A DNA stretch of 64,000 bases, from assembly GCA_037481875.1 (NCBI GenBank), contig JBBFKY010000008.1, positions 90,691 through 154,690 of the forward strand, written 5' to 3'. The position numbers and the translations under genes were made by a program. The notes below the pieces were generated by a model, which did no database searches, was not told the DNA's origin, and worked only from the letters and a program-made list of their open reading frames with translations. This DNA comes from Desulfosoma sp. GTDB taxonomy: Bacteria > Desulfobacterota > Syntrophobacteria > Syntrophobacterales > DSM-9756. This document shows positions 1 to 64,000 of the stretch, piece by piece; position 1 is the stretch's first letter, and every line of letters begins with the position of its first letter.

Positions 1-1
1 T

Positions 2-2466
<2,465 letters not shown>

Positions 2467-2497
2467 GCCTTTTCTTGAAAGACGGAAAGGAAAAGAT

Positions 2498-2782
2498 ATG
2501 CAAAAGAAGCGAGTGCATGTGTGGATTTCAGGCAGAGTGCAAGGGGTTTTTTACAGAGCCTATACACAGGACGCCGCTAGAACTTACGGAGTGACAGGAT
2601 GGGTTCGCAATCTGCCCGACGGACGGGTGGAAGCTGTCTTTGAAGGCGACGCTCCTGCTGTAGACGCCATGGTGCAATGGTGCCATCGAGGAAGTCCGCT
2701 AAGTCGGGTCGATGGCGTGGAAGTGCACGAAGAACCTTATCAGGGAGAATTCGCCGATTTCGGTGTGCGCTCATGGAGATGA
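2498..2782 (+). CDS. acyP: acylphosphatase
   Basis: A small cytosolic enzyme (94 residues) that hydrolyses carboxyl-phosphate bonds such as in acyl phosphates. The family signature is intact: VQGVFYR near residue 20 supplies the phosphate-binding loop and catalytic arginine, and GWVRNLPDG supplies the catalytic asparagine. A GGAAAGG ribosome binding site lies just before the ATG. It sits 31 bases after ligA and 4 bases before a small membrane protein, so all are likely co-transcribed. Confidence 0.93.
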   Translation: MQKKRVHVWISGRVQGVFYRAYTQDAARTYGVTGWVRNLPDGRVEAVFEGDAPAVDAMVQWCHRGSPLSRVDGVEVHEEPYQGEFADFGVRSWR

Positions 2783-2786
2783 AAAC

Positions 2787-3119
2787 ATGAACGATATGTG
2801 GTCTAAGCTCATCGGTTTTCTCAAGGAATACAACATGACCAAGGCCGGTGAAGCTTTGCGGAATGTGGATTGGTCCCAACTCCTTCGAGAACCTCTGTTT
2901 TGGCTTGCCGTCATCGCCTTTCTCGGCTGGGTGCTGTGGAAAAAGGCTTTGCGCAGCCTTTTGGTGGCCTGTTCCCTTGTGGTCTTTGTGGTCCTGCTGC
3001 ATTACACGCTGCCGCCTCCCGGGGAAGCCATGACCCTGCAAAAACTTTTGCCGTTCGCCGGAGGATGCCTGGGATTGCTTGCCGTTAACATCTATTTTCT
3101 CATTATTCGCAACGGTTAG
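2787..3119 (+). CDS. small membrane protein of unknown function
   Basis: Predicted to have 110 residues with about three hydrophobic segments: residues roughly 36-52 (WLAVIAFLGWVLW), 57-72 and 92-107. The N-terminal 30 residues are soluble and the C-terminus ends in NIYFLIIRNG. The start at 2787 is chosen because it lies four bases after the acylphosphatase stop; the reading frame opens upstream inside that gene without a better start. I recognise no family. Its stop overlaps the end of the convergent tilS by four bases, which leaves no room for a separate terminator. Confidence 0.7.
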   Translation: MNDMWSKLIGFLKEYNMTKAGEALRNVDWSQLLREPLFWLAVIAFLGWVLWKKALRSLLVACSLVVFVVLLHYTLPPPGEAMTLQKLLPFAGGCLGLLAVNIYFLIIRNG

Positions 3120-4705
3120 TCCCAAGGTCGCCAGTGAATCTTCAAAATCCTTTGCGTGCGCTCGGTGACCTTGACCCGATCGTCCAAACGATGGCCGACA
3201 ACCCAACAGATCTTTTCCTGGTCACAGACCAGCGGAACACGACGACGAGCGCTGCGAGGCACTTTGGCGTCTGTAAAAAAGTCCTGCAACTTCTTAGAAC
3301 CTCTGGCACCCACAGGACGAAATCGATCGCCGGGTTCAAAGGAACGCACGACAAGAGGCCAACGTAGGGTGTCGGCATCCATCACCGCTGTGAAAGCATC
3401 CTCCATGCCTGGCCGTCCATCCATAAACCGGGCGATCCTAAAAAATACATCGCCTGAACCCTTCTTTTCGTTGTGATGACCATGCATGGTGGGCTCTATC
3501 TTTTCACCTTCTTCAAAGTCTCGCCAAGCCCCGCCATCGGCACGGCCTTTGCCGGACATGGATCCTTTGAAGGAAGGGCATGTCCCTACCAAATCGTCAA
3601 CAAGAATCGCTTGTTCTATTTGGATTTCCCCTTGAAACTCCTGGAGCGGGTAGCGACCGGGAGCCCAAAATTCATGACGCTTTAAGAACGCTGTATTGGG
3701 GGCCCGATTTGTGAGCACCAAAGTCGTTCCTTCCTTCACGGCACGAATCCCCGAAGGAAGCTTGACTTCTCGACCGGACGAAGACCGCCTCAGCAAACCT
3801 TCAAGCATTCTCAGATGCACAGCGAAGATGCCGAAAGAATAGCCCATCTTTTCCAGAGCTCTTTGAAACACTCTTATTGACAAAGCCTCGGGGAGTGCCC
3901 TCATTTTCAAAACGTCCAAGACCACAGTCTCGGTGTCTTGAACACACACCAGCTCCTTCCAGGCTTGGGTTACCTGATTTTCCCAGTAGGCTTCCTCTTG
4001 AGCGACCTGCTCGGCATGACGGCATAAAGTTTCACGAATCCTTGGGTGAAAGATCTCTTCCAAGAGTGGAATCACTTCCAGGCGGACACGATTCCTTTGG
4101 CAAAATCCTCTAAAATTTGTGGCATCCTGCCGAAAAGGGATGGCCTTTGCTTTCAGATAATCGAGAATTTCGCCTCGATGCGCCCACAACAGAGGACGCA
4201 CGAGACCTTCCGATGTCTTGGGCCGCATGCCTTGCATGCCCGAAGGACCTGTCCCACGACACAAGCGCAAAAGGATTTCCTCGGCCTGATCGTCCGCCGT
4301 ATGCCCTAGAGCGATCCGATGAACTTCACCCCGGCTTAAAAAGTCCAAAAAAAATTCTCGACGGCATTGCCGCGCCGCCATCTCTAATGAAACTCCCTGC
4401 CGGGTTTGAACCCGCCGTACATCCCCGAAGCCCACAAGAACTTTACAACCGAGATGTGATGCAAGATCGAGGACAAAAAGCCGGTCCTTGGCGGAATCTT
4501 CCCCGCGCAGTTCGTGATCGAAATGCAAGACCTTGAGGGTTCGGTAGGAAAGGACCTTCTTAAGCGATAAAAGGACGTGCAGCAGCGCCACGGAATCCGG
4601 ACCTCCAGATACCGCAACACCGACGATCATTGAGGGATCCACCAAGTGATGGCGTTGAATGAACTGAAGTGTGCGACGTTCAAAAGGATGAAAACTTTGC
4701 GTCAC
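3116..4705 (-). CDS. tilS: tRNA(Ile)-lysidine synthase TilS
   Basis: TilS attaches lysine to C34 of the CAU-anticodon tRNA-Ile, using ATP, so that it reads AUA. The N-terminal PP-loop motif SGGPDS is at residues 33-38, followed by the TilS/TtcA core (LHFDHELRG, LGHTADDQAEE). The C-terminal substrate-binding domain includes KKLQDFFTDAKVP. At 529 residues it is longer than E. coli TilS; the extra length includes an insertion around residues 410-470. The GTG start at 4705 is preferred because it overlaps the upstream stop codon as GTGA; the longer frame upstream runs through that gene. Confidence 0.92.
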   Translation of the reverse strand: MTQSFHPFERRTLQFIQRHHLVDPSMIVGVAVSGGPDSVALLHVLLSLKKVLSYRTLKVLHFDHELRGEDSAKDRLFVLDLASHLGCKVLVGFGDVRRVQTRQGVSLEMAARQCRREFFLDFLSRGEVHRIALGHTADDQAEEILLRLCRGTGPSGMQGMRPKTSEGLVRPLLWAHRGEILDYLKAKAIPFRQDATNFRGFCQRNRVRLEVIPLLEEIFHPRIRETLCRHAEQVAQEEAYWENQVTQAWKELVCVQDTETVVLDVLKMRALPEALSIRVFQRALEKMGYSFGIFAVHLRMLEGLLRRSSSGREVKLPSGIRAVKEGTTLVLTNRAPNTAFLKRHEFWAPGRYPLQEFQGEIQIEQAILVDDLVGTCPSFKGSMSGKGRADGGAWRDFEEGEKIEPTMHGHHNEKKGSGDVFFRIARFMDGRPGMEDAFTAVMDADTLRWPLVVRSFEPGDRFRPVGARGSKKLQDFFTDAKVPRSARRRVPLVCDQEKICWVVGHRLDDRVKVTERTQRILKIHWRPWD

Positions 4706-5535
4706 GTGTTGCCATCGGGTACCGTTGCCTGAGGCAGAGCCTCCTGGGGCACTGATCTGGAAGAACTCTCTGGGGTCACGTCCAGGAGCGGCACCGCGTC
4801 CTTCCACTTCTTTCCTCGAACAAGAAGCTTCCCGTCCCGGTTGAGCACCGTGTTGTCCTCAAGAATGACCAATCCATACTTATCGGCCACTTGGGATTTG
4901 TAGTGGTATTCCATGGATCGTTTGCGCAGCTTGTAATTTAACACGAGGTACACCAAGGCAAAAAAACATGTTGCCGCCAATAGAGCTGCACCGACCATGA
5001 GGGCCACACGGACGGTGTGTTCCCCGATTTCGCCGATGACGCGAAGCACCACGTCCAGGTTGTAAACAACGCCGATGGCAGCCGCCAAAAGGACCAATAG
5101 GCCCAGGTAGGGAAGCTTCTGCATCCAGGCCACCAAAGCGGCCAGTTTGTAAACCTTGGCGTCCTGAACCGAGGCTTCCGGGGAATCTTTATCCACGTGG
5201 CTCGATTCATTGGCTCCACCATGCCCGACAAAGTAGCGGTTAAAACCCACCACTACAGTCCCCAAAAGAAAGCTCACAGCCACCGGGGCGAGAAAGGCCA
5301 CGAGAAAGTAGACCTTCCAAGGAAAGTGTCGTTCCACGGGCCCGAAACGATCATAACCGTCCGTTCCCAGTTGGTAGAGCCAGCAGGCAACAAAAATGCC
5401 CACCTCCATCCAGGCAAGAAAAATGAGGTATTTACGAAAGAGCTCCTTACGCTCCGCATCGTCAAACAGGGCGGCGATGCCGCCGACGCTTTTCCTGACC
5501 TTCGGTTCAGTTCCATCCATGGTGTAAGCCCGCAT
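4702..5535 (-). CDS. polytopic membrane protein of unknown function
   Basis: A protein of roughly 277 residues with a charged N-terminus, two membrane segments near residues 37-55 and 75-100, a hydrophilic loop, and two further segments near residues 140-165 and 175-200. A soluble tail of about 75 residues includes LVILEDNTVLNRDGKLLVRG. I do not recognise the family. Starts at 5550 and 5520 are also possible; 5535 has AGGGATC a few bases upstream. The stop overlaps the tilS GTG start, suggesting translational coupling, although no functional link to tRNA modification is evident. Confidence 0.7.
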   Translation of the reverse strand: MRAYTMDGTEPKVRKSVGGIAALFDDAERKELFRKYLIFLAWMEVGIFVACWLYQLGTDGYDRFGPVERHFPWKVYFLVAFLAPVAVSFLLGTVVVGFNRYFVGHGGANESSHVDKDSPEASVQDAKVYKLAALVAWMQKLPYLGLLVLLAAAIGVVYNLDVVLRVIGEIGEHTVRVALMVGAALLAATCFFALVYLVLNYKLRKRSMEYHYKSQVADKYGLVILEDNTVLNRDGKLLVRGKKWKDAVPLLDVTPESSSRSVPQEALPQATVPDGNT

Positions 5536-5643
5536 TGATCCCTGTGCCACAAAGTCTATTCACCCGATTGATACACCTTACCAAAACCCTATCCACAGGG
5601 TCAACCGGGAAACCGCTCTTTGGGCGATATCGAAAGACGGCCT

Positions 5644-5722
5644 ATGTAGGGGCATGCCGACTTGTGCACCCCTATCGTCATCCATCCCGGCGGTTCTGGG
5701 ACGGAACATCGGTCCGCCCCTA
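5644..5722. repeat. two copies of a dispersed palindromic intergenic repeat
   Basis: The gap 5536-5965 holds no convincing gene. It contains TGTAGGGGCATGCC with an imperfect right arm GCACCCCTATC (about 5645-5675), then a second element ending GGTCCGCCCCTAAG near 5711-5724. Both resemble elements at 10178, 22410 and 22603 in this window. A related degenerate stretch (GTCCGTCCCAACGAGG) follows near 5837. They look like REP-type palindromes. Confidence 0.5.
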
Positions 5723-5965
5723 AGATTCTTGCCTGTGCTGGTCAACACATGAGACAGACCATCCAAAAACTTCGGCATGCCGCAAGGACACATCGGTTCG
5801 ACCCTACAGTTCCTAGAAGTGCTGGTGGAAACATGCGTCCGTCCCAACGAGGGGTTGTCCGAGGAAAGGTTATTTGCTCTTTGGCACGGCCCAACACCTG
5901 TGATAAGAAAACGACTTCCAAGCTTAAAAACCATCAAGCCAATGGGAAAGGACGAGGAGCACGTC

Positions 5966-6865
5966 ATGCAGAGGGTGGCCTTGTTTGAAACGCATTTTCC
6001 ATCTCTCAAACTCAAATCTCGAGGTAAAGTGCGCGACATCTACGACCTTGGAGATTCTCTGGTCATCGTCGCCACGGATCGTATTTCGGCCTTTGATGTA
6101 GTGATGCGCACAGCCGTTCCGGACAAGGGGAGGATCCTCACGGCGCTCTCTCTCTTTTGGTTCGATTTTTTAAAGGACACAGTCGACAATCACCTCTTGC
6201 ACACAGATGTCCACGCTTTTCCCGAATCGTGCGCACCCTATGCCGATACCCTTCGGGATCGCTCCATGTGGGTCAAAAAAGCCGAACCTCTTCCCGTAGA
6301 ATGCATCGTTCGAGGGTACCTGGTAGGATCGGGTTGGAAAGATTACCAAAAAACAGGATCCGTGTGCGGCATTCCATTACCAAAAGGTCTTCGACTGGCC
6401 GAAAAATTGCCCGAACCCATTTTCACGCCGTCCACCAAGGCGGAGCAGGGTGCCCACGACGAAAATATTTCTTTTGATCAAATGACGGATCGCATCGGTA
6501 GGGATCTGGCCGCGCGTGTGCGTGACTTAAGCCTGAGTATCTACGACAAAGCCGCCGCATACGCTTTGAGCAAAGGCATCATTTTGGCCGATACCAAGTT
6601 GGAATTCGGTCTCGCCGACGGTCATCTGATCCTTATCGATGAAGTTCTGACGCCCGACTCCAGCCGGTTCTGGCCTGCGGATCGATACCGCATAGGCTCA
6701 AACCCTGAAAGTTTCGACAAGCAATATCTTCGGGATTACTTGGTGGACATTGGATGGACACCGGAACAGCCGGCGCCGGAACTGCCTGAAACGGTGGTGC
6801 AAAACACCCGAAGCCGTTACCTGGAAGCCTTGGAGCGACTGACAGGCCACGGCCTTAGCCTGTAA
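5966..6865 (+). CDS. purC: phosphoribosylaminoimidazole-succinocarboxamide synthase (SAICAR synthetase)
   Basis: PurC joins CAIR and aspartate with ATP in purine biosynthesis. The conserved blocks are present: GKVRDIYD near the N-terminus, [26 protein letters not shown], and the EVLTPDSSR block near the C-terminus. The length of 299 residues fits the longer PurC subtype. A frame open 189 bases upstream to 5777 has no homology; the ATG at 5966 is preceded at six bases by GAGGAG. The ParB-like gene follows after only six bases, so purC probably shares its message with the next three genes, though no metabolic link is obvious. Confidence 0.95.
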
Positions 6866-6871
6866 AAACTC

Positions 6872-7894
6872 ATGGAATCCAAGCGTCTCGTTTCCGCTCC
6901 CTTGTCTCAGATAGACTGGGAAGACCACACCTTTGCCGTTCCATCTTATGTGCCGGACGAAAGGCTGGAGCAATCGCTCGAAACGTGTGGAGTCCTCACA
7001 CCTCCGACTCTATGGGAAAAGACGCCACATCGTTTCGTTATCCTTGATGGGTTCAAAAGGCTTTTCTGGTTGCGGTGCCGGTGCGATCATGTGCAGGCTT
7101 TGGTCCATCCAACAGATGCCGAACACAGAAAGCTTCTGGCTTTTCGGCTTGAAACCAAGATGTTTTCCAGGCCTTTGAATCTGGCGGAAAAAGTTCATAT
7201 TGTCGCCAAGTACGCCACACTGACCACACAAGAGGACCTGCAGCGAAGGATTTGCCCGACCTTGGGAATATCCGGTGCTGCCGATACCCTACCTCGATGG
7301 TGCTCCATCGCCACATGGCCTTCAAACCACCTTGCCGCTTTGGCTCAAGAGCTTATCGCCGACAAAACGGCTCTTCTGTTGACTTCCGTCTCTCATACGG
7401 ATCGAGAGGCTTTTCTGGACCTCATACAAACTCTACGCTGCAGTGCCAGTCTTCAGGTGGAAATTCTTGAGCGGTGCAAGGATATTGCCCAACGAGACGG
7501 AGTGACATGGCAGACACTCCTTTCGGCTTCGGAAATCCAAAACATTGTGAAAGATCCTGAACGGAATCGCCGCGAAAAAACAGCCGCTGTCCGTGAACTC
7601 CTGAAGCAATGGCGTTTTCCACGGTTATGGAAAAAAATGACCGCCATCCAAAATGCCATTGCCCAGATGAGCTTGCCTTCCAACATGTCCCTTGCGCCTC
7701 CTGCGTATCTGGAAGGCGAGGTATGGGAACTGAAGGTACACTTTCGTCACCCTGAGGCCCTGGCCGCCTCTGTTCAGAAAGCGGCGTCTCTTGCCCAATC
7801 CCAGGAATTCCAAAATCTTTTTCATCTTGTGGATCATCCCGTCGCCTTCCATGAAGACGAACCTACACCCTTTCTTTTCACCCGTCATCCATGA
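6872..7894 (+). CDS. ParB/Srx-like domain protein
   Basis: A 340-residue protein. The N-terminal 100 residues match the ParB/sulfiredoxin-like fold: a QIDWEDHTFAVP opening strand, LEQSLETCGVLTPP, and VILDGFKRL, which corresponds to the ligand-binding G-x-x-R turn of ParB N-terminal domains. The middle contains helices around KVHIVAKYATL, comparable to the helical part after a ParB domain. The C-terminal 150 residues are helical and unassigned. It is not a chromosome-partition ParB by context: no parA is nearby. It sits immediately before a radical-SAM spore-photoproduct-lyase-like gene, with a four-base gap, and may act with it. The nucleotide or DNA substrate is unknown. Confidence 0.75.
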   Translation: MESKRLVSAPLSQIDWEDHTFAVPSYVPDERLEQSLETCGVLTPPTLWEKTPHRFVILDGFKRLFWLRCRCDHVQALVHPTDAEHRKLLAFRLETKMFSRPLNLAEKVHIVAKYATLTTQEDLQRRICPTLGISGAADTLPRWCSIATWPSNHLAALAQELIADKTALLLTSVSHTDREAFLDLIQTLRCSASLQVEILERCKDIAQRDGVTWQTLLSASEIQNIVKDPERNRREKTAAVRELLKQWRFPRLWKKMTAIQNAIAQMSLPSNMSLAPPAYLEGEVWELKVHFRHPEALAASVQKAASLAQSQEFQNLFHLVDHPVAFHEDEPTPFLFTRHP

Positions 7895-7898
7895 AGGC

Positions 7899-9023
7899 AT
7901 GAAACCGACCGTTCGAAATCCCATCACCTCCCTTGTTGTGGAAAAGGCCGTCGCCTCCAGCCCCATCGTTCGTACCCTGCTGGAAAGATTGCCATCCATT
8001 CCTGTGGTCTATGTGGACAAGGTGGCGGAGACCCAAGAAAAAATTCCGGGTCTTTTGGAGGTCGTTCATTACAAGGGACGATTTTGGCGAAACTGTCCGG
8101 GAACCAAAATCTATGAATGTTGTGGATACCAGATCGTCCATATTGGCACGCAATGCAGCCTGGATTGCACCTATTGCATCTTGCAAGCCTACTTTGAAAG
8201 TCCCAATTTGAGGATCTTTGGAAACCTAGACGACCTGCTGGCAGAAGTGCAGGCAGTTACGGCGTCCTCACCCCAACGCTTGCTTCGAGCCGGCACCGGA
8301 GAATTCACAGACTCCTTGCTCCTGGACCCTTGGACGGGTTTGTCCCAGCACTTGGTCCCCCTGTTTGGGCAAATCCCCAACGCCGTTCTAGAATTGAAAA
8401 CGAAAACCGATCATGTGTCACAACTCAAGGGCTTAGACCATCGAGGTCACACCCTGGTCTCGTGGTCCCTTAATGCCGAGGAGATCATCCGCACGCAAGA
8501 ACCCCGCGCCGCTCCATTAAAGGCTCGGCTGCACGCCGCGCAACAATGCGCTCAATGGGGATACTTTTTAGGGTTTCACTTTGATCCCATGATTGATTAT
8601 CCAGGATGGCGCGAAGGGTACCGACGCACTTTGCAGGCGCTTTTTGAAGCTGTTGACCCTGCCAAAGTGGTGTGGATCAGCTTAGGGGCTTTTCGGTTCA
8701 TGCCCGATTTGAAAGCCATCATTGAACGGCATCATCCCAAAAGCCGCATAGTCACCGGAGAATTCATTCGCGGACTGGACGGTAAGATGCGCTATTTTCG
8801 AGACATCCGCCTAGAGCTTTACCAATGGATGGTTGAACAACTTCTGGGCTGGGATTCAAACCTGTGCGTCTACCTGTGCATGGAAGGACCTTGGATCTGG
8901 AAGCATGTCTTCGGACAAGAGCCTGCATGCAAAGGGGGACTTCCTGCCCTTTTGGACAAAGCCGTTAAGGAACGCATGGGGATCGAGCCAATGACGCACG
9001 GAGGAGACAATGCCCTTGAATGA
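7899..9023 (+). CDS. spore photoproduct lyase-like radical SAM protein
   Basis: A 374-residue radical SAM protein with the C-x3-C-x2-C cluster motif CSLDCTYC at C86/C90/C93, the pattern of spore photoproduct lyase. Later blocks also fit that family: LELKTKTDHV, VSWSLNAEEI and LGFHFDPMI. However, where B. subtilis SplB has EASCTSD with the hydrogen-donor Cys141, this protein reads RAGTGEFTDS, and the tyrosine after the cluster motif (CHYCY) is isoleucine here (CTYCI). It is therefore probably not a standard thymine-dimer repair lyase. Starts at 7851 or earlier would overlap the ParB-like gene; 7899 matches the family N-terminus best. The next gene overlaps its end by 14 bases. Confidence 0.82.
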   Translation: MKPTVRNPITSLVVEKAVASSPIVRTLLERLPSIPVVYVDKVAETQEKIPGLLEVVHYKGRFWRNCPGTKIYECCGYQIVHIGTQCSLDCTYCILQAYFESPNLRIFGNLDDLLAEVQAVTASSPQRLLRAGTGEFTDSLLLDPWTGLSQHLVPLFGQIPNAVLELKTKTDHVSQLKGLDHRGHTLVSWSLNAEEIIRTQEPRAAPLKARLHAAQQCAQWGYFLGFHFDPMIDYPGWREGYRRTLQALFEAVDPAKVVWISLGAFRFMPDLKAIIERHHPKSRIVTGEFIRGLDGKMRYFRDIRLELYQWMVEQLLGWDSNLCVYLCMEGPWIWKHVFGQEPACKGGLPALLDKAVKERMGIEPMTHGGDNALE

Positions 9024-10041
9024 AAACGATAAACGGGCGGTTCTTTCCTGGAATACCCATGTGTCCGGCAAGGTGCCCTTGGGGCTGCAGAAGACACGGG
9101 ACACACGGAGTGCAGTGCTTCAAGCCTTTGGAGATGAACTTGTCGGGCTCACGCCGCACATCAGCCTCGAGACGACCTTTAGGGACACAAATGATTTACC
9201 GGCCTTTTTTGTTGGAAACGGCTGGATATGGCACGCCGCCCCGTCAGGAGCTGAATTCAGGCCGTTTCTTGAAACTCTGGCCCTTTTTCACGAGAGGTCG
9301 GCAGAGTCGTTTCCTTCATCGGAAAAGGAACAAAAGGGATCGTTTCAGCAAAGGAAACCCGATCTGTGGGATAGGCTTCAAGGACTGCAAAAGCCTACGG
9401 AGCTTTTGGTGTTTACGGCCTCTCAGTGCCCCCATTGCGCTCATATGCTTTTCGAACTAGGCCCTCTACCTTTCCTCTCCTCGTATCTGGTTATCCGTGT
9501 CCTGGACGCCTTGCTTTTCGCCGAAAAAGCTCAAGAGGCCGGCATTCGATCCGTTCCCACGATCCTTTACGGCGATCATTTTCGCTGGACGGGCCGTGTC
9601 GATCTGGCTCATGTCCTGGAAGTGGTCTGCCGTGATGAACACACAGAACTCTCGGCTGCTGCCGCCGTTCGTCTGCTTAAAGAAGGCAAAGCCAAAGAGT
9701 TGAGCCGACTCATGTTGACTTCTTCAAAAATTTGGAAAGATTTCGCTTCTGTGCTCACCCATGCCGAATGGTCGGTACGCCTGGGCGCTCTGGTAGTCCT
9801 CGAAGAATTGGCCGAGAAGAACGTTACCAGGGCTCGAGCCTATCTTCCGCTTCTGTGGGAAAACATGGACACCTTTTCAGCGGCGGTTCAAGGCGACGTG
9901 ATTTATGCCACTGGAATGGTCGGGGACTCGACCTGGGCTGAGACAGTCCTTCAATGGGCCCAAAAACATGCCCAGGACGCAGAGCTTCAAGAAGTGGCCG
10001 AAGAAACAATCAATATACTGAGAACAAAGCGCAGTCCGTGA
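9010..10041 (+). CDS. thioredoxin-fold protein with HEAT-like repeats
   Basis: A 343-residue protein, probably cytosolic because no signal peptide is seen. Residues about 120-210 form a thioredoxin or glutaredoxin-like domain with the redox motif CPHC (ASQCPHCAHML) and the cis-proline region IRSVPTILYG. The C-terminal 120 residues look like two or three HEAT-type helical repeats (WSVRLGALVVLEELAEK). The first 100 residues are a poorly conserved domain, perhaps a second, inactive thioredoxin fold. It overlaps the SPL-like gene by 14 bases and closes the purC-led operon. It may keep the radical SAM enzyme or its substrate reduced; this is inference from position only. Confidence 0.78.
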   Translation: MPLNENDKRAVLSWNTHVSGKVPLGLQKTRDTRSAVLQAFGDELVGLTPHISLETTFRDTNDLPAFFVGNGWIWHAAPSGAEFRPFLETLALFHERSAESFPSSEKEQKGSFQQRKPDLWDRLQGLQKPTELLVFTASQCPHCAHMLFELGPLPFLSSYLVIRVLDALLFAEKAQEAGIRSVPTILYGDHFRWTGRVDLAHVLEVVCRDEHTELSAAAAVRLLKEGKAKELSRLMLTSSKIWKDFASVLTHAEWSVRLGALVVLEELAEKNVTRARAYLPLLWENMDTFSAAVQGDVIYATGMVGDSTWAETVLQWAQKHAQDAELQEVAEETINILRTKRSP

Positions 10042-10177
10042 TCCGTGTCGGCACCGTACGGTGATATCCTTGCGAGATTCTGGAGAAAGCCGTTTCTCTC
10101 CATCGTTTGTCATGGGAAAGAACCTTGGAGGGGTGGCCCCATGTGTCCGTCCCATATTCTCCTCGCACCAGGCAGTT

Positions 10178-10206
10178 GCGGGGCGGACACACCGGTCCGC
10201 CCCTAC
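10178..10206. repeat. palindromic intergenic repeat, perfect 9-bp arms
   Basis: GGGGCGGAC (10180-10188) and GTCCGCCCC (10195-10203) form a perfect inverted repeat with a six-base loop, followed by TACAA. The right arm with its flank (GGTCCGCCCCTA) recurs near 5711. The rest of 10042-10375 holds only a second related stretch (GTGTCCGTCCCATATTC near 10144) and no gene I can support. Confidence 0.6.
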
Positions 10207-10375
10207 AAACCCTCGGACACAGGGATGAAGATGCCGAGACGCCCTTGGATAAAACTCCGAGACCTTTTGGGCCCGCTTCGAAAAATCAATCTTCTGCCTT
10301 AAAGCGGCTTTGGAGAGAAGGGCCCTTATCATTCAAGGCTATAAAGCAAGCTTCGTAAGAGATTCCTCATGGACG

Positions 10376-10410
10376 GCCGGGGTCTGAACTTCGCGGCGGA
10401 AGACCCCGGC
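10376..10410 (-). terminator. strong hairpin downstream of the small Fe-S gene
   Basis: GCCGGGGTCT (10376-10385) pairs perfectly with AGACCCCGGC (10401-10410) around a 15-base loop. It lies 50 bases past the end of the minus-strand Fe-S gene and past the plus-strand thioredoxin/HEAT gene. No T-run follows on either strand, so it is either a weak terminator or an RNA-processing or stability structure. Confidence 0.4.
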
Positions 10411-10459
10411 ACCAGACGGTGGACTCGGTTTTCAAGTGTGCGGCCTTTCCTTAACGGCA

Positions 10460-10660
10460 TTAAGCGGCTTTGCCCAGGAGCATATTTTCCAGGATTTCCC
10501 TCTTGGCCGCAAATTCCCCCGTAAACATGGGCGGGCAGGCTTTCAGCTCCACTTCCTTTTTGGCCAGCTTGGCGGCAAACGCCATGCACGTGGCCTCTCC
10601 ACATTCCTTGCAATTGGTCTTTGGTAAATGCTTGAGAATTTCCACGACGTTGAGCTTCAT
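10460..10660 (-). CDS. small (Fe-S)-binding domain protein
   Basis: A 66-residue protein that is essentially one 4Fe-4S domain of the type found at the N-terminus of the acetyl-CoA synthase/CO dehydrogenase corrinoid protein large subunit and in RnfB (PF04060 type). Cysteines are C17, C20, C25 and C42 in NCKECGEATC ... KACPP. A strong GGAAGGAGGTGG ribosome binding site lies before the ATG. It stands alone between a plus-strand operon and the sigma-54 activator gene. Single-domain versions are common in anaerobes; the partner is unknown. Confidence 0.85.
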   Translation of the reverse strand: MKLNVVEILKHLPKTNCKECGEATCMAFAAKLAKKEVELKACPPMFTGEFAAKREILENMLLGKAA

Positions 10661-10929
10661 GCTTCCACCTCCTTCCCTTAAAATTCAGGGAGCAGCTTTT
10701 CGGGCGGCGCCTTCACGGCACCGCTGAAACCCGGTCAAAAGCGGAGGTCTTCGCCATGGAGCACGAGGGGAGAAAAACACTAAGGAGCCCAACTTCTGCA
10801 ACCGAAAAGCGACTCAAGGGATTGAACACATTGGTAACTTAACCGAAACCCTCAGGGCCGTCAACCCTGCCTCATGTCCTCCTAAAAACCGTGCACCGTT
10901 TCAAAAAAGGCTTTTAACCCTTGCCAAGG

Positions 10930-12381
10930 CTATGATGGCTTGTCGTTGGCGTTTCGAAACTTTTCAGCCTCGATGCCGAAGCGACGCATGACCTGCTGCA
11001 AAGCCTGACGTTCCAGACCGCATTGTTTGGCCGCTTGTGTGACGTTTCCGCCTGTTCGAGCCAGAAGTTTTTCTAGATACCTCTTATGAAAACGGCGAAG
11101 TATTTCTTCCTTGGCCAGTTTATAGGGCAAATTTTCCAAGGACGCATCGTCAAACTCCGGGCACGACCTGCGTTCCGACAACAGCCCCACGTGTTCCGGA
11201 CGTATTTCATCGCCTGAAGCAAACAAAAGACCTCGCATGATCATGTTTTCCAGCTCGCGGACGTTTCCTTCCCACTCCCGACCCAGAAACAGCTCCATGA
11301 GCTCCGAAGAGATGGTTTTACGGGGTCGGCGAAGGGATTCGGCGTGTTTTTTCAAAAAGTAGTCGCACAACAAAGGAATATCTTCGCGGCGCTGACGAAG
11401 AGGCGGCATTTCAATGGGAACGACATTAAGGCGATAATAAAGGTCTTCACGAAAGGTACCTGCGCGGATCTTTTCTTGAAGGTTACGGTTGGTGGAAGCA
11501 ATCACGCGCACATCCACCTTGATCATCTTGGTGTCTCCGAGAGGCTTGATGGCCTTGTCCTGCAGCACTCGCAAGAGCTTGGTTTGAATGACAGGTGAAA
11601 TGTCCCCGATCTCATCCAGAAAAAGGGTTCCGCGGTGAGCTTCTTGAAAAAGACCGATCTTGTTTTGTGTCGCGTGAGTAAAGGCACCCTTTTTGTACCC
11701 GAAAAGCTCGCTTTCAAGAATGTTTTCCGGAACCGTAGGGCAGTTGACAGCCACAAAGGGCCCCTCACTGCGCTGGCTCAGGTTGTGAATCGCACGAGCC
11801 ACCAAGTCTTTTCCCGTCCCGGACTCTCCCGTAATAAGGACCGTGAGATCCGACGGAGCCACCATTTGCACCGCATCAAAAACGCGGCGCATGGCCGGGC
11901 TGCGTCCCACGATCTCTTGAAAGGCCACTTCGCCCTTATATCGCCTCTGCAATCGCATGTTTTCGCGAAGCAGTCGATGCCGTTCCAAAGCCTTTTGAAG
12001 CGTAAAAACCAAGGTCTCATGGTCAAAGGGTTTGGTTATAAAATCATAGGCTCCCTGGCGCATGGCCTGAACGGCCAGCTCCACGCACCCATGGGCCGTC
12101 ATCATAATGGCCGTCACCCATGGATGCATCACGCGTAAGCGATCCAAAAACTCCAGACCATCCATGCCCGGCATTTTCATGTCCACGAGCACCACATCCA
12201 CAGGCTCTTCCTGAAGCACCTCAAGCGCTGCCTCTCCCGAAGAGGCCGTCAAAACCTCACACTCCAGGTCCTTGACCAGACTACGCTTTAAAAGGCGTAA
12301 AAAATCAGGTTCGTCATCCACCACAAGGAGGCGGTCCTTGAGAATTTCAGGCCTGTCTTGGGGGCTCCCATCAGTTTTCAT
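10930..12381 (-). CDS. sigma-54-dependent response regulator (NtrC family)
   Basis: A 483-residue transcription activator. The receiver domain has VVDDE and phospho-acceptor D67. The AAA+ domain has Walker A GESGTGKD (185-192), Walker B LFLDEIG, and a C-terminal Fis-type helix-turn-helix (GGNVTQAAKQCGLERQALQQ). The loop that contacts sigma-54 reads GAFTHA (232-237) instead of the usual GAFTGA. The start at 12381 (MKTDGSPQD) overlaps the kinase stop by 11 bases; longer starts would run through the kinase. It is the partner of the adjacent histidine kinase. Possible targets are the -24/-12 elements at 14.5, 21.9 and 22.8 kb. Confidence 0.95.
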   Translation of the reverse strand: MKTDGSPQDRPEILKDRLLVVDDEPDFLRLLKRSLVKDLECEVLTASSGEAALEVLQEEPVDVVLVDMKMPGMDGLEFLDRLRVMHPWVTAIMMTAHGCVELAVQAMRQGAYDFITKPFDHETLVFTLQKALERHRLLRENMRLQRRYKGEVAFQEIVGRSPAMRRVFDAVQMVAPSDLTVLITGESGTGKDLVARAIHNLSQRSEGPFVAVNCPTVPENILESELFGYKKGAFTHATQNKIGLFQEAHRGTLFLDEIGDISPVIQTKLLRVLQDKAIKPLGDTKMIKVDVRVIASTNRNLQEKIRAGTFREDLYYRLNVVPIEMPPLRQRREDIPLLCDYFLKKHAESLRRPRKTISSELMELFLGREWEGNVRELENMIMRGLLFASGDEIRPEHVGLLSERRSCPEFDDASLENLPYKLAKEEILRRFHKRYLEKLLARTGGNVTQAAKQCGLERQALQQVMRRFGIEAEKFRNANDKPS

Positions 12382-13909
12382 GGCCCATGAACTCCTGTGT
12401 CTCTGCAGGAGCAGGAAGCACAACCGTGAACACAGAGCCCTTCCCAGGTTCACTGGCCACTTGAATCTCGCCCCCATGGTCCTTGACAATGCCGTAGCTT
12501 ACAGAAAGGCCCAAACCTGTGCCCTCCCCCGTGCTTTTCGTGGTAAAAAAAGGGTCAAAGATGCGCGGTAAATGTTTTGGGTCGATTCCCATTCCCGTAT
12601 CTGACACCACGATGTGAACACTCGGCCCGTTTTCCACGAAAGCCGTGCGTATCTCTATGCGGCCTTCCTTGCCGATGGCTTGCTGAGCATTCATGATCAG
12701 ATTCATGAGAACCTGCCGCATTTTGTCTTTGTCTAACACGAGAACAGGCACCCTTGGATCGAAATAGGTTTCCACCTGGATCCGCTTCAGCTCCAGATTG
12801 TGTCGCACCACACTCAGGACCTCCTGCACCAAGTCGTGAATCGAGGCAGGCTCCTTGCGACTATGAGCGCTTCGAGCAAAACTCAGCAAGTCTTCCACGA
12901 TCGTCTTGCATGTGCGCGTATGCTTTTCTATGGTTTTCAAGTCTTCATAACGTTCCGTGCCTTCAGGTTCCTCGCGAATCAAAAGCTGCGTATACCCCAG
13001 AATGATTCCCAAAGGATTATTGATTTCGTGGGCCACTCCGGCGGCAAGCTGCCCCAAGGAAGCCAATTTGTCTGCCTGCAAAAGCTGTTGCTGCATGATT
13101 TTGCGTTGCGTGATGTCTTTAACCACCAAATGGAAAACTTCCCTCTTTTCCTGAAGGTCACACTGGGAGGAGGCACTGATCAAAGCGCTGATCTCCCGCC
13201 CATCTTGACGCACCAGAGCCACTTCCTCGTCTGTAACATAAAAGGACCGCTGAAGATTCTCCCTAAGACGCTCCCAGTCCCGGGGTTGTTCGAAAAATTT
13301 CCCAAAGTCCAATTTTTTTGCAGCCGCCTCGACCATCACGTTGTTGCCATCGATCCCGAGCATCTCACAACCTGCGGGATTGATGTCCAACAGCGTTCCG
13401 TCTGCCGCCACGACGGCGATCATATCTCGTGACGCCTCAAAAATGCGGCGAAACTTTTGCTCAGATCGTCCTAACTCCGCGGTGCGCTCGGAAACCAAAT
13501 CCTCTAAGTGTTTATTCATCAATAGAAGCTTCTCATGGGCTTCCTTTAAGGCTTGACGATCGCGCAGGATCTGTTGATGGACTTTCCAAATTCTTTCGAA
13601 AAAGAGCGTCACCGCTCCCACGACGCAAAAACTGATGGTGTTCAATGATCCACTGTAGGGCCTTAAAGACTCCCAAATATGCCGGTATCCCCCCAGCAGC
13701 AGCAATTGTTTGGCGATATGACCAATGCCTCGAGAAATGGCAAAAACAGCCAAAGCATGACAAACCATGAGCAGATACAGATACAGCACATTTTCTCGGT
13801 CACGAATATGCAGCGCATAAGACAGCCGCACACAGGCTATGGCGAAAAACACCATGCAGGCTGAACCCACCAAGTCAACAAAAAAAATAGGAAAAAAAGG
13901 TAGAGTCAT
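12371..13909 (-). CDS. membrane PAS-domain sensor histidine kinase
   Basis: A 512-residue inner-membrane kinase. The N-terminal 105 residues contain about three hydrophobic helices without a large periplasmic loop. A coiled segment follows at 110-150, then a PAS domain (150-270), a HisKA dimerisation domain with phospho-accepting H294 in GVAHEINNPLG, and a HATPase domain with N, G1 and G2 boxes (NLIMNAQQAI, DTGMGID, GEGTGLGLS). The gene overlaps the upstream membrane protein stop by four bases and the downstream response regulator start by 11, so the three are one translationally linked operon. Confidence 0.93.
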   Translation of the reverse strand: MTLPFFPIFFVDLVGSACMVFFAIACVRLSYALHIRDRENVLYLYLLMVCHALAVFAISRGIGHIAKQLLLLGGYRHIWESLRPYSGSLNTISFCVVGAVTLFFERIWKVHQQILRDRQALKEAHEKLLLMNKHLEDLVSERTAELGRSEQKFRRIFEASRDMIAVVAADGTLLDINPAGCEMLGIDGNNVMVEAAAKKLDFGKFFEQPRDWERLRENLQRSFYVTDEEVALVRQDGREISALISASSQCDLQEKREVFHLVVKDITQRKIMQQQLLQADKLASLGQLAAGVAHEINNPLGIILGYTQLLIREEPEGTERYEDLKTIEKHTRTCKTIVEDLLSFARSAHSRKEPASIHDLVQEVLSVVRHNLELKRIQVETYFDPRVPVLVLDKDKMRQVLMNLIMNAQQAIGKEGRIEIRTAFVENGPSVHIVVSDTGMGIDPKHLPRIFDPFFTTKSTGEGTGLGLSVSYGIVKDHGGEIQVASEPGKGSVFTVVLPAPAETQEFMGHEN

Positions 13910-14454
13910 AACCCGGTATCATCCTGCGGCGAAAAACGATGAGGTGAACGTCTCATTTCTCTGAGTGCCAGATAGAGAAAAACAATAGCGGGAACACAGA
14001 GCAGGTGGTCCATTTTTCCTAGAAAGAAGATCCAGGCGAGCCATTCCCGCCCTGGATATGGTCGAAGATAGGCATGGAGTGTTCCTTCGGAAAACTTCAT
14101 AAAAATATCATCTTGATTTTCCAGGTGGTGCACCAAAATGGCATCCAGATTCCAAAGGGTAAAAAGCAGCGCCGAGTATTGAAGGTAACGCCACCCCTTG
14201 TAACGAATAAGCCTTCGGCCTCGAAGCCAGTACGCCAGAACCCCCATGGATAAGATAAAAAAGCCGTGGCCCATCTGATGACTGTACAGACCTTCGGGAT
14301 CGGCATGAATTTGAGTCGCCCAAAGTTCTCTTGGGAAAAGGACAACGGCCAAAAGGCAGATGGCAATCGAAACCATAGTCTCTGAAAAACCCTTGAAACT
14401 TGGAAAAGAATACAGATCTCTAACAAATCCTCGAAAAACCTCGAAACACAGCAT
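13906..14454 (-). CDS. polytopic membrane protein linked to the histidine kinase
   Basis: A 182-residue protein with four to five hydrophobic helices. It has several membrane-proximal histidines: IHADPEGLYSHQMGH, LVHHLENQ, LHAYLRP and KMDHLL. The pattern suggests metal or haem binding in the membrane, but I do not recognise the family by name. The ATG at 14454 is chosen because AGGTGGCGGAAG precedes it; an ATG at 14376 would give a shorter protein starting with a signal-like helix. It is the first gene of the kinase/regulator operon and may act as the sensing subunit for the kinase, which lacks its own large sensor domain. Confidence 0.72.
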   Translation of the reverse strand: MLCFEVFRGFVRDLYSFPSFKGFSETMVSIAICLLAVVLFPRELWATQIHADPEGLYSHQMGHGFFILSMGVLAYWLRGRRLIRYKGWRYLQYSALLFTLWNLDAILVHHLENQDDIFMKFSEGTLHAYLRPYPGREWLAWIFFLGKMDHLLCVPAIVFLYLALREMRRSPHRFSPQDDTGL

Positions 14455-14541
14455 CTTCCGCCACCTGTTAAAATACGTGTCCGTGCGTAAAAAATGAGGT
14501 CAAGTCGTTAAAATCTCCGCGCATTTTTTCTCTGAAACGCT

Positions 14542-14558
14542 TTGGTATGCGCTTTGCC
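14542..14558 (+). promoter_or_regulatory. sigma-54-like -24/-12 element on the plus strand
   Basis: TTGGTATGCGCTTTGCC has GG (14544-14545) and GC (14556-14557) 12 bases apart, the spacing required by sigma-54, and matches the consensus at most other positions. It faces right, away from the kinase operon. No plus-strand gene follows, only the possible small RNA. Confidence 0.35.
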
Positions 14559-14568
14559 TTTAGCTTAC

Positions 14569-14704
14569 AATGTTCAAAAGGTCAATCGGGGCGTGAAATC
14601 GTGAAGGCGCGACGGCGGAAAGGCGCAAAGGGGCGAAAGGGAAGATGTGATGGTAAGGTTGGAAGCACGAAGGGCCACCGCGCGCCGTGACCCTTCGTGT
14701 TTTA
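14569..14704 (+). ncRNA. candidate small RNA (about 135 nt)
   Basis: Between two minus-strand operons, a sigma-54-like element at 14542-14558 is followed about 110 bases later by a hairpin plus T-run in the same orientation. The predicted transcript begins near 14569 and has an open, purine-rich middle (GGCGGAAAGGCGC, then GGGGCGAAAGGGAAG) with several GGA motifs. No open frame of note lies inside. This is purely an inference from signals; no RNA family is recognised. Confidence 0.28.
14665..14704 (+). terminator. rho-independent-type terminator
   Basis: CACGAAGGG (14666-14674) pairs with CCCTTCGTG (14691-14699), and CAC/GTG extends the stem inward after one mismatch. TTTT follows on the plus strand, so orientation favours plus-strand transcription. 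It also lies just past the end of the minus-strand redox operon and may stop that message too. Confidence 0.5.
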
Positions 14705-14744
14705 AAGGCATTTTTGGAAAGGGCCTAAAGAAAGGATAGGGGGA

Positions 14745-15503
14745 TCAGCGCTGTTTTTGGCGCAGCGCCAATTTGACGCGATCGGCGAGCATCTTGGCGC
14801 AGGTGGGACAGTATCGGTGATGCTCCTTCACATCCGGATGCGGATGCACATGGTGCTCGGCATATTCCACGAATTTTCGTGTGGCAAAAGGACGTCCGCA
14901 GGCTTGACACCGCTCCATGGCATGAATGCCGATGACCTCATTGCGTATGGAAACGGTTCGAATCCCTTCGCTGTCCTGGACGCAAATGGCGCCGGTAGGA
15001 CACAGGTTGGCGCAGGTGCCACACCCAATACACGCCCCTTCCACCGGAACCACAAAATTCACGCCGTCCCGTTTTTCCATGCGCAAAGCTTCGGCCCGGA
15101 TAATTTCCTTACAGACCCGAATACATAAACGGCAGCGCACGCACCCGTCGGGAGGAGGTCCCAGATCCACGCCGTATTGCTGAGCCAAGTCCCGAATTCT
15201 TGTGCTTTGAGGCGCCATCTGCAAAAGGCTTCGAAAAGCCTTCGTACGTGCCGCCTGAACCACTTCTCCTTCCGTTCGAACCTGTAACCCTTCCTTGACC
15301 GGCATGATGCAGGACAACATGGCAACGGGACGCCCTGATTTGCCGGACACCTCGACCGCACACAGGCGACAACTACCCGAAGGTTTCAAAGCAGGGTGGT
15401 AACAAAGGGTGGGCACAGAAATGCCATGCCGACGCATCACCTGCAAAACATTCTGCCCCTCTTCCGCTTCGTAATCCTTTCCATCAATGGTAATCATGAC
15501 CAT
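14745..15503 (-). CDS. HoxU/NuoG-like ferredoxin subunit (2Fe-2S plus two 4Fe-4S)
   Basis: A 252-residue electron-transfer subunit. The N-terminus is a plant-type 2Fe-2S ferredoxin domain (CYHPALKPSGSCRLC, with a later C). It is followed by a segment typical of NuoG/HoxU and then two 4Fe-4S motifs, CVRCRLCIRVC and CIGCGTCANLCP. The C-terminal tail adds CQACGRPF and CPTCAKM, a possible rubredoxin-like or zinc pair. The start at 15503 is supported by AAAGGTGCC; the frame extends further upstream through the CBS gene without homology. This is the last gene of the redox operon and probably passes electrons between the flavin subunit and the molybdopterin subunit. Confidence 0.88.
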   Translation of the reverse strand: MVMITIDGKDYEAEEGQNVLQVMRRHGISVPTLCYHPALKPSGSCRLCAVEVSGKSGRPVAMLSCIMPVKEGLQVRTEGEVVQAARTKAFRSLLQMAPQSTRIRDLAQQYGVDLGPPPDGCVRCRLCIRVCKEIIRAEALRMEKRDGVNFVVPVEGACIGCGTCANLCPTGAICVQDSEGIRTVSIRNEVIGIHAMERCQACGRPFATRKFVEYAEHHVHPHPDVKEHHRYCPTCAKMLADRVKLALRQKQR

Positions 15504-15519
15504 CGAAGGCACCTTTCTT

Positions 15520-16008
15520 TCAGTCGTGCTGCGCATCTTCAAGACGGTTGATGTAGTCCTGCAAGTAGGTGAGTTCCGCCTGAAGGGATCCCACGTATTG
15601 ATGAATGATGTCTCGAATGGACAAAACGCCGACGATTCGACCTTCGAAAACCACGGGCATGTGTCGAATATCCGCCTGCACCATGGCTGACATGACGGTG
15701 TAAAGGTCATCATCCGGGCGGGCGACGATCAGTTTTTCTGTCATACCGTCTTTAATGCCGATGGCCGTAAAAGGTTTTTCGCGAAACTTCACATGGACTT
15801 TAAGAACATCCCTTTCCGTGAAAATACCCACGGGACGTTCTCGATCCATGACGATCAGGGCGCTGATACGACGCGAGGTCATCTCGTCGATGGCCCTTTC
15901 CACCGTTTCCCCGACATCGATCGTGTAGACTTCAAATCCCTTGCCGGCTAACAGGTCCTGCACTTTCACAGAAAACTCCACCGTTTCCTTTTGAAAAAGG
16001 CCTCTCAT
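15520..16008 (-). CDS. CBS-domain pair protein
   Basis: A 162-residue protein with two CBS motifs in tandem: one around TSRRISALIVMDRERPVGIFTERDVL and one around DIRHMPVVFEGRIVGVLSIRDI. Each ends in the usual G-I/V-x-x-x-R-D turn. CBS pairs bind adenosine nucleotides and often gate enzymes or transporters by energy state. A C-terminal helix (LTYLQDYINRLE) may mediate dimerisation. It lies 24 bases after the small 70-residue gene and 16 before the ferredoxin subunit, so it is inside the redox operon and may regulate the enzyme by NAD(H) or adenylate level. That role is inference. Confidence 0.88.
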   Translation of the reverse strand: MRGLFQKETVEFSVKVQDLLAGKGFEVYTIDVGETVERAIDEMTSRRISALIVMDRERPVGIFTERDVLKVHVKFREKPFTAIGIKDGMTEKLIVARPDDDLYTVMSAMVQADIRHMPVVFEGRIVGVLSIRDIIHQYVGSLQAELTYLQDYINRLEDAQHD

Positions 16009-16032
16009 GGCCGGCCTTCGGGCCCAACCTTT

Positions 16033-16245
16033 TCACTCGTCAAGAACACGAAGGCAATCCTGAGGAAACCGGTGGGTGCCCTTGTCATCCAAGCTCACTT
16101 CCACCAGAGCCGTGGGATCGTTCTTGCTCGTGTCCGGATCCGTGATCACACCACGGGCGCCTACATACTGGTCCATGTACGGTTCCCAACTTTCGTCCTC
16201 GGACTTTCTGTATATCTCTACCCTTTGTCCTCGACGAAACGTCAT
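16033..16245 (-). CDS. small protein in redox operon, unknown
   Basis: A 70-residue, charged, strand-rich protein beginning MTFRRGQRVEIYRK and containing YVGARGVITDPDTS. This pattern suggests an SH3-like or KOW-like small barrel. It has a strong AAAGGAGGTGC ribosome binding site. No cysteines for cluster binding are grouped in a motif. It lies between the flavin subunit and the CBS gene, so it is probably expressed with them. Function unknown. Confidence 0.7.
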   Translation of the reverse strand: MTFRRGQRVEIYRKSEDESWEPYMDQYVGARGVITDPDTSKNDPTALVEVSLDDKGTHRFPQDCLRVLDE

Positions 16246-16336
16246 AAAGCACCTCCTTTTGTCTGCGGTTGCTGCCGTTGTCGAAAAAATCCAAAAGGCT
16301 TGATAGGACAGCCGAGCCGCAATCTTTTTGTGTCTT

Positions 16337-18499
16337 TCAAGCGCCCGGAGGTGTTATTTCCGCATGGCTGCTGGCAGCCTTTTTGCGGGCACATTCCAGG
16401 CACCATCGGTGCCCTCGAACAACAGACGCTAAATGGTTCATGCGCTTCATGATGAAGTCATGATACCTTTCCGGCCCCAAAACATTTCCGCATTCTTCAC
16501 AATATTCCAGTTTGAGCTGGTTGAGAACCGTGCCGCAAATAGAAAGAACGCGTGTACCGTCCTTATCCTCAATCTGCATGGCGTCATTCGGGCAATGGGT
16601 AGCGCAAGCGCCACACGCGATGCACTTTTCCGCCGTCACTCGAAAATCCGTCCCCGTCGGCTGCTCCAAGTCCACATACCCTAGTTTCAGGGCGTCGATT
16701 TTCATCTTATCCCGGCAGATCTCCACGCACAGCCCGCATCGTCGACAGACGTCACAACGCAAGCACCGTAAAGCTTCGTCTCTTGCCTCCTGTTCCGAAA
16801 GCCCGAGCTCCACCTGCTGAAACGTGATGCGCCGGCGGTCCGTATTCAGTTCAGCCATTCTTGGTCGTTCCAGACGCATCTTTTTGGATGCAGAAACCTT
16901 TAGGAAAGGCAAGCGGCGACGACGTACAGGCACCGGGGGCATCTTTGGTTGAGGAAGCCCTTGAAGGTAACGATCGATGGCATCAGCGGCCACCTTACCC
17001 ATCCCGATGGCTTCGATGACCGTCGCCGGTCCCGTGACCACGTCTCCCGCGGCAAAAACACCTTCCTCAGTGGTTTCCATGGTGGCCGTGTTCGTCTTGA
17101 TCGTGCCACGTTTCGACCAGGCCAGACGATCCAGGCGATCCAAACCTTCGGGATTGATCACTTGACCGATGGCGGCAATGACACAATCCACATCCAGTTC
17201 ATGATCACTTCCTTCCACCGGAACCGGTCGCCTTCGTCCGCTGGGGTCCGGTTCCCCCAGTTCGGCACGCAGACAACGCAACGCCGTCACCCGCCCATCC
17301 TTGCCCTTGATTTCCACCGGAATGGTAAGAAACTGAAACTGAACCCCTTCCTCTTCCGCCTGCCGCACTTCTACTTCATGGGCCGGCATTTCGGAACGCG
17401 TCCTTCGATAAAGCAAGGTGACGGACTCACAACCCAATCGAATGCAGGTTCGAGCCGCATCAATGGCCACATTGCCGCCCCCAATCACGGCCACCTTTTT
17501 CCCCGGCGCATGCCGCTCGCCTAAGGCCACTTGGCGCAAAAAGTCCACGGCGCTGATAACTTGAGGGTAATCGTCTTCCCCGGAAATCATAAGCTTGTAG
17601 GAACTGTGAGCCCCGATGGCGATGAGAAAAGCTTCATAACCTTCCGCTCGTAATTGTTCGATGGTGACATCTTTGCCAAGGCGAGTGTTCAGCCGAATTT
17701 CCACGCCCAAATCCTCGATCATCGCCACTTCCCGATCAATCACCTCTCGAGGCAAGCGGAACCGAGGAATTCCAACCATCATCATGCCCCCGGCCACAGG
17801 CAAAGCCTCAATGACCGTGACATGATAGCCTTTGAGGCGCAAGAAATAAGCAGCCGTCAGACCCGCCGGACCGGCTCCCACCACACAAACTTTTCGGCCG
17901 TTCAACGGAGGGGCTGGCGGATTTACGTACTCCATACGAGACATGGCCCGTTCGGCCGCGTAACCCTTCAGATCCCTGATGGCAATGGGCTTGTCCACGC
18001 GACCTCGCACACACATGAATTCACAGGGATGCGTGCACACCAAGCCGCACACCCAGGGAAAAGGATTATCCTCGCGAATGATACTGATGGCCTCCGCTTC
18101 CCGGCCCATGCCAATGAGGGTCACATAGCTTGGAACGTCCAATCCGGCAGGACACGCCATTTGGCAAGGAGCAGGAGCCAATTTCACGCAGTCGCCCGTG
18201 GCGCAATTGTGCGTCTCGATATGGCTGACGAAAACTTCTTCGTATTCCGCCAAAGTCTTCAACAGGAACGTGCCGGCTTCCACGGTCTTGGCATCGGGCC
18301 CTTTGGATGCAAGGGCTTCGCCCAAAGATCGTAAAGCACTCACATGCTCATGCCCGCCTCGCCCCCAAGCTATGTCTTCCAAAAGAAGAAAAATTTCCTC
18401 CGCCACGTGACGAAACCGCGGCGTGGTAATGGCCTCCGTGGCAAGAATTTCTTGAAAATGCCGACGGCACTCACTGACCGGACATGCTGAAAGCGTCAT
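16337..18499 (-). CDS. NAD(P)H-dependent flavin/Fe-S oxidoreductase (GltD/SfrB-like)
   Basis: A 720-residue subunit. Residues 1-110 are a helical region. Next is the GltD-type Fe-S domain with CQMACPAGLDVPSY and CGLVCTHPCEFMCVRGRVDKP. A two-dinucleotide oxidoreductase follows: FAD motif VVGAGPAGLTAAYFLR, second Rossmann motif VIGGGNVAIDAART, and closing GVFAAGDVVTGPATVIEAI. The C-terminus has ferredoxin motifs CDVCRRCGLCVEIC and CIACGACATHCPNDAM, plus a CEECG ... CLEC pair. The layout recalls the NADPH-oxidising subunit of Geobacter soluble Fe(III) reductase and related NAD(P)H-linked formate dehydrogenase partners. GAGGTC precedes the ATG. It probably exchanges electrons between NAD(P)H and the molybdopterin subunit. 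Confidence 0.9.
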   Translation of the reverse strand: MTLSACPVSECRRHFQEILATEAITTPRFRHVAEEIFLLLEDIAWGRGGHEHVSALRSLGEALASKGPDAKTVEAGTFLLKTLAEYEEVFVSHIETHNCATGDCVKLAPAPCQMACPAGLDVPSYVTLIGMGREAEAISIIREDNPFPWVCGLVCTHPCEFMCVRGRVDKPIAIRDLKGYAAERAMSRMEYVNPPAPPLNGRKVCVVGAGPAGLTAAYFLRLKGYHVTVIEALPVAGGMMMVGIPRFRLPREVIDREVAMIEDLGVEIRLNTRLGKDVTIEQLRAEGYEAFLIAIGAHSSYKLMISGEDDYPQVISAVDFLRQVALGERHAPGKKVAVIGGGNVAIDAARTCIRLGCESVTLLYRRTRSEMPAHEVEVRQAEEEGVQFQFLTIPVEIKGKDGRVTALRCLRAELGEPDPSGRRRPVPVEGSDHELDVDCVIAAIGQVINPEGLDRLDRLAWSKRGTIKTNTATMETTEEGVFAAGDVVTGPATVIEAIGMGKVAADAIDRYLQGLPQPKMPPVPVRRRRLPFLKVSASKKMRLERPRMAELNTDRRRITFQQVELGLSEQEARDEALRCLRCDVCRRCGLCVEICRDKMKIDALKLGYVDLEQPTGTDFRVTAEKCIACGACATHCPNDAMQIEDKDGTRVLSICGTVLNQLKLEYCEECGNVLGPERYHDFIMKRMNHLASVVRGHRWCLECARKKAASSHAEITPPGA

Positions 18500-18655
18500 A
18501 CGTTATGACCTCGGAGTCGTGAAATCATGCATAGATCTTCACTAAAAAGCGGCCTTGGTAGCCGGGTGTGTCCATCTTGCGCCCCACCAAGATCCCTCTT
18601 GAAGGCTTTATGGGAACTCGTAATGCCACGACATTTCTACCATTTTTCAAAGGAT

Positions 18656-18676
18656 GGGCAAGGCGGCGCCTCGCCC
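18656..18676. repeat. palindromic intergenic repeat
   Basis: GGGCAAGGC and GCCTCGCCC are inverted around a three-base loop with one mismatch, followed by CCTACAAG. It belongs to the same GGGGCG/CGCCCC-type set as the copies at 10178 and 22410. Confidence 0.45.
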
Positions 18677-18721
18677 CTACAAGTCTAAAGACTGCGTTTT
18701 TTTAAGAAACATAAGCTTTCG

Positions 18722-18744
18722 GCCCGCTCATTGTGCGAGCGGGC
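18722..18744. repeat. intergenic hairpin inside the redox operon
   Basis: GCCCGCTC and GAGCGGGC are a perfect 8-bp inverted repeat around a seven-base loop. It lies between the 4Fe-4S gene and the flavin subunit gene on the minus strand. There is no T-run, so it may be a processing or attenuation structure that separates the two halves of the operon. Confidence 0.35.
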
Positions 18745-18789
18745 AGACCCGCGCTTTCGGGAAAAATCCGTTCGTTCTCGAGAAAGCTT

Positions 18790-19293
18790 TTAGTCCAGAG
18801 GCGAAAGAGCCTTGGCGTGGCGTTCCCTTCGAATTTCACGAATCTCTTCGGGTTTTCCAAAATGCAGGCAATGTGTTGTGCACACCGTCACGCAGGCAGG
18901 CTTTAGGCCTTGATCCACGCGATCCTTGCAATAGTCGCACTTGACCACCTTGCCTGTTTCCGCATGCCACTGAGGGGCTCCCCACGGACACGCGGACATG
19001 CAAGTCTTGCACCCTACACAAAGCTCTTCATCGACAAAGACAATGCCGTCCTTGGCCCGCTTTTGCATGGCTCCCGTGGGACAAGCCGCCACACACCAAG
19101 GGTTTTCACAATGAAAACAGGGCATGAAAATGTAGGAAGCCCTCGGCAAGGCTCCCACGAACTTAGGGCCGACTTCCACCACTTGGCACACTTTCGGGCC
19201 CGCGGGCAATCCCTTGTTGGCCTTGCACTGGACTTCGCAGGTATGACATCCGATACACTTTTTTATGTCCTGAAAGAGATAATACTGGCTCAT
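18790..19293 (-). CDS. 4Fe-4S dicluster-type electron-transfer subunit
   Basis: A 167-residue soluble ferredoxin-like protein of the HycB/PhsB/DmsB type. Cysteine motifs in order: CIGCHTCEVQC, CFHCENPWCVAACP, CVGCKTCMSACP and CDYCKDRV ... CVTVC. This would give up to four 4Fe-4S clusters. The start at 19293 (MSQYYLF) is preferred over 19299 because GGAGG lies eight bases upstream of it and only two upstream of the other. It follows the molybdopterin subunit by 30 bases and is its natural partner. Confidence 0.92.
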   Translation of the reverse strand: MSQYYLFQDIKKCIGCHTCEVQCKANKGLPAGPKVCQVVEVGPKFVGALPRASYIFMPCFHCENPWCVAACPTGAMQKRAKDGIVFVDEELCVGCKTCMSACPWGAPQWHAETGKVVKCDYCKDRVDQGLKPACVTVCTTHCLHFGKPEEIREIRRERHAKALSPLD

Positions 19294-19323
19294 GAGCATA
19301 TCCTCCGGGTTCCTTCCATCTTC

Positions 19324-21414
19324 TTATTGAACGCGCTTCACCGTCACGATGGTGTGGTCCAGTGCAGGGCTGCCGCCGATCATATCCGTCACGTTCTCCT
19401 GCAACATGGTGTCGGCAAGACCCCGATTGAAGCTTCGTGCCGCCAACCGCGCTTCGTGTCCAAACCCATGCAGCATAAAGACCGATTCCGGATGAATCAT
19501 GTCGGTCACATAAGCTCGAATCTGCCCGGATCCCACCTTGGAAGAAACCTCCACCCATTCGCCGTTGTTGATCCCCAAGCGTTGCGCTTCCTTGGTGTTT
19601 ATCCACAAGCGGTTTTCGGGGACCAGTTCGTGAAGATACGGGTTGTTCTGCGTGGAAACGTGAGTGTGCTGCGCACATCGTCCGACCATGAGGCGATAAT
19701 GGCCTTCTGGAGGCACCTGAACCGGCTCATAAGCGGGAAAAGACGGAAAACCGGCATTTTCCAATAAGGAAGACACCAGCTCGATTTTGCCGGATGGGGT
19801 CTTGAATTTGATTCCGTCTTCCCGATTCCATAAGATCTGCTTGTCCGTATAGGCCACAAACCCTTTCTTGTTAAAATCTTCCAGATAAAATCCCGTACCT
19901 TCCAACTGCCAGCGGACCAGGTCTTCCATGGTTTCGTAAGGAAAATATTGACCAAAACCGAGACGTTCCGCCAACTGCTTCAGGATGATCGCTCCAGGAC
20001 GCGTATCGTAACGAGGGCTCACCGCCTGCTGGCGCAGGAACATTTGGGGTTTGAGGCCGTTGGCCTGCTGAATGCAATCAAGCCGTTCCAGGTAGATGGA
20101 TTCAGGCAAAATGACATCGGAATACCAGGCGATGTCACTGTAATTGATATCGATGCTGACAACCAAGTCCAGTTTTTCCAGAGCCCTTTTGTTCTGGTTG
20201 AGGTCGGGAATGGACATGAGAGGGTCAAAACGGTAAGCGATGAGAGCCTTCAGAGGGTAAGGGTCCTCGTTGAGGATGGCCAGAGGAAGCCTTTGCCCCA
20301 CCCCATGGTCCTTGTCCGGCAAAGGAAAATCGGGGGTACCCACCTTGTCAAATCGAACCACGTCGACCTTGGGCAGGCCTTCCTGTTCCGTTAATTTTCG
20401 AGCGGGCTTGCCGCCCACTTCGCCTGGACCCTTTTTGAAAAACAGTCCGCCCTTAGCTTCCACGCTTCCCATCAGAACATTGAGAATCAAAATGGAGCGG
20501 CGCAGATAGATTTCATTGGGATGACTGGCGCCACGATAGCCGTAATGGAAGATGACCGAAGGCTTCTTTTTGGCCATCTCCCTCGCCAAAGTCACGATGC
20601 GATGCGCTTCGATTCCCGTTTCCTGTTCCGCCCATTCCGGCGTATACGGCTGCACAAAGTCCTGTAGCACGGCAAAACCGTCCACCCACCGTTGCACATA
20701 GCGGGTATCGTAAAGCTTTTCGTTGATGATGACATGCATTAAGGCATAATTCAAGGCAAGGTCTGTGCCCGGTCGAATCATGAAGTAATCATGGGCCTTG
20801 GTCGCCGTCACGGTCACTCGAGGGTCGATGTAGGTGATCTTCGCCCCGTTTTCCACAGCCTCCATTAAGTTGTTGACCGCTCGAACCTCCACGGCTTCAA
20901 AAAAGTTTCGACCGTAAAAGACGATGTGCTTGGTGTTCTTGTAGTCTGCACCCATCTGAGCGTCCGTGTAGCCGAAAAGGGATCGGCATGCGGTGTTCAC
21001 AGAGCCCTTGCAGATGGCATCATGGGTAAAATGATTGGGGGAACCGAGGGCCCTTAGGAAGGTCTTGCTAACATGGGTGGCAAGCTGCGTCCGTTCACCT
21101 AAAACAACACTTTGGGGGCCATGTTTCGCAACAATCTCTTTGAGCTTTTCGGCGACATAGCTCAGGGCCTCGTCCCAAGAGGCCTTTTTCCACTTCCCGC
21201 TGCCTCGAGGACCGGTGCGAATGAGGGGCGACTGAACCCGTTGGGTGTCATTTAAAAGGGCGATACCCGCCGCACCCCGTGGACACAAGCTGCCTTCCAT
21301 CCCCGGCACATGAGGATTCCCTTCGATCCATTTCACCTGACCGTTTTCCACAATCACCTGGATGGGGCAGCGAACCGAACACATAAAACAAAGACTGAAG
21401 ACTTCCTTTTTCAT
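19324..21414 (-). CDS. molybdopterin oxidoreductase catalytic subunit
   Basis: A 696-residue DMSO-reductase-family enzyme. The N-terminal cluster motif is C9-x2-C12-x3-C16-x27-C44. C135 in HDAICKGS is the likely molybdenum ligand by comparison with polysulfide/thiosulfate reductases and Cys-type formate dehydrogenases; this assignment is inference. The C-terminal molybdopterin dinucleotide-binding domain includes GRCAQHTHVSTQNNP. There is no twin-arginine signal, so the enzyme should be cytoplasmic, unlike typical PsrA/PhsA. AAGGAAAGGAAC precedes the ATG at 21414; an upstream ATG at 21453 would overlap the receiver gene. The substrate cannot be fixed from sequence: formate, a sulfur species or another compound is possible. 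Confidence 0.9.
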   Translation of the reverse strand: MKKEVFSLCFMCSVRCPIQVIVENGQVKWIEGNPHVPGMEGSLCPRGAAGIALLNDTQRVQSPLIRTGPRGSGKWKKASWDEALSYVAEKLKEIVAKHGPQSVVLGERTQLATHVSKTFLRALGSPNHFTHDAICKGSVNTACRSLFGYTDAQMGADYKNTKHIVFYGRNFFEAVEVRAVNNLMEAVENGAKITYIDPRVTVTATKAHDYFMIRPGTDLALNYALMHVIINEKLYDTRYVQRWVDGFAVLQDFVQPYTPEWAEQETGIEAHRIVTLAREMAKKKPSVIFHYGYRGASHPNEIYLRRSILILNVLMGSVEAKGGLFFKKGPGEVGGKPARKLTEQEGLPKVDVVRFDKVGTPDFPLPDKDHGVGQRLPLAILNEDPYPLKALIAYRFDPLMSIPDLNQNKRALEKLDLVVSIDINYSDIAWYSDVILPESIYLERLDCIQQANGLKPQMFLRQQAVSPRYDTRPGAIILKQLAERLGFGQYFPYETMEDLVRWQLEGTGFYLEDFNKKGFVAYTDKQILWNREDGIKFKTPSGKIELVSSLLENAGFPSFPAYEPVQVPPEGHYRLMVGRCAQHTHVSTQNNPYLHELVPENRLWINTKEAQRLGINNGEWVEVSSKVGSGQIRAYVTDMIHPESVFMLHGFGHEARLAARSFNRGLADTMLQENVTDMIGGSPALDHTIVTVKRVQ

Positions 21415-21449
21415 AAATGTTCCTTTCCTTTTCTGAACTTCCCTGAACT

Positions 21450-21824
21450 TCACGGAGTCGCGAATCGATTCTCTAAAACCTTTCTGACGCGATATTCCAG
21501 CTCGTCAAGCTCCACCGGCTTCACCAAATAATCTTCGGTCGCCAACCGCCTCGCCTCCTGAGCCGTTTCCGCAGAAGGAAAACCTGTAATGATCATCACA
21601 CGAACACGGGGTTTATGAGCCCGCAGAAACCGTAACACCGAAAGCCCATCGTCATCCTTGAGCTTGATGTCCAGTAAGGCCAGGTCCGGATCATGGTCCT
21701 CCAGCCATCGGCGCGCTGTGCTCGCATCACAAAACGTGTGCACTTCATGCCCCAGCCGAACCAAAACCCTCTGCATTAAGCGGCACGCATCCTTCTCATC
21801 ATCCAATACCATGATGAGGGCCAT
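21450..21824 (-). CDS. stand-alone response regulator receiver
   Basis: A 124-residue CheY-like single-domain receiver with no output domain. The acidic pair is in LDDEKDA near the N-terminus, the phospho-acceptor aspartate is in LALLDIKLKDDDG, T is in MIITGFP, and K is in YLVKPVEL. The ATG at 21824 has GGAG six bases upstream and is preferred over 21836. It is the first gene of the redox operon, 35 bases before the molybdopterin subunit, and may report a kinase signal to another protein. The kinase at 12.4-13.9 kb is a possible source, but that is not shown. Confidence 0.88.
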   Translation of the reverse strand: MALIMVLDDEKDACRLMQRVLVRLGHEVHTFCDASTARRWLEDHDPDLALLDIKLKDDDGLSVLRFLRAHKPRVRVMIITGFPSAETAQEARRLATEDYLVKPVELDELEYRVRKVLENRFATP

Positions 21825-21942
21825 AACAAACTCCATGAACCTTGTCCACCACCACGCGACGAGGGAATCTTGTGGACAGCCCTTGGAAGAAAGAGACTTT
21901 CGAGCTCATCACATCCCCACGAGGCGACATCGCGGTCTTGAT

Positions 21943-21960
21943 GGGCAAAGTCCATGCCAA
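21943..21960 (-). promoter_or_regulatory. sigma-54-like -24/-12 promoter for the redox operon
   Basis: On the minus strand the sequence reads TTGGCATGGACTTTGCCC. The GG and GC are 12 bases apart and it matches the sigma-54 consensus TGGCACG-N4-TTGC at nearly every position. It lies about 120 bases upstream of the receiver gene that opens the operon. Confidence 0.5.
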
Positions 21961-22409
21961 CGAGTAGCCCTTGGTGTTCAAGGAAAACTTCAGCGGCACA
22001 CGAGAAGAAAGGCTGGATACCTGCAATCTTTCTATAGCACTGCAATTTTTTTATTGCATTTTTGATGATGGATGGACCCGGCTTTCATGTTCGAAGTGCT
22101 TGGACAAGGCTGGTGGAGAGGTTTCGTCCACGGAAGCGGCGCTACGGATTCTCAAGGGCCAAGCTTCAAGGCATCCGTAACAAATGGGAGCCTGTGAAAA
22201 GGGAAGTTTTTAAGGGACATGGAGGCTGCCTCTGATTCAGGAGGTTCGCTTAGGCATGCCGGCATGGATGCCTGAGAGCTGGAAATAATCAGGCAGGAGA
22301 CGGTTCCGGAAAAGGATCTCTCCCTTGCGATTTCTGAGCGCGGGCGTTCCGCCTGGAGACAGAGCGGGCTGGTGGACAGCGCTCCGGGGGAATCCTCCAG
22401 TTCCGGGTT

Positions 22410-22440
22410 TGCAGGGGCGAGGCGACGCCTCACCCCTGCA
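22410..22440. repeat. palindromic intergenic repeat
   Basis: TGCAGGGG ... CCCCTGCA form the outer arms and GAGGC/GCCTC the inner arms, giving an almost perfect 31-base palindrome. It is related to the copies near 5.6, 10.2 and 18.7 kb. Confidence 0.6.
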
Positions 22441-22602
22441 GAATTTGATGGTATGAGATGCCTTGTATCGTGACAATATTGACCGCCTTTTGGCGTCAAG
22501 ACTCTGTATTCGCAGGGGCAGACCGATGTGTCAGTCCCAGAGAGAGCCTCTCGGTGCATGGGTGTTGAAGCACGCCAAGCTGCTTTTTCAAGAGAGGATT
22601 TT

Positions 22603-22626
22603 GGGTGGACACGTAGGTCCGCCCTA
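22603..22626. repeat. palindromic intergenic repeat
   Basis: GGGTGGAC and GTCCGCCC are inverted with one G-T mismatch, followed by TACGAGG. The right arm GGTCCGCCC matches the copies at 5711 and 10194. A weaker relative lies near 22728-22752. Confidence 0.5.
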
Positions 22627-22778
22627 CGAGGACTGGCTCTCGATGCTAAAACGTCCTACGACGCCGCTGGCCTTTGTGCGTGGGATAGATCCTGGAGGCA
22701 TAGCCGACTTGCGGCCTGGTGGTGCTGGGACGGACACGCGGAGCCGCCTCCACGATGAATGAACAGAGACTGAAGGCG

Positions 22779-22796
22779 TTGGCATGGATGATGCTT
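22779..22796 (+). promoter_or_regulatory. sigma-54-like -24/-12 promoter for the TauE/SafE gene
   Basis: TTGGCATGGATGATGCTT has GG at 22781-22782 and GC at 22793-22794, 12 bases apart. It lies about 100 bases upstream of the transporter ATG and closely resembles the minus-strand element at 21943-21960. Confidence 0.45.
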
Positions 22797-22894
22797 GTGT
22801 AGGGTGCGTTGTGGTGTGCCGGAGATGTGACCGCTGACGTCAAGCGGGTGTTCATTTCGGCGTCTGTATTAACTTTTTAAAGGAGGATGGTGCA

Positions 22895-24190
22895 ATGAGG
22901 AAAAAGTTTCGATGGTCTTTGGTATGGATGATTTTTATGGCGACACTTGCTGTGGCGGGAGTCACGGCGGAACCTGTGCTCAGCCAACAGCAGGACACGC
23001 AGGCTCAAGGAACGACGGCACCGGGGGCCCAGCCGCAAACTCCCGCAGCCCAAACCCAAACGGCTCCTGCTGCAGAAAAGCCGGCAAGTACTGAGGCTAA
23101 ACCTGTAGGAGACACCCTGGGACTTCCCGGAAAAATCGGTAAAGAAGTGGCTAAAGCGCCTCTGGGAAAAGAGCGGGGTCAGATTGACCCCACAGCACCT
23201 CGTGGTGCCTTCGGAATTCCTGGAGCCCCTAAAATTAATTACGTGGTTGCGATTTTGTGGTCCGTATGGGTCGGTTGGATTTTTTCAACGGTTGGGGCCT
23301 TCGGCGGGATTATGGCCGGTGTGGGTCATATGTCTGTTTTGGGTATTGGACCCTACGCCAAGACCTTTGCTAAGACGGCTCCGGGTCTCAATAAAGCTCT
23401 TACGGATAGTGTGCGCACATCCAACCAGTTCCTTGTGGGACTCTCTGCCCTGATCAGTACCATTAATTATTTAAAAGCACGCACCTTGGCCTGGCCTGTT
23501 GGTATCGTTCTGGCTTTGGGATCCATCGCCGGCGCAATTTTCATTCCCTGGCTCACAGGTGGTAAGGTCACTTTCAAGCAGTATCAGGGCTGGTTCGGCT
23601 TGTTCGTCTTCGTGGTCGGTGCCTTCCTCTTCTACGAAACCACACCTGCAGGTCAACAGAAGAAGAAAGCCGCCAAAGAGGCTGCCCAGGCTTTTTCAAA
23701 GGCCATGAAGGAAAAGAAGGACATGGCCCAACAGGGCATCCAGTTTAAATCCTTCTCCATCACGAAATCCACATTCAGCTTCTTTGGGACTGAATTCCAC
23801 TTCAATCCCATCGTCATCTTCTTGGGTGGCGTGGCGATCGCGGCCATCTCGTCCTTCCTTGGCGTGGGCGGCGGTTTCCTCTACGTCCCGTTCCTCACCT
23901 CGTTCACAGGCGCTCCTATGTACGTGGTGGCCGGCACATCGGCTATGGCGGTGCTCCTTAGCATGATCACCAGCATTGCCAGCTATATCACCGTGGCCAA
24001 GGCGGGTATGGACTGGACCCTGATCGGCTTGGAACTCATCGGCATCTTTGTGGGCTCTATGATCGGTCCACGCACACAAAAATATATTCCGGACATCTGG
24101 CTGAAGAGACTCTTTGTGTTGCTTGCTCTTTACGTAGGTCTTGGCTACTTTAGCCTCGGTTTCTTCGGCAAGGCCTGGGTGCCCATGTAG
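22895..24190 (+). CDS. TauE/SafE-family anion exporter with N-terminal extension
   Basis: A 431-residue membrane protein. Residues 1-28 look like a signal sequence (WMIFMATLAVAGVTAEP). A Gln/Ala/Pro-rich linker of about 40 residues follows. The two TauE/SafE halves begin near residue 115 (VGWIFSTVGAFGGIMAG) and near 310 (AAISSFLGVGGGFLYVPFL), each with the glycine-rich signature, and about eight helices in all. A charged cytosolic loop (KKKAAKEAAQAFSKAMKEKK) separates them. AAAGGAGG precedes the ATG. The family exports sulfite, sulfoacetate or related anions; in a sulfur-metabolising anaerobe a sulfur oxyanion is likely but not shown. It is transcribed divergently from the redox operon. Confidence 0.88.
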   Translation: MRKKFRWSLVWMIFMATLAVAGVTAEPVLSQQQDTQAQGTTAPGAQPQTPAAQTQTAPAAEKPASTEAKPVGDTLGLPGKIGKEVAKAPLGKERGQIDPTAPRGAFGIPGAPKINYVVAILWSVWVGWIFSTVGAFGGIMAGVGHMSVLGIGPYAKTFAKTAPGLNKALTDSVRTSNQFLVGLSALISTINYLKARTLAWPVGIVLALGSIAGAIFIPWLTGGKVTFKQYQGWFGLFVFVVGAFLFYETTPAGQQKKKAAKEAAQAFSKAMKEKKDMAQQGIQFKSFSITKSTFSFFGTEFHFNPIVIFLGGVAIAAISSFLGVGGGFLYVPFLTSFTGAPMYVVAGTSAMAVLLSMITSIASYITVAKAGMDWTLIGLELIGIFVGSMIGPRTQKYIPDIWLKRLFVLLALYVGLGYFSLGFFGKAWVPM

Positions 24191-24292
24191 ATCATGAAGC
24201 CTTACGGGAGCTGACACCTTTTTGGACAAAAAAGTGGCGTCCTTCGGTCATGCCCTTGTATGCACCGAAGGACACTTCAAGGAAAAGCACAA

Positions 24293-24823
24293 GTGGCTTT
24301 CTTCCAATGGGTCCACTCTTCTCAAGGTTCCTATGGAACTTATCTCGCTGAGGTCTTCCTCGTGGCGTTCTTGGCTACCTTGGCAGGAGAGACCACACTT
24401 GCCTTAGGGTATCGCATCAACCGCCGGTACCTCAAAAAACTTTCCGAGGATCTCGCCGAGTACCAAAAACTTTCCGATGAAGCCGAACGCATGGGCGATG
24501 AGACTTCCTATCAAGCTGTCAACAAAGTAGGGAACGAAGTCTGGGGAAAATTGTTCTTTTTCAAGGTCGCGCTCTCCGCGGCAGCCCTGTGGCCTGTTTT
24601 CTTCGGCTTGGCATGGCTTCAAGCCCGTTACCGCCACTTCGATCTTCCCATCCCCGGAACCTCCATCGGCCTCAACTATGTGGTGGTCTTTTTGATCGCC
24701 TATGTGGCGGCACGCCTTATGTTCTCACGTATTTCTCGAAAGCTGCCCTTTTTTCGAACCGTGCTTGGCATGGTGGATGCCGATGCGGCTCATTCGGACA
24801 CAGCCCCACGAATCCATCGGTAA
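24293..24823 (+). CDS. membrane protein of unknown function next to TauE/SafE
   Basis: About 176 residues. One hydrophobic helix lies near residues 18-35 (VFLVAFLATLAGETTLALG). A charged helical segment follows (residues 40-75, KKLSEDLAEYQKLSDEAERM), then helices near 82-105 and 122-140. The GTG start at 24293 is chosen because AAGGAAAAG lies upstream; an ATG at 24260 has no ribosome binding site. The family is not recognised. It probably shares the transporter message. Its last 34 bases overlap the end of the convergent acyl-CoA dehydrogenase gene. Confidence 0.65.
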   Translation: MAFFQWVHSSQGSYGTYLAEVFLVAFLATLAGETTLALGYRINRRYLKKLSEDLAEYQKLSDEAERMGDETSYQAVNKVGNEVWGKLFFFKVALSAAALWPVFFGLAWLQARYRHFDLPIPGTSIGLNYVVVFLIAYVAARLMFSRISRKLPFFRTVLGMVDADAAHSDTAPRIHR

Positions 24824-26451
24824 ATATTCGCCGTCAACCGTTCCTTTTTCGTGTTCCACAGCTTGAGGCAGCCCCTGCGCTGTTCTTTCATCTCCTCCAC
24901 CATGTAGGCCAAAAGGAGGCGATGTTCTTCCTGGAGAAGACCTCGATCCAAGTCCTTTTGCATGCGGGCCAGCATCGCCAAAATAGCAAAGGTATAAAGG
25001 CTCAGCGTGGTCAACCGCCGAAGAACGTATTCCTTGGTCGCCGTTTTTTTGCCGTAGAGTGCCGGAAGAATCCAAAGGGCATAGCGAAGAAATCGAGCAT
25101 TCCATTTCGCTTGCCGCGAGGCCCGTTTGAAGTCTTTATCCGTGAAAGGAAAAGTCCACTGCATGGGCCGTGTAAGCTCCTTCCACAAAAGGCGAACTTT
25201 GCCCCACAGACCTTTTGAAACCTCTCCCATTTCTTTGGCCATACGCCGAATGGCAAAAAGCGGAGGGTATATGGAATGAATTTCCGTGGTGCCTTCAAAA
25301 ATGGTGGTCACGCGAAAATCACGCAGCCTTTTTTCATAGGGCTGAGTGGTCAGGTACCCGGAGCCTCCCGCCGTTTGCAGCGCGTCATAAAGGACATCCC
25401 AGGCTCGCGTGGTCCCGAAAAGCTTCACATGGCTTGTTTCCATGGCCAAGTTGCGATGCGGGCTCGCTTCCAAAAAGGCGGCCGTCAAGGTGGTCATGGC
25501 CTCGCAGGCAAAAGCATGGGCGCGGGCTTTGACGATTTTTTCCTGGATGAGCTCGAAATTTTCGATAGGCACCTTGAATTGCGTGCGCGTGCGGGCACGG
25601 TGCACCATATCCTTCACGGATTGTTCCATAAGTCCCGTGGAGGCGGCTCCTAATCCCAAGCGACCGAAATTGAGAATGGTCATGGCGATTTTGAAACCAT
25701 CGCCGGGATTTCCCAAAAGGTTTTCTCGAGGCACCTTGACATTCGTGAAATGGATGGCCGCCGTGGAACTGGCCTTCAGGCCCATCTTGGGCATGTCCGC
25801 GCCGATCTTAACCCCGTCCCAGTGGGTTTCTACGATGAAAGCTCCCATGTGACCGGGATGTTCCGGATCAAGTTGAGCAAAGACGGTCAATCCTCCGGCG
25901 TAATTGGCGTTGGTAATGTAGGTTTTTCGACCGTTGAGGATGTAACACCCTTCCGATTCTGAAAAGACGGCCGTGGTTTCAATGTGTTTCGCATCGGATC
26001 CCACGTGGGGTTCGGTCAGGGCGTAGGAAAAGATCATGTCTCCGGAAGCGGCAGGCGGCAGGTATTTTTCTTTTTGAGCTTCGGTTCCGAAAAGCTGAAT
26101 GCCTTTGATACCAATGGAAAGATGCGCAATGGATACCAGCGCCACAGCCAAATCCCTTCGGGCCATCTCGCGAATGACTTCCAGGTATTCCCAGAGATTC
26201 AGACCAAGCCCTCCGTATTCCTCGGCCACGGAAAATCCAAAGAGCCCAGCCTGGGCCATCCGTTGAAGCATCTCATCGGGAACCCTTCCCAGATTTTCTA
26301 TTTCCTGGGCAGGAAATTCCTTGAGAATGTCCTCATAGGCCGATATCAGCGCTCGAACCCTTTCGGAGTCCACATGCACGGGAAACCTTTCGAAAATGGA
26401 GGCATCCAAAGCTCCTCGGTACGCCGCTTCCAAAAATCCAGCTTGCTCCAT
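24790..26451 (-). CDS. acyl-CoA dehydrogenase (VLCAD-like, C-terminally extended)
   Basis: A 553-residue flavoenzyme for the first step of fatty acyl-CoA beta-oxidation. The N-terminal helical domain is followed by the beta-domain with YALTEPHVGSDA and YILNGRKTYITNA. The C-terminal helical domain holds the FEGTTEIHSIY block with the catalytic-base glutamate. About 150 residues follow the usual end of the family, as in very-long-chain enzymes such as VLCAD and ACAD9, where that part aids membrane contact. The downstream convergent gene overlaps by 34 bases. The J-domain gene is 12 bases upstream on the same strand. No other beta-oxidation gene is nearby. Confidence 0.93.
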   Translation of the reverse strand: MEQAGFLEAAYRGALDASIFERFPVHVDSERVRALISAYEDILKEFPAQEIENLGRVPDEMLQRMAQAGLFGFSVAEEYGGLGLNLWEYLEVIREMARRDLAVALVSIAHLSIGIKGIQLFGTEAQKEKYLPPAASGDMIFSYALTEPHVGSDAKHIETTAVFSESEGCYILNGRKTYITNANYAGGLTVFAQLDPEHPGHMGAFIVETHWDGVKIGADMPKMGLKASSTAAIHFTNVKVPRENLLGNPGDGFKIAMTILNFGRLGLGAASTGLMEQSVKDMVHRARTRTQFKVPIENFELIQEKIVKARAHAFACEAMTTLTAAFLEASPHRNLAMETSHVKLFGTTRAWDVLYDALQTAGGSGYLTTQPYEKRLRDFRVTTIFEGTTEIHSIYPPLFAIRRMAKEMGEVSKGLWGKVRLLWKELTRPMQWTFPFTDKDFKRASRQAKWNARFLRYALWILPALYGKKTATKEYVLRRLTTLSLYTFAILAMLARMQKDLDRGLLQEEHRLLLAYMVEEMKEQRRGCLKLWNTKKERLTANIYRWIRGAVSE

Positions 26452-26463
26452 GTCCTTTCTCCC

Positions 26464-27699
26464 TCATTCACGGTCAGCCCTTGGCCCTTCCGAAAGGGCC
26501 TCCCTTTCGACGAAACGCAATCGGCCCTCGGGATCGTTCACCCATCCCACACGTCCGTTTCGAAAAAGCACATCGGAGAAATGGTAAAACCACACGTTAC
26601 CGCGAATACTTGTGGGAGTTCCCTGAACTGCCAAAACTTCATCGGCGGAAGAGCCGATGGTAAAAAAAGATGGAATTTTTCCTCCACTCTTGGCCAAATA
26701 TTCTTGGGAAGGCAACAGACGAACCTTGAGATTGCCAAATGCATTATCATAGGCTGCCACACGATCCTCCACAAAACGTACGGAACTGAACCCGTAATGC
26801 CACAAAGCCCCGCGAATCCCCGTGGGGGTTCCCTGAACGCGTAAGACCTCGTCCTTCGTGGAACCCAGCGTGAAGAAATCCATCGATTCCTTTCGGATCG
26901 AAGAGTCGGAAGGTTTCAAAAACACACGAAGTCTTCCATCGAAATTGTCATAGCCCACGACGCGTCCGTCTTGAAAACGCACTTCCGAAAGTCCATACGC
27001 CCAACGGCCGGCGTTTCGCCGATCCGGAGAACCCTGCACTCGAAGCACATCCCTTTCGGTGCTTCCAAGACCGAAAGTCTCGGCACGATCCAAAGGTGCC
27101 TTGGGCGAAACCTTTCCGGATTCGGAAGCATCCAGATCTTGTAAGGGAATGGTCAAAGAAGGAAGCCTCAAATCCTTACGCTGTGAGGGAACATCAAACG
27201 TCGCCGACTCCCTTGATTCTCCCGCAACAGAAGCGCCGGGTTTTTCGGGACCAATCTTTGAAAATTGAAATCGGTTTTTATGGCCCACGGCCCAAAAGAT
27301 CCATAAAACGGCCACCGCCAGTACGGCGACGGCTCCGATCCACTTTCCGGAAAAATCCAGGGAAAAATTTCGAAAAAAACCAAACCGCCTTGACTCTTGC
27401 TGTCTCGGTTCTGAAGGGGAGCCTTTCTCCGGCGCCCTTCGCCGTCTTTCCTTGAAAACCTCTTTGTCCCCAGACCCATTGGGCAAAGGGTGGTTCAGAA
27501 TTCGATGATAGGCTTCTTGAAGGTCCTTGAACTTTTCTTCAGCGCGAAGTCGAGCCCATTCAGGGGAATCGGCATAGAGGTCGGGATGCCATTTTTTGGC
27601 CAATTCCCGATAAGCACGTTTCACATCTTCGAACGAAGCTCCCGGCTCCAATCCTAACAATTGATAATCCTTAGGGGTGGCGTTGTTCGTCACCGACAT
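26464..27699 (-). CDS. membrane J-domain protein with three BamE-like repeats
   Basis: A 411-residue protein. Residues 10-70 are a DnaJ-type J domain with the HPD motif at 38-40. A basic linker follows, then one membrane helix at about 119-138 ([17 protein letters not shown]). The part beyond the helix has three repeats of about 53 residues, at 209-261, 276-328 and 346-397, each patterned F-x-L/I-G-S-T/S-x-x-E-V-L-x-V-Q-G-T/S-P followed by W-x-Y and R-V-x-x-Y-D-N. This recalls the SmpA/OmlA (BamE) motif G-x-x-x-x-x-V-x-x-x-L-G-x-P. With the J domain in the cytoplasm the repeats would be periplasmic. The start at 27699 gives MSVTNNATP; a start at 27744 is possible. DnaK recruitment at the membrane is inferred. 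Confidence 0.82.
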
Positions 27700-27778
27700 A
27701 GGAACCCGTCCGATGATCAAAGATTTTTGCCTTCTTTGCAACAAAGCGTCAAAAGCATAGCTTTTCAGCTTTTTCGGT

Positions 27779-27806
27779 TCAAGACTTTGCGGCTTCTTTC
27801 CGATAA
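27779..27806 (+). promoter_or_regulatory. sigma-28 (FliA)-type promoter
   Basis: TCAAGACT (27779-27786), 12 bases, then TCCGATAA (27799-27806). The enteric consensus is TAAAGTTT-N11-GCCGATAA. The same 12-base spacer is seen at the fliD and fliC promoters in this window. It lies 70 bases upstream of the HDOD gene. Confidence 0.6.
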
Positions 27807-27875
27807 GGTAAGAGAAGATTCAGGAAGAGCGGAAAGATCTTTTTTGAGTTGAAAGATTTGACGGAGAGAAGATTC

Positions 27876-28742
27876 ATGGATCGTGACACAACCCTGCAAG
27901 ATAAGCCGGTGGATGAGATCCTTGGCATCGCGGAAAAGTTACCGCCCTTTCCCGATGTGGTACAGAAAGTCATGCCTTTGCTCCAGCGCATGGCTCCGGT
28001 GGAAGAGATCGAAGCCGTCATTCGCTATGATCAGGTCATCGCTGCCAAGGTGCTTGCCCTGGCACGATCCCCTCACTACACCCGTGCACAACCGGCCAAA
28101 TCTCTCAAGGACGCCATCATTTCCCTGGGCCAGCGAGCTTTGGTGGAAGTCATTCTGGCCGCCTGTTCGGCACGGTTTCAGGATGATGCGGTCAAAGGCT
28201 ATGATCTTCAAGAGGGGGAACTGTGGGAACATGCCGTAGGCACTGCCATCATGGCGGATCGTATCGCCGAAAAAATCGGAAGCCCAGATCGACTCACTAT
28301 TTATACCGCCGGTCTGTTGCATGATATCGGCAAGACGGTTTTGAACCATTACGTGGACCACTACCTGGACCGCATCATCAAGGCCATCAAAACCCGAAAA
28401 CAAACCTTTCTGGAAGCTGAACGGGAAATCTTGGGCATCGACCATCAGGAATTGGGAGCCCTTATCGCGACACGATGGAATTTTCCGCCCGCCGTGGTCG
28501 CCGGTATCGCGCACCATCATAGTCCTCAAAAGGCCGAAGAAAACCGACAGGTTGCTTCCATCGTTTACGCGGCAAACCGCATGGTCGCCGCCATGGGGAT
28601 CGGAGCGGGTGTGGACGGGTTTCTGAATCCCAACCAAGACCACGTCTTAGAAACCCTAAATCTGGATGGACGTTCCATCGAAAAACTCATGGCCGATGTT
28701 TTCGTAGCCCTGGACGAAACCAAAAAATTTCTGGCCGGCTAG
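27876..28742 (+). CDS. HDOD-domain signalling protein
   Basis: A 288-residue protein made of an HDOD domain. Features include the opening LPPFPDVVQKVMPLL, LARSPHYTRAQPAKSLKDAI, the HD-like LLHDIGKTVLNHY and IAHHHSP. HDOD proteins are signalling or regulatory relatives of HD hydrolases that often lack full catalysis. Here the HD pair is kept, so phosphodiesterase activity cannot be excluded. GGAGAGAAG precedes the ATG at 27876; 27849 is an alternative. The sigma-28-type promoter just upstream and csrA just downstream place it in the flagellar regulon. Confidence 0.9.
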   Translation: MDRDTTLQDKPVDEILGIAEKLPPFPDVVQKVMPLLQRMAPVEEIEAVIRYDQVIAAKVLALARSPHYTRAQPAKSLKDAIISLGQRALVEVILAACSARFQDDAVKGYDLQEGELWEHAVGTAIMADRIAEKIGSPDRLTIYTAGLLHDIGKTVLNHYVDHYLDRIIKAIKTRKQTFLEAEREILGIDHQELGALIATRWNFPPAVVAGIAHHHSPQKAEENRQVASIVYAANRMVAAMGIGAGVDGFLNPNQDHVLETLNLDGRSIEKLMADVFVALDETKKFLAG

Positions 28743-28985
28743 AAAATTTTCATCGCGAAAAAAGAAACGAGCCTCGTTGCCCGGTCGAGAGAAAGGTTTC
28801 AGGGTGGCCTTGGATACATGTTTCTGCTAAGGTGTTCCCGAAGAGCGGGCGTTCGTAGCGGGGCGGCGTCTCAGCACCTCGGCCGGAATCTTCCCGAAAG
28901 CCTCTGCGAACTCCGCGCTTAGGCGGTACGTTTTCCCTTCTTTTGCGCCGCCGCGGCAAGAACCACCGTCGCAACGGGGGACACC

Positions 28986-29222
28986 ATGCTCATACTGACC
29001 CGCAAGGTGGGCGAAGCTATTCGCATCGGGGACGATATTCAGGTGGTCATCACCGCCGTGGACCAGAACAAGGTAAAGGTAGGTATTCAAAGTCCCCGCC
29101 ACGTGCCTATTTTTCGCGAGGAACTCTATCAAAAGATCCAGGAAGAAAACCGGCAGGCGGCCGCCATGCAGACCGAGGATCTGGAAGAAATTTTGGATCG
29201 TCTACCGACAAGAACACCTTGA
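28986..29222 (+). CDS. csrA: carbon storage regulator CsrA
   Basis: An RNA-binding translational regulator (78 residues, slightly long) that binds GGA motifs, usually over ribosome binding sites. MLILTRKVGEAIRIGDDI and VKVGIQSPRHVPIFREEL are the hallmark beta-strands; the RNA-contact residues L4, R6 and R44 are intact by position. A GGGGGA site precedes the ATG. It is followed by an MNT/HEPN pair and then by fliW. In other bacteria FliW is a protein antagonist of CsrA, and free flagellin releases CsrA to repress flagellin translation. The gap upstream (28743-28985) shows nothing I can name. Confidence 0.95.
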   Translation: MLILTRKVGEAIRIGDDIQVVITAVDQNKVKVGIQSPRHVPIFREELYQKIQEENRQAAAMQTEDLEEILDRLPTRTP

Positions 29223-29252
29223 ATGCTCGGCGCCTTTGAGCATTGAGTTTGA

Positions 29253-29792
29253 ATGAGAGCCATGAACTGGAACATCATTAGAGGTCGGCTCAAAACTTTT
29301 TCCCCGCACCACGAAGCTTATGTTGAAGCGGTCTTAGGGCAAATTTCGGCCCACGACCAAGACCAACTCCTGGCCTGCGCCATCTTCGGTTCTTACGCCC
29401 GTAAGGAAAACCGACTCAATTCTGACCTGGATCTTCTCCTTATTCTTGACGTTAAGGAAGGCTTCACCCAACGCATGGCGCGGTTCGTGGAACAAATCGA
29501 GCTAAAACATGAATCCCTGGCTCAAGAACTGTATGAACAAGAGGGGATAATTTGTGAGATCTCCCCTTACATTCTCATGCGGCAGGAGGCGCTAGTCGTC
29601 CACCCTGTTTACTATGATCTTGTGTCCCACCACGTCATCGTTCATGACCCCCACGGACTCATACGGCACATTGTGCACCGGGTGGAAGAGTATCTCACGA
29701 AAAAGGGAGCCCATAAGGAAACGGTGGTCACGGGCTGGCTCTGGCACGTAAAGGATGCCGAGATTCCCAACGTCCTCGAGGTTGCGCCATGA
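29253..29792 (+). CDS. MNT-type nucleotidyltransferase domain protein
   Basis: A 179-residue protein with a minimal nucleotidyltransferase domain. Its signature G-S-Y-A-R-K-E-N-R-L-N-S-D-L-D-L (about residues 46-61) carries both metal-binding aspartates. The C-terminal 70 residues are helical. Its stop overlaps the start of a HEPN gene as ATGA. MNT/HEPN pairs form toxin-antitoxin modules in which the MNT protein is the antitoxin, in known cases by AMPylating the HEPN toxin. An ATG at 29262 is an alternative start. The pair lies between csrA and fliW, an unusual place for such a module. Confidence 0.85.
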   Translation: MRAMNWNIIRGRLKTFSPHHEAYVEAVLGQISAHDQDQLLACAIFGSYARKENRLNSDLDLLLILDVKEGFTQRMARFVEQIELKHESLAQELYEQEGIICEISPYILMRQEALVVHPVYYDLVSHHVIVHDPHGLIRHIVHRVEEYLTKKGAHKETVVTGWLWHVKDAEIPNVLEVAP

Positions 29793-30172
29793 GAACGGAC
29801 AATCTCACCCAAGCTTATCTTCACAAGGCCAAAGTCCATTTGGAAGCTCTCGGCTTTTTCAAGGATAGGGAAGCCTATTCGGATGTGGTCCCTGAGGCTC
29901 AAGAACTTGTGGAATTGCTGATGAAAGCTGTTTTCCGAGCAGCGGGCGCGAAGGTTCCCAAAGTCCATGACGTGGGAAAGGTCCTTGAAAAGTATCGAGA
30001 GCATCTTCCTCAAAGCTTGACGAGTCATCTCCATGAGATTCGACGCATTCGTAAGAGGCTTCGAAAGGAACGTGAGCTCAGTTTTTACGGAGCTGACGAC
30101 TTTATTCCCACGGAAGAATACCACGTGGAAGACGCGGAACACGCTATCTGTGACGCAACTTTCGTGGACTAG
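29789..30172 (+). CDS. HEPN-domain protein
   Basis: A 127-residue all-helical protein. It has the HEPN pattern: LTQAYLHKAKVHLEALGFF, then EAQELVELLMKAVFRAAG, then VPKVHDVGKVLEKY, and a C-terminal RELSFYGADDF. The RNase motif of active HEPN toxins (R-x4-6-H) is not visible, so catalysis by the usual mechanism is doubtful. It overlaps the MNT gene by four bases and is followed 53 bases later by fliW. It could be a toxin partner or a regulatory subunit of the nucleotidyltransferase. Confidence 0.82.
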   Translation: MRTDNLTQAYLHKAKVHLEALGFFKDREAYSDVVPEAQELVELLMKAVFRAAGAKVPKVHDVGKVLEKYREHLPQSLTSHLHEIRRIRKRLRKERELSFYGADDFIPTEEYHVEDAEHAICDATFVD

Positions 30173-30225
30173 GTAGTCTGGGAAATGTTCGAGACGTGCC
30201 AGAAAAAGGAAGAAGAAGAACCCAC

Positions 30226-30657
30226 ATGAAAATCGAAACCAGCCGATTCGGAACCCTGGAGTTGGACGAAAGCACCTTTATCCACTTTCCATGGGGCATT
30301 CCCGGTTTTGAAGAGATCAAACGCTACGTGCTCTTGGAACATCGGCAGGGACCGTTCAAGTGGCTTCAAGCCGTCGATCATCCCGACGTGGCCTTTGTGG
30401 TCGCTCCGCCCGACATCTTCGGCGTTCACTACAAAGTCCCGGAAAATCGAATGTCGGTCCTTGAGCTGCAGGATTCAAACGATCTTGCCATACTGCTTCT
30501 GGTTTCGTTGGACAGGACCACACGCACGGTGCGCCCTCATGTACGGGCCCCTCTGCTCCTGAATGCGTCCAATCGCCGAGCCTACCAGTGGGTCATAGAA
30601 GCCGGAGAACAGGTAAACATTTTGACCATCCAGGAATCATCGAACGCGGTCGAATAA
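30226..30657 (+). CDS. fliW: flagellar assembly factor FliW
   Basis: A 143-residue protein that binds both flagellin and CsrA and links flagellin secretion to translation. Hallmarks: MKIETSRFGTLELDES, FPWGIPGFEEIKRYVLLE, and VRPHVRAPLLLNASNRRAYQ near the C-terminus. The start at 30226 is preferred over 30196 because it matches family N-termini; GAAGAAGAA lies upstream. It ends the plus-strand flagellar group and is convergent with the FliT/FlgN-like gene. Confidence 0.95.
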   Translation: MKIETSRFGTLELDESTFIHFPWGIPGFEEIKRYVLLEHRQGPFKWLQAVDHPDVAFVVAPPDIFGVHYKVPENRMSVLELQDSNDLAILLLVSLDRTTRTVRPHVRAPLLLNASNRRAYQWVIEAGEQVNILTIQESSNAVE

Positions 30658-30663
30658 GGCAAA

Positions 30664-30705
30664 TCCCCTGAATTCCCACGGCCGGAGGCGTGGAAGCTCA
30701 GGGGA
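30664..30705. terminator. hairpin between convergent flagellar operons
   Basis: TCCCCTGA (30664-30671) pairs with TCAGGGGA (30698-30705), and TTCCCACG with CGTGGAAG forms an inner stem. It sits in the 85-base gap between fliW and the convergent minus-strand gene and probably ends transcription from both sides, although no T-run is present. Confidence 0.5.
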
Positions 30706-30742
30706 CCTGAGGGTCGTCGATCCCTTGGGAACGAGAAAAAAT

Positions 30743-31111
30743 TCAGCCAAGATCCGCGATTTTCTGATACTGCCGGGAAACGGCCTGAGCCTTTTGCATA
30801 CCGGCAAGTTTTTCCCCGGTGCGGGTCAGAGCTGTGGCGAGTGCGTTGAGACAGGCGTCGTGGCTTTGTTGCAGCTCCGCAAACAGGGAATAGGCTTGGT
30901 TTCTGGAGGACTCGTCTTGAAAGGTTTCGACGACAGAGGAAAAGTTCAAAAGGTTCCGGACCCGGTAAAAAGTGTCTTGGCATCGTGAAACGAGACCTTC
31001 AATGTCTTCGGCCTCGGCGTCTTCGTGGGCGGCCTTCTGCAAGGCGTGAAGATCCGCACGAAGATCCTGAATCAGGTGAGCCAGGACCTGGATGGCGTCG
31101 AGTGTCTCCAT
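30743..31111 (-). CDS. FliT/FlgN-like flagellar export chaperone (tentative)
   Basis: A 122-residue, entirely helical, acidic protein, beginning METLDAIQVLAHLIQDLRADL. Its size and helix content fit flagellar export chaperones such as FliT or FlgN. Its position right after fliD and two fliS genes is where fliT is usually found. Direct sequence identity to FliT is not clear to me, so the name is a context-based guess. AAAGGAAAGG precedes the ATG. It is the last gene of the minus-strand fliD operon. Confidence 0.5.
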   Translation of the reverse strand: METLDAIQVLAHLIQDLRADLHALQKAAHEDAEAEDIEGLVSRCQDTFYRVRNLLNFSSVVETFQDESSRNQAYSLFAELQQSHDACLNALATALTRTGEKLAGMQKAQAVSRQYQKIADLG

Positions 31112-31138
31112 GAAACCTTTCCTTTTCCCACTTGTGTC

Positions 31139-31579
31139 TTAAGCCGTCACAGACCTAGCCCAGTTCCCGGCAACTTCCTGAACATCCAGATTCAGTTCTC
31201 CCCGATCGTATTTCCTTTTCACTTCCTGCCAGCCTTCCCGAAGTTCTTTCAAGATATCGATCAGGTTATTGTAGGTTTCCGGCGGTTTTGTAGAATTGAT
31301 GCCGATGAGTTCCCGAAGGAGGTAATTATAGATTCGTGAAAGGTTAACGGCGATTTCACCGCCGCGTTCGAAATCCAAGCCCACCAAAAGCTCCGTGATA
31401 AGGTCCTGCCCATGGCGAATGCGTTCATAGGCCGCATCCATGCAGTGGGAAGCATGGTATTCCTTGGCCTGCTGTAGATCGCGAATGGTCGCATCGTAGC
31501 ACATGAGGACAAGGCTGGCGATGTCCGCCGTTTCCACGTTGGTCCTTCGGTAAGCTTCCTGAGCCATGTTCATCATCAT
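31139..31579 (-). CDS. fliS: flagellar protein FliS, copy 2
   Basis: A FliS-type chaperone (146 residues) that caps the C-terminus of flagellin before export. It has the family core AYRRTNVETAD, LVLMCYDATIRDLQQAK and LDFERGGEIAVNLSRIYNYLLREL. The start among several Met codons is uncertain (31594, 31579 or 31573). It directly follows another FliS gene with clear identity in the segment ERGGEIAVNL-RIYNY-LRELI, so the two are tandem duplicates. The C-terminal tail beyond residue 120 is longer than in copy 1. Confidence 0.88.
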   Translation of the reverse strand: MMMNMAQEAYRRTNVETADIASLVLMCYDATIRDLQQAKEYHASHCMDAAYERIRHGQDLITELLVGLDFERGGEIAVNLSRIYNYLLRELIGINSTKPPETYNNLIDILKELREGWQEVKRKYDRGELNLDVQEVAGNWARSVTA

Positions 31580-31604
31580 GGATTCAACCTCCACAGGCCT
31601 TCTT

Positions 31605-31976
31605 CTACACGACAGCGGTTATCTGAACCCAAGCTTCTCGAAGATCCCCGGCCATGGAAATCATACGACCCAGAGTCCCCTGGGCTTGGGTGTCATGAAC
31701 AGCGATGAGCTCTCGAAGCATGTAATTGTAGATTCGGCCCAGGTTGACGGCAATTTCTCCACCTCGTTCGTAGTCCAAACCGATCAGAAGTTCCGTGAGA
31801 ATATCCTGGGCGTGTCGAAGCCGATCCATGAACAGATCGTACCGGCCTTCTGCGTGAGCGTGTTTCGCGTCTTGCAAATCCTCGATGAAAGTGTCGTAGC
31901 ACCTGACGATAAGATTCAAAAAATCGCCGTTGGAAGCGTCATGACATTGGCTTACTGGCAGGGCACACGCGGTCAT
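31605..31976 (-). CDS. fliS: flagellar protein FliS, copy 1
   Basis: A 123-residue FliS homologue with IVRCYDTFIEDLQDAK and LDYERGGEIAVNLGRIYNYMLREL. The ATG at 31976 is preferred over 32024 because AAGGAGG lies six bases upstream. It is 81 bases downstream of fliD and 25 bases before the second copy. One paralogue may serve flagellin and the other a different substrate, or both may serve the one flagellin seen here. Confidence 0.88.
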   Translation of the reverse strand: MTACALPVSQCHDASNGDFLNLIVRCYDTFIEDLQDAKHAHAEGRYDLFMDRLRHAQDILTELLIGLDYERGGEIAVNLGRIYNYMLRELIAVHDTQAQGTLGRMISMAGDLREAWVQITAVV

Positions 31977-32057
31977 TTTTTCCTCCTTGCTGTCAATTTT
32001 TTCCGCTCCAGAACCATACATCAACGGTGGGAATGGCTCCCTTTGAACAGGCTCCTC

Positions 32058-33368
32058 TCACGCGCTTTGTGACATGCTGGAAAAGAGCTTGGAAAGGTTC
32101 GACATCTGCTCGTTTAAGGTGCTCATGGCTTTGTCCATGGCCACAAACCTGGCCCTCATTCGTTCTATGTCGGCATCGATGCGATCTTCCAGCTTCTGCA
32201 TACGATCGTCCAGCGACTTAATCTTTCCCTGAACACTCTTCTTTTGCATGGTGACCGTGCCATCCAGGGAATCCGTGAGCCCGTTCAAAACGGATTGCAA
32301 GCCTTGAGCCATTGTATTGAATGCCGAGACTGTACCGGAAAAATCCTGCAACAGGGCGTCCTTGAACTTATCGGCGTTCAGTTCGAGGGTGCCTGACCGG
32401 GAAAATGTGATACCGTAACTGAAAAGTTCCTGATCGAGTACGGTGCTCTGCAAACGGGTCTTGATGGAACGAAGCGTGGCATCGCCGAAAAGCACTCCTC
32501 CGGTCTTTTCGCTGAGCGCATTGTAGCTGAACTGCTCGTTGATGTATTTGACAAGGCCGTTGTAAGCATCGACGAAATTTTGAATCTTTTCGGTGATGCC
32601 GCTTTCATCCCTCTCCACATCAAGGGTGATGGTGGTGTTGGCATCCGCACCGCGCAGCTGAAGAGTGACTCCTGGAATGGCATCGGTGATGGTGTTGGAA
32701 GAGCGCGTCATGGCAATGCCGTCGATGGTAAAGGAGGCATCGACGCCGGCCTGAAGAGTGGAAAAATAATCTCCTGCGGCATCGGTGAACGAGATGCCTG
32801 CGGTGCCTTCATTTTCACTTGTGAGGATAAGCCGATAGTCGGAATCGGACACTTTGAGCACGCTGGCGATAACGCCGGTGGGGTTGGAACCCGTGTTCAG
32901 GCTGTTGATCTCGTCTCGAAGGGTATTGAGGTTTTTCCCATCCAAGCTGACTTCTTGACCGCTGATGGTGATGGTCCCGGTCCATTCGGTGGGATCGGAC
33001 GCCGAAGTCACGGATGTGGACTGCAGTTTTTCGGCCTTGGCCAGCTGAGTGACCTGAATATCAAACCGGCCTCTGGCTGCTCCGGAACCCACTGCCACCG
33101 TCAGAAGGTTTTCCGGATTGACGCCGCTGGAAGTTTTCAAGGAAGCCGAGAAAACATCGAAGTCGCCGGTATCCTTGATCTTTTGAACCGCAGAGAGCAA
33201 ATCCGAAAGTTTGGTGGAAACCGTGTTCCAGGCGGAAAGCACATCCTCCTGATTCTTTTTCTGCCGTTCCAAGGGCTTGATAAACTGGTTTTCTTCCACG
33301 CGACGAAGCTGTTCCAGCAGGCTCTGCCAATCAAGTCCGCTTCCTACGCCACTGAGACTGAACCCCAT
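32058..33368 (-). CDS. fliD: flagellar hook-associated protein 2 (filament cap) FliD
   Basis: A 436-residue cap protein needed for flagellin polymerisation at the filament tip. The N-terminal motif FSLSGVGSGLDWQSLLEQL and the C-terminal helix DRMQKLEDRIDADIERMRAR flank a strand-rich central part (FDIQVTQLAKAEKLQS), as usual. The ATG at 33368 is preferred over 33437 because GGGAGGTG lies upstream. A sigma-28-type promoter at 33449-33476 lies about 90 bases upstream. The order fliD, fliS, fliS, fliT-like is a typical late flagellar operon. Confidence 0.95.
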   Translation of the reverse strand: MGFSLSGVGSGLDWQSLLEQLRRVEENQFIKPLERQKKNQEDVLSAWNTVSTKLSDLLSAVQKIKDTGDFDVFSASLKTSSGVNPENLLTVAVGSGAARGRFDIQVTQLAKAEKLQSTSVTSASDPTEWTGTITISGQEVSLDGKNLNTLRDEINSLNTGSNPTGVIASVLKVSDSDYRLILTSENEGTAGISFTDAAGDYFSTLQAGVDASFTIDGIAMTRSSNTITDAIPGVTLQLRGADANTTITLDVERDESGITEKIQNFVDAYNGLVKYINEQFSYNALSEKTGGVLFGDATLRSIKTRLQSTVLDQELFSYGITFSRSGTLELNADKFKDALLQDFSGTVSAFNTMAQGLQSVLNGLTDSLDGTVTMQKKSVQGKIKSLDDRMQKLEDRIDADIERMRARFVAMDKAMSTLNEQMSNLSKLFSSMSQSA

Positions 33369-33448
33369 GGACGCACCTCCCACTCTCCAAGTGCCGCCCT
33401 TCACCTGATCGGCAACACCTTTTGTTTTTGAATTCACCCTTGCCTAAT

Positions 33449-33476
33449 TTATCGGCATGAAAAGATGAAAACTTGA
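33449..33476 (-). promoter_or_regulatory. sigma-28 (FliA)-type promoter for the fliD operon
   Basis: On the minus strand: TCAAGTTT (-35), 12 bases, GCCGATAA (-10). The -10 is a perfect consensus match and the -35 differs from TAAAGTTT at one base. It is placed about 80 bases before the fliD start. Confidence 0.75.
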
Positions 33477-33552
33477 CACATTTTCTGAAGGAATCCATCG
33501 AGTTTGCCCAAAACGGCCGAGGAAGCCGTCGGCGTTTAAAGTCTCTGAAAGG

Positions 33553-33592
33553 AAAAAGGGGTAGCTCCCTTTTAGGAACCACCCCCTTTTTT
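33553..33592 (-). terminator. rho-independent terminator of fliC
   Basis: On the minus strand AAAAAAGGGGGTGGTTCC, a short loop, then GGGAGCTACCCCTTTTTCC form a GC-rich hairpin with a T-run, 33 bases past the flagellin stop. It separates fliC from the fliD promoter. Confidence 0.7.
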
Positions 33593-33624
33593 CGGACTGG
33601 TAGAACGTAAGACGGCTCGTTCTT

Positions 33625-34461
33625 TTACCTCAAGAGGGTCAGAATCTGCTGGGGTGCCGCGTTGGCCTGGGCTAACATGGCCATTCCGGCCTGCTGCAGG
33701 ATCTGAGTTTTGGTAAATTGAGTGACTTCATAAGCCATGTCTGCATCCCGAATGGCCGACTCGGAGGCCGAATAGTTTTCAATCATAATATTCAGGTTGT
33801 CCATGGTGTGCTGCAGACGGTTCTGATAGGCGCCGATTTCGGCCATGTAGGTATTGATACTGGTGATGGCTGTATCGAGCGCGTCCATGGCCGCTTGGGC
33901 AGCGGACTGCGTTCCAATTCTGCTTGCGCTGACTCCCAAGGCAGCCGAAGAAACCGCTTGCAGTTCAACCTGCAATTGATCGTGGGATCTATTAAGCGAG
34001 CCGATCTGGAAGGTGAAAGAGGCGGCTGTTCCGGTTCCTGTCGAGTAAACCAACGTGACCCCATTATATTGCGATGTCATGGCGATTCGATCGAGTTCCG
34101 CCTGAAGTTGAGTGAACTCAGTGTTAAGCAATTCCCTGTTCGCGTTCGTGATTTGTCCGCCGGCTGCTTGAGTTGCCAGATCCTTCATGCGGACCAGAAT
34201 GTTATACATTTCATGATAGGCCCCATCGGCCACCTGCAGCATAGAATTAGATTCCGTGGCGTTTTGGTAAGCCACCCTCAAGGATGAAATTCTAGCCTTG
34301 AAGGTGTTGGCCACGGCATAACCTGCCGCATCGTCAGCCGCCTTGTTGATGCGGTAACCCGTGGACAATCGTTCCAGCGCATTCTGCATGTTGCGATTAT
34401 TGACGGTCAGATTACGCTGAACATTCAATGAAGCAATGTTGGTGTTGATTCGAAGTGCCAT
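33625..34461 (-). CDS. fliC: flagellin
   Basis: A short flagellin of 278 residues, consisting mainly of the conserved D0/D1 helices with a small variable centre. The N-terminus MALRINTNIASLNVQRNL and the LSTGYRINKAADDAAGYAV block, and the C-terminal DADMAYEVTQFTK ... QANAAPQQILTLLR block, are canonical. AAGGAGG lies seven bases before the ATG. The sigma-28-type promoter is about 80 bases upstream, overlapping the stop codon of a glycosyltransferase gene. CsrA/FliW control of translation is likely because the leader has several GGA motifs, one over the ribosome binding site. Confidence 0.97.
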   Translation of the reverse strand: MALRINTNIASLNVQRNLTVNNRNMQNALERLSTGYRINKAADDAAGYAVANTFKARISSLRVAYQNATESNSMLQVADGAYHEMYNILVRMKDLATQAAGGQITNANRELLNTEFTQLQAELDRIAMTSQYNGVTLVYSTGTGTAASFTFQIGSLNRSHDQLQVELQAVSSAALGVSASRIGTQSAAQAAMDALDTAITSINTYMAEIGAYQNRLQHTMDNLNIMIENYSASESAIRDADMAYEVTQFTKTQILQQAGMAMLAQANAAPQQILTLLR

Positions 34462-34490
34462 GGGAAATCCTCCTTGATCCTTTTGGTCTT
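34462..34490 (-). promoter_or_regulatory. flagellin leader with possible CsrA sites
   Basis: On the minus strand the leader reads AAAAGGATCAAGGAGGATTT just before the ATG. It has AGGA twice plus GGA, one over the Shine-Dalgarno sequence; a GGGA motif lies slightly upstream near 34500. This arrangement is that of known CsrA-repressed flagellin messages. Confidence 0.45.
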
Positions 34491-34543
34491 TGACATCCCT
34501 GTCTCGTTAAGGTCTACCAGTCCGCTTTTCGCTTTCATTTACT

Positions 34544-34571
34544 GTATCGACAGGATTTCCCAATCCCTTTA
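34544..34571 (-). promoter_or_regulatory. sigma-28 (FliA)-type promoter for fliC
   Basis: On the minus strand: TAAAGGGA (34571-34564), 12 bases, GTCGATAC (34551-34544). Six of eight -10 bases and five of eight -35 bases match the consensus, and the 12-base spacer equals that of the other two sites. The -35 includes the stop codon of the upstream glycosyltransferase gene. Confidence 0.6.
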
Positions 34572-36242
34572 ATTTTTTTTGAGGCCCAAAATTCCATGCT
34601 TGAGAAGCCAATCCACGTGCAGCAAAGCCGCCTGCCGGGAAAGTCCCAAAGAGTTTTTCACCATGAAAACGAGATCGTCGAGTCGATACCCCTTAGAAGC
34701 ATCGAGGCGGCGAATCAACGAGAGCACCTCTTTGCAAATGAATGATGAACTCTCCCCGTAAACGACGGGAACGAACCCCTCAGCCAATTGATCGAACCCA
34801 TAGGGGCTGACAGCAAACATTGTGTCTTCACGAAGTGTCTGAGTAGGGTAATGCCCAAAAATCTTCCTAAAATGGGGAGTAAGTATCGGCAACACTTGGT
34901 CTTTCGGTTGACTCCCGTTCCTCTCTCTCAGGGCGGCCTGCGCAAGTTCTTGCCAGAGATTTCCATATTCGGCGACAATGACAGACCATCGGTACCGCCC
35001 AGCTTCACATTGCCCAGCTTTTCCCATGGATTGCCTCGTCTCTTCCTGGGTCAACAGACAGGACAAGGCCTCCAGAAAGCTTTCCATGTCAAAGGCGACC
35101 TTTTGGGCTCGGTAATAACGAAGTACGGAAGAATCCAAAATGCCGGCAAGGTCTTCCCACGGTTCGGCTTCGGCGGAGGCGTAGGTCCGAACTAAAAATC
35201 CCGAAACACCCGGTTTGACCAGTTCACGATAGCCGTTGAAATCGGATGCGATGACCGGCAATCCATAGCTCATGGCTTCAAGGATCGTCAGGCCGAAAGT
35301 TTCCTGGTAGTTATCCACAAGAGAACAAAAAACGTCCGATGCCGCATAAAGTAGTTCTTTTCTCTCTAGAGAAACATTCGCTTCTATGCTGACGTGCGAG
35401 CCGATTCCTACATAGCGGCACAACTCGGAAACCAATCTAATGGCCTCTTTTTTCCCCGCTCCAGAGAGCACAAGACGGTACTTCCGGGAAAGCCCTTTCT
35501 CGCTAAACTTCCTGAACAGCCAAGCGCATCCCTCCAGGAACGGACTAAGATCCATTTTGCCTCGAACCGAAAACCGGCCAAGACACAAAACAACCACTTC
35601 GTCGAGTTTCCATCCCAACCGAAGGCGCGCTTCCTCTTTGTCCACAAGAGGCTTTTGCCGATCCGGAATTCCAAGAGGGATATGAACCAGGCGCGGTGCC
35701 TTTGGAAGAACCGCCTGAAAAGCTTCTTTGAATCGTTCTCGCAAGTAATCAAAGGTTTGGCTGAGCATCTTTTGTGCACAGAGGCTGGTACAGATGATTG
35801 CGTCATAGGGTTTGGGACATGCCAGCAAGAGGCTTAGGCACTTCGTATAGATGCTCAGGGTGTCCAGAGAATGCGTTACGCCCGTTACGGCAAAAGGAGC
35901 AATATCCAGGGCTCGATTTCGCCATTCCATCACGTAAGGCATATAAAAGGTGAAATCGCCATGATGCATGACATCGACGGGTTCACGGCGCAGTTCATCC
36001 CAAGCCAAGGCCTGAGGGATCGCCCTGGGTCTTGCCGGCGATTCCACAGGAGAGGTGAGATCATTCAGAAACCGACGCATCCTTTCGGTCTGAATTGTGT
36101 CCTGACAAAAAAAACGACATGATTTAAATCGCCCGTATCGAAAAAAGGCTTCGAGAAATTGCCTGTTGGCGGCAGGCATGCCCATTTTGTCCTGCCAAAA
36201 AAGATCATCGATCAGGAAAGGATCAAAACTTGCCCAATGCAT
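34569..36242 (-). CDS. GT-B fold glycosyltransferase (GT4-like) with C-terminal extension
   Basis: A 557-residue protein. The N-terminal half includes DVMHHGDFTFYMPYV. The donor-binding half has VVLCLGRFSVRGKMD and then ETFGLTILEAMSYGLPVIASD, the E-x7-E motif typical of GT4 enzymes. About 130 residues follow the catalytic part; the last 80 contain a helical region (LSRQAALLHVDWLLKHG) that looks like a winged-helix or coenzyme-PQQ-D-like domain. The gene is the last of the glycosyltransferase island before fliC, and its stop codon is inside the fliC promoter. Confidence 0.85.
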   Translation of the reverse strand: MHWASFDPFLIDDLFWQDKMGMPAANRQFLEAFFRYGRFKSCRFFCQDTIQTERMRRFLNDLTSPVESPARPRAIPQALAWDELRREPVDVMHHGDFTFYMPYVMEWRNRALDIAPFAVTGVTHSLDTLSIYTKCLSLLLACPKPYDAIICTSLCAQKMLSQTFDYLRERFKEAFQAVLPKAPRLVHIPLGIPDRQKPLVDKEEARLRLGWKLDEVVVLCLGRFSVRGKMDLSPFLEGCAWLFRKFSEKGLSRKYRLVLSGAGKKEAIRLVSELCRYVGIGSHVSIEANVSLERKELLYAASDVFCSLVDNYQETFGLTILEAMSYGLPVIASDFNGYRELVKPGVSGFLVRTYASAEAEPWEDLAGILDSSVLRYYRAQKVAFDMESFLEALSCLLTQEETRQSMGKAGQCEAGRYRWSVIVAEYGNLWQELAQAALRERNGSQPKDQVLPILTPHFRKIFGHYPTQTLREDTMFAVSPYGFDQLAEGFVPVVYGESSSFICKEVLSLIRRLDASKGYRLDDLVFMVKNSLGLSRQAALLHVDWLLKHGILGLKKN

Positions 36243-36267
36243 GCATCGTCATCCTCTACACCACGAG

Positions 36268-37716
36268 TCAGGCCCCACGTCCCAGCCGCTGACTGAGAAT
36301 CTCATAAGCCTTGACAACGGGGAAATCGTTGACTCCCTTGGCTACCAAGGACGCAAACACCCGCAAAGCCCTTCGATCGGCCCCGAGTTGCCAGTAAGTA
36401 TTGCCTAGTTTGATCGCCGCTTCGATATTGTCGGGTTCCTTGACCAAGGCTTTCTGAAAAGCTTTTACAGCCAAATGAAGCTTATTTTCCTGTTTGAGGA
36501 GGCTTCCATAACGGGTCCACCCCAAGGTCGAGAGAGCATACCCTCCCCAATCACGATGAAAAGCCTCAGAAGCAAGGTGCCACTGACCGTTTTCCACAGC
36601 CAGACAACCCAACTGCTCCCATACTTGATAACGCACGGCTTCGTCCTGCAAGACCTCCACACATCGAGAACAGGCTTCGATGCCTCCAACATGATAGAGA
36701 CTATAGGCCTGATGGCTGATGAGGTCAGCTACGTTGAGTTGTGGCCATGGAAGTCGCGTAACTACGTGACGGCTGAGATCGACGCTTTGGAAATAACGAA
36801 GTGCCTCTTTGTGACGATTTAAGCGCTGAGCCAGCCGACCAAGGCGAAAAAGCAGATAAGGATAGGGGCATGGAAAACCATTCAGCTGTAAAAGATACCT
36901 TTCAGCTTTTTGAGGATTTTTTTGATCCAAATGGGTTTCCGCACAAAAGAGAACGGCATCCCAAATAAAGGGCTCAAGGGCTTGGCTTTGAGTCGGCGTA
37001 GCGCAGAATTTCTTCTTTTTTAAAATGCTAAGACATGCTTCCATGCAGTTGAGGGCCTGCTCGTAATCCTCAAGAACATGATAGGAGATCGCGAGATAAT
37101 ACTGTATCGTTTCATCTTTTTGAGTGTCTTCACAATCATTTTGCGCTTTGTGGAGCAAATCAATATTTCTTCGGATTTTTGACTTCAACACATATGGGTT
37201 TGTATATCCATGATGTTCAATAACTATGTCCGTATCGACCAAGGGAATTCCAAGTCGTTCCAAAGCATGATCCAGTCTTTCATGGATGATGCCTTGAAAT
37301 CTGACACCCGGAAGATTAGGAACACAGCGAATCTGCATCAAGGAAGCAAATGGTTTCCCATGTCGAATATCTTTAAGCACGAAACAATAAGCTCGGCCAT
37401 CCAATAGAGTTTTAAGACGTCGAATTTTTTCTACGTTTTCGAGGTCCACACGATCGTCGGCATCGAGCCATAGAAGGTAACGCCCTCGAGCCCTTGCCAG
37501 CGAAGCGTTTCGGGCTGCAGAAAAATCATCATGCCAGGGGTAATCGGCCACCACATGCGCATATTTTTCGGCGATGGCCCGAGTCTCATCGATCGATCCC
37601 GTATCCACAACCACGATTTCATCGGCAAAGAGTCTGAAGTTTTGAAGCGCCTCTTCCAGCTGATGAGCTTCATTGCGCACAATCATGCAGACGGAAAGTG
37701 CTACAGGACAATCCAT
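36268..37716 (-). CDS. GT2 glycosyltransferase fused to TPR-like repeats
   Basis: A 482-residue protein. Residues 1-230 are a GT-A (family 2) domain: LSVCMIVRNEA, EIVVVDTGSIDETRAIAEKY, and a LLWLDADD motif for the divalent metal. The C-terminal 250 residues are helical repeats of TPR type (LLFRLGRLAQRLNRHKEALR; AVKAFQKALVKEPDN). A similar protein is encoded just upstream with a 47-base overlap; both share the IVxVDTGSxDxT block. The TPR part may bind the protein acceptor. FlmG of Caulobacter is a precedent for TPR-linked flagellin glycosylation, though it has a different transferase fold. Confidence 0.87.
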   Translation of the reverse strand: MDCPVALSVCMIVRNEAHQLEEALQNFRLFADEIVVVDTGSIDETRAIAEKYAHVVADYPWHDDFSAARNASLARARGRYLLWLDADDRVDLENVEKIRRLKTLLDGRAYCFVLKDIRHGKPFASLMQIRCVPNLPGVRFQGIIHERLDHALERLGIPLVDTDIVIEHHGYTNPYVLKSKIRRNIDLLHKAQNDCEDTQKDETIQYYLAISYHVLEDYEQALNCMEACLSILKKKKFCATPTQSQALEPFIWDAVLFCAETHLDQKNPQKAERYLLQLNGFPCPYPYLLFRLGRLAQRLNRHKEALRYFQSVDLSRHVVTRLPWPQLNVADLISHQAYSLYHVGGIEACSRCVEVLQDEAVRYQVWEQLGCLAVENGQWHLASEAFHRDWGGYALSTLGWTRYGSLLKQENKLHLAVKAFQKALVKEPDNIEAAIKLGNTYWQLGADRRALRVFASLVAKGVNDFPVVKAYEILSQRLGRGA

Positions 37717-39058
37717 CATTGTTATTACCCTTGGTTTTGGAAAATCTTTGAGCCTGCCATGCCTGGATCAGTGTAGCCGTGGCTCGGCCCGCTGCGTCCT
37801 TGAGAAACTTTCCTGGATACTTTCGATAAAGTGCCAGGGCTTTTGTTGGACACCCGCTCCGAAAGAACGCGTATGCCAGGGGCGGAGCGAGATCCTCCAT
37901 CGGCAATCCTCGCTTGAAAGCTTTTAGCAAACACTCCACTGCTTGCTCATAAGCTCCACAGTGAAGAAGACTCAGACCTTCGTGCGCTAAAAGCTCAGCC
38001 CTTTCGTCAATAGACTTTCGATACCTTCGAAAAAACTGAACCGCCAAGGCTTCTTCACCTGCTTCTCTCGCGGCAACCGCTAAAATTCCAAGCAGGGCAT
38101 TCTCTTTGTAAAAATGCTCCTGAGTCAAAGCCGTTCGGCGCTGCACAACAGGCAAGCGACCAAACTGATAGGCTTGCCACAAGAAAGGGAAGGCTTCTTT
38201 ATAGCGTCTCTGGAAAAAAAGACTTAGGCCGAGATAAAGTCGGGCTGTGTTTTGTTGGGGAATTTGTGCCAAGGATTCTCGCGCATACCTTTCAGTGAGA
38301 GGGTAGTCCTGGTCGGAGTAAGCATTAAGACTAAGGAGGTTAAGGATCATGCATTCTAGAATTTTTGTTGGAGGTTTTAACGCATAGGCCATTTTCAGGG
38401 ATCGCAAAGCCTCTTTTCGCCGCCCAAGCCCGTAAAGGGTGTAGCCTACCAAGTAATGAGAGACGGCATCTTGAGGGTTCAGCGCCAACTGTTCCTGAAG
38501 GATTTCCAGGTTTCGAACAAGCTTTGCGCGCATTCCTTCTTCGGAGATCGCATATCCATAGTGGTTAATGACAAAGGAAGCTGAAACGATCTTTCGCCCC
38601 ATACGCAGAAGCCATGGGTCCACCCCTTCATGGGCTTTTCCCTCAAAACGAATGCCGTCTAATTTTCGAAACAGTCTTACGGCATGATGAACATCAAAGG
38701 AGCCATCTTGATGAAAGTTTCGGATTGGAACAAGGAAAGCATCCCCGTCTGTCCTGAAACACTCGGTCTTTAGCTCGATCTTCTTTGCGGGAAGAACCAA
38801 TTCTTCGTCGGCATCCAACCACAAGACCCAGGGACCTTGAGTCAGAGACAAAGCATAATTCCTGGCTTCCGAAAAATCGCCGGTCCAAGAAAAAAAGAAA
38901 AGTTTGGTCCCATAACGCCGTGCAATCTCGAGAGTCCCGTCCGTAGATCCCGTATCCACGATGACGATCTCATCCACAGACGTTCGAACACTTTCCAGAC
39001 AGCGAGCTAAATTTTTCTCCTCATTCTTGACAATCATGGACAACGAGATGGTCTGCAT
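37670..39058 (-). CDS. GT2 glycosyltransferase fused to TPR-like repeats
   Basis: A 462-residue paralogue of the downstream gene. The GT-A domain has ISLSMIVKNEEKNLARCLESV, EIVIVDTGSTDGTLEIARRY and VLWLDADEE. Beyond residue 200, TPR-like helices follow (AVSHYLVGYTLYGLGRRKEAL; ARLYLGLSLFFQRRYKEAF). The same N-terminal signature (SMIVKNEE) is widespread in proteins annotated as SunS-like or tetratricopeptide glycosyltransferases. Its end overlaps the next gene start by 47 bases. The acceptor is unknown. Confidence 0.87.
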   Translation of the reverse strand: MQTISLSMIVKNEEKNLARCLESVRTSVDEIVIVDTGSTDGTLEIARRYGTKLFFFSWTGDFSEARNYALSLTQGPWVLWLDADEELVLPAKKIELKTECFRTDGDAFLVPIRNFHQDGSFDVHHAVRLFRKLDGIRFEGKAHEGVDPWLLRMGRKIVSASFVINHYGYAISEEGMRAKLVRNLEILQEQLALNPQDAVSHYLVGYTLYGLGRRKEALRSLKMAYALKPPTKILECMILNLLSLNAYSDQDYPLTERYARESLAQIPQQNTARLYLGLSLFFQRRYKEAFPFLWQAYQFGRLPVVQRRTALTQEHFYKENALLGILAVAAREAGEEALAVQFFRRYRKSIDERAELLAHEGLSLLHCGAYEQAVECLLKAFKRGLPMEDLAPPLAYAFFRSGCPTKALALYRKYPGKFLKDAAGRATATLIQAWQAQRFSKTKGNNNDGLSCSTFRLHDCAQ

Positions 39059-39237
39059 GCCGTCGACTCCGCAAAAATTTCAAGACAGGTGGGGCGCCAC
39101 TCCATCCCCTTGATGTATGCACGGCTCTTGCCTCTTGAACACCAGTGCGTGGCAGCTCTACAGACGGTTGGAAGCGCATCCGATGGACCGAAAATGACCG
39201 TTTTCTCCTCAACAACATTGGCTGAGTCCCTCGGCAC
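39034..39237 (-). CDS. possible small protein between glycosyltransferase genes
   Basis: A 67-residue frame fills the 185-base gap between two glycosyltransferase genes, begins six bases after one stop and overlaps the next start by 25 bases, as in a coupled operon. It includes VVEEKTVIFGPSDALPTVC and several cysteines. I recognise no family and see no strong ribosome binding site. It may equally be chance coding potential. Confidence 0.25.
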   Translation of the reverse strand: MPRDSANVVEEKTVIFGPSDALPTVCRAATHWCSRGKSRAYIKGMEWRPTCLEIFAESTACRPSRCP

Positions 39238-39243
39238 CGGACA

Positions 39244-40830
39244 TCAACCAAGGTATTGCAGAATCCAGGCCATTCGTTGATCCATGGTGTGATCTTTCAA
39301 AACCCTCTCATGGCCGGCCCTTGCAATACTCACTCGCTCCTCAGGGTTTCTAATGTAATGATGTATCAATTTCCTTATTTCTTGGCGATTGCGGTAAACA
39401 ACCACGTCACGCCCTATATCGAACAGTTCACCTATGGCAGGAGAATGTTCCGCCAGAACAAAGGCTTGGCACGCCAAAACATCAAAAACTCGCATGGTCA
39501 CAATGTCGTTCTGATAAGCTCGTGCTATGTCCAGGTTAATCCATGAAGCGTTATATATTTTGGTAAGCTCCAAACCATGCTTGGCAGGACCTTGATAGAC
39601 GGAAGGTGGGCACATCTCGGCCCATCCGTCATCACCCCAAATCTTGCACCCATAGGGCATTTCAAGAACCTCGCCAACGATTCTTCGACGATGAGCCGAT
39701 GCTTTCTCTTCAGCCGCACATAAGCCCAGATCCAAAAGACGGCCGTCATGGCCGGGAACCGGTCGGCTCAAGTTCGTTGCTTCTTCCGGATTCAAACCAT
39801 GCAAAAGACATGTTTCTTCAAACAGACGTCTCAAGGTTTGCGCCTGTGCCAGCATGGAACTTCCCACAAAGGAGATGGGCGCTTCATAACGCTCCAGTTC
39901 TTCCTTAGAGAGCATCATGGGGTAGCGCCGTCTAGGGTTGGTGGCTAAGGGAAGATACTCTACGGCTTGGTAGCCGGATTCCTTGTAGTGAGGAATGCGC
40001 GCCTTGCGATACGTAAAAATTTTCGTCGTGGTAGCTTTCGTTTTGTGGGGTTTTAAACGTTCCACCGTCGGATCAATCTCCCACGCGACATAGTTCATGC
40101 CGATATCCTCACACAAGGAGGCCAAGCCAGGGATGAAATTGATGCTCAGGACAAAGCGGGGATCAAAGGTTTTGATCTGACGCCTGGTCTCTTCGAGGGA
40201 AACCTGTTGAGGATCCCATAGCCACACGTGACATCCCAGTTGCTGCAAGGCGTCCGCGACATCATCAATGAAAAGACCGCCCGCAGCCACGAGAACACGT
40301 CGTGGAGAGTCGGTGTTTATCCGAAGCCGTTCCCAATGGGGCCTATAAGCGCTTTGAAGCCATGGATGGTAAAAGATACGGAAATTCTCAGCCTCTTGGC
40401 GCCACCAGGGAATTACATCAGCACCAAGAAGCAAGGAGAGGTTTCTTGTCAGCAGCGGACGGCTGAAATCATGCAAAGATAGGCACATGCGCAAAAGCCA
40501 GGGGTCTTGCTCGTATGCGACAATACGACGCTCCCTTGGGATTTTCTTGAGCAACAGGGCCAATTCATAGCCAAGCCCGACACCAAAACAAAAAACATTC
40601 CACCTTTCCTGCGCGACAAATTCCTCCACTGCCTTTTCTGCGCTTTTAACCGGATTTTCGAGACACTGAACGGGAATATTCAGCCGGGTGAACCGAGCCG
40701 TCAGTTCACCCGATGGGGATGGAAACAATTCTATATGGTCACTTCCAACAGGTTCGCAAAGCCTCAGAGCCAACGACGGGTTTTGAAAGGCCAAAGCCTT
40801 GAGATTGCGTTGAAGAAGCCCCGAATCCAT
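39244..40830 (-). CDS. CgeB-like glycosyltransferase with Maf/DUF115-like N-terminus
   Basis: A 528-residue protein. The N-terminal 180 residues contain FCFGVGLGYELALLLKK followed by IVAYEQDPWLL. This resembles the opening of motility accessory factor (Maf/DUF115) proteins, which modify flagellins. The C-terminal half has the CgeB/GT-B pattern: FVLSINFIPGL, ISFVGSSM, RVFDVLACQAFVLAEHSPAI and VVYRNRQEIRKLI. The assignment of the N-terminal part is tentative. It sits between a TPR gene and the GT2-TPR genes in the island upstream of fliC. Confidence 0.78.
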   Translation of the reverse strand: MDSGLLQRNLKALAFQNPSLALRLCEPVGSDHIELFPSPSGELTARFTRLNIPVQCLENPVKSAEKAVEEFVAQERWNVFCFGVGLGYELALLLKKIPRERRIVAYEQDPWLLRMCLSLHDFSRPLLTRNLSLLLGADVIPWWRQEAENFRIFYHPWLQSAYRPHWERLRINTDSPRRVLVAAGGLFIDDVADALQQLGCHVWLWDPQQVSLEETRRQIKTFDPRFVLSINFIPGLASLCEDIGMNYVAWEIDPTVERLKPHKTKATTTKIFTYRKARIPHYKESGYQAVEYLPLATNPRRRYPMMLSKEELERYEAPISFVGSSMLAQAQTLRRLFEETCLLHGLNPEEATNLSRPVPGHDGRLLDLGLCAAEEKASAHRRRIVGEVLEMPYGCKIWGDDGWAEMCPPSVYQGPAKHGLELTKIYNASWINLDIARAYQNDIVTMRVFDVLACQAFVLAEHSPAIGELFDIGRDVVVYRNRQEIRKLIHHYIRNPEERVSIARAGHERVLKDHTMDQRMAWILQYLG

Positions 40831-40856
40831 AATTTTTAGGACCAGGAAGGTATTCC

Positions 40857-41996
40857 TTAAAGCGCCGATCCCTGGAAGACGGCCAAATCCTCCAGAGAAG
40901 CCGAGCCGTTAGAGATCGGCTCATCGTCTTTTTGGCAAATTGTTTGAAGAGCTTCGGCGGCCTGTTTGTGGGAAGGATCCACTTCCAAAGCGGCTCGAAA
41001 CATTTCCATCGCTTCTTCATGGCGATTGAGGTTTTGTTCCAAAAGCCCCAGCCCATAATAAGCGTCCGCCAAATGGCTTGAAATTTTTAAAGCCCGTCCG
41101 TAGGCTCCAATGGCCCCTTGGTAATCCCCAAGATCTGCCAGCTTACGGCCCATTTCCACATAGACATGGGCCACCTTTTCGGACAAACCATCCCCATTCC
41201 AAGACGTAGCCAAAGCTTGAACAAAGCGTCGGTAATCTGACCAGGCTTCCTCGTCATTTCCATGACGGCTCAAATAAATTTGAAGAAGATCGGCCGCCGT
41301 CTCCCACTGGGACAAATCGCCCAAAGCACGAGCACTGTTCAAAAGGATTTCGCCGTCCAGAGGATCCACATCCAAGGCTTTTTGAAAATATTCCAAAGCG
41401 GCTGTGGTGTTTCCTTGTTGCCAGGCAACAACACCCAGATTGTTCAAAGCCTTGGCATTGCCGGGATCCTTTTCGTACGCCAATTCAAAACATACCTTAG
41501 CCCTGTCAAACTTTTGTCTCAAAAACTCTTCTTCTCCAACCCGTACGAGGACCTGGCTTTCGGATTCCTCTCGATCGCTTCGTTGAGGCTGCCCCACAGG
41601 GCTCGTAACCACCGATGAGAAACTCACGTGCTGAGTCAGGAACCGGCTCAGCCTGTCTTTGGCCTCAAGATCCCAGGGATTTCGCTCCATATAAGCCGAC
41701 AGAATGTCTTCCGCGTCTTTTTGACGACCCACGGCGACGAAAACCTTGAGGAGGGCTTCGATTACCTGCACATCGTCTTGATCCAGCATGAGCGCTTTTT
41801 CCAGGGCTTCAAGGGCCTCGCGGCGTTTTCCTGCCTCCCACAGAACCGATCCCAATCGAGCCAAGATAGCGGTATCATATGGGGCTTCTGCCGAAGACTT
41901 TCGCAAGAGCGCCTCCGCTTCGTCCCATCGCCTGATGTCTATCCATCTTTTCAGAAGATCCTCATTAACGCGCTTCGCTTCTTCACCCTCCCACAT
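40857..41996 (-). CDS. TPR-repeat protein
   Basis: A 379-residue soluble protein with about eight tetratricopeptide repeats in two blocks: residues 10-110 (LARLGSVLWEAGKRREALEA) and 150-365 (ALNNLGVVAWQQGNTTAALE; ADAYYGLGLLEQNLNRHEEA). No catalytic domain is present. It is the first gene of the five-gene glycosyltransferase operon that ends at fliC. A sigma-54-like element lies upstream. It may hold the transferases and their acceptor together. Confidence 0.88.
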   Translation of the reverse strand: MWEGEEAKRVNEDLLKRWIDIRRWDEAEALLRKSSAEAPYDTAILARLGSVLWEAGKRREALEALEKALMLDQDDVQVIEALLKVFVAVGRQKDAEDILSAYMERNPWDLEAKDRLSRFLTQHVSFSSVVTSPVGQPQRSDREESESQVLVRVGEEEFLRQKFDRAKVCFELAYEKDPGNAKALNNLGVVAWQQGNTTAALEYFQKALDVDPLDGEILLNSARALGDLSQWETAADLLQIYLSRHGNDEEAWSDYRRFVQALATSWNGDGLSEKVAHVYVEMGRKLADLGDYQGAIGAYGRALKISSHLADAYYGLGLLEQNLNRHEEAMEMFRAALEVDPSHKQAAEALQTICQKDDEPISNGSASLEDLAVFQGSAL

Positions 41997-42054
41997 GGGT
42001 CACCCTCCCTTTTTTCTTAGACTTCACTTCAGAGTCATTCGCAAAACATTCTGA

Positions 42055-42071
42055 TGCGATATTGATGCCAA
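42055..42071 (-). promoter_or_regulatory. sigma-54-like -24/-12 element upstream of the TPR gene
   Basis: On the minus strand TTGGCATCAATATCGCA has GG and GC 12 bases apart; the -12 box is TCGC rather than TTGC. It lies about 60 bases from the TPR start. The gap 41997-42262 also carries half of the dispersed palindrome (GGCCACCCCTACA near 42104) and a GAGTGT/ACACTC hairpin near 42159-42180. Confidence 0.33.
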
Positions 42072-42262
42072 GTTCCTAGATTTCATGCACATTAAAAGTT
42101 AAAGGCCACCCCTACAAAGCATAACCCTTGGATCGTCTTGACCTGTTGCATGACGAGTGTTGAAAAAATGACACTCTTGGAGTCGTCCAAAGCAGGAACA
42201 GCTTGAATACAACGAGTGCTTGTTGAAAGCCCAGGCGAACTGAAACGGAGCTTTCTTGTCAT

Positions 42263-44611
42263 TCAGCGAAAACGAAACCTAGCGATGGGTTTTTGGACGA
42301 GCAAGCAAATTCTCGCTAGAATTAAATCTGTAATTCTCTTCCAGTTGTAATGTTGAAGAACGTGATCGCATGCCGTTTGAGCTTTTTGCTTTGCTTCTTC
42401 GAAGTTCTCATAAACGTGAAGCAAAAGCTTTTGGAGCTCCTCTAGATCCGGCTCGAGGACCCATCCAGCCCCGCTGGCAAATTGAATGGTTGGTGCAGTG
42501 AAGGCTCGGCGAGTTGCTTTAATTTTATAAGTAAATTCAGGCTTGCAAAAATCGTCCGTAGCCCCCCCCTCTGTCACGATCACTGGGACGCCGCAAGCCA
42601 TCGCTTCTAGGACCGGCATGCCAAATCCCTCTCCACGATAAGGGTGCACCAGGCAGTTACATGCTTTGTACAAACGGGGCATCAAACTTTCATCGAGATC
42701 TTCGTCGATATATAAAATCTCGGGTGCCCTCGGATCCTTTTGCAAAGCTTGAATGGCGCTGATAAGCCCCTGGCCCTTGTAGAATGAATTTTGCCCAAAG
42801 TCCTTGACAACAAGTGTGACATCATCTGACCTTGTAAACACATTCCTATAAGCAGTAAGCAAGACATCTATTCCTTTACGCCAAATGGTTCCGCCAACAA
42901 ATAGAAATTTGAACGTTTTCTTAGTCTTTAACGGCAGAGGCTCCACGACCTGATTGTAAGTATTAGGATTAATCCCAAGAGGAAGAAAATGAAGACGTTC
43001 CGGAGGAACCCCGCTCGACACATAGGTTTTCCAAACATGCCTGCTAGGAACCCATAATTCATCAACAAGAGTACTCATAGGTTTCACCCAGTCATACGGC
43101 AGTCGACCATATTCCCAATGTTGAATCATGACCCAATGTCCTCGCTCAGGAGGTGTAAAATTCGGCGGCCACTCATGTCGTACGTGGACACATGGGTTCA
43201 TGCCGCCGCTTCGATAAAAATACCGCATAAGTTTCCGAATGTTGATGTCATTCTTTAATGAAAGCTGTCGATAATCCTTTGGTATTAGAGAAAGGAACAC
43301 TTCTTGCCGGTCCGAGAGGTTGAGACAAATTTCCCTGTTTATATTGGCCAGAGAGCTGTAGACAAGCTGGGGACCTTCCCACACGACCTCCACGCGAGAA
43401 TTCTCTTGGGCTAAGCTCGTCATCCCTTTCAACTCAAAATGGGAACGGGGCATGTAAGATGTGATGGCTTCCAGACGATCCAAAGCTTTGTTCGCGGCCG
43501 CCTCCCAACTCCAGTTTTTGACAACATCTACTCGAGCTTGCAAAGCTTTTGATCGAGCCTCCGCTGAATGTTCATAAACGTGACGGAGCTGGGTTTTTAA
43601 ACTGTCCAGGGAAGGTGAAGCCCAAAGGTGCCCCCGATAGAACTCGAATTCCATTTCACCACCAACCTCTTCAAGCCCATTGATCTCTACCAAATAAGAA
43701 TTCTTGTCATTCATGAACGCTAAATTCCCCCCCCATCGAGTGCCGATGGCTGGCAGGCCACAGGCCATGGCTTCCATGTATGGTCGCCCCCAGCCTTCTC
43801 CACGGGAAGGAAGAACAAAAGCATCGGCGGTGGCGTACAATCGCGGCATGAGCTTTGCCGGGATCTGGTCTCCCAGGACAATGATTGGAGCTATATCGAA
43901 AGGAGACGCACCTAGCTGTCGTTGCAGGAATTGATGTATCCTCTCGTGGATCACATATTTCACATTTATGGAGTCCACCGCGTTTATGGGATACGTCCTT
44001 AAAATAAGACAAACATCTTCGTGGGGTGCAAAGACTTCGGCCCAAGCTTTGAGTAACAGGTCCCATCCCTTGCGATATGTCCACTCAAAGACGGAAAGAA
44101 AAGCAAATGAACGTTTGCCCGGGATCAAAAGCGGCTTGAAACCGGGTCTAAAGAATTCCGAATCGATTCCTTGCGGTACCACGTGTATTGGAGTCCTTAC
44201 GCCACTTCGAAGAAATGTTTCCACATTAAATGGCGTAGGCACCCAGATTTCATCCATCTCGTCGCATTTCTCGACCCACGAGGCAGGAATCCGGTCGGTC
44301 TCGAAAACCGTCCTTCCAATGTTAAAAATAGCTCTTTCGTCGCGATGAAAGGCATAAGCAGGGACCTGATCCAGATTTATGTATTCTTTGGATAAAGCCG
44401 TTTTCTGAAGCCTTCCAAATAGTTCCCGATCCTCCTTGTTCATCCCCTTGATAAACTCGCTGGAGAATCGGCCTACCGGCTCCACACGGAGAGGCCAGCC
44501 ATGCTGAATAGCTTTAATCAAATGCCGTGCTTCATCACCATACCCACTGGGATCGTAGATGGGCGCTTTCCAAAAGACCACGGGCTGACAGTCACGAAAC
44601 ACCTTTCTCAT
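42263..44611 (-). CDS. double GT-B glycosyltransferase
   Basis: A 782-residue protein with two GT4-type domains in tandem. Domain 1 (about 10-400) has FLSVFEWTYRKGWDLLLKAW and AFVLPSRGEGWGRPYMEAMA. Domain 2 (about 410-782) has FKFLFVGGTIWRKGIDVLL and LVHPYRGEGFGMPVLEAMAC. Each carries its own E-x7-E motif, so both may be active. Domain 1 is clearly related to the C-terminal domain of the 1017-residue protein encoded upstream (shared VFETDRIPASW / TFETDRLPSGW and EIWVPTPFN / EIWVPSTFN). A bifunctional enzyme adding two sugars in turn is plausible. Confidence 0.88.
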   Translation of the reverse strand: MRKVFRDCQPVVFWKAPIYDPSGYGDEARHLIKAIQHGWPLRVEPVGRFSSEFIKGMNKEDRELFGRLQKTALSKEYINLDQVPAYAFHRDERAIFNIGRTVFETDRIPASWVEKCDEMDEIWVPTPFNVETFLRSGVRTPIHVVPQGIDSEFFRPGFKPLLIPGKRSFAFLSVFEWTYRKGWDLLLKAWAEVFAPHEDVCLILRTYPINAVDSINVKYVIHERIHQFLQRQLGASPFDIAPIIVLGDQIPAKLMPRLYATADAFVLPSRGEGWGRPYMEAMACGLPAIGTRWGGNLAFMNDKNSYLVEINGLEEVGGEMEFEFYRGHLWASPSLDSLKTQLRHVYEHSAEARSKALQARVDVVKNWSWEAAANKALDRLEAITSYMPRSHFELKGMTSLAQENSRVEVVWEGPQLVYSSLANINREICLNLSDRQEVFLSLIPKDYRQLSLKNDINIRKLMRYFYRSGGMNPCVHVRHEWPPNFTPPERGHWVMIQHWEYGRLPYDWVKPMSTLVDELWVPSRHVWKTYVSSGVPPERLHFLPLGINPNTYNQVVEPLPLKTKKTFKFLFVGGTIWRKGIDVLLTAYRNVFTRSDDVTLVVKDFGQNSFYKGQGLISAIQALQKDPRAPEILYIDEDLDESLMPRLYKACNCLVHPYRGEGFGMPVLEAMACGVPVIVTEGGATDDFCKPEFTYKIKATRRAFTAPTIQFASGAGWVLEPDLEELQKLLLHVYENFEEAKQKAQTACDHVLQHYNWKRITDLILARICLLVQKPIARFRFR

Positions 44612-44648
44612 CGCCCCTCCTAAGAGTTTTCCTCAGGTGTCACCGTTC

Positions 44649-47600
44649 TCAAGAAGTGATCCAAGACAGTTTGGATTTGAACCATTGGGCCGATCGTTCC
44701 ACGGTCCAGTGGCTCTTGATGTACTCCCTCGCCGCATGTCCTCGGCGTCGAGCTTCGGTTCTGTTGTCAAACACCAAGCGCATCAACTCTGCCGTGTGGG
44801 ACACAGATGGCTCAGCGAGCTTTTGATCCGAGGTGTAAAAGCCACTTTCCTCTGACAGGCGGCTGTGAACAGGTTGCAAGGCCTCCACGTCGATAAGAAA
44901 ACTATTGGAGTCATCCATGAAGTCCAGATGTCCCCCCCAACGCGTGGCGATAACCGGCAAACCCATGGCCATGGCCTCCATGTAAGGCAGCCCGAACCCT
45001 TCACCCCTGGAAGGCAATACGAATGCATCTGCTGTGGCAAAAAGGGACGGCATGTATTGCTCGGGAATGAACCTGTCGAGAACGATAACGGAAGGGGCTT
45101 TTTGAGGATCTACTCCGAGGTTTTCAATATATTCCTTGATACGGTCGCTGATGGGCGGCTGCTGAATTCTGTAGGGATACGTCCTGAGGATAAGGCAAAC
45201 ATCCTCTTGAGCCGAAAAGGCCGATAGGTACGCACGCAAGAGAACATCCCAGCCTTTTCGGTGCGTCCATTGAAACACTGAAAGAAAGGCAAACCCTTTT
45301 CGGTTCCTAATTAAAAGCGGAGAAACACGATGAGGGTTAAAAATATTCGTGTCAATGCCAGTAGGAAACACGTCAATACGTTCTGAACTTACGCCGCCTC
45401 GCGTGAAGGTTTCCTTGTTGAATGTGCTGGGCACCCAAATCTCATCCATTCGATTACACGCTTCCGCCCAGCCCGAAGGCAGTCGGTCAGTCTCAAAGGT
45501 CACCACCCCCACATAAGTGCAAAAACCAGGGTTTTCTTCGCGCCAACGGCTAAAAACCTCCGTCCCGTCCTCCAAGGTGGGAACAGCCATACACAAGTAG
45601 GCTCCTAGTCCAACCGGCTTGCGCATGAGATCCTGCCACCGGGCGGCTTCCGGCGGAGTCAAATGGCGAATAAATCGCTTGTCCGCCGCCGTCGCCTTCA
45701 CCATGATGGGAATGCCGGTTTGCTCCAACGCCTCGATAATTCTTCGAGCATGGGATGCATATCCGTTGTAATTGAGAACCTGGCTTTGCCATCTGATTCC
45801 TCGAATGGTCACGAAACTTGCAGTGGTGGATCTCTCACTGCGATCCTTCCCGCTCGGGGGACAAGCCAAGATCCGATTTTCGTTTTCCATGGCAGATCCA
45901 GCCTGATGCTTCGCGCCCCATATCCGCATCGGGTTGCCGATTTTAAGTGGTTGAAACAGAGTGCTTTTACCCTCCAGTCCTACGATACGTTTACCCAGGA
46001 CTGATGTATCGCTCTCATTCGTACAAAAGCGTTTTCGCATGAACAAAGGGGTCCAGCCTTTATTGATCGCACTTTTTACACATAAATCCCTTTGGAAATA
46101 GAACACAGCATGATTTTCAGGAGACGACGAAGCTACGCTATCCACACCGTACTCGCGCCCCTTGATAGAACTCCAGCGCGTCTTGTCCCACAGAGGATGA
46201 GCTGGAACATATGTCTTTATCCCACCCAGCTTTTGGGCTACGTAAGAAAAATGAATGTCCTCGCCATTCTCCAAAGTGAACGGTTCCTCCTGCCAGAAGA
46301 AACGCAACCATTCTTTTCTGAAAAACCACGCGTGGCCAACTAAGTCCACCTCTACAACTTCGTCGTGGGGTTGCACCCAACCAACTCTAATATGATTTCG
46401 ATAATGACAGCCAGTAAGAATAACACCAACCCCTCCGAGAATACCAGGATGGCTCTTTATTGTATCAAAACAGTTTTCGATCCACTTAGGGCCTGGGATA
46501 GTGTCATCGTCAAAAATGGCAACGTAAGGGGTGTTTGCGAGATTCGCAACGGCAAATCTACCAAAATATTTCCAGTTGCGATCGCAGTAAAAGACTGCGT
46601 CAACCCCCGCAGCCCTATAAAAATCCACACCTCTAGTATCTTCGCTGCGGTTTACCCAGATCCATATCTCTTTCGGCGGTATTGTTTGTGTGCGCAATGA
46701 GACGACCTGTTCCCTCAAGATTGAATTTCGCCTATAGGCGGTCAGTATAGCTGTGTAAGCATTGCGATCATGGTATACAATCGAATGTATTTCCCTTTCA
46801 AACACATCAATTCCGGAAATGACTCTTCGTCGAATTTCGCTCAGCAATTGAAACCCACTCATCTCCCAAAGGCTTTCACTTGCAGCACCGATCATGGATT
46901 CATTGGTTATGACTCTACAACCTAAACTTTTCGCTTCTACGACAAGCCTATTGAAAGTCTCACATACCTGCGGCATAAAAACCAAACCCTTGTACTTGGA
47001 GAGACACTCTACGAGATGCTTCCATGGCTTAGGCGGTAGTACTTCATAGTCTACGCAATTCAATTGACACCACTCAATGGCTTCTCTTGTCCCTTTTATT
47101 TTGCTTCTGGATCCGAGTACGGCGAATTTATTGTTTTTGGGAACCTTCCGTGCGCAAAGAGAGCTTAAATGATCAAGCTCTTCATCGCTCCATAAACTCG
47201 TGCCTATGTTAATCACATTAGGTATGTTTAAGGCATTTTCAATAATATACTTACATAGGGTGCTTAAAACTATAACCTTGTGTGCCTTAGCATAAAATTC
47301 GCGGTTAATGATGGCCCAATCTGGGATCTTAAAGCCTGGAAAAACAGATGGATCTCTGCCTCTGACATATTTATGATCATGCTCATAAATAATATATTTA
47401 TGCTGCTGAATAGCCTTAACAGCAACATCGGAGAGTCCAGTAAAATTTCCAATCAGAATTACGTCAAAACCTCGCAAAACATGTAAGTTATTGTTTAGGT
47501 CGCCGCACCTAATGGTTTCTACATATATATTTCTTTTTCTAAGTTTATCAGTTAGTACATCATCATTTCTCTCGGCCCCTCCAGGAATAACCATGTCACG

Positions 47601-47702
47601 CAAAAAAAAGTCAGCAACAAATAGCACCCTTGGCTGGTCTACTCCACTTTCTTTTCTGGCCATGGGTTTCAACGAAATAGCACACCTATTAGCAACGGTC
47701 AT
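44649..47702 (-). CDS. triple-module glycosyltransferase fusion
   Basis: A 1017-residue protein in one frame. Module 1 (about 24-310) looks like a GT-B half or divergent GT4 (RVLFVADFFLRDMVIPGGAE; VFMPQVCETFNRLVVEAKSLG). Module 2 (about 312-600) is a GT-A family 2 domain (YTAILTAYRRNSILREQVVS; VAIFDDDTIPGPKW). Module 3 (about 635-1017) is a GT4 domain (FLSVFQWTHRKGWDVLLRAY; AFVLPSRGEGFGLPYMEAMA). The DNA for module 1 and the start of module 2 (about 46.3-47.7 kb) is visibly AT-richer than that for module 3, which hints at a recombinational fusion. An internal start within the reading frame is possible. It is followed after 37 bases by the double GT. Confidence 0.82.
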   Translation of the reverse strand: MTVANRCAISLKPMARKESGVDQPRVLFVADFFLRDMVIPGGAERNDDVLTDKLRKRNIYVETIRCGDLNNNLHVLRGFDVILIGNFTGLSDVAVKAIQQHKYIIYEHDHKYVRGRDPSVFPGFKIPDWAIINREFYAKAHKVIVLSTLCKYIIENALNIPNVINIGTSLWSDEELDHLSSLCARKVPKNNKFAVLGSRSKIKGTREAIEWCQLNCVDYEVLPPKPWKHLVECLSKYKGLVFMPQVCETFNRLVVEAKSLGCRVITNESMIGAASESLWEMSGFQLLSEIRRRVISGIDVFEREIHSIVYHDRNAYTAILTAYRRNSILREQVVSLRTQTIPPKEIWIWVNRSEDTRGVDFYRAAGVDAVFYCDRNWKYFGRFAVANLANTPYVAIFDDDTIPGPKWIENCFDTIKSHPGILGGVGVILTGCHYRNHIRVGWVQPHDEVVEVDLVGHAWFFRKEWLRFFWQEEPFTLENGEDIHFSYVAQKLGGIKTYVPAHPLWDKTRWSSIKGREYGVDSVASSSPENHAVFYFQRDLCVKSAINKGWTPLFMRKRFCTNESDTSVLGKRIVGLEGKSTLFQPLKIGNPMRIWGAKHQAGSAMENENRILACPPSGKDRSERSTTASFVTIRGIRWQSQVLNYNGYASHARRIIEALEQTGIPIMVKATAADKRFIRHLTPPEAARWQDLMRKPVGLGAYLCMAVPTLEDGTEVFSRWREENPGFCTYVGVVTFETDRLPSGWAEACNRMDEIWVPSTFNKETFTRGGVSSERIDVFPTGIDTNIFNPHRVSPLLIRNRKGFAFLSVFQWTHRKGWDVLLRAYLSAFSAQEDVCLILRTYPYRIQQPPISDRIKEYIENLGVDPQKAPSVIVLDRFIPEQYMPSLFATADAFVLPSRGEGFGLPYMEAMAMGLPVIATRWGGHLDFMDDSNSFLIDVEALQPVHSRLSEESGFYTSDQKLAEPSVSHTAELMRLVFDNRTEARRRGHAAREYIKSHWTVERSAQWFKSKLSWITS

Positions 47703-48081
47703 CTTTTATTCCTCACCGCCATAAAGGTTTTGTATTGATTTAGCTGGTAACAAGTCCAAAACAAACAGATGAGCCGGCTGTGAAAGCCCCTTGCCGGCAC
47801 CAGCCCGCTAAGTATCACCTGCCCCACAGGATCAAGGTAGAAAAAGAACCATACAAGGACTTGCACAGAGACAGCTGTATTATCTCCTATATCGCATTCG
47901 AACTCTTGTATAAAACATGCGCCACTAGAGTCTAAAGAACAGGCTCCTCTCAACTGAACTCAACTAAATCCCGCTCTTCGAAATTGTGAAAACAGTTGTG
48001 TATATATTATCACGCATACCATTGCAAAATACATAGACTGAAATGTCATATAGACAAGCACCAAATATGCCAATTCGCATT
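47703..48081. other. AT-rich gap without a supported gene
   Basis: The gap is 379 bases and AT-rich compared with the window. Short frames here have no homology or ribosome binding site. It lies between wecB and the triple glycosyltransferase, both on the minus strand, and may hold a promoter for the latter; I see no clear box. Confidence 0.5.
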
Positions 48082-49242
48082 CTAGACATTCTTCCGTGTT
48101 GAACATTTAGCTGACTCCTTGGCAATGATATCAACAATTCGCTCCGCCGCCCTACCATCCCCATAACAGAACACCGGTCGGCTCATGCGCATATAGTACG
48201 CGGGATCATCAAGAAGTTGGTTTGCTTTGCTAACGATCCGCTCTGAATCGGTCCCAACTAGCTCTGCCATGCCCAGTTCCACGGCTTCTGCACGCTCTGT
48301 CACATCGCGCATTACAAGGACAGGCTTTCCAAGAGCTGGTGCCTCTTCCTGAACCCCTCCTGAATCGGTAAGGACTATGTACGCACGATGCATCAGGGCG
48401 ACAAAATGTTGATAATGGAGCGGCTTAAGCAGATGGATGTTTCTGTATCCACTAAGAGCGCGGTGAACGGGATTATAGACACAAGGGTTTAGGTGCACCG
48501 GATATACGATTTCAATGTCCTTTCGTTGAGCAAGGCGACAGAGGGCTACACAAATATTTTTCAGCCCATCACCGAAATTTTCGCGTCTGTGGCTGGTTAC
48601 TAGTACGAGTCGGCGATTATGGCTGTCGCAAAGACTTAGTGCAGGAATGGCGCTTTTCAAGTCATTCATCAATCTAACATCCCCTGTCACCTTCTGGACC
48701 ATCCAGAGCAGGGCATCGACAACTGTATTTCCGGTAACATGAATTTGCTCTAGCGGTATTCCTTCCCGAAGTAGGTTTTCGCGGGCAGCTTGCGTGGGCG
48801 CAAAGTGCAAACTTGCCAATAATCCGGTAATTCTCCGGTTGGCTTCCTCCGGAAAAGGCATTTGAAGATTTCGTGTTCGCAGGCCTGCTTCGACATGTGC
48901 GGTGGGAATACCTCGGTAGAAAGCTGCTAATGTGGCTACCATGGTTGTGGTAGTGTCACCCTGCACGATCACCCATTCAGGTCTTTGCTCCACCAGAACC
49001 TTGTCCAAGCCTGAAAGGAGCCGTGAACTTAGCTCCGCTAAGCTTTGGTCCGGCCGCATCAGATTCAAGTCTAAATCGGGCTCGATTTCAAAGATCCGGA
49101 TGGCATCCCGAAGCATTTCTCGGTGCTGACCCGTGCAACATATGAACGGAAGAAACTTGCCGCTGTCTTTCAGCGCCCGAACTACGGGGGCCAACTTGAT
49201 GGCCTCGGGACGCGTACCGATGATGACGAGCACCTTAGTCAT
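48082..49242 (-). CDS. wecB: UDP-N-acetylglucosamine 2-epimerase (non-hydrolysing)
   Basis: WecB interconverts UDP-GlcNAc and UDP-ManNAc for surface polysaccharide synthesis. The 386-residue length is usual. Motifs: VLVIIGTRPEAIKLAPVV at the N-terminus, QGDTTTTMVATLAAFY, HVEAGLRTRN, TSHRRENFGDGL, and TDSGGVQEEAPALGKPVLVMRD with the conserved glutamate E-E. It is a marker for a polysaccharide or O-antigen locus. No ManNAc dehydrogenase gene (wecC) is within the window. Confidence 0.96.
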   Translation of the reverse strand: MTKVLVIIGTRPEAIKLAPVVRALKDSGKFLPFICCTGQHREMLRDAIRIFEIEPDLDLNLMRPDQSLAELSSRLLSGLDKVLVEQRPEWVIVQGDTTTTMVATLAAFYRGIPTAHVEAGLRTRNLQMPFPEEANRRITGLLASLHFAPTQAARENLLREGIPLEQIHVTGNTVVDALLWMVQKVTGDVRLMNDLKSAIPALSLCDSHNRRLVLVTSHRRENFGDGLKNICVALCRLAQRKDIEIVYPVHLNPCVYNPVHRALSGYRNIHLLKPLHYQHFVALMHRAYIVLTDSGGVQEEAPALGKPVLVMRDVTERAEAVELGMAELVGTDSERIVSKANQLLDDPAYYMRMSRPVFCYGDGRAAERIVDIIAKESAKCSTRKNV

Positions 49243-49437
49243 TCACCGCTCCTGGTTAATTCCTAGATGCATGAAATTAAATTTTCACAAATAACTCAAA
49301 TAACTGTGGTTTTGTATATAACATGTTCCTATTATATGCTTTTCGTGGTATAGATCTTTTTATTATCCGCTCACTCGACAGGTGCGCTCTTCAAAGAAAT
49401 TGAGGTCGAACACCCTTGGAAGTCTCTCTCCAAGGGA

Positions 49438-50200
49438 CGCTCGGGTTTCATCCTCTTGGGCAATTTCATCAACGACAGGACGAGTATTTTCGGACGTATG
49501 AACAGGGAAGTTCCGGGCTGCCCGAGGATTTCTCACGACGATGTCGTTACGACTTCCCTGAGGCTTATGTACCAGCAAAAGAGCTTCTTTGAAGTCGCCG
49601 CTACAGTTGCTGAAGACGACTGGTTCAAGGAGTCTTCCGTCGAGACCGTCTCTTCGGAGGAAACCCTGCGACACCGCTTTTACCGGTAAGCTCACGTTCT
49701 CATGTGCCTTGTCGCGCACTTCAGCACAGAATTCCTTGAAACGACCAAGGCTTCGGTAACGCCGTTTTCCACGGGCCACGCGGCTTTGGATTTTGATTTC
49801 TTCTTTTTGGACAATTCCGGAACCAAGAAAATAGGTAGTTTTCAAACATACCAGTTTTAGGACGGATGCGCACCCATCGGCGCCTACCTGCGGGGGCAAG
49901 AGACCTGGTGACTGGGTATCAAGCTCAGAGAGGAGAGTCCACATTCCCAGAATGGATTCGTCGGCTTTTTTTCCGAGATGTTGAACCCCGCCCGCCTGCT
50001 TCCTCATAGGTCCCTTTTCGTGCGAAAGCACCCGGCTCACGGTGCGCTGAAAAGCGCTGTGGGACTTCGCCGACACGCGAACATCGCCGGTATCATCGCA
50101 CTCTGACTGATCCGAAGAGGTAATCGGTTGAAGCTGCAGCTCGGAAGCCGCCGCCTGGCGTTTCCTTTCTTCCACAGTGTCACTCTCAGGTTCTGCCCGG
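49438..50200 (+). pseudogene. IS1380-family-like transposase remnant
   Basis: A single plus-strand frame retains blocks I associate with IS1380-type transposases: DDWFKESSVETVSSEETLRHR near 49600, then FLDNSGTKKIGSFQTYQF, DGCAPIGAYLRGQETW and LREESPHSQNGF near 49806-49960. The frame is interrupted by stop codons at 49687 (TAA), 49858 (TAG), 49909 (TGA) and 50104 (TGA), without need for frameshifts. The C-terminal part and terminal repeats are not identifiable. A long minus-strand open frame over the same DNA (49363-50385) is taken to be antisense chance. Confidence 0.6.
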
Positions 50201-51741
50201 GATAGCCCGGGCCGGGCCGAAACCGTGAAAGCCAGCCGTTCCCAAGTTTTGAATGGTGTACCTATGTCTCGAAATGCGCAAGAATTCATCGCTAGCAACC
50301 TTCCGCCCTCCGAGACACCGCAGGGTGCCGAAAGGAGCGGAGCCGAACACCACCAAGCCTTGAAAATGGGTTTCAAACGCTGCACCGTCAGTTCGCAGCC
50401 TTTCTATTCACGAATTCAGGTTGTAAGTCTCAGCTCCTATTTTCTGCTCTACACATATCTACACATAGATAAGCTACTTTATTGTTTCCGTATTTATGAA
50501 TAGTCTATGACGCGTGTCGACAGGCTTTCAAGCCGAGGCGATTCACACGCACCCACTACCCTTTGCATTTGATGTGCCAAATCGCTTTTCAACTGGCTTT
50601 GGCTTGGTACCTCGGCCAGATTCGGCCGAATTTGTATCCACATTTTCAAGGTCTTCCACGAAAGTTGGTCACAGGTTGCGCCACCAAGCACCCGGCCAAG
50701 GAAAACAAACAAGCAGGCGCAGCCGTCAGGATCTTTTCTCTTCACTGTTTTGTAGTCTTTAGGGTTCGAGTGCGTGCGAAAAAAGAACTGTTAGACGGGG
50801 GGCAGTTCATTGCTTTGGGCACAGCAGGTGACCGTTTTGGATCGAGACCGCCAATAAAGAAAGCTGGTGGGGTCTTACAGATATTTCTGCATTTGCCCTT
50901 GATCACCCAGGTCTATGTGAGCACCTTGGGGACCGGTAAAGACGAACCATAAAGCCACGAGAGGCCGTTAAGGGCAGAGGAGTTTGCTTTTTCGATAGGT
51001 TCGACCCCAAAGGGACAACGAGCCGTTCTCTTTGAGGAACGTGTGTCAATTTTGTGACGTCCTGATTCCCCTTATTTTTGGAAGCTTCGGCCGGAAGGCT
51101 TAAAAGGGGGTTCAAGGAAAACGGTTCACCCTCTTGCAAAACCCATCCCATCTTACCATTGGTGCAAGTTCCTATCCTGGAGGTCATTTTCGCATTCTCA
51201 AGGAGGCGCAACAAGGTGTTGTCCTGGAACGATTCTTGAGCTTCTCGCCGCTCGATCCGGTTTTTCTGAACAAAGCGAATCACTTTGTCGGACTCGAATG
51301 TCATCCGAGGCCAAAGACTTTTCGTCATGGACTTATGTGCGGTCAACGAATAGGATTCTCTTCTTGTTCAGCGCGCCCGGGAACGAGACTCTTCTTGAGC
51401 AGGAAAGACTGGACCTTATTCTGGAGTCCGACCCATGACCGAGAGGGGACCAACTCGCGGCGCATCGTTGCTTAGTTAATTCTCAATGTATCCCTCGTGC
51501 CTTTGCTTAGGCGTTCCGGTGGTGCCATGGAGTGGAGAAAAAATTTTTCGTCTTTTGAGTTCCAAGGCCCAAAAATTGCTGATATTCGGTTTTCGCGAAA
51601 ACTTATACACGCCGAGTCCTGCAGCTCGACTTCCACCACCCCATAGGACAAGGTTTTTTCTATGGCACCATGAAAGATTACGGCATATTTTGAAATGTTT
51701 TACTTCAGTCTAGAGTTCTTTGGAGTGTTCAAGAGCACGCC
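50201..51741. other. gene-poor region, probably decayed DNA
   Basis: About 1.5 kb with only short frames on both strands, none with homology or a credible start. It follows a transposase remnant, so it may hold the rest of a decayed insertion and other lost genes. Confidence 0.5.
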
Positions 51742-53073
51742 ATGACGGAAAAACAAGAAGGCCGTTTCAGCAACCGACCTCGCCTGATGGTTCTTACCTC
51801 CACTTTCCCGAGATGGCCGGGGGACCGAGAACCTAGGTTCGTCTACGATCTTTGCCGGCGGCTCACAGATGCCTTTGAGGTCCATGTGCTGGCACCTCAC
51901 ACCCATCGCGCCAAGCGCTGTGAAACCATGGATGGCATGAAGGTTCATCGATTCTCTTATTTTCCCGCAAAGTATCAAAACCTCGCCTATGAGGGCGGTA
52001 TTCTGGAAAAGATCAAGAAAAAACCCTGGGTCCTTTTTCAAGTCCCTTTTTTTCTGGCAGCCCAAATCATTTCTATTCGGCGTCTGATAGCCGCAAGGCG
52101 TTTCCACGCTTTGCATGCCCACTGGATCATTCCCCAGGGACTTTGCGCCGTGCTGGCTCAATGGGGACGTCCTGTCAGGATTCCCATCCTTTGTACAAGC
52201 CATGGTGGAGATCTTTTCGGGCTGCGAGGCCAGTTTTTTGACATCCTCCGTCGTTGGATTCTCGATCGCAGCGACGTCGTCACGGTGGTCAGCCATGCCA
52301 TGGCCCAAAAGCTTCGAAACATCGGTGTTCGAACCCCATGTCATGTCATCCCCATGGGAACCGATCTGAGCGAACTTTTCACTCCGGATTTTTCCGTACC
52401 ACGCCGAAAAGCCACTGTTCTCTATGTGGGTCGCCTTGTGGAAAAGAAGGGGGTTCGGTATCTTGTTGAGGCTTTTAAGCTTGTGCTTCAAGCGGTTCCC
52501 ACGGCGGAACTCTGGATTGTAGGTTCAGGTCCCGAGGAGGCCTCGTTGAAAAAGCTTGCCGCTGGTTTCGCTCCCGTGAGGTCGGTCGACGGGACAAGTC
52601 CTCATGCTTTCCCTTGGGATTTACCCCCGCAGCCTGGTTCCATCACTTTTTGCGGCTCGGTGTCCCATGAAGACCTTCCCGCTTTTTACCGCACGGCCAC
52701 TGTCACAGTGGTACCATCGGTGGTGGCGCGCAGCGGCGATCAGGAAGGTCTCGGTCTCGTACTGGTAGAGGCCATGGGTTGCGGTTGCCCCGTCATCGCT
52801 TCCGACCTTCCCGCCATCCGCGACGTCGTTCAAGATCAAAAAACCGGCCTTTTCGTGGAACCGGGCAATATTCCTTCATTGGCAGCGGCCATTTGCGGGG
52901 CATTAGATCACCCAGGGATACGAGAAACTCTTTCAGTCCATGGACGCCGTTGGGTTGAAAATCACTTTGAATGGAGCCGGATACACGAAAGCTTCATGAA
53001 AGTCCTTGTAGGCATAGGCTCCGTGAACCGAAGACCCTCGGACAGCCATGAGAGCTTATCTTGGGGAACTTAA
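51742..53073 (+). CDS. GT4 glycosyltransferase
   Basis: A 443-residue GT-B enzyme. N-terminal half: LMVLTSTFPRWPGDREPRFV and ALHAHWIIPQGL. C-terminal half: VLYVGRLVEKKGVRYLVEAF and SGDQEGLGLVLVEAMGCGCPVIASD, with the E-x7-E motif. It is a retaining sugar transferase for surface glycan assembly; donor and acceptor are unknown. It opens a plus-strand group of glycosyltransferase, flippase, methyltransferase and GT9 genes. Confidence 0.92.
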   Translation: MTEKQEGRFSNRPRLMVLTSTFPRWPGDREPRFVYDLCRRLTDAFEVHVLAPHTHRAKRCETMDGMKVHRFSYFPAKYQNLAYEGGILEKIKKKPWVLFQVPFFLAAQIISIRRLIAARRFHALHAHWIIPQGLCAVLAQWGRPVRIPILCTSHGGDLFGLRGQFFDILRRWILDRSDVVTVVSHAMAQKLRNIGVRTPCHVIPMGTDLSELFTPDFSVPRRKATVLYVGRLVEKKGVRYLVEAFKLVLQAVPTAELWIVGSGPEEASLKKLAAGFAPVRSVDGTSPHAFPWDLPPQPGSITFCGSVSHEDLPAFYRTATVTVVPSVVARSGDQEGLGLVLVEAMGCGCPVIASDLPAIRDVVQDQKTGLFVEPGNIPSLAAAICGALDHPGIRETLSVHGRRWVENHFEWSRIHESFMKVLVGIGSVNRRPSDSHESLSWGT

Positions 53074-53097
53074 CGTCGGGCGGGTGCTTTCATAGCA

Positions 53098-54495
53098 ATG
53101 GATGACAAGATAGAAAAAGGCGCCCGAAGCTCCGGGAGCCAAAACGGCATGGGAGCATCCGCCCGGTACGGCGTGCATCTGACCGGGCAGGCCCCCTTGA
53201 ACCATCGTCTATTGATCTCTTTTTTGAGCTGGCGTCCTGGGGCCTTCGCTCGCGATGGAGCACGGATTTTTTTCTGGTTGGGTCTACGCGCCGCTTTTCA
53301 GGCTGTAACCGTCGTGCTGCTTGCGCGCTGGCTGGGAGCCTCAGGCTACGGTGTTTTTGTGGCTGCCCTTGCCGTGGCGAGTTTTTTTACTCCCATAGCC
53401 GCCATGGGCATGCCGGCGGTGCTCCTGCGTGACGGGGCACGCCATTGCGATCGATTACCTTGGCTTTTGATGCGGTCATTGCGTCTGTCCTTGTTAGCGA
53501 TCATTGCTTGCGTCATCATGGCAACCCTCGCCCAACGGTGGAGCCTGCCCCCATCTGCCCCGCTGTGGGCGCTGGTTTTCCTGGCGGCCGGTGAAATCGC
53601 CGGGGGCGCATGGACCGAGATTTTCGCCCGAACAGCGCAAGCCAAGGCACAATCCCATCGCTTTGGAGCGATCCTGGCAGGATTGGCCGCCGTTCGGCTC
53701 TCTGCGCTTTTGTTTCTTGCCGCTTTAGGCCCACCCACCCCTTGCGCTTGGATGCTGGCCTTCGGTCTCTCTAGTCTGGTTTATGTGGCGCTTCTCACCC
53801 TTGGTGCATGGCCTCTTCTGGGACACATCAAGCAGGCGGGCTTTGCCCCCACCACTTGGAAAGAAACGGGACCGGCAGTGCGCGAAGGATTTCCTTTTGT
53901 CACCGGAGCCCTGGCGTTTCGTTTGCAGGCAGAGTTCAATAAGCCGGTCCTGGCGCACTTGGGCTACGCCCAAGCGGGGGCCTTTAGCATTGCACAGCGA
54001 GCAGTTGATTTCGCCGCCTTGCCGTTAGCGGCATTGCAGGAAGCGCTATGGCCGAGGTTTTTTGCGGCCGCCAATCCGCGCCAACGTGCCATCCGCACAG
54101 GGGCCCTACTAGTCTTGTTGGCTGCAGCCACGGGGTCGGCCCTTGCTCTGGCGGCTCCGCTGTTGCCATCGTTGCTCGGCCATGATTACCAAGAGGCAGG
54201 ACAAGTGCTTGTCTGGCTGGCGCTTTTGCCCGCGCTTCAGGTGTGTCGTAATCTGGGCAACGCTTGGCTCATGGCTCTTGGCTACAGTCATCTGCTTACT
54301 GTCGTTTATGTTCTTGCAGCGGTTGCCGGTGTCACCTCAACGCTGATGTGGGTGCCACGCTATGGGTTGCATGGTGCAATGGCTGCGGCCTATAGCGGCG
54401 ACCTTGCTGCAATCTTTGTGCAGGCTTTGGCATTGTACGGAAAAAGCGACGCATCGAAAACCGCGGACCCATGCGTGAGGTTGAATCGAGAATGA
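53098..54495 (+). CDS. Wzx-like polysaccharide flippase
   Basis: A 465-residue integral membrane protein with about 12 helices of the oligosaccharide flippase (RfbX/MATE-like) type. The first helices contain GLRAAFQAVTVVLLARWLG and the GVFVAALAVASFF block usual at the start of such transporters. A middle segment, AFRLQAEFNKPVLAHL, matches the family half boundary. It would flip lipid-linked oligosaccharide across the inner membrane. GC-rich and alanine-rich compared with genes to either side, perhaps a separate acquisition. The next gene starts in an ATGA overlap. Confidence 0.85.
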   Translation: MDDKIEKGARSSGSQNGMGASARYGVHLTGQAPLNHRLLISFLSWRPGAFARDGARIFFWLGLRAAFQAVTVVLLARWLGASGYGVFVAALAVASFFTPIAAMGMPAVLLRDGARHCDRLPWLLMRSLRLSLLAIIACVIMATLAQRWSLPPSAPLWALVFLAAGEIAGGAWTEIFARTAQAKAQSHRFGAILAGLAAVRLSALLFLAALGPPTPCAWMLAFGLSSLVYVALLTLGAWPLLGHIKQAGFAPTTWKETGPAVREGFPFVTGALAFRLQAEFNKPVLAHLGYAQAGAFSIAQRAVDFAALPLAALQEALWPRFFAAANPRQRAIRTGALLVLLAAATGSALALAAPLLPSLLGHDYQEAGQVLVWLALLPALQVCRNLGNAWLMALGYSHLLTVVYVLAAVAGVTSTLMWVPRYGLHGAMAAAYSGDLAAIFVQALALYGKSDASKTADPCVRLNRE

Positions 54496-55265
54496 AAAGG
54501 CACCATCCACTTCGAGATGTCTTTGAAAAGTATCAATCAACTTACGAACGCAGAGGTGGCAAGACGTATTTCCGCCCGCTGCACGAAGTGCTCGAGTTCC
54601 GCTTGGGCAGGTTACCTGCATGGTTAGACCGAATCCCCAAAAATGCCCGTATTCTCGATGCGGGCTGTGCTACGGGTTACCTTTTGGGATTGTTATATGA
54701 ACTAGGATACACGCAACTTACCGGAGTGGACATTTCCAAGGAAATGACGGATACCGCTCGACAACGGCTGCCGGCCACGATCGTGATCCATTGCGAAGAT
54801 ATCTTTGATTTTGTAACTTCCCTGGCTGACGAGAGCTTCGATCTCATTCTATTCCATCAGGTGATTGAGCACATACCCCGCGAGCAAATTATCGACTTGT
54901 TGCGTCACTTTCACCGCTGCCTATCTCCTGGCGGATGGCTTAGTGTTACAACACCAAACGCTGCCTGCGTGCTTGCTGGATGTCACGTTGCAGGAGATAT
55001 CACCCATGTGACCGCGTTTAACGAGTTGTCATTGAAACAAGTTGCGGAGCAAGCTGGGTTTAAGCCTGACGCATTTGAAATTGTGCTAACTCCGCCGCGT
55101 CTTTTCTGGTCCTGGCGTCACCCACACCGTGCTGTTTTGAGGCTACTTAACCGAGCGCGCTGGCATCTGAATCGTTTTTTCCATTGGAGTCTGATCATGC
55201 TAATAGACTCGCGTCCAATGTTGCTATGTCGAGAATGGGAACTCCAAGTGTTAATGCGCAAATGA
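54492..55265 (+). CDS. class I SAM-dependent methyltransferase
   Basis: A 257-residue methyltransferase with motif I ILDAGCATGYLLGLLYELG, the acidic motif LTGVDISKEM, and FDLILFHQVIEHIPRE as post-motifs. The family is of the UbiE/Methyltransf_11 or 23 type. The ATG at 54492 overlaps the flippase stop (ATGA). It may methylate a sugar in the surface glycan; the substrate is unknown. Confidence 0.88.
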   Translation: MKRHHPLRDVFEKYQSTYERRGGKTYFRPLHEVLEFRLGRLPAWLDRIPKNARILDAGCATGYLLGLLYELGYTQLTGVDISKEMTDTARQRLPATIVIHCEDIFDFVTSLADESFDLILFHQVIEHIPREQIIDLLRHFHRCLSPGGWLSVTTPNAACVLAGCHVAGDITHVTAFNELSLKQVAEQAGFKPDAFEIVLTPPRLFWSWRHPHRAVLRLLNRARWHLNRFFHWSLIMLIDSRPMLLCREWELQVLMRK

Positions 55266-55290
55266 AACACTCATCTGGAGACATGGACGC

Positions 55291-56517
55291 ATGAAGGAGA
55301 TCGGCAATTCATACCGAGGTAATACGTTGAATGCTCTCCAACGCCGGCAACTCTTGAAACGCCGTTTGGTGTACTCTCTTGGCGCCCTAGCCTACATCGC
55401 CTTCGATCACGCTGCTCTGGCCTTTTGTCGCCCGAAATCGCACCCCCAACGGGTCGCTCTCCTTTATCCAGACTTTTTAGGCGACGTCTTAATCTGGCTA
55501 CCTTACGGCCAGTCTCTTGCCAATCATCTTCTGCGCGAAGGGAAGGAGGTCTTCGTGATTTGCGAAGAGGCCAATCGGGCTGTGCTTGAAAATGCTTTTG
55601 GAGGTTGGACTGTTATTGGCATACACCGAGCCAACTTCAATCTAACCGGCCCCCGGCGTAGGGCAGAGTTATTACGGCGGTTGCGGGGGCTTGGCGTTGG
55701 CCGCACGATTTACATGAAGTATCCACGTTTTACACGAAAATCTGCTGAAAGTTTCATAGAGGCGTTAGGAGCTCCTGCCGTTGCATTCGAAGCCGCTTTT
55801 CGTAATCGCCCACGATGGGAAATCTTATGGAGCAACCGTCGCTATGAGCGACTAGTGAAAACGGAAGGTGGGCGAGATACACATGTGAGCATACACTTCC
55901 ATGCCTTCTTGCAAGCCATGAAGGTTGACCTTCGGGAGATTGTGCCGGCCGATCTAAAAGTTTCATCAACACAGCCAATTGATGATGACTATTGGGTGCT
56001 GGCCCCAGGTAGCGGGCAAAAGTATAGAAACTGGCCCGCTGAGCGCTTTGCCACGGTAGCCAGAGTCTTGGCCGCTAATCGCCCTCACTGGCGCTGCGTT
56101 ATCGTCGGCACTGCAAGCGAACACGATCTTGGAACCCAAATCGCCGTAAAGCTTGGTGGAGGTGCCTTGAATCTTACGGGTCAGACCTCGGTACAGCAAC
56201 TTATCGACCTCATCGCTCATGCTCGCCTGCTTTTGGGGAACGATTCCGGTGCGGGACATATCGCCGCGGCGCTGGGCACGCCAGCAGTGGTCGTCGTTGG
56301 CGGCGGGCACTGGGGACTCTGTTTTCCGTACCCGGACAACGCTCCGGTGCGGCGACAGCCGGTTGTTGTCGGGCATCGCATGGCGTGTTTCGGCTGCGAC
56401 TGGATTTGCGCCCATACTACGCAGACCGACAAGCCATTTCCTTGTATTGAAGCCGTAAGTGTGGAGGCCGTATGGCAGCAGGTCAAGGCCCTTTTATCGA
56501 CATCTGAGGGCGGCTGA
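55291..56517 (+). CDS. GT9 (heptosyltransferase-like) glycosyltransferase
   Basis: A 408-residue GT9-type enzyme. It has RVALLYPDFLGDVLIWLPY at the start of the N-terminal domain, WVLAPGSGQKYRNWPAERF, and LLGNDSGAGHIAAALGTPAVVVVG, the family signature. GT9 enzymes use ADP-heptose or related donors in LPS core synthesis. The first 50 residues before the fold are longer than in WaaC or WaaF. A cysteine cluster near the C-terminus (MACFGCDWICAH) is typical of the family. It ends with a 24-base tail-to-tail overlap with the next gene. Confidence 0.9.
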   Translation: MKEIGNSYRGNTLNALQRRQLLKRRLVYSLGALAYIAFDHAALAFCRPKSHPQRVALLYPDFLGDVLIWLPYGQSLANHLLREGKEVFVICEEANRAVLENAFGGWTVIGIHRANFNLTGPRRRAELLRRLRGLGVGRTIYMKYPRFTRKSAESFIEALGAPAVAFEAAFRNRPRWEILWSNRRYERLVKTEGGRDTHVSIHFHAFLQAMKVDLREIVPADLKVSSTQPIDDDYWVLAPGSGQKYRNWPAERFATVARVLAANRPHWRCVIVGTASEHDLGTQIAVKLGGGALNLTGQTSVQQLIDLIAHARLLLGNDSGAGHIAAALGTPAVVVVGGGHWGLCFPYPDNAPVRRQPVVVGHRMACFGCDWICAHTTQTDKPFPCIEAVSVEAVWQQVKALLSTSEGG

Positions 56518-57384
56518 GACTTGGCGTGCTCGTCGCAGAGCCGGATCCTGTCCTCGTGCAAGCTTCGCCCCCTGCAAAAAACCGAGTATAGGCCTGAGGC
56601 TCCCACGACTTATTGAACGTAGCAGGGCGCGTGCTGTTAGGCTGAGACAGCGCCCAGCGACGAGCAATTTATGCTCCAGGGTATTCCTAGCGAGTTTGCG
56701 AGCTAAAATCCAATGTCCGGCAACCACGCGCGCTTCGTAAAACACCGAGCCTGCTTCGGTCGCAGGACGCCCTTCATGAAAGACAACGGCATCAGGGACA
56801 TAGACCATGTTCTCTACTCCCAAACGCCACCCAAGCATCACATCCTCCCCGTACATGAAAAAGTCCTCATCGAAGAGAGGCAGCGCAATTCGCTCCGGTG
56901 CAATTAAAAGGGCACATCCAGTGGGGTAGCCAAAACTGCCAGGAAGGTGTTTGTTAAAAGTGAGCAGGGCGAAATGGCGCTGATAAAAAACGATGCCAAT
57001 GGTATCTCTTCCCTGCTTGATCTGAGGATAAGCCAGCGGATAGTCAGTTTCCGAAAGGGCCTTTGCAAGCCGTAACAAAGCGCCTTTATGGAGGACAGCG
57101 TCGTCATTGATAAGCATGATCCAAACATCAGGGTGCCGATCCAGGATGGCCTCCATAGCGCAGTTGACTCCCATGGCAAAGCCCAAGTTGCATGGACTTT
57201 GGAAGATCCAAACCCTCTCACAGCCAGCCCACTCCTGTTTCAGCGACGCATAGGACGCACCTTCATCTTCCGAATTGTCCCACACCCAGACACCTTTTGT
57301 ACCTCCCTCCAAAAGGGACTGAACGCATCGGGTGGTGCGCACGGGATCACGATAATTGAGGACGAGACCAATTATGGCTTTCAT
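56494..57384 (-). CDS. GT2 glycosyltransferase
   Basis: A 296-residue GT-A family 2 enzyme of the rhamnosyltransferase/WbbL type. It has GLVLNYRDPVRTTRCVQSL, VWDNSEDEG, the metal site MLINDDAVLHKGALLRL, and FFMYGEDVMLGWRL. No membrane helix is evident. It follows a GT4 gene by six bases on the minus strand and overlaps the convergent GT9 by 24 bases. Confidence 0.88.
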   Translation of the reverse strand: MKAIIGLVLNYRDPVRTTRCVQSLLEGGTKGVWVWDNSEDEGASYASLKQEWAGCERVWIFQSPCNLGFAMGVNCAMEAILDRHPDVWIMLINDDAVLHKGALLRLAKALSETDYPLAYPQIKQGRDTIGIVFYQRHFALLTFNKHLPGSFGYPTGCALLIAPERIALPLFDEDFFMYGEDVMLGWRLGVENMVYVPDAVVFHEGRPATEAGSVFYEARVVAGHWILARKLARNTLEHKLLVAGRCLSLTARALLRSISRGSLRPILGFLQGAKLARGQDPALRRARQVSAALRCR

Positions 57385-57390
57385 AGGATT

Positions 57391-58416
57391 TCAAGCTGAA
57401 CCTCGTCTCAAGATTCCAGCATACAACTCGGCATACGCATTCACCATGATAACCTCAGCAAACCGTTCCCGCACTCGATTGACGGCATGAAAACGCATCT
57501 GTTGCCAAAGCTGGAGATCCGTAGCCAGGGTTCGTGCCGCTTTCACAAAAGCATGGACATCGTCGATTGGGCACAAAATACCGGTGAGGCCGTCTGCCAC
57601 AACTTCAGACAAGGCCGAGATCTTGGTGGTGATCACCGGTAGTCCACAGGCCATGGCTTCGGCGACCACAAGAGGGAGACCTTCAAGTCTGGAAGGAAAT
57701 AGGAGCGCATCAGCTTCCTGGTAGGCACGAACCAACTGGTCTCTCGTAAGGCGCCCAAGGTTTTGGCTGTTTTTTGGCAACGAAAACCGTGATTCCTGCC
57801 CCCCGCGATCAGAGGTGTAATGTAGCACAAAACCTTTTCCAAGGCCTTCCAAAATCGAACCAAGCAAATCAACCCCTTTTCTTCTTGACCAGTTGCCGAC
57901 ATACAGCAAACGAAACGGTTGGTTTGGCGCTTTGCGTTCGGCTGGAACAAAACGCTCGCAGTCCACACCGTTGTAAATTATTTCGATGCCGGAGATTCCA
58001 AAGGCCTTTTCGGCCATACGGGCCGTGTAACTACTGACGGCTACGACGCGTTGGGCACGTCGTATGTTACTCCTTTCGATCCTGGAGATCCAATGACGGT
58101 GATAAGCTGCTTGCATCTTTGTTTTGTAAGGCCGAAGCGCAGGGTCATGCACGCAGCTATGCAAGGTCACTACCAGAGGCAGGTGTTTGGGAACGAATCG
58201 AGGCGGCAGCCAGGAATTGATGTGGACGATATTCGCCCAACTGGGAGGTCGCGGAACAGGCACTGTCCACGGCGCGTATTCAGCACGGAGCGGCAACCAA
58301 GTCATTGCAGCGCGGATGCCGCGCTCGTCTAGAGCGGCGCACAGTCGTTCGGTGAAAACGTCTGCTCCGCTATGCGCTCGAACCGCAGGAAACCACACGG
58401 CAGGGTCAATGCTCAA
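57391..58416 (-). CDS. GT4 glycosyltransferase
   Basis: A 341-residue GT-B enzyme with VHINSWLPPRFVPKHLPLVV, VVAVSSYTARMAEKAFG, the nucleotide half FRLLYVGNWSRRKGVDLLG, and LLFPSRLEGLPLVVAEAMAC (E-x7-E). The predicted start is TTG at 58416, supported by GGAGG seven bases upstream. It is probably co-transcribed with the downstream GT2. Confidence 0.88.
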   Translation of the reverse strand: MSIDPAVWFPAVRAHSGADVFTERLCAALDERGIRAAMTWLPLRAEYAPWTVPVPRPPSWANIVHINSWLPPRFVPKHLPLVVTLHSCVHDPALRPYKTKMQAAYHRHWISRIERSNIRRAQRVVAVSSYTARMAEKAFGISGIEIIYNGVDCERFVPAERKAPNQPFRLLYVGNWSRRKGVDLLGSILEGLGKGFVLHYTSDRGGQESRFSLPKNSQNLGRLTRDQLVRAYQEADALLFPSRLEGLPLVVAEAMACGLPVITTKISALSEVVADGLTGILCPIDDVHAFVKAARTLATDLQLWQQMRFHAVNRVRERFAEVIMVNAYAELYAGILRRGSA

Positions 58417-58872
58417 CTTCAGACCTCCTTCATACTTCCATCCTAAGGATTGCCAGCAAACGCCTGGGTAAAATTATCCGTCTTCTCAGTTTAAAGCGGA
58501 TCGCGAAACCAAAGCCACGGAAAGGGTACCCCATTTGAATGATCCCCAGGCAAGAACTAGCCCCAAAGCTCCAAAAGCGTCCAGAATGTTTTGGACCCAC
58601 TATCCCCCAGTATGTGGAGGGCAATGCGAAATTAAACGGCCGGGTCGCGGTGCGAAAAAGCAACCACGCTACAAACACGGGAGACCTAAGCGACTGCGAA
58701 CCAGTCAGGGCGTTTCCAAAATCGGTGATAGACATAGGCAACTCTATAGATTCTATAAATCTTCAGAACGAGAACTCACCCCATAAAGTGGAACAGCTCA
58801 CTTTCATAATTCGATATGTGGAGAAATACACGGATTAAGCATTATAGACTCATATGTTTTCTCCACAAAAAA
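58417..58872. other. gap without a supported gene
   Basis: A 103-residue minus-strand frame (58430-58741) has no homology I can see, although its end abuts the ribosome binding site of the GT4 gene. It contains a hydrophobic stretch (VFVAWLLF) but no motif. It may be a decayed polysaccharide gene. Confidence 0.4.
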
Positions 58873-59595
58873 TCACTCAATAGGTCTCAGCTTGTAAACC
58901 AATGTAGGCATCCACGGAAGCATCTTCCTAAGCGCACATTTCGGAATTCCACTCAATAATTTCCACACAGGGTGACTCGCCTTCTCAGTACGAAACATCT
59001 CCATTAAAGCCTCGATACATATATTTTCATATTGAAAGCCAACTTGACAAAGGAAATCTTCAAGGAGACCTGGCGAGAGAGGTTCGCAATCGTACCAATT
59101 GCCTCGTCTCATAGCCCGCACATAACGATGCCACATTGAATGTGGAAGCCAACTTAAAAAGGGTAAACCATAATGGGGCTCCACCAACATCCAACGATTC
59201 GGAGTCGCCAAATAAGCGACGCCTTTCCGTGCCATGACCCTGAGTATTTCTTTAAGATGGTTGATCTGATTTTCACTATCACCCACATGTTCTATAACAT
59301 GGTTAGATATAACCACATCAAAACAGCCGTCGGGGAAGGGTAAATTAGTATCAGATAAAAGACAAAACGAGTACCCATCTTTTACAATGCGTACATCAAC
59401 CACGTCCACTCCAGTCACGTTATAAACCCCGTCTGCTTGGGTAGCAAAGTAGTGTGCAATTCCTCCAGAGCCGGTCCCAATGTCTAAAAGTCGTATCGGC
59501 TTAAATACTTGATTAAGGCCCAAAAGCCTTTCGATCTTTTGGGCCTTTAGGTATCTGGAAGAGAGGTCAACGACGGCATGGGGTTGGCGATTCAT
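58873..59595 (-). CDS. class I SAM-dependent methyltransferase
   Basis: A 240-residue methyltransferase: RLLDIGTGSGGIAHYFA (motif I), VTGVDVVDVR, and FDVVISNHVIEHVGD. The start at 59595 is supported by GGAGG upstream; the frame is open another 156 bases without homology into the decayed GT4 gene. AT-richer than the neighbours. Its substrate is unknown; a sugar or lipid-linked glycan is likely from context. Confidence 0.85.
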   Translation of the reverse strand: MNRQPHAVVDLSSRYLKAQKIERLLGLNQVFKPIRLLDIGTGSGGIAHYFATQADGVYNVTGVDVVDVRIVKDGYSFCLLSDTNLPFPDGCFDVVISNHVIEHVGDSENQINHLKEILRVMARKGVAYLATPNRWMLVEPHYGLPFLSWLPHSMWHRYVRAMRRGNWYDCEPLSPGLLEDFLCQVGFQYENICIEALMEMFRTEKASHPVWKLLSGIPKCALRKMLPWMPTLVYKLRPIE

Positions 59596-59723
59596 CTTTC
59601 GCCTCCAACAGCTTGAACTATCGATCCCATTGAACCGCGGCCAAGCAAAGTTGAGCGCAAAGCACCGAATCTTCACTCTAGGTATTGGCTTGTCTCTCGG
59701 CCTCAGCAAGGCTTCGGAATAAG

Positions 59724-60747
59724 CTAAGTATCTCCTGGCACCACAAGGCACTCGGAAACACCATCTGCTACTGGATGCACAACCCCTCCTACGGCGTAGG
59801 CTACGGTCGGTGCTCCAAACGCAGCCGCCTCCAAAGTAACCATTCCAAAGCCCTCGGGATCATTTCGGACATTTTGCACCAGAAAAACATGGACGTTGTA
59901 AGCGACATTGGCTTTTTGCAGAATTTCATCGAGAAAGCACCCGAGCCGAGTAACATTTTCAGAAACACCTGCATGAAGAGCTGCTCGAAGAATTATTGAG
60001 GTGTCTTTACTTCAGCCATTGGGGCCCCTTTGGGAACGTCGCCTACTATATAGAGGCAGGCGGTCGGCTTTTTTTGAACTATTCTTGGGAGCACCTGAGT
60101 CACGAAGTGCTTAAGGCCTTTGCGACGTGTGAGGCGCCCCACGGAAAGTGACATTGCTCGATGTCCTACTCCGTAAGCTGAACGAAACCTAGATCTGGCT
60201 TCAGGTTCTATCTCACGAATCGTCACACCTGCGTGTATCATTTGTATTCGTTCTGATGCAATCCCTGCTCGCTCGGCTCTTGCAAATGTAGCGCGGCTGT
60301 TAGCTATGATTCCATCCAACAATCCAAGAAAAGGCAGCCAAAACCGTCGGTTCACCACATGGAGCATCACGAGATGGAGGCCATGAACGTAAGAGCATAA
60401 GATCTAGCCTTTGCCAGGCAAACAGCGGTCAAGGCCATGGGCGCTGTGAGGGCGCTTCCGGCAAACGTAATGTCCCGCTTAAATCTAATGGCTTGCCGCA
60501 TTGCGCTAACTGCTGTTCTTCCCAAGAATATACTCAGAGGTCCCAGGGGAACCTCAGCGGCCTTCACCATATGAAGCAGATAAGTGCCCAATCCCCTCGG
60601 ATCGATGACTTGCATATCAAACGATTCGGAAAATGCTCCTTCGATGTGCACCCAAAACACACCTTACCACCCACTAGGAGAGGCAAATTGTGGGTTATCA
60701 CGCACACCTTGGAGCCAAGTTTTTTTATCTCTTCCTCGATTTAACAT
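59724..60747 (-). pseudogene. frameshifted GT4 glycosyltransferase
   Basis: Conserved GT4 blocks occur in order but in shifting frames: VCVITHNLPLLVGG near 60700; VIDPRGLGTYLLHMVKA and FAGSALTAPMALTAVCLAK in a second frame (60660-60400); YVHGLHLV, then LDGIIANSRATFARAERAG, ISLSVGRLTRRKGLKHFV-like text (SLSVGRLTRRKG) in a third (60370-59993); and NVRNDPEGFGMVTLEAAAFG with a stop at 59724 in a fourth reading. At least three indels are needed, near 60660, 60380 and 60000. The joined product would be about 340 residues, normal for the family. Confidence 0.7.
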
Positions 60748-60830
60748 CAGTCAATCAGACTAGAACCATAAAAACTTACCTCTTCAACACTGTTTCTCAA
60801 CATCCTAAAATACTCATAGATCTCTGGCGA

Positions 60831-61700
60831 TCACCCGCCGTTTTCGATGCGGTCGTAGCGGAGTTGAGTGATTTGTTCGCTGATGAGGCCTAGCATGAAA
60901 AGCAAAATAGAGGTGATGAAAAGCAGGGCCGACATGTTGGTGAAGCGGTGGACCGTGAGGTAGGTGTAAGCGTAGTTGGCCACTCCCAGCAGGAAAAAGG
61001 AGCCGCTCACGGGCAGAAAGATACGCAGAGGGGAAAAGAGGGTTGTGATCTTCAGGATGATCAGGAGAAATCGTGTGCCGTCCCGAAAGGGTTTGATTTT
61101 GCTTGTGCCGTGGCGTTTTTGGGCTCGAATGGGAATGTAGCAGACGGAACGACCGCTTCGCAGATAGGCCAGGGTGAGTGTTGTCGGGTAGGAGAAGGTG
61201 TTAGGCAGAAGATACAAATAGCGAAGAACGGTGTCGCGGTCCACCACTCGATAACCTGACGTCAAATCTTTGACCGGAAATTTGGTGGCATAACGCGCTA
61301 GCAGGTTGTAGGCCGAATTGGCCAAACGTCGAAATCTGCTGGCATGGGTTTTGGGATCCCGAGCCCCCACAACCATATCGTATCGTTGAGCGGCTTCCAG
61401 TAACCGTGGAAGGTCTTCGGGATCATGTTGGCCGTCGCCGTCCATCAGGACCACTTTATCCCGAGAAGCCATGCGAATCCCTGTCTTGACGGCGGCGCCG
61501 TTTCCCATGTTGTACGGATGAGACCATACATAGGCCCCGGCCTTTCGAGCTTCTTCGGCCGTACGATCCCGGGATCCGTCATCCACCACTATCACTTCCG
61601 CATCGGGAAGAATGTGTTGGATTTTGGTCACCGTCGCCGCAATGGCTCCTTCTTCATGATAGGCCGGAATGACCACCGAGACGTTTGCACCGCGTTCCAA
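60831..61700 (-). CDS. GT2 polyprenyl-phosphate sugar transferase with membrane anchor
   Basis: A 289-residue enzyme of the dolichyl-phosphate mannose synthase type. GT-A domain: VSVVIPAYHEEGAIAATV, VIVVDDGSRDRTAEEAR, VVLMDGDGQHDPEDLPRLL, and FPVKDLTSGYRVVDRD. Two C-terminal helices (about 220-245 and 255-275) anchor it in the membrane. Its product, a polyprenyl-phosphate sugar, would donate sugars on the periplasmic side. It lies at the right edge of the polysaccharide region. Confidence 0.92.
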   Translation of the reverse strand: MERGANVSVVIPAYHEEGAIAATVTKIQHILPDAEVIVVDDGSRDRTAEEARKAGAYVWSHPYNMGNGAAVKTGIRMASRDKVVLMDGDGQHDPEDLPRLLEAAQRYDMVVGARDPKTHASRFRRLANSAYNLLARYATKFPVKDLTSGYRVVDRDTVLRYLYLLPNTFSYPTTLTLAYLRSGRSVCYIPIRAQKRHGTSKIKPFRDGTRFLLIILKITTLFSPLRIFLPVSGSFFLLGVANYAYTYLTVHRFTNMSALLFITSILLFMLGLISEQITQLRYDRIENGG

Positions 61701-61912
61701 CGGAGCTTCTCCTCAAACCTTTGGTTACCCCAATTTTGGGCCGTTCTGAACGGCAGGGTTTTCCAAAGCCTCACCCTTTGTATTAGCACGAACCAGGCCA
61801 GACAAAGCTTTGTGCTTCCCATTCCCCCCTGGTCTTCCAGAGGGTTTTGACTCCACGAAAAGCCTATGGTAGGAGCTTTCGCGAAAAAAGGCTTAAAAAA
61901 TGGAGCGCACAC

Positions 61913-62854
61913 ATGGTCTCATCTCCGTCCCCTGTTCCGCGACGAGGCTACCTTTATGTCATTCTGGCGGCCGTGTTTTGGGCCGTTTCCGGATCCGCAG
62001 GAAAGTATCTTTTTCAACACGGCCTCACCCCTTACCAAGTTGTACAGATGCGAGTGACTTTGGCCACCACCCTTCTGTTTCTTTGGCTCCTTCTGCGGGA
62101 CCGTCGCAAACTCCGGATCCCCCCTCGGGATCTTATCTATTTCCTGATCCTAGGTGTCACGGGCCTTGCCATGGTCCAGTTTACCTACTTTTACACCATC
62201 AGCAAGATTAAGGTGGCCGCCGCCATTCTCTTGGAATACTTAGCCCCTGTGCTCATCGCCATCTACTCGGTGACCCTCGCTCGAGAGCGCCTCACCTGGC
62301 CCACCGTGATCGCCGTCACCGCGGCCACCCTAGGCTGCTACCTCGTGGTGGGAGGCTACAACCTGGACCTTTTCAACATGAACAAGGCCGGATTGCTGAG
62401 CGGTCTGGCATCGGCAGTAAGTTTCGCATGGTATTCCATCTATGGGGAACACGGCATGCGTCGCTACAGTCCCTGGACCGTCGTGTTTTACGCCTTTTTC
62501 TTTGCGGCTCTCTTCTGGAACATCGCACACCCTCCTCTAGAAGCCTTTCGCCATTCTTACACCCCAACGGAATGGGTCTGGATTCTCTACATTGCCATCC
62601 TGGGAACCCTCATTCCCTTTGGCCTCTATTTTCAAGGCATCAACCTCATTCGCTCCACCCGGGCCAGCATCACCGCCACCCTGGAACCCATCACCGCCGG
62701 TTTTGTCTCGTATTTCTTCTTAGGAGAAACCCTGGAAAAGCTGCAGATAACCGGAGGTCTTCTTGTCATTGCAGCTGTCATTTTGTTGCAGATCCGTCGG
62801 GAATTTGACGATGCAACGCCGGAAATCTTAAGGACTCGCCGGGAGACCTCTTGA
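61913..62854 (+). CDS. EamA/DMT-family transporter
   Basis: A 313-residue membrane protein with ten predicted helices in two EamA repeats: ILAAVFWAVSGSAGKYLF at the start of the first and LLSGLASAVSFAWYSIYGEH at the start of the second. The end has STRASITATLEPITAGFVSY, the family signature. The drug/metabolite superfamily moves small metabolites such as amino acids; the substrate cannot be read here. The start at 61913 is preferred over 61847 because GGAGCG precedes it and the hydrophobic part begins soon after. It is 16 bases before the SAM enzyme gene. Confidence 0.9.
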   Translation: MVSSPSPVPRRGYLYVILAAVFWAVSGSAGKYLFQHGLTPYQVVQMRVTLATTLLFLWLLLRDRRKLRIPPRDLIYFLILGVTGLAMVQFTYFYTISKIKVAAAILLEYLAPVLIAIYSVTLARERLTWPTVIAVTAATLGCYLVVGGYNLDLFNMNKAGLLSGLASAVSFAWYSIYGEHGMRRYSPWTVVFYAFFFAALFWNIAHPPLEAFRHSYTPTEWVWILYIAILGTLIPFGLYFQGINLIRSTRASITATLEPITAGFVSYFFLGETLEKLQITGGLLVIAAVILLQIRREFDDATPEILRTRRETS

Positions 62855-62870
62855 AATTCGAGGAAACCCC

Positions 62871-63659
62871 ATGACTCCCCTCATCACGTTCTTGACGGAC
62901 TTTGGGCTTCAAGACGGTTATGTGGCCGCCATGAAGGCTGTGCTTCTGGGGACGGTTCCACAGGCACGGTTTGTGGACATCAGCCATCTGATTCCTCCCC
63001 AGGACATTCGCTGGGGAGCATATGTTCTTAAAAGCTGCTATGCCGATTTTCCAGCCGGCACAATCCATGTGGCGGTGGTGGATCCCGGCGTGGGAACAGA
63101 TCGAAAGTGCATCGCCGTTCGAACCGACCGTTACTTCTTCGTTGGGCCGGACAACGGTCTTTTTTCCTTCGTCCTGGAAGAAGAACCAAGAGCGGAAACA
63201 CGGCTGCTTGCCAACCAAAGCCTTTTTCGGCCAACGATCAGCCCCACCTTTCACGGTCGGGACATCTTTGCACCGGTGGCGGCTCATTTCGCTACGGGGA
63301 CTCCCTTTACCTCCATAGGCCCAAAGGTTGACCCGGTGATATGTTCCTGGGTGCGTCCTTTGCTTTCGCCAACCCTTCTTGAGGGTGAAGTTTTGGGCTC
63401 TGATCGGTTCGGAAACATCGTAACCAACATTCAGGCACGGCATTTGGCTGAATGGCTCAAGGAAAAAATTTTTGAAGTGTATCTGGAAGAGCGAAAGATT
63501 CCCGCTTTTGCCAAGACCTACGGTGATGTACCTTTAGGACGTTCCCTGGCTCTCTTGGGAAGTTCAAACCATCTGGAAATCGCCGTCCATCAAGGAAGCG
63601 CCGCTAAGCGCTATGGCGCTCAAGCCGGACAGAAGGTGCGGGTTGTTATAGTCAAATGA
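62871..63659 (+). CDS. SAM hydroxide adenosyltransferase (DUF62)
   Basis: A 262-residue enzyme that cleaves S-adenosylmethionine to adenosine and methionine using water or hydroxide. The family blocks are intact: ITFLTDFGLQDGYVAAMKAV at the N-terminus, VHVAVVDPGVGTDRK-like text (HVAVVDPGVGTDRK), FVGPDNGLFS, TFHGRDIFAPVAAHFA, and DRFGNIVTNI with LGSSNHLEIAVHQGSA near the C-terminus. GAGGAAACCCC precedes the ATG. It is probably co-transcribed with the EamA transporter, which might move a related metabolite. Confidence 0.93.
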   Translation: MTPLITFLTDFGLQDGYVAAMKAVLLGTVPQARFVDISHLIPPQDIRWGAYVLKSCYADFPAGTIHVAVVDPGVGTDRKCIAVRTDRYFFVGPDNGLFSFVLEEEPRAETRLLANQSLFRPTISPTFHGRDIFAPVAAHFATGTPFTSIGPKVDPVICSWVRPLLSPTLLEGEVLGSDRFGNIVTNIQARHLAEWLKEKIFEVYLEERKIPAFAKTYGDVPLGRSLALLGSSNHLEIAVHQGSAAKRYGAQAGQKVRVVIVK

Positions 63660-64000
63660 GCCGCCGGTGGTAAGTCATTAAGGCATTGAGTCATTACCTG
63701 AATCCGTGAGGTGTGGTGGAGCGAACTGAGCTGTGGACATGATGACACCGTTTTGAGCAGTTGACGATGCCCTGTTTCTGCCAATCGCACGAGTCATTGA
63801 CTCTCCAGTAGCAGAAAAGTGGTCATGACTGGGATCATTGAGCTGTTTTCGGGCATACCTCGCCCCCGTTCAACGTGAACACAAAGTAGATCCAGGCTCT
63901 TGCAATGAGTCCCTTTTACCTCAACCTGGGCAAAATTTGAGAAAAACACTCCGAAACGCTTGAAAGGCGGGACAATGCCGACCAAACTGGAGCTTCAGCC
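63660..64000. other. right-end intergenic stretch
   Basis: No supported gene. The stretch has short direct repeats of the type GAGTCATT (near 63688 and 63791), but no clear terminator or promoter. Confidence 0.4.

Follow-up and report, generated by a model that had tools for sequence, protein, structure and literature searches.

Spore photoproduct lyases (SPLs; SplB, PF20903 and TIGR04070) are radical SAM enzymes with a TIM-barrel fold and a CX3CX2C cluster motif. Their hydrogen-donor cysteine is Cys140 in the Geobacillus enzyme (Gt) and Cys141 in Bs numbering, and they keep a conserved relay tyrosine (Tyr98 in Gt, Y99 in Bs). The SPL of Clostridium acetobutylicum (Ca) repairs SP and retains this tyrosine; its C74, located across the pocket, has been reported as the hydrogen donor in place of C141 (PMC5368176). 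COG1533/PF20903 members in non-sporulating bacteria are nonetheless labelled spore photoproduct lyase or DNA photolyase. A 2024 study of LUCA took the presence of COG1533 (PP 0.88) as possibly indicating UV-exposed habitats, and also noted COG1533 in lineages without spores and with little UV (PMC11383801). Since UV exposure has been deduced from such labels, reaching back even to LUCA, the identity of divergent branches matters. Here, we describe a large, coherent branch of COG1533/PF20903 that lacks the canonical cysteine and tyrosine and is accompanied by two other proteins, one ParB-like and the other a family 2 glycosyltransferase (GT2). We conclude that these three proteins form a conserved chromosomal module, distinct from SPL repair as known, and the module is widespread in anaerobic bacteria.

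The window (the whole stretch of 64,000 nucleotides analysed here, from Desulfosoma sp. contig JBBFKY010000008.1) carries two of these genes on its forward strand, between purC and a thioredoxin-like gene. The purC gene (SAICAR synthetase, 5777..6865; NF010568 at 430.7 bits against a cut-off of 251) lies outside the module and provides context. It is followed after 6 bases by the gene for a 340-aa ParB-like protein (6872..7894), after another 4 bases by that for a 374-aa SPL-like radical SAM protein (7899..9023), and finally, with a 14-base overlap, by the gene for a thioredoxin-like protein with C-terminal helical repeats and a CPHC motif (9010..10041; TIGR02187, 5.2e-9). These coordinates agree with the tight same-strand packing described in an earlier, sequence-only reading of this locus. 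An SPL-like start at 7791, a mechanical upstream TTG taken from the list of open reading frames, was discarded, as relatives fit the ATG at 7899. No parA was present among the genes read around the ParB-like gene, and a promoter and terminator scan of the locus performed no better than chance. As read from the sequence, purC also lies upstream of the ParB-SPL pair at the Syntrophobacteria loci and at three others (L107, L108 and L130), and purC, dus and ssb/cdd/udk/tdk are neighbours of module genes.

The sequence-only reading had proposed a three-gene cassette of ParB-like, SPL-like and thioredoxin-like proteins, of which the first two form a conserved pair and the third falls away. Orthologues of the thioredoxin-like protein occur beside the SPL-like gene exclusively in the organism's own family (CPHC is kept in 7/8 orthologues, CLHC being found in one), so it is rejected as part of the module.

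The resemblance of the radical SAM protein to SPL, suspected before, is confirmed by its match to PF20903 (E=3.5e-31), by its profile against Geobacillus SPL (E=7.5e-40) and by its AlphaFold model (pLDDT 83.6), which aligns with SPL 4rh0 at VIA Z=27.0 over 289 residues and 22% identity, the next best fold reaching 12.8. The cluster motif CSLDCTYC (8154..8177) has all three cysteines in 94/94 aligned members of what we call the GTGE family, and the SAM-site residues Y92 (Gt Y96) and K169 (Gt K174) are invariant, so that the catalytic site is intact; from motif and fold, we infer that the protein performs radical chemistry. The GTGE motif itself (8292..8303) is located at the end of a predicted strand (129-132), the usual place of radical SAM GGE motifs. 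Several family-specific features surround this core. Cysteines are found at position 66 (codon 8094..8096; C in 90/94 members), at the adjacent positions 74 and 75 (8118..8123; C74 in 88/94, C75 in 94/94) and at position 327, the last of these within a YLCME motif (Cys327-Met328-Glu329, 8877..8885) where C327 is found in 91/94 members and M and E are invariant. Omnitrophota members have lost Cys66 and Cys74 together, and mostly Cys327 too. Where SPL has FVVAP, the family has FHFDP (8574..8588), with His227 in 93/93 and Asp229 in 90/93 sequences; H227, D229, E329, K296 and R298 are polar invariant residues of the family.

Unlike SplB, the protein has a glutamate at the position of the hydrogen-donor cysteine. 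Both profile and MAFFT alignments place Glu135, the E of GTGE, at Cys140(Gt)/Cys141(Bs), rather than the G/T that had been read there earlier, and the 93 other members have E85, Q6, H1 and D1 in this column. The isoleucine previously noticed in place of the tyrosine after the cluster motif does hold: Tyr98(Gt) aligns with Ile94, and the 93 others show I69, V12, F7, A2, T2 and S1, never Tyr. At the C-terminus, the DNA-wedge hairpin (WGRYG in SPL) has a six-residue gap at its tip in all GTGE members compared; with a hairpin this much shorter, the substrate may be something other than DNA. The score against TIGR04070 is 109.7 bits, with a cut-off of 400. Together with the additional cysteines, the FHFDP and YLCME motifs and the partner genes, these differences set the protein apart: by its sequence, it falls outside the canonical SPLs. 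It is likewise distinct from the TIGR03886 SPL-family proteins of non-sporulating bacteria. These belong to the same superfamily, and the Deinococcus and Streptomyces members also have Glu at the C140 position (in a GEN motif); they occupy a separate tree branch, with all 94 GTGE members grouping together at a support of 0.86, the references compared being plasmid-borne members.

The missing cysteine had been taken as a sign of different chemistry, an argument that comparison with the clostridial enzyme does not support. Cys75 is invariant and lies in the same segment as Ca C74, a likeness based on alignment, which makes it a candidate alternative hydrogen donor; the absence of a donor therefore cannot be claimed, and we have dropped it. 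The exact equivalence differs by method: the profile alignment puts Cys75 opposite Gt Ser76, and MAFFT offsets the two. Unlike Ca SPL, the GTGE family lacks the conserved tyrosine.

The ParB-like protein has a ParB N domain, a ParB-type helix-turn-helix region and a family-specific C-terminal domain. A Pfam search with the window's sequence alone gave no match, yet its earlier assignment as ParB-like stands: the family profile matches Spo0J/ParB/Noc (E=2.5e-16), 14/28 family members match ParB_N, and the AlphaFold model (pLDDT 93) gives VIA Z values of 11.7 for pNOB8 ParB-N, 11.3 for PadC, 9.5 for CDP-bound ParB and 6.7 for the Noc DNA-binding domain. The N domain and helix-turn-helix region are thus common to this protein, to the ParB/Spo0J/Noc CTPase clamps and to PadC, whereas the C-terminal domain is its own. 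Among the nucleotide-binding motifs, Gly60 and Arg63 (GxRR) are kept, while the window's protein has Thr95-Lys96 in place of the catalytic Glu-Asn of the third CTPase motif, which roughly half of the family members retain as E/D-N. At 7 loci, the protein consists of the C-terminal part only, and the nucleotide-binding domain is therefore dispensable there. ParB clamps pair with parA, whereas this gene pairs with a radical SAM gene. One Omnitrophota ParB-like protein (L157) is encoded away from SPL and was left out of the counts.

The real third component of the module is the GT2 glycosyltransferase, which the sequence-only reading missed; in Desulfosoma it is single-copy and encoded on another contig (G000:C12:86214-87017). 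Between phyla, its orthologues share about 50% identity; they score 366-425 bits, versus about 200 or less for paralogues. Among 297 Desulfobacterota genomes, the SPL-like protein was found in 180, GT2 in 170 and the ParB-like protein in 160, with all three in 148 and none in 110 (pairwise Fisher tests, uncorrected for phylogeny, ~1e-52). Within a single genus (g39), the complete, single-contig genome G068 is without all three genes and four others (G105, G168, G220 and G325) have all of them; in G082, all three are present though unlinked. ParB-SPL adjacency is found at 19/19 Syntrophobacteria loci, at 24/39 loci from other Desulfobacterota (in 11 cases with the order GT2-ParB-SPL) and at 16/20 loci in the phylum of G345. 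GT2 lies directly upstream of SPL at 6/6 Omnitrophota loci, two genomes (G074 and G111) have GT2-ParB pairs apart from SPL, and the neighbours in other phyla were seen as ParB-SPL, GT2-SPL or GT2-ParB-SPL. The pairing of ParB and SPL, for which a check across genomes had been suggested, thus recurs in unrelated families and phyla beyond chance. SPL is locally alone at ~14/39 of the other Desulfobacterota loci and also in SAR324. In Omnitrophota, GT2 and SPL are associated (both 40, SPL only 17, GT2 only 5, neither 83; p=8e-17); in a Calditrichota/KSB1-type phylum, this association is absent (both 38, SPL only 30, GT2 only 8, neither 6; p=1.0).

A mobile or viral origin was considered and rejected: none of 59 pattern matches in viral contigs was confirmed as a relative by the SPL-like profile, plasmid and phage matches were only distant SPLs (~25% identity), and GT2 matches in viral contigs were generic, at <=41% identity over parts. 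PADLOC protein models gave no match for the ParB-like, SPL-like, thioredoxin-like and L060 GT2 proteins; these may still have a role in defence. In the literature covered, mostly without subscription papers, no publication connected ParB to radical SAM proteins in combination with SPL, a CTPase or a glycosyltransferase.

Our leading, though unproven and tentatively held, interpretation is that the three proteins form one chromosomal pathway modifying a nucleobase or nucleotide-linked substrate. The SPL-like protein would use its [4Fe-4S] cluster and SAM to generate a 5'-deoxyadenosyl radical that activates a C-H bond of this substrate, the ParB-like protein would bind the nucleic acid or nucleotide and present the substrate via its conserved C-terminal domain, and GT2 would then add a sugar, yielding a glycosylated modified nucleoside. 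In the organism's own family only, a possible task of the thioredoxin neighbour is to maintain Cys75 and similar thiols in the reduced state. Substrate, order of steps and contacts between the proteins are conjecture. The SPL fold, the ParB-type helix-turn-helix region and the purC/dus/ssb/cdd/udk/tdk neighbours lean towards nucleic acids, and the co-occurrence of GT2 makes modification more plausible than dimer repair. Several observations weigh against this interpretation: GT2 and SPL are not associated in the Calditrichota/KSB1-type phylum, SPL stands locally alone at many loci, the ParB-like protein can lack its nucleotide-binding domain or, as in the window, the Glu-Asn motif, the SPL wedge is shortened, and GT2 also resembles polysaccharide enzymes. 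The earlier proposal of a nucleic-acid or nucleotide modification system is partly supported. A more specific version, which we consider unlikely, has the module produce, without oxygen, a hypermodified nucleobase carrying a sugar, in chromosomal DNA or in tRNA/rRNA of anaerobes; here, the SPL-like protein would activate the base, GT2 would add the sugar, and the ParB-derived protein would recruit both. In glycosylated DNA bases such as base J, thymine or cytosine is oxidised and then glycosylated, by routes that use oxygen-dependent or hydroxymethylation steps. If this version were true, anaerobic cells would have a counterpart of their own to base J and to phage base glucosylation.

Of the alternatives, a sugar or glycoconjugate pathway fares best, although we regard it as doubtful. 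By analogy with SbnI/SerK, DesII and mycofactocin, the radical SAM protein would modify a nucleotide-linked sugar or small molecule and GT2 would transfer it, with the ParB-like protein assisting either as an adaptor that binds nucleotides or in a kinase-like role. GT2 is present in most SPL-bearing Desulfobacterota and its profile resembles the polysaccharide enzymes TuaG (1e-31) and EpsD; the ParB fold is common to SerK/SbnI and sulfiredoxin, and the shortened wedge and the polar invariant residues of the SPL-like protein also speak for this reading. On the other hand, SPL is by far the nearest fold, no further sugar genes recur beside the module in the neighbourhoods compared, and GT2 scores far under every curated cut-off. 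The GT2 of the L060 cassette, for example, reaches 71 bits against 182 for the arsenosugar family TIGR04283 and 67.6 against 280 for MftF (TIGR03965). Mycofactocin (MftC/MftF) and arsenosugar systems do resemble the module in that a GT2 acts together with a radical SAM enzyme, and differ in having no ParB and a different radical SAM family.

Repair of DNA lesions is improbable. A vegetative SPL would here act on SP-like or other thymine lesions, Cys75 replacing Cys141 and the ParB-like protein serving as a DNA-scanning partner, which is consistent with the SPL fold, the retained K174 equivalent, the helix-turn-helix region and the invariant Cys75 in the segment of Ca C74 (PMC5368176); a Geobacillus C140A/S76C double mutant has also been made, and its structure exists. 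Against this, no member has Tyr98, GTGE replaces the C141 region, the wedge is shortened, and repair would not need the glycosyltransferase that co-occurs. Much UV exposure is, moreover, unlikely for these anaerobic, non-sporulating hosts. Finally, the three could be vertically inherited housekeeping genes without a joint pathway, their pattern reflecting shared ancestry and their adjacency drifting by operon rearrangement, as Fisher tests that ignore phylogeny, the unassociated Calditrichota/KSB1-type phylum and the many loci with SPL alone would allow, but this is very unlikely given that GT2-ParB, ParB-SPL and GT2-SPL are each adjacent in different phyla and that the genes are lost together within one genus.

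With its parts list and strong co-occurrence, the module is directly testable. If the three proteins do form a modification pathway, many SPL calls would be mis-annotations, and a pathway common in anaerobes would have gone unrecognised so far.

The ParB-like gene (6872-7894), the gene for a radical SAM protein resembling spore photoproduct lyase (SPL; 7899-9023) and the thioredoxin-like gene (9010-10041) follow purC (5777-6865) on the plus strand of this 3.4 Mb genome; 6 bases separate purC from the ParB-like gene and 4 bases the latter from the radical SAM gene, whose end overlaps the thioredoxin-like gene by 14 bases. The tight packing noted in the sequence-only reading is thus borne out, as is the CPHC motif of the thioredoxin-like protein. 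A small Cys-rich reading frame (...NCKECGEATCMAF...), resembling a stand-alone CODH/ACS-type Fe-S domain, lies on the minus strand at about 10470-10660.

The proposed similarity of the radical SAM protein to SPL holds: it matches PF20903 (3.5e-31), and its AlphaFold2 model (pLDDT 83.6), a predicted fold, fits the structure of Geobacillus SPL at Z 27.0 (rmsd 2.9 Å over 289 residues; next-best fold Z 12.8). Its TIGR04070 score is 110 bits against the 400 required. Profile and MAFFT alignments both place Glu135, the final residue of G-T-G-E, in the column of the catalytic cysteine (C140 in Geobacillus, C141 in Bacillus), rather than the G/T read there previously. GGE, the SAM-binding motif of radical SAM enzymes, usually sits at the end of a particular strand, and GTGE occupies that position at the end of predicted strand 129-132. 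Plasmid-encoded SPL-family proteins of Deinococcus (L201) and Streptomyces (L202) likewise carry Glu instead of Cys at the C140 position (LGENSD, IGENGD), which makes their own annotation as photoproduct lyases doubtful too. From the strand position and this parallel we infer that Glu135 is the ordinary GGE glutamate and not a lost cysteine. In the same alignments Geobacillus Y96 and K174 are retained, whereas Y98 is replaced by Ile94, as first read, so the protein cannot use the SplB tyrosine relay. The tip of its C-terminal hairpin, which in SPL (WGRYG) serves as a DNA wedge, is six residues shorter.

Across 94 family members, Cys75 is as invariant as the three cluster cysteines, and Cys66, Cys74 and Cys327 are nearly so; Omnitrophota members have lost C66 and C74 jointly, and three of four also lack C327. 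Cys75 pairs with Geobacillus Ser76 in the profile alignment, in a segment that aligns poorly between profile and MAFFT. Since the SPL of C. acetobutylicum reportedly takes its H atom from C74, located across the pocket, instead of from C141 (PMC5368176), this invariant cysteine makes an alternative H donor possible. Other SPL-family arrangements include a 623-aa fusion in Fusobacterium vincentii (L203, 849-2717), in which an MTA/SAH nucleosidase-like part, perhaps serving 5'-deoxyadenosine removal, precedes an SPL with a clostridial-type cysteine segment, and a tandem gene pair with an 11-base overlap on a Roseomonas plasmid (L199, 1-375 and 365-1441).

The ParB-like family profile matches Spo0J, ParB and Noc structures (2.5e-16 to 5e-12), and the model of the window's protein (pLDDT 93) resembles pNOB8 ParB-N (Z 11.7), PadC (11.3), nucleotide-bound ParB (about 9.5) and the Noc DNA-binding domain (6.7). 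Gly60 and Arg63 are retained, but the Glu-Asn of the third CTPase motif reads Thr95-Lys96; about half of the family has E/D-N there. Seven loci (L093, L100, L116, L123, L125, L127, L128) encode the C-terminal part alone, from profile position 140-161 onward, still adjoining the SPL-like gene. The N domain of these short forms was lost or never present; what is conserved in the partner is its C-terminal domain.

Of the 59 relatives, 52 have an SPL-like homologue, as do 180 of 297 Desulfobacterota, 68 of 82 genomes of the Calditrichota/KSB1-type phylum and 57 of 145 Omnitrophota, counts that vary with score thresholds. Of the three-gene adjacency, the ParB-SPL pair recurs, with ParB directly upstream in 19/19 Syntrophobacteria loci, 24/39 from other Desulfobacterota and 16/20 from the KSB1-type phylum; the thioredoxin-like gene does not, being confined to the organism's own family (CPHC kept in 7/8 orthologues). 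In 11 of the 39 other-Desulfobacterota loci ParB is immediately preceded by a GT2 glycosyltransferase gene, and in all six Omnitrophota loci GT2 immediately precedes SPL. Neighbouring genes were named by reading their sequences. In three KSB1-type loci (L050, L052, L156) a run of genes read as ssb, cytidine deaminase and uridine kinase, joined in L050 and L052 by one read as thymidine kinase, is oriented divergently from ParB-SPL. In SAR324 and an uncultured proteobacterium (L054, L055, L061) the SPL-like gene has neither ParB nor GT2 next to it and adjoins a LON-type substrate-binding protein gene; in the L054 genome (G343) only canonical-length ParB was found.

The cassette GT2s are orthologous to each other and share about 50% identity between phyla. 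Within Syntrophobacteria the same GT2 is single-copy and unlinked to the module (54/59 genomes); the copy of the window's genome (G000:C12:86214-87017; L216 7905-8816) scores 388 bits, its paralogues about 200 or less. Genes read, not profile-identified, as tRNA-dihydrouridine synthase and a long-form ispH precede it, an order repeated in several Syntrophobacteria, some with divergent futalosine-pathway-like genes.

Among the 297 Desulfobacterota, SPL occurs in 180, GT2 in 170 and ParB-like in 160; all three are present in 148 and none in 110, with SPL alone in nine, GT2 alone in three and ParB alone in none (Fisher p about 1e-52 per pair, phylogeny ignored). Several SPL+GT2 genomes scored ParB-negative (e.g. 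G109, G172, G199, G309, G328) have a short or divergent ParB adjoining SPL. In one genus (g39), a complete genome (G068) lacks all three and four congeners have them all. Because the GT2-SPL association recurs in Omnitrophota (p=8e-17, phylogeny ignored) whereas none appears in the KSB1-type phylum (p=1.0), GT2 coupling is phylum-dependent: tight in some phyla, dispensable or replaced in another.

The module is chromosomal, among housekeeping genes; a search of viral contigs did not find it, and plasmids and phages carry distant SPLs only. A pathway that modifies a nucleobase or a nucleotide-linked substrate is, tentatively, the best fit to the SPL fold, the pairing with ParB, the presence of the glycosyltransferase and the neighbouring genes. 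Next ranks a pathway for sugars or small molecules, which is somewhat unlikely; lesion repair is improbable, and the absence of any joint pathway more improbable still. The component families are known, but to our knowledge their combination is not. A literature search of limited scope found nothing linking ParB with radical SAM proteins. Taken by itself, the radical SAM protein belongs to a known family, of which it forms a divergent branch.
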